17,782 bases of DNA from contig JAMOUT010000001.1 of the NCBI GenBank assembly GCA_027061995.1, positions 1 to 17,782 of the forward strand, read 5' to 3'. The first letter of the stretch is position 1; each line of letters starts with the position of its first letter. Below, piece by piece: positions 1 to 17,782 of the stretch. The DNA comes from Candidatus Aminicenantota bacterium. GTDB lineage: Bacteria > Acidobacteriota > Aminicenantia > JAMOAD01. The notes below the pieces were generated by a model, which was given only the letters and a program-made list of their open reading frames with translations, ran no database searches and was not told the DNA's origin. A program made the position numbers and the translations under genes.

Positions 1-57
1 ATGCCCGTCAAGCCCGGGTTTTGCAACACAAACTCTAATAATCTTTTTATTATCCAT
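1..57 (-). CDS. Cobalamin-binding subunit of methylmalonyl-CoA mutase type enzyme (partial, N-terminus only)
   Basis: Only the first 19 codons are inside the window, reading leftward from an ATG at 57-55. The peptide ends in KPGLDGH, the start of the B12-domain signature DxHxxG found in methylmalonyl-CoA mutase. The last visible residue, His19, is the expected ligand to the cobalt of adenosylcobalamin. Because the protein begins directly with the B12 domain, it should be a separate small subunit of about 130-140 residues rather than a full-length mutase. An SD-like GAGAGG lies 6 bases before the ATG, and a consensus promoter lies just upstream. The divergent methylmalonyl-CoA decarboxylase operon supports a role in succinyl-CoA/methylmalonyl-CoA interconversion. 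Small subunits of isobutyryl-CoA or related mutases share the motif and cannot be excluded. Confidence 0.82.
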   Translation of the reverse strand, partial: MDNKKIIRVCVAKPGLDGH

Positions 58-80
58 CTTTAACCTCTCAAAAAAGCAGG

Positions 81-120
81 CAATATTATAGTGAAGTTAA
101 TACGATTTGTCAATATTATA
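81..120. repeat. Direct repeat CAATATTATA, two copies 30 bp apart, over the mutase promoter
   Basis: The 10-mer CAATATTATA occurs at 81-90, covering the -10 box of the minus-strand promoter, and again at 111-120, touching its -35 box. The spacing of exactly 30 bases is close to three helical turns, which would put both copies on one face of the DNA. In addition, ATTATAAC at 114-121 and GTTATAAT at 142-149 form inverted arms 20 bases apart. These could be operator sites, but in AT-rich DNA chance is a real alternative. Confidence 0.35.
85..113 (-). promoter_or_regulatory. Consensus sigma-70 promoter for the mutase subunit gene
   Basis: On the minus strand a perfect TTGACA (113-108) and a perfect TATAAT (90-85) are separated by exactly 17 bases. 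The predicted transcript start is near 77-78, giving a leader of about 20 bases that contains the SD site. This is the best promoter match in the window. Confidence 0.85.
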
Positions 121-149
121 ACAATTATAAAAGTTGTTACGGTTATAAT

Positions 150-381
150 CATAAAAAAGATATCAATTGCACCTTTGCTTATACCTTAAATCATAAGATT
201 GATTTTACGAGAACATTTTATGGCTTAGTTATAATAAAACAATAAAAATAGAAGCAGCTTGTCCCGCATCTATTAGTAAATCCGGCAAATTTAACCAGAG
301 AAAATTATTACTATAAAAAGAAAAATGATTCTTTTCCTTCTGTCTTTTTCAAACACTCTTGATATTACTTCATCTCGAATA
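150..381. other. Non-coding part of the divergent intergenic region
   Basis: This is the remainder of the roughly 400-base gap between the divergent mutase and mmdA genes. I see no open reading frame with an SD site, no RNA fold of a known class and no GC-rich hairpin. A weak A/T stem (AAAAGAA at 316-322 and TTCTTTT at 329-335) is present but unconvincing. Confidence 0.5.
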
Positions 382-397
382 TCCTGAATTTTCAGGA
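382..397. promoter_or_regulatory. Perfect 16-bp inverted repeat, candidate operator
   Basis: TCCTGAA and TTCAGGA form 7-base arms around a 2-base centre. The site ends 25 bases before the -35 box of the mmdA promoter, where a dimeric regulator could bind. The loop is too short for an RNA hairpin and there is no T tract, so a terminator is unlikely. The regulator is unknown. Confidence 0.4.
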
Positions 398-422
398 CAA
401 GAACAATGTTTTTGTTAATTTA

Positions 423-451
423 TTGACATTTTGACTTAACTGTGTTAAATT
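423..451 (+). promoter_or_regulatory. Promoter of the mmd operon
   Basis: TTGACA at 423-428 and TAAATT at 446-451 are separated by 17 bases, with an extended -10 TG at 443-444. The predicted transcript start is near 458, leaving a leader of about 15 bases that contains the SD site GGAGG at 463-467. Confidence 0.65.
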
Positions 452-472
452 TTTACCCCTTTGGAGGAAGAT

Positions 473-2017
473 ATGGATAGAAAATTATTGGAACTTGCAA
501 ATCTTAAAGAGGAAGCGCGATTGGGCGGTGGCGAAAAAAGAATAGAAAAACAACATCAAAAGGGGAAATATACGGCAAGGGAGAGAATTCTTAAAATTCT
601 TGATGAGGGGAGTTTCGAGGAATTCGATATGCTGAGAAAACACAGATGCACTGATTTTGATATGGAAAAAAACAGACCCTTAACTGATGGTGTTATAACA
701 GGCTACGGCACGATAAACGGAAGACTTGTTTTCATATTTTCTCAGGATTTTACGATTTTCGGCGGTTCTCTTTCCAAAACTTATGCCGAGAAAATAGTTA
801 AAATTATGGATATGGCTGCAAAAGCCGGAGCTCCGATTATAGGACTAAATGATTCCGGCGGGGCAAGAATTCAGGAGGGAGTTGATTCTCTTGCCGGATA
901 TGCTGATGTATTCCTGAAGAATGTTCTTTATTCGGGAGTTATTCCTCAAATCTCCCTTATACTCGGCCCTTGTGCGGGAGGAGCAGTTTATTCTCCCGCA
1001 ATAACAGATTTTGTAATGATGGTTGAGAATAGTTCATATATGTTTTTAACGGGACCCGGAGTGGTAAAGCAGGTTACACATGAAGATGTTTCAACCGAGC
1101 AGCTCGGAGGAGCCTCTATCCATTCAACAAAAAGCGGAGTGTCTCATTTTGCATATAAAAGCGAAGATGAAGCTTTTGAAGGTTTGAAAAAGCTGTTATC
1201 ATACCTCCCCCAAAATAATGCAAGTTCCCCGATTGTTATGGAATGCACTGATCCCGTAGATAGAATCGATGAGAGTCTTAATTCCATTATCCCCTCCGAT
1301 CACAGCAAAGCTTATGATATGAAAGAGGTTATAAAATTAATCGTGGATAATAATGATTTTTTTGAAATCCAAAGTTCTTTTGCCCCTAATATATTGGTGG
1401 GATTCGCAAGGCTGAATGGCAACAGTGTGGGAATTGTGGCAAATCAACCAAAAGTTATGGCGGGTGTTCTTGATAATAATGCTTCCGTAAAAGCCGCCCG
1501 TTTTGTCAGATTTTGCGATGCTTTCAATATCCCGTTGGTTGTTTTTGAGGATGTTCCAGGATTTATGCCGGGCACGAATCAAGAATATAACGGAATTATA
1601 AGAAACGGAGCAAAACTCCTTTTCGCTTTTGCAGAAGCAACCGTTCCGAAAGTAACGGTTGTTACAAGGAAGGCATACGGAGGAGCATACTGCGTTATGA
1701 ATTCAAAACATATAAGAGGCGATGTAAACTATGCTTGGCCATCCGCTGAAATTGCAGTGATGGGTGCCGAGGGAGCTGTTCAGGTTCTTTATAGAAAAGA
1801 GATTAAAGACTCGGACAATCAAGAGGAGAAAGTTACCGAATTAAAAGATAAATATAATGAACTCTTTGCAAATCCATATAATGCCGCTGAAAAAGGTTAT
1901 ATTGATGATGTTATCGAACCTGCAAACACGAGGGTTAAACTTATAAAAGCATTTGCGATGCTTTCTTCAAAAAGAGATTCAAACCCTCCGAAAAAGCATA
2001 GTAATATCCCTCTATAA
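473..2017 (+). CDS. mmdA: Methylmalonyl-CoA decarboxylase alpha subunit (carboxyltransferase)
   Basis: This 514-residue protein belongs to the acyl-CoA carboxyltransferase family (MmdA/PccB), whose usual length is about 510-520. It transfers the carboxyl group from methylmalonyl-CoA to biotin on the carrier subunit. The N-terminal half has SGGARIQEG (about 128-136) and [11 protein letters not shown] (about 165-175). The C-terminal half has [11 protein letters not shown] (about 357-367) and [10 protein letters not shown] (about 400-409), the glycine-rich loops that bind CoA and biotin. The ATG at 473 is chosen because GGAGG lies 5 bases before it; an in-frame TTG at 461 overlaps the SD site and is unlikely. 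It is the first gene of a decarboxylase operon whose OadG- and OadB-like partners argue for a sodium pump rather than a propionyl-CoA carboxylase. Substrate identity is inferred from the divergent mutase gene. Confidence 0.9.
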
Positions 2018-2027
2018 AGGAGAAATC

Positions 2028-2375
2028 TTGAGTATAAAAGATGCTTTGACTATATCAATTATCGGAATATCAATTGTTTTTATCGGTTTGATTTTAACAA
2101 GCCTATTGATATATTCTTTCTCAATTATAAGGAAAATCGGAGAAAATAATAAAAAATCGCAAATTAATAAAAAAACGAGCAAAAATATTCAAATCAACGA
2201 GAAAGAGATATCGCCTGAAATACTTGCGGTTATATCAGCCATTGTTGAAATAGAGACAAGATTGCAACTCTCTTTAAGGGGAACAAAATGGACTTTTGAT
2301 AAAGATTTTCCGAGAGGATGGTCTGAAGAGGGGAAAATGATAATAAATCCTTTTGAGGGAGGAAAAATAAAATGA
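2028..2375 (+). CDS. mmdD: OadG-like small membrane subunit of the Na+ pump decarboxylase
   Basis: This 115-residue protein starts at TTG 2028, preceded by AGGAG at 2018-2022 with a 5-base spacer. An upstream ATG in the same frame at 1953 lies inside mmdA and has no SD site. Residues about 6-30 form one strongly hydrophobic membrane helix, followed by a polar Lys/Asn-rich linker. A conserved-looking C-terminal part contains PEILAVISAIVEIE and then TKW and RGW. A single N-terminal helix with a soluble tail is the layout of OadG/MmdD subunits, which hold the carboxyltransferase and beta subunits together. It sits 10 bases after mmdA and its stop overlaps the start of mmdC (ATGA). Sequence conservation in this family is low, so the call relies on topology and position. 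Confidence 0.75.
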   Translation: MSIKDALTISIIGISIVFIGLILTSLLIYSFSIIRKIGENNKKSQINKKTSKNIQINEKEISPEILAVISAIVEIETRLQLSLRGTKWTFDKDFPRGWSEEGKMIINPFEGGKIK

Positions 2376-2824
2376 GAGAATATCTGTTGAGTATAGGTGA
2401 TAAAGATTATAAAGCCAAGGTTAAAGAGATAAATTCTCAAGAGGCTGTTGTAATCATAAATGATATTGAATACAGGGTAAAATTAAAACAATTGGGGCGA
2501 AAACAACAGGCTCCCGCAAAAAGAACAATAGAAAACAAAGCCGCTTCAACCCCTACAACAGCAACACAAGTGAAAACAACTCATGAAAGTGCCAATACAA
2601 TAACCTCCCCTCTACCCGGTTTAATTCTCGAGATATCGGTTAAGGAGGGGGAAAGTGTAAAAGCGGGACAAACGGTTTTAGTGATGGAATCAATGAAGAT
2701 GGAAAATCAGATTCAAGCTCCATATGACGGAGTTGTGAAAAAGATTCTTGTTAAAAACGGTGATAGTGTTATTGAGGGTGAAAATCTTCTTGAAATTTCA
2801 AGACCATTTATGACAACTTTATAA
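2372..2824 (+). CDS. mmdC: Biotin carboxyl carrier subunit of the decarboxylase
   Basis: This is a 150-residue biotinyl protein with three parts. A short N-terminal beta domain (about 1-42) precedes a flexible Ala/Thr/Pro/Lys-rich linker (about 45-76). The C-terminal biotinyl domain (about 77-143) has the attachment motif ESMKM, in which Lys109 is the biotinylated residue. The carrier shuttles the carboxyl group from the MmdA active site to the membrane beta subunit. The ATG overlaps the stop of the preceding gene, and a strong GGGAGG lies about 9 bases upstream, so translation is probably coupled. The motif has ESMKM where many carriers have EAMKM; Ser at this position is also common in the family. 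Confidence 0.92.
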   Translation: MREYLLSIGDKDYKAKVKEINSQEAVVIINDIEYRVKLKQLGRKQQAPAKRTIENKAASTPTTATQVKTTHESANTITSPLPGLILEISVKEGESVKAGQTVLVMESMKMENQIQAPYDGVVKKILVKNGDSVIEGENLLEISRPFMTTL

Positions 2825-2833
2825 AGGGATAAG

Positions 2834-4528
2834 ATGAAGATAAAAAACATAATACTATTAATAATTTTCATACTTGTTTCAGCTCACTTATTCGCTTCGG
2901 TAAAATTTAATATAATTGAGAAAAACAGTGAATACAGATATATTAAAATATTTAAAGGAACCGATAGTGGTATTAAGAAAGGGATAAAAGGGGAAGTATA
3001 TAATGAAAAAGAGCTGCAAATAGGGGTTCTTAAAGTTATTTCAACCGATGAATTTGAAAGTATTGCAGAATTGACTCTTAAGAAAAATGAAAAACTTTCC
3101 AATATTAAATTCATATCGATAAAATCTTTAAATCTTGAGAGAATAGTATTTAAACTTGAAAATTCCTCCTCCTATCTGATTATTGACAAAGGGATAAAAG
3201 AGAATATTAAAAAAGGGATGAAGGGGAGTTTGTATTCCAAAGGTAAATTTGCGGGACTTTTCAAAGTTATAAGTTGTTATGATCATAAAAGTATAATACA
3301 AGCTACCAATCTTAATATAGGTTATGATTATATTGATATTGACTCGGGAAAAACAAAAGATTATCTCGCAAGGGTTATCGAAAGCTCGGGTATTGTAAAT
3401 CTGTCCTATAAAAATGTAATAATGATTTTAATAGGAGTTCTTTTTATCTATCTCGGAGTAGCAAAAGATTATGAGCCTCTGCTTCTTGTTCCCATAGGGT
3501 TTGGTATTATTTTGGGTAATATCCCGTTACCTTTACAGATTTTTAATGCTATCTCCATCTATATGATAGATCCGGTTACTCACCAGTATGCTTTTAATAC
3601 CACAACTAACAGTGTTATGGGAATCATTTATTTCGGAGTCAGGAGCGGACTTTTTCCCCCGTTGATCTTCTTGGGCATAGGAGCTATGACGGATTTCACG
3701 GCTCTTTTGTCAAGTCCTAAGAGTGTTTTATTGGGAGCGGCAGCTCAGATCGGTATATTTGCAACTTTTCTCGGGGCACTCGCGATGAAATTTTCTCCCG
3801 CAAATGCAGCTTCCATAGGTATTATCGGAGGAGCTGACGGGCCTACGGCTATTTTCCTTTCTTCAAGATTATCCCCCTCCCTTGTAGGACCCATAGCTAT
3901 TGCCGCTTATTCATATATGGCCATGGTTCCGATAATTCAACCTCCCATAATGAGATTATTGACCACTAAAAAAGAGAGATTGATTAGAATGAAACCGGGG
4001 AGGAAAGTTTCCAAACTCGAAAAAATCGGTTTTCCGATATCAGCATTTATTATAACAACGCTTATAGCTCCCGGAGCCATCCCATTGCTCGGAATGCTTT
4101 TTTTCGGAAATCTTTTAAAAGAATCGGGAGTTACGACAAGGCTTGCCAAAACAGCAGCCAATGCTTTGATAGATATATGCACAATCCTTTTGGGTTTATC
4201 GGTAGGAGCTTCCACAACAGCTCAGGTTTTTTTAAATGAAAAATCAATATTAATCTTTGTTCTCGGAGTTATCTCATTCGGGATTGCAACCGCAGGAGGT
4301 GTTCTTTTTGCAAAATTTATGAATCTTTTCTTAAAGAAAGAAAATAAAATAAATCCTTTAATCGGAGCAGCCGGAGTTTCCGCTGTTCCCGATTCCGCAA
4401 GAGTTGCTCAAATGGTGGGAAGGCAGGAGGACCCGAACAACTATCTTTTGATGCATGCAATGGGTCCCAATGTTGCAGGTGTTATAGGTTCCGCCATAGC
4501 AGCGGGAATCTTTCTCGGAATTTTTTAA
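2834..4528 (+). CDS. mmdB: Na+-translocating decarboxylase beta subunit with extra N-terminal exported domain
   Basis: This 564-residue protein holds two regions. Residues about 190-564 are a normal OadB/MmdB/GcdB beta subunit of many membrane helices. It contains GGADGPTAIF, whose Asp335 matches the Asp essential for carboxybiotin decarboxylation and Na+ transport. It also contains NPLIGAAGVSAVPDSAR (507-523), with the conserved Asn, Gly, Ser and Arg, and then GPNVAGVIGSA. Residues 1-21 are a hydrophobic signal or anchor ending AHLFA. Residues about 22-180 form an extra, probably extracytoplasmic domain of two similar units with the pattern GxxxxIKKGxKGxxY (near 42-56 and 120-134). Beta subunits are usually about 370-430 residues, so this extension is unusual. 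The gene follows mmdC by 9 bases with an SD site. The core function is sure; the role of the added domain is unknown. Confidence 0.93.
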   Translation: MKIKNIILLIIFILVSAHLFASVKFNIIEKNSEYRYIKIFKGTDSGIKKGIKGEVYNEKELQIGVLKVISTDEFESIAELTLKKNEKLSNIKFISIKSLNLERIVFKLENSSSYLIIDKGIKENIKKGMKGSLYSKGKFAGLFKVISCYDHKSIIQATNLNIGYDYIDIDSGKTKDYLARVIESSGIVNLSYKNVIMILIGVLFIYLGVAKDYEPLLLVPIGFGIILGNIPLPLQIFNAISIYMIDPVTHQYAFNTTTNSVMGIIYFGVRSGLFPPLIFLGIGAMTDFTALLSSPKSVLLGAAAQIGIFATFLGALAMKFSPANAASIGIIGGADGPTAIFLSSRLSPSLVGPIAIAAYSYMAMVPIIQPPIMRLLTTKKERLIRMKPGRKVSKLEKIGFPISAFIITTLIAPGAIPLLGMLFFGNLLKESGVTTRLAKTAANALIDICTILLGLSVGASTTAQVFLNEKSILIFVLGVISFGIATAGGVLFAKFMNLFLKKENKINPLIGAAGVSAVPDSARVAQMVGRQEDPNNYLLMHAMGPNVAGVIGSAIAAGIFLGIF

Positions 4529-4539
4529 GGAGTGAAAAA

Positions 4540-5466
4540 ATGGGAAAAATAATAACGGTTGTTCCTAATATTTGTGAAGGTAGGGATAAGGAATTTATTG
4601 AAAACATTACCCAAAAATTAAAGAATATTAAAAACCTTGTTCTTCTCGATGTATCGATGGATAATATAAGAAACAGAACAGTGTTTTCTTTTACGGGTCC
4701 GAAAACCGCAATTTTCGAAGGGGGATACATTTTATATGATGAAGCAATAAAACATATAGATATGAGAAAACATCAGGGGGAATATCCGAGAATAGGAGCT
4801 GTTGATGTTTTTCCCTTTGTTCCCATAAAGGGGGTCTCCATGGAAGAGGTTGTTGAGATATCAAAAGAATTCGCAAGAACAATAGCAGGGAAATTCAATA
4901 TTCCGGTTTATATGTTTAGTGAATCCGCACAATATTCAATGAGAAAAGAGCTTGAAAATATAAGATCGGGTGAATACGAGGGTTTACAGGAAAGACTCAA
5001 AGATCCGATATGGAGACCTGATTTCGGGCCTGTGGAATTTAAACCTGATTTCGGAGCAACCATAATAGGAGCAAGATATCCTCTTTTGAGTTTCAAAGTT
5101 TTGATTAATACAACGGACATTAAAACAATAAAAAGCATATGCAGATCGGTTCAATATTCTTACGGAGGGCTCTCTTTCGTTAAAGCTTTCTCAGGGATAA
5201 ACAAAAATTCGGGGTTGGGACAGATAAGTGTTTCAATATCAAATTTCAGACGGATGCCAATGTATAGAGTTCTCGAATATATAAAAACAGAGGGTAAAAG
5301 ATATGGTGTTAATATAGTTAAAGTTGAGATGATAGGGCTTATCCCCGAAATCGTTTTTCTTGAATCGGTGCTTTATTATATGCAGATACAGGAATTCTCC
5401 TTTGACAGATTATTGGAAAACAGCATACAAAAACATCTCGGAGAAAAAATATTTATATTTGAATAA
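4540..5466 (+). CDS. ftcD: Glutamate formimidoyltransferase
   Basis: This 308-residue protein matches the formiminotransferase domain alone, without the cyclodeaminase domain of the bifunctional animal enzyme. The family moves the formimino group between N-formimino-glutamate and tetrahydrofolate in histidine breakdown. Motifs seen are VVPNICEGRD (7-16), LLDVS...NRTVFSF (35-51), IDMRKHQGEYPRIGAVDV (73-90), a RLKDP...PDFGP stretch, and the C-terminal subdomain with GVNIVKVEMIGLIPE. At position 82 there is Tyr where the mammalian enzyme has the catalytic His82. The gene starts 11 bases after mmdB with the SD AAGGAG, so it is co-transcribed with the sodium-pump operon. No other histidine-utilisation gene is visible, so a link to folate one-carbon flow is also possible. 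Confidence 0.88.
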   Translation: MGKIITVVPNICEGRDKEFIENITQKLKNIKNLVLLDVSMDNIRNRTVFSFTGPKTAIFEGGYILYDEAIKHIDMRKHQGEYPRIGAVDVFPFVPIKGVSMEEVVEISKEFARTIAGKFNIPVYMFSESAQYSMRKELENIRSGEYEGLQERLKDPIWRPDFGPVEFKPDFGATIIGARYPLLSFKVLINTTDIKTIKSICRSVQYSYGGLSFVKAFSGINKNSGLGQISVSISNFRRMPMYRVLEYIKTEGKRYGVNIVKVEMIGLIPEIVFLESVLYYMQIQEFSFDRLLENSIQKHLGEKIFIFE

Positions 5467-5473
5467 AAAATTC

Positions 5474-5502
5474 TTGACCTCTTTTTTTTTATATGTTAAA
5501 TA
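5474..5502 (+). promoter_or_regulatory. Promoter of the exbD-like gene
   Basis: TTGACC (5474-5479) and TAAATA (5497-5502) are 17 bases apart, with an extended -10 TG at 5494-5495. The -10 region TGTTAAAT is the same as in the mmd promoter. The predicted start near 5509 gives a leader of about 14 bases. Confidence 0.6.
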
Positions 5503-5522
5503 TAAATATACGGGAGGTCAAA

Positions 5523-5921
5523 ATGAATATTTCGGGAAAAGGGAAAATAGTTGTAAGATCCGACCCTGATGTGGTTCCTTTCATAGATATAATATTGGTT
5601 CTTTTGGTCATTTTTATGGTGATATCTCCTTTAAACAGAAAAGGGGTTGATATGATTTTGCCGGAAGATAGTGGTTGCGGAGGATCGCCTTCTATTATTT
5701 TATCCATAAAACAAGATAAAAGCCTTAATATTAACGGGAAACTTATCCCGAGGAAAGAACTTAAGAAAACGATAAGAGATATATATTCGACCAGACTCGA
5801 TAAAACACTTTTCCTAAGAGCAAGCACAAAATTAAAATATAAGGATATTGTTGATATTATGGATATTATGCAAGGAGCCGGAGTTACAATCGTTCTTTAT
5901 ACGAATCACTACGAAGAATAA
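5523..5921 (+). CDS. ExbD/TolR-family proton-channel protein (orphan)
   Basis: This 132-residue protein has the ExbD/TolR layout: a short cytoplasmic N-terminus, one membrane helix (about 17-36), and a periplasmic domain (about 42-132). The helix carries the signature PFIDIILVLLVIFMV, in which Asp22 matches the proton-carrying Asp of the family. These proteins work with an ExbB/TolQ/MotA-type channel to drive outer-membrane transport or envelope constriction. No ExbB/TolQ or TonB gene is present here, so its partner must lie elsewhere. The ATG at 5523 is chosen for the GGGAGG 6 bases upstream; an earlier ATG at 5493 falls within the promoter. The presence of the family suggests a two-membrane envelope. 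Confidence 0.85.
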   Translation: MNISGKGKIVVRSDPDVVPFIDIILVLLVIFMVISPLNRKGVDMILPEDSGCGGSPSIILSIKQDKSLNINGKLIPRKELKKTIRDIYSTRLDKTLFLRASTKLKYKDIVDIMDIMQGAGVTIVLYTNHYEE

Positions 5922-5967
5922 ATTCTTATAAACCCGGGTCATTTAATATCCGATATCTTTGTATTTC

Positions 5968-5996
5968 TTGAAATTTTGTTTGAAAATAAGTATCAT
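5968..5996 (+). promoter_or_regulatory. Promoter of the radical SAM gene
   Basis: TTGAAA (5968-5973) and TATCAT (5991-5996) are separated by 17 bases. The predicted start near 6003 leaves a leader of about 23 bases with the SD site AGAGGAG at 6014-6020. Confidence 0.6.
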
Positions 5997-6025
5997 AGAT
6001 ATTCATTCAATAAAGAGGAGAAATC

Positions 6026-7003
6026 GTGATAAAGATTGATAAATCGGTTAAAATTGAAAATTCGGGTGAAAGATACAACTCTTTTAATACACATCTGAAA
6101 AAAGAGTTCGGAGAAAAAGTTTATAAAATACCCATTGACTCTCACCTTTCTTGCCCTAATAAGGATGGGAAAATTTCAAAAGAGGGGTGTATATTTTGCG
6201 ATAAATACGGAAGCGGGCCTATTAAAACAGGAAGATTAAAAATTGAGGAACAGATAGAGAGAGGGATAGAGAGAATCGGAAAAAAATACAATGTTAAAAA
6301 ATTCATAGCTTATTTTCAGGCAAACACAAATACTGCGACATCACCCGAGAGATTAAAAATTATTTTTGAAAAAGCCTTAAAATATAAGCAAATTGTGGGT
6401 ATATCAATCGGGACAAGGCCCGATTGGATTTTCAAAGATCATCTCCCTGTCTTGGAAGAGCTGAATAATAAAACATATCTCTGGGTTGAACTCGGACTTC
6501 AAACAATCCATTATGAAGGGCTAAAATTTTTGAGAAGACACCATTCTCTGTCGGATTTTGTTAAAACTTTTTCAGAACTAAAAAAAAGGGGGATAAAAGC
6601 GTGCGCTCATACGATAATAGGAATACCCGGAGAAAACAGAGAACAGATAATAGATACCGCCCGATTTTTATCCGCGATGGAGATTAGCGGAGTGAAAATT
6701 CATCTGCTTCATATTCTGAAGAACACTGACCTTGAAAAATATTACACGGAAAAAAAGATACAACTCCTCTCCCCCGAAGAATATATCTCTCTTGTTACCG
6801 ATTTTCTTGAGCACCTATCCCCTGATATCATAGTTCAAAGATTAACGGGAGAAAGGGACAGGGAGATTTTTATAGCTCCCGAATGGGCTTTAAATAAATT
6901 GGATATAATAAATCGGATAAGAGATGAACTTAAAAAAAGAGATTCATTTCAAGGAAAAAAGCTTGTTTTTTCATCCGATATAAAATACCCTTTTAAAAAA
7001 TAA
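6026..7003 (+). CDS. TIGR01212/YhcC-family radical SAM protein
   Basis: This 325-residue protein begins at GTG 6026, 5 bases after AGAGGAG. It matches the TIGR01212 family (E. coli YhcC, Elp3-like radical SAM). The N-terminal stretch has ERYNSF and IPIDSHLSCPNKDG. The cluster cysteines are Cys43, Cys55 and Cys58, an atypical C-x11-C-x2-C spacing characteristic of this family. Further family-like segments are FIAYFQANTNT, GISIGTRPDW, ELGLQTIHYEGL and HTIIGIPGE. The enzyme should bind a 4Fe-4S cluster and S-adenosylmethionine; the true substrate of the family is not firmly known to me. Its stop codon directly abuts the stop of the convergent protease gene. Confidence 0.9.
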   Translation: MIKIDKSVKIENSGERYNSFNTHLKKEFGEKVYKIPIDSHLSCPNKDGKISKEGCIFCDKYGSGPIKTGRLKIEEQIERGIERIGKKYNVKKFIAYFQANTNTATSPERLKIIFEKALKYKQIVGISIGTRPDWIFKDHLPVLEELNNKTYLWVELGLQTIHYEGLKFLRRHHSLSDFVKTFSELKKRGIKACAHTIIGIPGENREQIIDTARFLSAMEISGVKIHLLHILKNTDLEKYYTEKKIQLLSPEEYISLVTDFLEHLSPDIIVQRLTGERDREIFIAPEWALNKLDIINRIRDELKKRDSFQGKKLVFSSDIKYPFKK

Positions 7004-9331
7004 TTATTCGTTTTCCCCCATAAGTTCATGAAAATGTTTTAATTTTTCGGAAACTTTTTTAAATATGATTCCTATATCTTTTCCCATTAACAGAGAAGCG
7101 GCTTCTTCAATGGTTTTAACCGCTATTATTTTAAATTTACCTTTTCGGACAGCGTCTATAACCTCATCTTTCAGATTAAGATCGGAAACATTTTGCTCCG
7201 GAATTATTACCCCCTGCTCTCCCGTTAACCCTTTTATTTTGCATACCTCATAGAATCCCTCTATTTTATAATTCACTCCCCCTATAGGTTGAATTTCCCC
7301 TTTTTGACTCATTGAACCTGTAATGGCATAGCCTTGATTAATGGGGATTTCAGCAAGAGAGGATAATATTGAGATTAATTCGGCTCCCGAAGCCGAATCT
7401 CCGTCTATCTCATCATATGTTTGTTCAAATACGATTTTCGCCGAAAGGGAAAGCGGGAATTCTTTTGAAAAATGCTCCAACATATATCCTGAAAGTATTA
7501 AAACCCCTTTCGTATGTATTGCTCCCGATAATTCCGATTCCCTTTCGATATTTATTATTCCGTCTTTTCCGAGTCCTATGCTTGAACTTATTTTCACAGG
7601 TTTACCGAATATTGTATCTCCGGGCATAATAACGGTCAACCCTTTTATAATACCGACTTTCTTTCCCGAAACATCAATCAGAATTTTATTATCTTTTATC
7701 ATTTCAAATGATTTTGACTTTAATAAGGAAACCCGATATTCTCTGTTGAAAATCGCTTCCTTAATATCCTTACTCTTAATAATATCCTGTTTTTTCCGTT
7801 TTGCTATATAATTAGCTTCCTTAATAATGGATGAAATCAATCCGAAATTTGTTGTTAATTTTGTTTTATCTTCAACCATTCTACTTGCATATTCGATTAT
7901 TTTTATTATCCCCCCTTTATCAACATGCATTAATTTATCCTTATTCACTATAAGGGAGATAAATTTAATAAAATCCATAATATTCTCTTTTGTAACAGGC
8001 ATTTCAAAATCGAATTCAGCTTTAACTTTGAATATTTCAAGAAACTCCTTATCATAGTATAAAAGGGAGTAATAAGTGTCCGTATCCCCTATTAAAACAA
8101 TCTTTGTTTTAATGGGGATTGGTTGGGGTTTTATCCCTTTCACATAATTTGTTCCGAGAGTTGACTCAAGATCTTCTATCTGCAATAAACCGCTCTGGAG
8201 AGTTCTTTTTAAGGCTTTGTAAGCATAAGGGTTTGCCAATAACTCTTCGGCATTTATAATAAGATAACCCCCGTTTGCTTTAAGAAGTGAGCCTGCGGTA
8301 ATTAAAGAAAAATCGGTTAAAAGGTTGCCCATAAAAGATTCTCTTTCGATTTTTCCCATAAGATTAGTATAAGTGGGGTTTTCTTCAATGATAACAGGTG
8401 CTCCCTGCAAATCGGAATTATCAACAACCACATTTAAAAAAAATCTGTTTATAAAATTCTCTTTTACATTCGGGTGTTCCTTTGCGAATTTTTCATCGAA
8501 AATATTATAATTATCCACTATATTTTTTTTCATGCCCGATAGCAGTTTTTTAAGATTGTAACTGTTGCCGAAATTATGCTCTATCTCTTCAAATATCTCT
8601 CCGACAAAATTTTCAAGATATTTTTCAACATAAACTCTCTCTTCCTCCTCTGTTCTAAAATCTATTTGTCGTGTATCTCTAAAAGCTTTATCTATCTTTT
8701 TATTAACTTTCTCTCTCTTTCTGTATATCTTTTCTTTCTCCTTCTCATTTAATTTATGATACTCTTCCTCCGATAATTTTTTCCCTTTCTTCATTGGGAT
8801 TGTAATAAACCCTTTGTCTGTTTTTTCAAGGACAAATCCGTCTTTTTCTATCTCTTTCGATAAACTGTCAAAAATCTTTTTCTTTTCTCTCTCCCCTTTA
8901 CCCCTTATTTCATTTATCTTTTCAAGAAATATATCGGAATTAAAAATATTGTCCATGTTTTTCTCTATCATCCTGATATTTTTCTTCATCATCTTATTGA
9001 ATTTTTTACCTAACCCGGGTAAGAGTTTGATAAATACCGGAGTATAACTATCATCAAAATTATATGCAAAACAGATATCTTCCGCGGGTGTTTCAGACAA
9101 ACCTCTTTTTTCCATATAACTTTTAACGGCGGATGTTCTCCCTGTTCCCGATTTCCCCACTACAAATATATTAAAACCTTTATCTTTTATTGAAAGCCCG
9201 AACTCAATCGCTTTAAGAGCTTCTTCCTGCCCTATTATACCGTTTTTCACCTTTACTTCTCTCGTATCTTTAATCTCTATGAAATCCTCCGGCAACCTTA
9301 TCTTTAACTCATTTACATCAATCTCTCTCAT
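7004..9331 (-). CDS. Lon-family ATP-dependent protease (AAA_32/Lon_C type)
   Basis: This 775-residue protein combines an N-terminal AAA_32-type ATPase region with a C-terminal Lon protease domain. Ser646 (in GDSASGA) and Lys689 (in GGVNYKIEG) form the catalytic Ser-Lys dyad; their 43-residue spacing equals that of E. coli Lon. The nucleotide-binding loop is GKSGTGRTS at 59-67, with Arg65 where classic Walker A has Lys. The Walker B region GGYLIINAEELL (354-365) has Asn in place of the usual Asp. A long Lys/Glu-rich, probably coiled-coil insert runs from about 105 to 290. These features resemble the LonH/YcbZ-like cytoplasmic proteases, not housekeeping LonA. GGAGG lies 6 bases before the ATG, inside the end of thiD. 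It is the last gene of a four-gene operon. Confidence 0.9.
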   Translation of the reverse strand: MREIDVNELKIRLPEDFIEIKDTREVKVKNGIIGQEEALKAIEFGLSIKDKGFNIFVVGKSGTGRTSAVKSYMEKRGLSETPAEDICFAYNFDDSYTPVFIKLLPGLGKKFNKMMKKNIRMIEKNMDNIFNSDIFLEKINEIRGKGEREKKKIFDSLSKEIEKDGFVLEKTDKGFITIPMKKGKKLSEEEYHKLNEKEKEKIYRKREKVNKKIDKAFRDTRQIDFRTEEEERVYVEKYLENFVGEIFEEIEHNFGNSYNLKKLLSGMKKNIVDNYNIFDEKFAKEHPNVKENFINRFFLNVVVDNSDLQGAPVIIEENPTYTNLMGKIERESFMGNLLTDFSLITAGSLLKANGGYLIINAEELLANPYAYKALKRTLQSGLLQIEDLESTLGTNYVKGIKPQPIPIKTKIVLIGDTDTYYSLLYYDKEFLEIFKVKAEFDFEMPVTKENIMDFIKFISLIVNKDKLMHVDKGGIIKIIEYASRMVEDKTKLTTNFGLISSIIKEANYIAKRKKQDIIKSKDIKEAIFNREYRVSLLKSKSFEMIKDNKILIDVSGKKVGIIKGLTVIMPGDTIFGKPVKISSSIGLGKDGIINIERESELSGAIHTKGVLILSGYMLEHFSKEFPLSLSAKIVFEQTYDEIDGDSASGAELISILSSLAEIPINQGYAITGSMSQKGEIQPIGGVNYKIEGFYEVCKIKGLTGEQGVIIPEQNVSDLNLKDEVIDAVRKGKFKIIAVKTIEEAASLLMGKDIGIIFKKVSEKLKHFHELMGENE

Positions 9332-9332
9332 A

Positions 9333-10100
9333 CTAAACCTCCATATAGTATTTTTTCCCGTTTCCCAATTTAATACTTTGTTTTATCTTGTCAAACAATA
9401 TCCTCTTTGATTCAACTATTATATAAAAGAGTGGTTTATCTTTTTCTTTAATCATTTTTGACAAAATCATAGAGGATAAAAAACATCCTGTTCCATGAAC
9501 ATCTTTATCAACAAGTTTCCCTTCTATTTTTTTAACAGTATTACCCTCAATAAAAAAATCATTCCCTTTTATATGCCCCCCTTTTAAAAGAAGTCTCACT
9601 TTGTATATTGAGGAAAAAGAAACAGCAACTTGAACAGCATCTTTTTCATTTTTAATTTTCTCTCCGGAAAGCAATTCCATCTCTTTCAGATTCGGGGTTA
9701 TAAGAGATACCTCGGAGATTAATTTTTCCCGAAAAAACTCTAATAACTCGTCATCGTATAATTCAAACCCTGTTCCCGAAACAAAGACAGGGTCAAGAAC
9801 TACGGGATAATTTTTATCTTTTATGAAAACATAAATTGCTTCGGCTATATTCAGTTTTCCGATAACACCTATTTTTATCCCTCCGATTGTAAAATCTTTT
9901 TCAATTCTTTCAAGACTTTCCATAATCTGTTTTATATCCATGGGAAAATAGTTTGTAACCCCTATTGAATTTTGCGGTAAAACAGCTGTTATGACCCCCA
10001 TGGGATAAATACCCTCCCGTTTAAACACCGCAGTATCAAGAAGAATCCCCGCACCTCCCGAAGGGTCGAACCCCGCTATGCTAACTCCTGTTTTTTTCAT
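9333..10100 (-). CDS. thiD: Hydroxymethylpyrimidine/phosphomethylpyrimidine kinase
   Basis: This 255-residue ribokinase-fold kinase phosphorylates hydroxymethylpyrimidine (phosphate) for thiamine synthesis. Motifs seen are GFDPSGGAGI near the N-terminus, LPQNSIGV (substrate loop), VVLDPVFVSGTG, LITPNLKEMELL, LLKGGH and the anion-hole motif HGTGC near the C-terminus. The ATG at 10100 gives the usual MKK-type start; a TTG two codons upstream (10106) is possible. The start lies inside the end of gltX, with no clear SD, so translation is probably coupled to gltX. No other thi gene or thiamine riboswitch is nearby, so it may act in salvage. Pyridoxal kinase activity is a minor alternative. Confidence 0.88.
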   Translation of the reverse strand: MKKTGVSIAGFDPSGGAGILLDTAVFKREGIYPMGVITAVLPQNSIGVTNYFPMDIKQIMESLERIEKDFTIGGIKIGVIGKLNIAEAIYVFIKDKNYPVVLDPVFVSGTGFELYDDELLEFFREKLISEVSLITPNLKEMELLSGEKIKNEKDAVQVAVSFSSIYKVRLLLKGGHIKGNDFFIEGNTVKKIEGKLVDKDVHGTGCFLSSMILSKMIKEKDKPLFYIIVESKRILFDKIKQSIKLGNGKKYYMEV

Positions 10101-11538
10101 TCTCAATATATTTTAAAGCGTTTTCAATCCTTTTAACAGATTCCTGTTTACCGAAGAATACGAGGATATCAAAAATTCCGGGGGATACCCGATGTCCCGT
10201 TAGAGATAATCTTAAAGGATGAATAATCTCTCCCGCTTTTATACCGATTTTTTCAGCCAAAAATCTCAGCTTATTTTCAAGCTTCTCAGTATTAAAATCT
10301 TTCTCATCTATCTGTTTTATCTCGGATAGAAATTGCATAAGATATTCTTTTGAGTTTTTATTAAAATATTTTTCCTCCCCCTCTGTATCATAAATCTTAA
10401 TATCACTAAGATAATTCTCCAAAACTTCGATAAATTCGATAAGATTCCTCATCCTTGATTTAAGAAGATTTATTGCGGAGAGAACTTTTTTCCTATCGTT
10501 TTTTAATATATACTTCCCCCTGTCTTCATCTTTTATAAGTTCCTCCATGGTGGCAAGAATATCCTCACTCTCCATTGAGGATATGATTTTAGAGTTTATA
10601 AAATCAAGTTTCTTAATATCAAAAACAGGATTATTTTTTGAGGTTCTCTTAATATTAAACCTGCGAACAAGCTCCTCTTTTTCAAAAAAAGGTTTATCTT
10701 CCCCCGGATTCCATGATAGTTTCGCAAGAAAATTTATAAGTGCAAGAGGCAAATAACCTTTTCTTTTATATTCAAGAACAGCTGTTCCACCGTGTCTTTT
10801 ACTCAGTTTTTGTTTGTCGGGTCCCATAATAAGCGGCAAATGAGCGAACGAGGGAATCGGGAAATTCAATGCTTTATAGAGCAGGATTTGTTTAGGTGTA
10901 TTTGAAAGGTGATCATCCCCCCTTATTATGGTTGTTATCCCCATAAGAAAATCATCTATAACCACCGACAGATGATAAGTGGGGGTTTTATCACTCTTTA
11001 AAAGAACAAAATCCTCTATGGAATCATTGTCAACTTCAATTTTTTTATGAATCATATCATCAAAAAAAGTTTTTCCCGCAGGCACCTTAAATCTTACAAC
11101 AAACGGGATTTTATTTTTGAGTTTCTCCTGAATCTCTTTTTCGGTAAGAGATAAACATTTCCTGTCATATTTCCAAGATTTTTCCCCCTTTGCCAAAGCT
11201 GTTTCCCTTCTTTGCTCCAACTCCTCATTTGAGCAAAAACATCTGTAAGCTTTCCCCTCTTCCATGAGTTTATCAGCATATTCCCTATATATATTTAATC
11301 TGTCCGATTGATAATAAGGACCCTCATCCCAATCAAGGCCAAGCCATCTCATGGACTCTAAAATCTCTTTACTCATCTCTTTTGAGGATCTTTGAAAATC
11401 GGTATCCTCTATTCTTAAAAGAAATTTACCTTTTTTATTTTTTACATAAAGCCAATTAAACAGAGCTGTTCTCGCTCCCCCCACATGAAGATAACCTGTC
11501 GGGCTCGGTGCAAAACGGACTTTTAACTCTTTTGTCAT
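10081..11538 (-). CDS. gltX: Glutamyl-tRNA synthetase
   Basis: This 485-residue class I synthetase charges tRNA with glutamate. The HIGH-type motif appears as PSPTGYLHVGGA (11-22), followed by ALFNWLYVK. The KMSKS-type motif is KLSKRHGG (244-251). Cys100, Cys102, Tyr124 and Cys128 match the zinc-site pattern of bacterial enzymes. The C-terminal anticodon-binding region (about 320-485) is helical, as expected. The ATG overlaps the stop of the upstream PilZ gene (ATGA), and the 3' end overlaps thiD by about 20 bases. Whether it also charges tRNA-Gln cannot be told from sequence alone. Confidence 0.96.
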   Translation of the reverse strand: MTKELKVRFAPSPTGYLHVGGARTALFNWLYVKNKKGKFLLRIEDTDFQRSSKEMSKEILESMRWLGLDWDEGPYYQSDRLNIYREYADKLMEEGKAYRCFCSNEELEQRRETALAKGEKSWKYDRKCLSLTEKEIQEKLKNKIPFVVRFKVPAGKTFFDDMIHKKIEVDNDSIEDFVLLKSDKTPTYHLSVVIDDFLMGITTIIRGDDHLSNTPKQILLYKALNFPIPSFAHLPLIMGPDKQKLSKRHGGTAVLEYKRKGYLPLALINFLAKLSWNPGEDKPFFEKEELVRRFNIKRTSKNNPVFDIKKLDFINSKIISSMESEDILATMEELIKDEDRGKYILKNDRKKVLSAINLLKSRMRNLIEFIEVLENYLSDIKIYDTEGEEKYFNKNSKEYLMQFLSEIKQIDEKDFNTEKLENKLRFLAEKIGIKAGEIIHPLRLSLTGHRVSPGIFDILVFFGKQESVKRIENALKYIENEKNRS

Positions 11539-12293
11539 GATAGTATCTCTCTCTGTCTTTTCATTACGAATTTTGATATTTTATTCAAAGCTCTTTTAAA
11601 TTCAACACTTCTGTCATGGATAAACTCAACCCCGTAAAGGGGGATGTCAGTTCCATAATAACTTCTTTTATTTCTGATAATTCCCGAAATCTTTAATTCG
11701 TCAAAATCCTCTTTATCAAGTCTGAATCTCATATCTATCTTATCATTGATATCAAACTCATCTTTACTATCACTTTTAAGGGCGACTCCGTTTCCCGATA
11801 TATCAAAAAGGGTTGCTTCAAAAACCTTGGGATTCCCGTCAGGGTCATCTTCATTTAGAACAACATACTCCGAACCTTTCGGATAAAGTATGAATTTTAC
11901 GATTATGGGTTTATCCATAGGAGCTGGAACTCTGAAATAATTTCTCCTTTCACCGTCTTTAAGTTCATTGGGTTTTTTAATTTTAAATGCCGCTGTTTTA
12001 ATATTTTCATTTAAACTGTATTTGAATTTACCTATCACTTTCGAGTGAAAATAGAACCTGAATCCCGAGTATTGAAAATAAACTTTGATTTTATCCCCTT
12101 TTGTAAGAGGTTCAAAAGTATCCCCTTCCCCTGTAGCTATATCTATTATTATGGTGTTATCCGCTTTATCAATATCAAAAAATCTGCTCCTGTAAACAAA
12201 TCTCTTTTTTCTGGCTTCATCAACAATAATAGTTATGTTTTCATTCTCTTCAATAGCTTTTGCAAGAAATTTAATATCTATTTCAGGTGGCAT
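11535..12293 (-). CDS. YcgR-like PilZ-domain c-di-GMP receptor
   Basis: This 252-residue protein has a YcgR-like N-terminal beta domain (about 1-105) followed by a PilZ domain (about 112-245). Both c-di-GMP signatures are intact: the RRxxxR motif at Arg116-Arg117-NYF-Arg121, and DxSxxG as DISGNG (164-169). It should therefore bind c-di-GMP. In the YcgR group such proteins slow or steer flagella, but no motility gene is present here to confirm that role. There is no signal peptide or membrane helix. The only plausible start is ATG 12293; no alternative in-frame start occurs before residue 126. No SD with normal spacing precedes it, and the promoter predicts transcription starting at the ATG. 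It is the first gene of the operon with gltX. Confidence 0.88.
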   Translation of the reverse strand: MPPEIDIKFLAKAIEENENITIIVDEARKKRFVYRSRFFDIDKADNTIIIDIATGEGDTFEPLTKGDKIKVYFQYSGFRFYFHSKVIGKFKYSLNENIKTAAFKIKKPNELKDGERRNYFRVPAPMDKPIIVKFILYPKGSEYVVLNEDDPDGNPKVFEATLFDISGNGVALKSDSKDEFDINDKIDMRFRLDKEDFDELKISGIIRNKRSYYGTDIPLYGVEFIHDRSVEFKRALNKISKFVMKRQREILS

Positions 12294-12298
12294 CCCTA

Positions 12299-12327
12299 AT
12301 GATAAAATAATAAACCCTTTTTGTCAA
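12299..12327 (-). promoter_or_regulatory. Promoter of the pilZ-gltX-thiD-lon operon, predicted to give a leaderless transcript
   Basis: On the minus strand TTGACA (12327-12322) and TATCAT (12304-12299) are 17 bases apart. The start point expected 6-8 bases after the -10 box falls on 12293-12291, which is the ATG itself. TATCAT is also the -10 box of the radical SAM promoter. Confidence 0.7.
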
Positions 12328-12375
12328 TTATCGGTTCGCTTCCTCGGACAAGGACTTATTACCGTTGATGAATAT

Positions 12376-13041
12376 TCAGATACTATTATTGCTTTTAAAA
12401 TCTTTGATATATTGATTTATTGAAGTTATTGTTTCCCGAGAATCTATATCTTTTAGAAATTTCGAGGCAATAGTTTCCTTATCATTTTTTTTAAGATTCT
12501 CGGAATTTAAAATATCATTATAAGTATTTAGAAAAGAGAAAAGAGTTGAGTTTGCCTTAAGCCTATCCCCTCCGGCTGTTTTTTCGATGAGGTTTTTCAT
12601 TGTATCAAGGAAATCCCCCATATCTTTTGTTCCGAATTTATCAACCGCATTATTAAAAGTATCAATAAAATTATTAACTTGCCCGTCAAGACTATTCTTA
12701 TTGAGTTCATTAAGAGTTGAAAACACTTTGTTAAAATTTTTCTTATCAGTGTAACTCATATTTTCCATATTATTAAAGAAATTGACTGAACGCATATTTC
12801 CCATATCACTACCCATGGAAAGCATGGCTGTTTTAAAACCATTAATGGCATCCTTATCCCCCGATGATTGAACAAGAGAGTAAAGATTATTGATTTGTTG
12901 TCCCATGGAGGAGATTGTTGCAAGAGAAGTTTCCCCTGAAACAATATTTAAAAGATTATTTGAATTTGTTGAACTTGCCGACCTTGAATTGAAAAAATTG
13001 GTTATATCCTGATTAAACCCTATAGGTGAGATGCTACTCAT
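12376..13041 (-). CDS. Unknown protein with four degenerate helical repeats
   Basis: I do not recognise this 221-residue protein. The ATG at 13041 is chosen because a strong GGAGGTG site precedes it. There is no signal peptide or membrane helix. Residues 1-35 are Ser/Asn-rich and look disordered; the rest looks helical, without cysteine. Four related segments begin near residues 50, 86, 126 and 170. Each carries a hydrophobic-Asn/Asp-x-Phe/Leu/Tyr start, a Lys/Asp pair about 13-17 residues on, and then an Ile/Phe-rich helix. The gene stands alone between msrAB and the pilZ operon, with its own likely promoter. A disordered N-terminus with a helical body occurs in flagellar or type III secreted proteins, and the neighbour is a YcgR-like protein, but this is only a guess. 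Confidence 0.75.
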   Translation of the reverse strand: MSSISPIGFNQDITNFFNSRSASSTNSNNLLNIVSGETSLATISSMGQQINNLYSLVQSSGDKDAINGFKTAMLSMGSDMGNMRSVNFFNNMENMSYTDKKNFNKVFSTLNELNKNSLDGQVNNFIDTFNNAVDKFGTKDMGDFLDTMKNLIEKTAGGDRLKANSTLFSFLNTYNDILNSENLKKNDKETIASKFLKDIDSRETITSINQYIKDFKSNNSI

Positions 13042-13070
13042 GGCACACCTCCTTTTTTTTAATCGTAATA

Positions 13071-13099
13071 ATTCTAACAAACTTTAGTGTAAAGAGCAA
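13071..13099 (-). promoter_or_regulatory. Likely promoter of the repeat-protein gene
   Basis: TAGAAT (13076-13071) is preceded by an extended TG, giving TGTTAGAAT, the same form as in the mmd and exbD promoters. A weak -35, TTGCTC (13099-13094), lies 17 bases upstream. A second option in the same region is TTTACA followed 17 bases later by TATTAC. Confidence 0.45.
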
Positions 13100-13136
13100 A
13101 TTATGTTTTATGATTTCATTTTTAATAGATAATATA

Positions 13137-14153
13137 TCAATTATCTTTGTCTTCAAACAGATGAAGATACTTCCCATAGCCCTCTTCTTCCATTTTTTTT
13201 ACGGGAATAAATCTTAATGCCGCGGAATTTATGCAGTATCTTAATCCCACAGGCTTGGGACCATCTTTGAAAAGATGCCCGAGGTGAGAATCTCCGTATC
13301 CGCTTCTTACCTCCGTTCTTATCATATTCCCGCTTTTATCAACTTTAGTTATAATGTTTTTATGCTCAAGAGGTTTTGTAAAACTCGGCCAACCGCTTCC
13401 CGAATCATATTTATCAATAGAGCTGAAAAGAGGTTCTCCAGATACAATATCAACATAAATCCCCTCCTCCGTATTATTATAATATCTGTTTTCAAAAGGG
13501 GGTTCTGTTCCATTTTCCTGAGTAATATTATATTGTAATTCCGTTAAATTCTCTTTTAATTCTTCTATCATAGGTTTTTTAAAATTTTTCCATGGTTCAC
13601 TAAAATTCTTTTTATCCTTTTTATTCCACAACATTATTATAAAAGGGGTTCTCCCCGAAGCAATACTGTATCTTTTATATTCTTCAGGATGTTTCTTGCA
13701 ATAATTCTGATGATAAGTTTCAGCTTTATAAATTTTTCCCGCTTTTTTAATCTCTGTTACAATAGGTTCGTCAAATACACCCGAGTTTTCAATCTCCTCT
13801 TTAGATTTTTCGGCAATCTTTTTTTGTTCTTCATCATGATAAAATATGGCTGTTCTGTATTGAGAACCTCTGTCCGCAAATTGTCCTCCGGCATCGGTGG
13901 GATCTATATTATGCCAAAAAATATCAAGAAGCTTTTTATATGAAATAATATCACTGTCATAAATTATTCGAACAGCTTCATAGTGTCCCGTTGTTCCGGC
14001 GCATACCTCTTCATAAGTGGGGTTTTCCTTTATTCCTCCCGTATAACAGGAAAAAGATTCAATAACTCCGGAAATATCTTTAAATGCGGCTTCAAGGCAC
14101 CAAAAACATCCTCCGGCAAATGTGGCTTTCCTAAGTTTCGGATTATTGTTCAT
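13137..14153 (-). CDS. msrAB: Fused peptide methionine sulfoxide reductase MsrA/MsrB
   Basis: This 338-residue fusion repairs both epimers of methionine sulfoxide. The MsrA part (about 5-180) has GGCFWC, with catalytic Cys16, and GTTGHYEAV. It also has the [17 protein letters not shown] segment and a further cysteine, Cys152, in [10 protein letters not shown]. The MsrB part (about 200-330) has [11 protein letters not shown], the [13 protein letters not shown] segment and [13 protein letters not shown], with catalytic Cys307. The zinc-binding CxxC pairs of some MsrBs are absent, and Cys307 is the only cysteine in the MsrB half. Ser253 sits where many MsrBs carry the resolving Cys. No signal peptide is present at the chosen ATG 14153, which has GGAGGTG upstream, so the protein is probably cytoplasmic. 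An in-frame start at 14198 would add a hydrophobic stretch but lacks support. Confidence 0.94.
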
Positions 14154-14228
14154 AACCACACCTCCAAATGAAAAATTTAAAAAGAGAGATATAATCAAGA
14201 ATAAGAATATGTTTTTTTTTCATTTAAC

Positions 14229-14237
14229 ATTATAGCA
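14229..14237 (-). promoter_or_regulatory. Extended -10 promoter for msrAB
   Basis: On the minus strand TGCTATAAT (14237-14229) is a perfect extended -10 element. No good -35 lies 17 bases upstream, as is usual for extended -10 promoters. It gives a leader of about 70 bases before the msrAB ATG, with no clear structure in it. Confidence 0.55.
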
Positions 14238-14299
14238 TAATTATTACTTACTCTTGTTTCTAAACGGAGATATTTTAACATTAAATACAATAGTTTTTT

Positions 14300-15013
14300 T
14301 TACTTAAAGTATTCTTTGTTTAACTCTTTGTTTGCTGTCTCATAATCTTCGGGGACCCCTATATCAATAAAATATGAATCAAATATTTTCCCGTAAAATT
14401 TATATTCAAACAGATACTGCTCAAGAAAATCTTTCTCAAAAGAGAATTTCTCGGGAAATTTTATTTTTTTAAATTTATTGATATTCATAAGGTAGATTCC
14501 TCCGTTTATATAAGAGAAATCATCTTTTGTTTTCTCCTTAAAAGAGATGATTCTTTTTTCCGAATCAAGAAGAACGCTCCCGTATCTGTCGGTTTTTCCC
14601 GATACTGTTTTTTTTAAAGCAATACTTAAATCAGCTTTCTTTTTAAGATGAAAATCAAACAATTGTTTTAAAGAGATATCAAAAAAAGTATCACCGTTTA
14701 AAATAAAAACATCATTACACCGAGTAAAATCAATTGAATTTCTAACCGCTCCCCCTGTTCCGAGCGGCATTGTCTCTTCCGCATAAATAATATTTAGTTT
14801 TTTATATCTGTTCCCGAAATAATCTTTTATAACCTCTTTTTTGTAAGATACCGAAAGAATTATATTTTCCAATCCGTTTTTTAAAAGATGATCCAAAACA
14901 ATTTGAAGAAAAGGCTTTCCTCCGACTTCAGCCATAGGTTTTGGAATATCTTTTATCTTACTCTTCAATCTTTTACCGAAACCGCCGGATAGAACAATTG
15001 CATCTTTAATCAT
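14300..15013 (-). CDS. hddC: Sugar-1-phosphate nucleotidyltransferase, HddC-like
   Basis: This 237-residue protein is a nucleotidyltransferase of the Rossmann-like NTP_transferase family. Motifs seen are LSGGFGKRL (8-16), IPKPMAEVGGKP (23-34), the sugar-nucleotide loop PLGTGGAV (83-90), NGDTF (106-110) with the metal-binding Asp, and INGGIYLMN. It lies 21 bases after an HddA-like heptose kinase. The likely role is therefore activating D-glycero-alpha-D-manno-heptose 1-phosphate to GDP-heptose for surface polysaccharide. Alone it could be a mannose- or glucose-1-phosphate nucleotidyltransferase; the pairing decides the call. It is the last gene of the glycan operon. Confidence 0.8.
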   Translation of the reverse strand: MIKDAIVLSGGFGKRLKSKIKDIPKPMAEVGGKPFLQIVLDHLLKNGLENIILSVSYKKEVIKDYFGNRYKKLNIIYAEETMPLGTGGAVRNSIDFTRCNDVFILNGDTFFDISLKQLFDFHLKKKADLSIALKKTVSGKTDRYGSVLLDSEKRIISFKEKTKDDFSYINGGIYLMNINKFKKIKFPEKFSFEKDFLEQYLFEYKFYGKIFDSYFIDIGVPEDYETANKELNKEYFK

Positions 15014-15034
15014 TAAACAATCTTCCCCATTTAA

Positions 15035-16057
15035 TTAGATACTCCATGTCTCAAGCCCGTATTTTATAAACTTGAATCTTCTGAATTCACCGCCGAATTT
15101 TCCGATTTCCTCTATCACTTTATACCTTGTGTTTCCCGGACAATAAAAAATCATAAACCCGCCACCGCCGGCTCCTGAAATTTTACCCCCCGTCGCTCCG
15201 TTATTTTTTGCAACTTCATATATTTTATCAATAATTGGATTTGATATTTTATCCGATAATTTTTTTTTATTTTCCCACCCGAAATCAAGAATAGCACCTA
15301 TTTTATCCAATTCACCTTTTAAAATAGCCTCCTTCATCATAATGGATTGCTCTTTTAATTTATGCATGGCTTCAATAGGTTTATCATCTTTCTTTTTAAC
15401 ATTTTTTATCTGAGATTCTATTATTTTGGAGGATAATCGACTTATTCCCGTATAATAAAGGATAGTATTAAATTGTAATTCATTAACAACATTGGATTTG
15501 ATTCTCAAAGGATTAACGATAACTTTATCATTTTCATAGAACTCCATAAAATTAAATCCTCCGAAAGTTGAAGCATAATGATCCTGTTTCCCCCCTTTAT
15601 GTTTTAAATCTTTTCTCTCTATCTCATACGCCAGATTCGCTATATCATAATCTCCGAGAGGTAATTTTAACCACTCAACAAAAGCACCGAGCACCGCTAC
15701 CACAAGAGTGGAAGAACTACCGAGTCCCGAGCCAGGGGGAGCATCCACATAAGTGGTTAAATTAAATGACAGAGGTTTAAGAGAAAAATCTTTAACAATC
15801 CTATTATATACCCCTTTTAAAAGATTTAATTCACCGTCTATTGCTAACTGTTTTTGGGAGATACTTTCTATCTCTTTTTTTCTATCAATTGAAATAAATT
15901 TGATTTTATTATCATCTCTCGGCTCTATGGAAGCATAAGCATACATACTTATTGCCGAATTTAAGATAGCTCCTCCGTAAATATCGGAATAGGGGCTCAC
16001 ATCCGTTCCTCCGCCGGCAAAACCCAGCCTTAACGGGGCTTTACTTCTTACTATCAT
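15035..16057 (-). CDS. hddA: D-glycero-alpha-D-manno-heptose 7-phosphate kinase, HddA-like
   Basis: This 340-residue GHMP-family kinase has the three family motifs. They are an N-terminal RLGFAGGGTDVSPY (about 10-23), the ATP loop APPGSGLGSSS (about 105-115), and a C-terminal KISGAGGGGFM (about 291-301). The segment GGKQDHYASTFGG carries the likely catalytic Asp158. This combination is typical of HddA and related heptose or fucose kinases. The ATG at 16057 is chosen because GGAGGAG lies just upstream; a TTG at 16072 would precede the SD. With the next gene it would supply nucleotide-activated heptose for an S-layer or capsular glycan. A sedoheptulose isomerase (GmhA) and a phosphatase (GmhB) are not in view. 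Confidence 0.85.
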   Translation of the reverse strand: MIVRSKAPLRLGFAGGGTDVSPYSDIYGGAILNSAISMYAYASIEPRDDNKIKFISIDRKKEIESISQKQLAIDGELNLLKGVYNRIVKDFSLKPLSFNLTTYVDAPPGSGLGSSSTLVVAVLGAFVEWLKLPLGDYDIANLAYEIERKDLKHKGGKQDHYASTFGGFNFMEFYENDKVIVNPLRIKSNVVNELQFNTILYYTGISRLSSKIIESQIKNVKKKDDKPIEAMHKLKEQSIMMKEAILKGELDKIGAILDFGWENKKKLSDKISNPIIDKIYEVAKNNGATGGKISGAGGGGFMIFYCPGNTRYKVIEEIGKFGGEFRRFKFIKYGLETWSI

Positions 16058-16102
16058 CAACTCCTCCGTCAACTAATCCAAAATCAATATTTTGCTTAAT
16101 TA

Positions 16103-17491
16103 TTATACATTATTTTTCCCGATTTTTTCATCAATAACTTTTATATCAAATACGGAACCCGTGATATTACGGGTTATAATATTAAGAGTTTGAACCGCTA
16201 TAAATTCGGGAGATAAGAGAGTCAAAGCATCCTCTTTACCGAAAGCATTAAATCTCATTGGAGTTGCGGCTCTCTCGGGATTTATCACATTAACCTTAAT
16301 ATTATAATTTATCAATTCATCCGCAAGAGCCTGAGCAAAATTAATAATCCCCGCTTTTGATGATGAATAGGGGGAATAACCGGCTCTTCCTCTTGTATAT
16401 GAGCTTGATGCAAAAAACAGAATACTCCCTTCCGATTTTTTCAAATAGGGGATTGAAGCTTTTGCAGCATACATATTGCCGAGAAGATTTGTTTCTATCT
16501 GCTCCTTTAAATCATCAACATCTATTGTCTCTATAAAACCGAATTTTAGACGGGCGGCAGTGATTATCACTCCATTGATTTTGCCCTCTTTTTTATTAAT
16601 CTCTTTCAAGGATTTTTCGCAAATATGATAATCTCTTATATCAACACCGTCTGAAAATGACAAGGAATAAGGTTTTGCCCCTATCTCCTTTAATATATCA
16701 AAGATACTTTTCCCTATTCCGCTTGAACCTCCGAATATAACAAAAACTTTGTTTTTAAAATATTTTTTAAGAGATTGTTTATCAACCTTATCTATATTCT
16801 TGTTTTTTATCTGAAAAATTTTATCCGCTATATGGATATCTATAGGATATGTTATTTTAATGTTATAATCCGAACCATTGACAACGAATATATCGGATAG
16901 TTGAAATTTCAAAATCAGAGAACAATCATCCGTGGCATTAAAAAAGCTCTCTTTTAAAGCAAGTTGATGAGCTTTTTTTATCAGTTTAAGTTTAAATGCC
17001 TGAGGTGTCTGCCCCCTCCTGAGATATTTTCTTGCGGGAATATCTTTTATAATATTATTTTCATCTATCCTGATTATAGTATCCGGTGATGGTATTGCAA
17101 CATCAATAGCATCATATTTTTCCAATTTTTTAATAATATTATCAATAATTTCGGAAGATAAAAATGGGCGAACAGCATCATGAATCAAAACATTTTCAAA
17201 ATTATCCGAGGCTGCCGAAATCCCGATATAGGATGACTCTTGTCTTGTTTTACCCCCTTTTAAAACTTTTTTTACTTTTTTATATGAGTTTTTTTCAATT
17301 AACTCAATCGTTTTATCATAATACAAAGGGTTTGTTACTATATGGATGGCATGTATATCAGGATGATTTTCAAACTTTTCTATCGTATGCTCAATAATGG
17401 ATTTTCCCGCAAGTTTTAAAAATTGTTTCGGAAACTCGTTTTTAAGTCTTGAACCCGAACCTCCGGCAAGAATAATAGCAAGATTCTTCAT
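16103..17491 (-). CDS. Bifunctional cytidylyltransferase/SDR reductase, CDP-ribitol synthase-like (Acs1/Bcs1 type)
   Basis: This 462-residue protein fuses two enzymes. Residues about 1-230 are an IspD/TarI-type cytidylyltransferase with ILAGGSGSR (7-15), FPKQF (20-24), HDAVRPF (104-110) and the closing ITYPIDIHIADKI. Residues about 245-462 are a short-chain dehydrogenase with the cofactor loop GGSSGIG (254-260), a serine cluster at 362-364, and the catalytic YSSSK (Tyr375, Lys379). The arrangement and length match Haemophilus Acs1/Bcs1, which reduces ribulose 5-phosphate and makes CDP-ribitol. The adjacent glycerophosphotransferase-family gene supports a polyol-phosphate product. ATG 17491 is chosen by family N-terminus; a GTG at 17509 is possible, and neither has an SD site. 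A role as IspD of isoprenoid synthesis is unlikely given the fusion. Confidence 0.85.
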   Translation of the reverse strand: MKNLAIILAGGSGSRLKNEFPKQFLKLAGKSIIEHTIEKFENHPDIHAIHIVTNPLYYDKTIELIEKNSYKKVKKVLKGGKTRQESSYIGISAASDNFENVLIHDAVRPFLSSEIIDNIIKKLEKYDAIDVAIPSPDTIIRIDENNIIKDIPARKYLRRGQTPQAFKLKLIKKAHQLALKESFFNATDDCSLILKFQLSDIFVVNGSDYNIKITYPIDIHIADKIFQIKNKNIDKVDKQSLKKYFKNKVFVIFGGSSGIGKSIFDILKEIGAKPYSLSFSDGVDIRDYHICEKSLKEINKKEGKINGVIITAARLKFGFIETIDVDDLKEQIETNLLGNMYAAKASIPYLKKSEGSILFFASSSYTRGRAGYSPYSSSKAGIINFAQALADELINYNIKVNVINPERAATPMRFNAFGKEDALTLLSPEFIAVQTLNIITRNITGSVFDIKVIDEKIGKNNV

Positions 17492-17590
17492 AATAAAAAA
17501 TTTTACCACAAATAGGGTTTTTAAAAAAGGTTGTTTTTAATAAATCACGAAGTTATATTTACGAAAATATCCCTATCTATAACCACTTTT

Positions 17591-17782
17591 TTATTTTAAC
17601 AACATTATTTTATCAAATACCCGTTTGCTACTTTCCCCATCTTTATATTTAAACGCAAGATTTAATATTTTAATCCTATCATCTTCAAATCCATCTTTTC
17701 CTTCAATAAGGAAATGTTTTATCCACTTTATCAAATCTTCAAAATTTTCCGCTTTGGGACCGGGAGTCATTTTATCATAATC
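17591..17782 (-). CDS. CDP-glycerol/ribitol glycerophosphotransferase family protein (C-terminus only)
   Basis: The last 63 codons of a gene entering from the right edge end at TAA (17593-17591). The peptide contains PGPKAENFEDLIKWI early on, then a basic helical stretch, then KYKDGESSKRV. This pattern, PGP-x-x-x-x-F-E-x-L-I followed by a Y-x-D-G-x-S-S-x-R-V tail, is typical of the end of TagB/TagF/TarL-type enzymes (Glyphos_transf). These add glycerol- or ribitol-phosphate from CDP-polyols to growing surface polymers. It sits 99 bases upstream of the CDP-ribitol synthase-like gene and is probably co-transcribed with it. Only the C-terminus is visible, so polymerase versus primase type cannot be decided. 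Confidence 0.75.
   Translation of the reverse strand, partial: DYDKMTPGPKAENFEDLIKWIKHFLIEGKDGFEDDRIKILNLAFKYKDGESSKRVFDKIMLLK

Follow-up and report, generated by a model that had tools for sequence, protein, structure and literature searches.

Results

The analysed window, a stretch of 17,782 nucleotides from a Candidatus Aminicenantota bacterium, carries a cassette of five genes, MmdA, gamma, biotin carrier, beta and FtcD-like, in an order found again in relatives with enough flanking sequence (Table 1). The beta-subunit gene starts at the first in-frame ATG, preceded by an in-frame stop three codons upstream and by a ribosome-binding-like GGGA 7-10 bases 5' of the ATG. Its product exceeds the curated cut-offs of both beta-subunit models (PF03977, 505 bits against 31.6; TIGR01109, 491.5 bits against 190.6), and the match sets in only at residue 193 (PF03977) or 194 (TIGR01109). 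The first-pass annotation had proposed that an extra domain precedes the membrane core, and this is borne out; the domain is missing from the ordinary beta subunits of 104 comparison loci. The length of about 190 residues given there needs trimming: the extra part is real and ends at about residue 175-190, and residues 177-190, which form a helix ahead of the first transmembrane segment (T1), are the counterpart of the usual start of short beta subunits, about 20-30 residues ahead of T1.

Table 1. Features of the decarboxylase cassette in the window (+, forward strand).
Feature	Position	Strand	Basis
Carboxyltransferase (MmdA type)	461..2017	+	PF01039, 661 bits; TIGR01117 (mmdA), 783 bits, below the 999-bit cut-off
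OadG-type gamma subunit (start approximate)	2031..2375	+	PF04277, 49 bits (cut-off 27)
Biotin carrier protein	2372..2824	+	PF00364, 73 bits
Na+-pump decarboxylase beta subunit (MmdB), 564 residues	2834..4528	+	
Putative Sec-type signal peptide, residues 1-21, MKIKNIILLIIFILVSAHLFA	2834..2896	+	Positive n-region, hydrophobic core, LFA/SV; AF2 helix 3-18
Predicted first beta-barrel unit, strands about residues 24-96	2903..3121	+	AF2 pLDDT >90 over most; profile homology to unit 2
Predicted second beta-barrel unit, strands about residues 101-174	3134..3355	+	AF2 model; alignment; profile homology to unit 1
OAD_beta core, residues 193-564	3410..4525	+	PF03977 and TIGR01109; Na+/decarboxylation residues conserved
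Clade-specific conserved T2-T3' loop, probably periplasmic, PLPLQIFNAISIYMIDPVTHQYAFN	3524..3598	+	YMIDP-type motif
FtcD-like protein, Tyr at catalytic His82 position	4540..5466	+	TIGR02024, 320.7 bits (cut-off 221)

Compared with known OadB/MmdB/GcdB proteins (PF03977, TIGR01109; StOAD, 6iva/6iww), the window protein has the entire membrane core and, within it, the residues reported to bind Na+ and to decarboxylate carboxybiotin, but adds about 175 N-terminal residues comprising the signal peptide and two barrels. StOAD T148, D149, D203, Y227, S382, R389 and N412 (numbering from PMC7274780) correspond to T286, D287, D335, Y359, S516, R523 and N546, and all seven are invariant in the alignment of the extended family. 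Since the pump residues are intact, the extended beta subunit is predicted to be a working-type Na+ pump, transporting Na+ by decarboxylation and carrying a clade-specific periplasmic module. The enzyme would be an acyl-CoA decarboxylase that depends on biotin and extrudes Na+, with methylmalonyl-CoA as its most likely substrate; methylmalonyl-CoA mutase, present in 14/14 cassette genomes, fits this substrate but is a common gene.

Elsewhere in the window, a lone TolR/ExbD-like gene (5493-5921) lies 3' of the FtcD-like gene, and reading of the sequence alone points to an apparent MsrA-MsrB fusion (13137-14198) and to a fusion of an IspD-type nucleotidyltransferase with a short-chain dehydrogenase, resembling ribitol-phosphate enzymes (16103-17509).

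The extension begins with what the first-pass annotation had called a signal or anchor. Its exported nature stands, but the N-terminal helix, with its LFA/SV site at residue 21, looks by rule of thumb more like a cleavable signal peptide than a permanent anchor; comparable n-, h- and c-regions are present in the 18 extended sequences examined. AF2 run on the 18-sequence alignment models the extension with a pLDDT of 88 as two tandem six-stranded beta-barrels (residues ~24-174), the full layout being a helix at 3-18, strands at 24-174 in two alike sets, the pre-T1 helix and T1. A full-length model from 18 close homologues has the same secondary structure in the extension, together with an unreliable membrane core (pLDDT 56). 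The suspected similarity between the two units was also borne out: they align with a Smith-Waterman score of 80 in the window protein against 29.5+/-5.5 for shuffles (z = 9.2), their likeness beats shuffles at p<=0.03 in 16/18 homologues, and profile-profile comparison gives a probability of 98.3% (E = 2e-14, 62 columns). Conserved positions of the extension are mainly glycine, aromatic and Lys-Gly, K130-G131 being invariant in the second unit, and the extended-family alignment of the extension holds no conserved acidic/His/Cys constellation or metal-type site. These conserved positions are of a structural kind.

A resemblance to FlgT and MreC had been suspected from the repeat pattern, and structure prediction with a fold search had been proposed to check it; a single modelled barrel indeed matched those of MreC, the FlgT C-terminal domain and V-type ATPase subunits. 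The best Foldseek matches are MreC chains, aligned along the whole extension with an rmsd near 20 A across both barrels. With VIA-align, one barrel superposes on MreC with Z 10.5 (rmsd 2.1 over 71 residues), on FlgT-C (3w1e) with Z 9.3 (rmsd 1.9 over 69 residues) and on the N-terminal (crown) barrels of V/F-type ATPase A/B subunits with Z about 9 (rmsd about 2 A, about 70 residues). Because these superpositions span residues 21-176 while aligning just about 70 residues, a pattern also seen in the MreC chains, one barrel is probably assembled from non-adjacent segments in the model.

Membership of either named family failed at the sequence level. The MreC model PF04085 reaches 17.5-18.1 bits where 28 are required, and does so in 1/18 members, and hhalign against an MreC profile gives 7-24%, over just a 16-18 residue motif; FlgT_C gives no match, either to the window protein (E<=10) or to the 18 members (E<=1). 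A PDB sequence search with the extension profile returned nothing significant. Periplasmic MreC barrels (PF04085; 6zlv, 2j5u) share the single-barrel fold and a short glycine motif with the extension, which differs in lacking a coiled coil ahead of the barrels and in their relative placement. FlgT-C shares the six-stranded single-barrel fold, but no flagellar context surrounds the extended beta subunit; the ATPase barrel is likewise six-stranded, but it crowns a soluble hexamer and has no fusion to a membrane pump subunit. The likeness to MreC and FlgT is one of fold only, a common fold and not membership.

A search for further extended beta subunits, also proposed at the outset, revealed that the fusion defines a lineage: all 33 non-redundant extended sequences fall into one clade (100/97) when the tree leaves out both the extension and the T2-T3' loop, and the extension hence has a single origin. 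Scanning of genome contigs yielded 19 extended loci; apart from L014, each is labelled Acidobacteriota or one of its classes, and we place L014 in Holophagae because its RpoB is 80% identical to that of Geothrix. Of the genomes sampled within the phylum, 11 had a match to the extension itself, others carried short forms alone, and five had both forms. The extension is kept across Aminicenantia, Holophagae, Thermoanaerobaculia and Vicinamibacteria with low identity between classes, about 30%. Acidobacteriota account for 32 of the 33 sequences, the exception belonging to another phylum by RpoB. L150 (genome G657) lies in the extended clade, whereas its RpoB, compared by pairwise identities since rows G054 and G083 of the tree are clearly misplaced long branches, is 62-67% identical to that of several non-Acidobacteriota and about 48-51% to that of Acidobacteriota; this combination suggests that its cassette was acquired by horizontal transfer.

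Three variants forming one genus-level group (L121, L122 and L124; 490-residue frames) have one barrel and are nested in the two-barrel clade, so one unit was most likely lost and would be dispensable; scores for the kept unit favour unit 2 in just 11-12/18 comparisons. In 11 close pairs dN/dS is 0.16-0.34 for the extension and 0.03-0.20 for the core. The extension is therefore under purifying selection in 11/11 pairs and functional, yet changes faster than the core; such constrained but looser evolution is scaffold-like. A distant beta subunit of the Aminicenantia class, L135, has another kind of N-terminal extension, a membrane anchor followed by a low-complexity linker, with no barrels.

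The side of the membrane on which the extension lies can be deduced from the solved homologue. StOAD Glu40, right after T1 in the motif KKFEP, sits on the cytoplasmic face (PMC7274780), and the window protein has KDYEP at this place. Hence, T1 should cross the membrane inwards, and whatever precedes it, including the extension, should be periplasmic, on the Na+-exit side, as the first-pass annotation had anticipated; this placement agrees with the signal peptide. Two flavobacterial short beta subunits (L051, L068) have a signal-peptide-like N-terminus of their own, about 30 residues long, in accord with T1 entering from the periplasm. The T2-T3' loop, whose YMIDP-type motif occurs in all extended loci and in no short locus, takes the position that domain E, which is exposed to solvent, has in StOAD (PMC7274780); the loop is distinct from that domain.

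The fifth gene is as restricted as the extension: an FtcD-like gene lies directly downstream of the beta gene at 48/48 extended loci and at 0/104 short loci, 93 of the latter having enough flank to reveal it and some loci representing the same genome twice. As the extended clade has one origin, this co-occurrence amounts to one inherited cassette and one evolutionary event. Position 82 of the cassette protein is Tyr or Phe in 45/45 readable copies (some redundant) and His in 8/8 readable non-cassette copies; His82 is the proposed catalytic base of mammalian formiminotransferase (PMC12622545). Cassette genomes usually encode a second, full-length FTCD elsewhere. The cassette protein, which we expect to be cytoplasmic, passes TIGR02024, so automatic annotation will name it an active FtcD; a misannotation or a new function is probable. 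A link to histidine degradation was dropped as unspecific, since urocanase occurs in 14/14 cassette genomes but also in 124/142 Aminicenantia genomes.

Discussion

Decarboxylase Na+ pumps are known as compact machines of three or four parts that expose almost nothing beyond the membrane where Na+ leaves. In the open-access papers searched, we found neither an extension or periplasmic domain of the beta subunit nor a linked formiminotransferase; the two-barrel extension hence seems to be previously undescribed.

We propose, with about even confidence, that the exported two-barrel module acts as a structural collar stabilising the beta trimer. The signal peptide would start export of the N-terminus, the module would fold in the periplasm, and T1 would afterwards enter the membrane from outside, as in solved OadB. 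The StOAD beta subunit is trimeric, with a central cavity that faces the periplasm (PMC7274780), so three copies could form a collar of up to six barrels above the Na+-exit face. This collar would be non-catalytic, stabilising or spacing the trimer, and would probably touch the T2-T3' loop of the clade, which should lie on that face too. We favour such a non-catalytic role because the extension has no conserved polar residues, evolves faster than the core, can apparently dispense with one unit and resembles structural barrels.

The barrels may instead be an adaptor, docking the pump to a separate partner in the periplasm or envelope and not acting on the trimer, a reading that we regard as less likely than the trimer-stabilising collar although it accounts for the same facts. 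FlgT and MreC barrels dock in ring or elongation complexes. The nearest folds to the extension are such envelope protein-interaction barrels, and partner-facing domains often evolve faster than the core, as the extension does; however, fold likeness is no proof of a binding role, and the conserved cassette holds no gene for a periplasmic partner.

Considerably less probable is that the extension serves insertion or assembly only, or that it is carried along as a tolerated passenger of little function. Its low identity between classes and the loss of one unit in a genus-level group would fit, but purifying selection in every pair tested and retention across four Acidobacteriota classes, as well as in an apparently transferred copy, speak against it. 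A sensor of a periplasmic ligand or ion that regulates the pump would explain the position on the Na+-exit side and the presence in all cassette members; given that the alignment has no conserved polar or metal-type site and that loss of one of the two units is tolerated, we hold this to be highly improbable. Finally, an annotation artefact, with the true translation start near residue 185, where short beta subunits begin, is contradicted by protein-level conservation and a dN/dS well below 1, as well as by the signal peptide, the ribosome-binding-like site and the confident model, and has a negligible chance of being correct.

Beyond the trimer-stabilising collar itself, we tentatively suggest, while leaning against so broad a claim, that these pumps make up a functional class of their own, defined jointly by the extended beta subunit, its special loop and the Tyr82 FtcD-like protein, with a barrel collar outside and an extra cytoplasmic accessory that is no longer a formiminotransferase. 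The two-barrel module, the new loop and the fifth gene, kept across several classes, point to an unrecognised layer of assembly or partnership in these pumps, and neighbouring genes annotated as glutamate formimidoyltransferase may have another function. Because a Geothrix MAG has the cassette, cultured relatives may allow these proposals to be tested.
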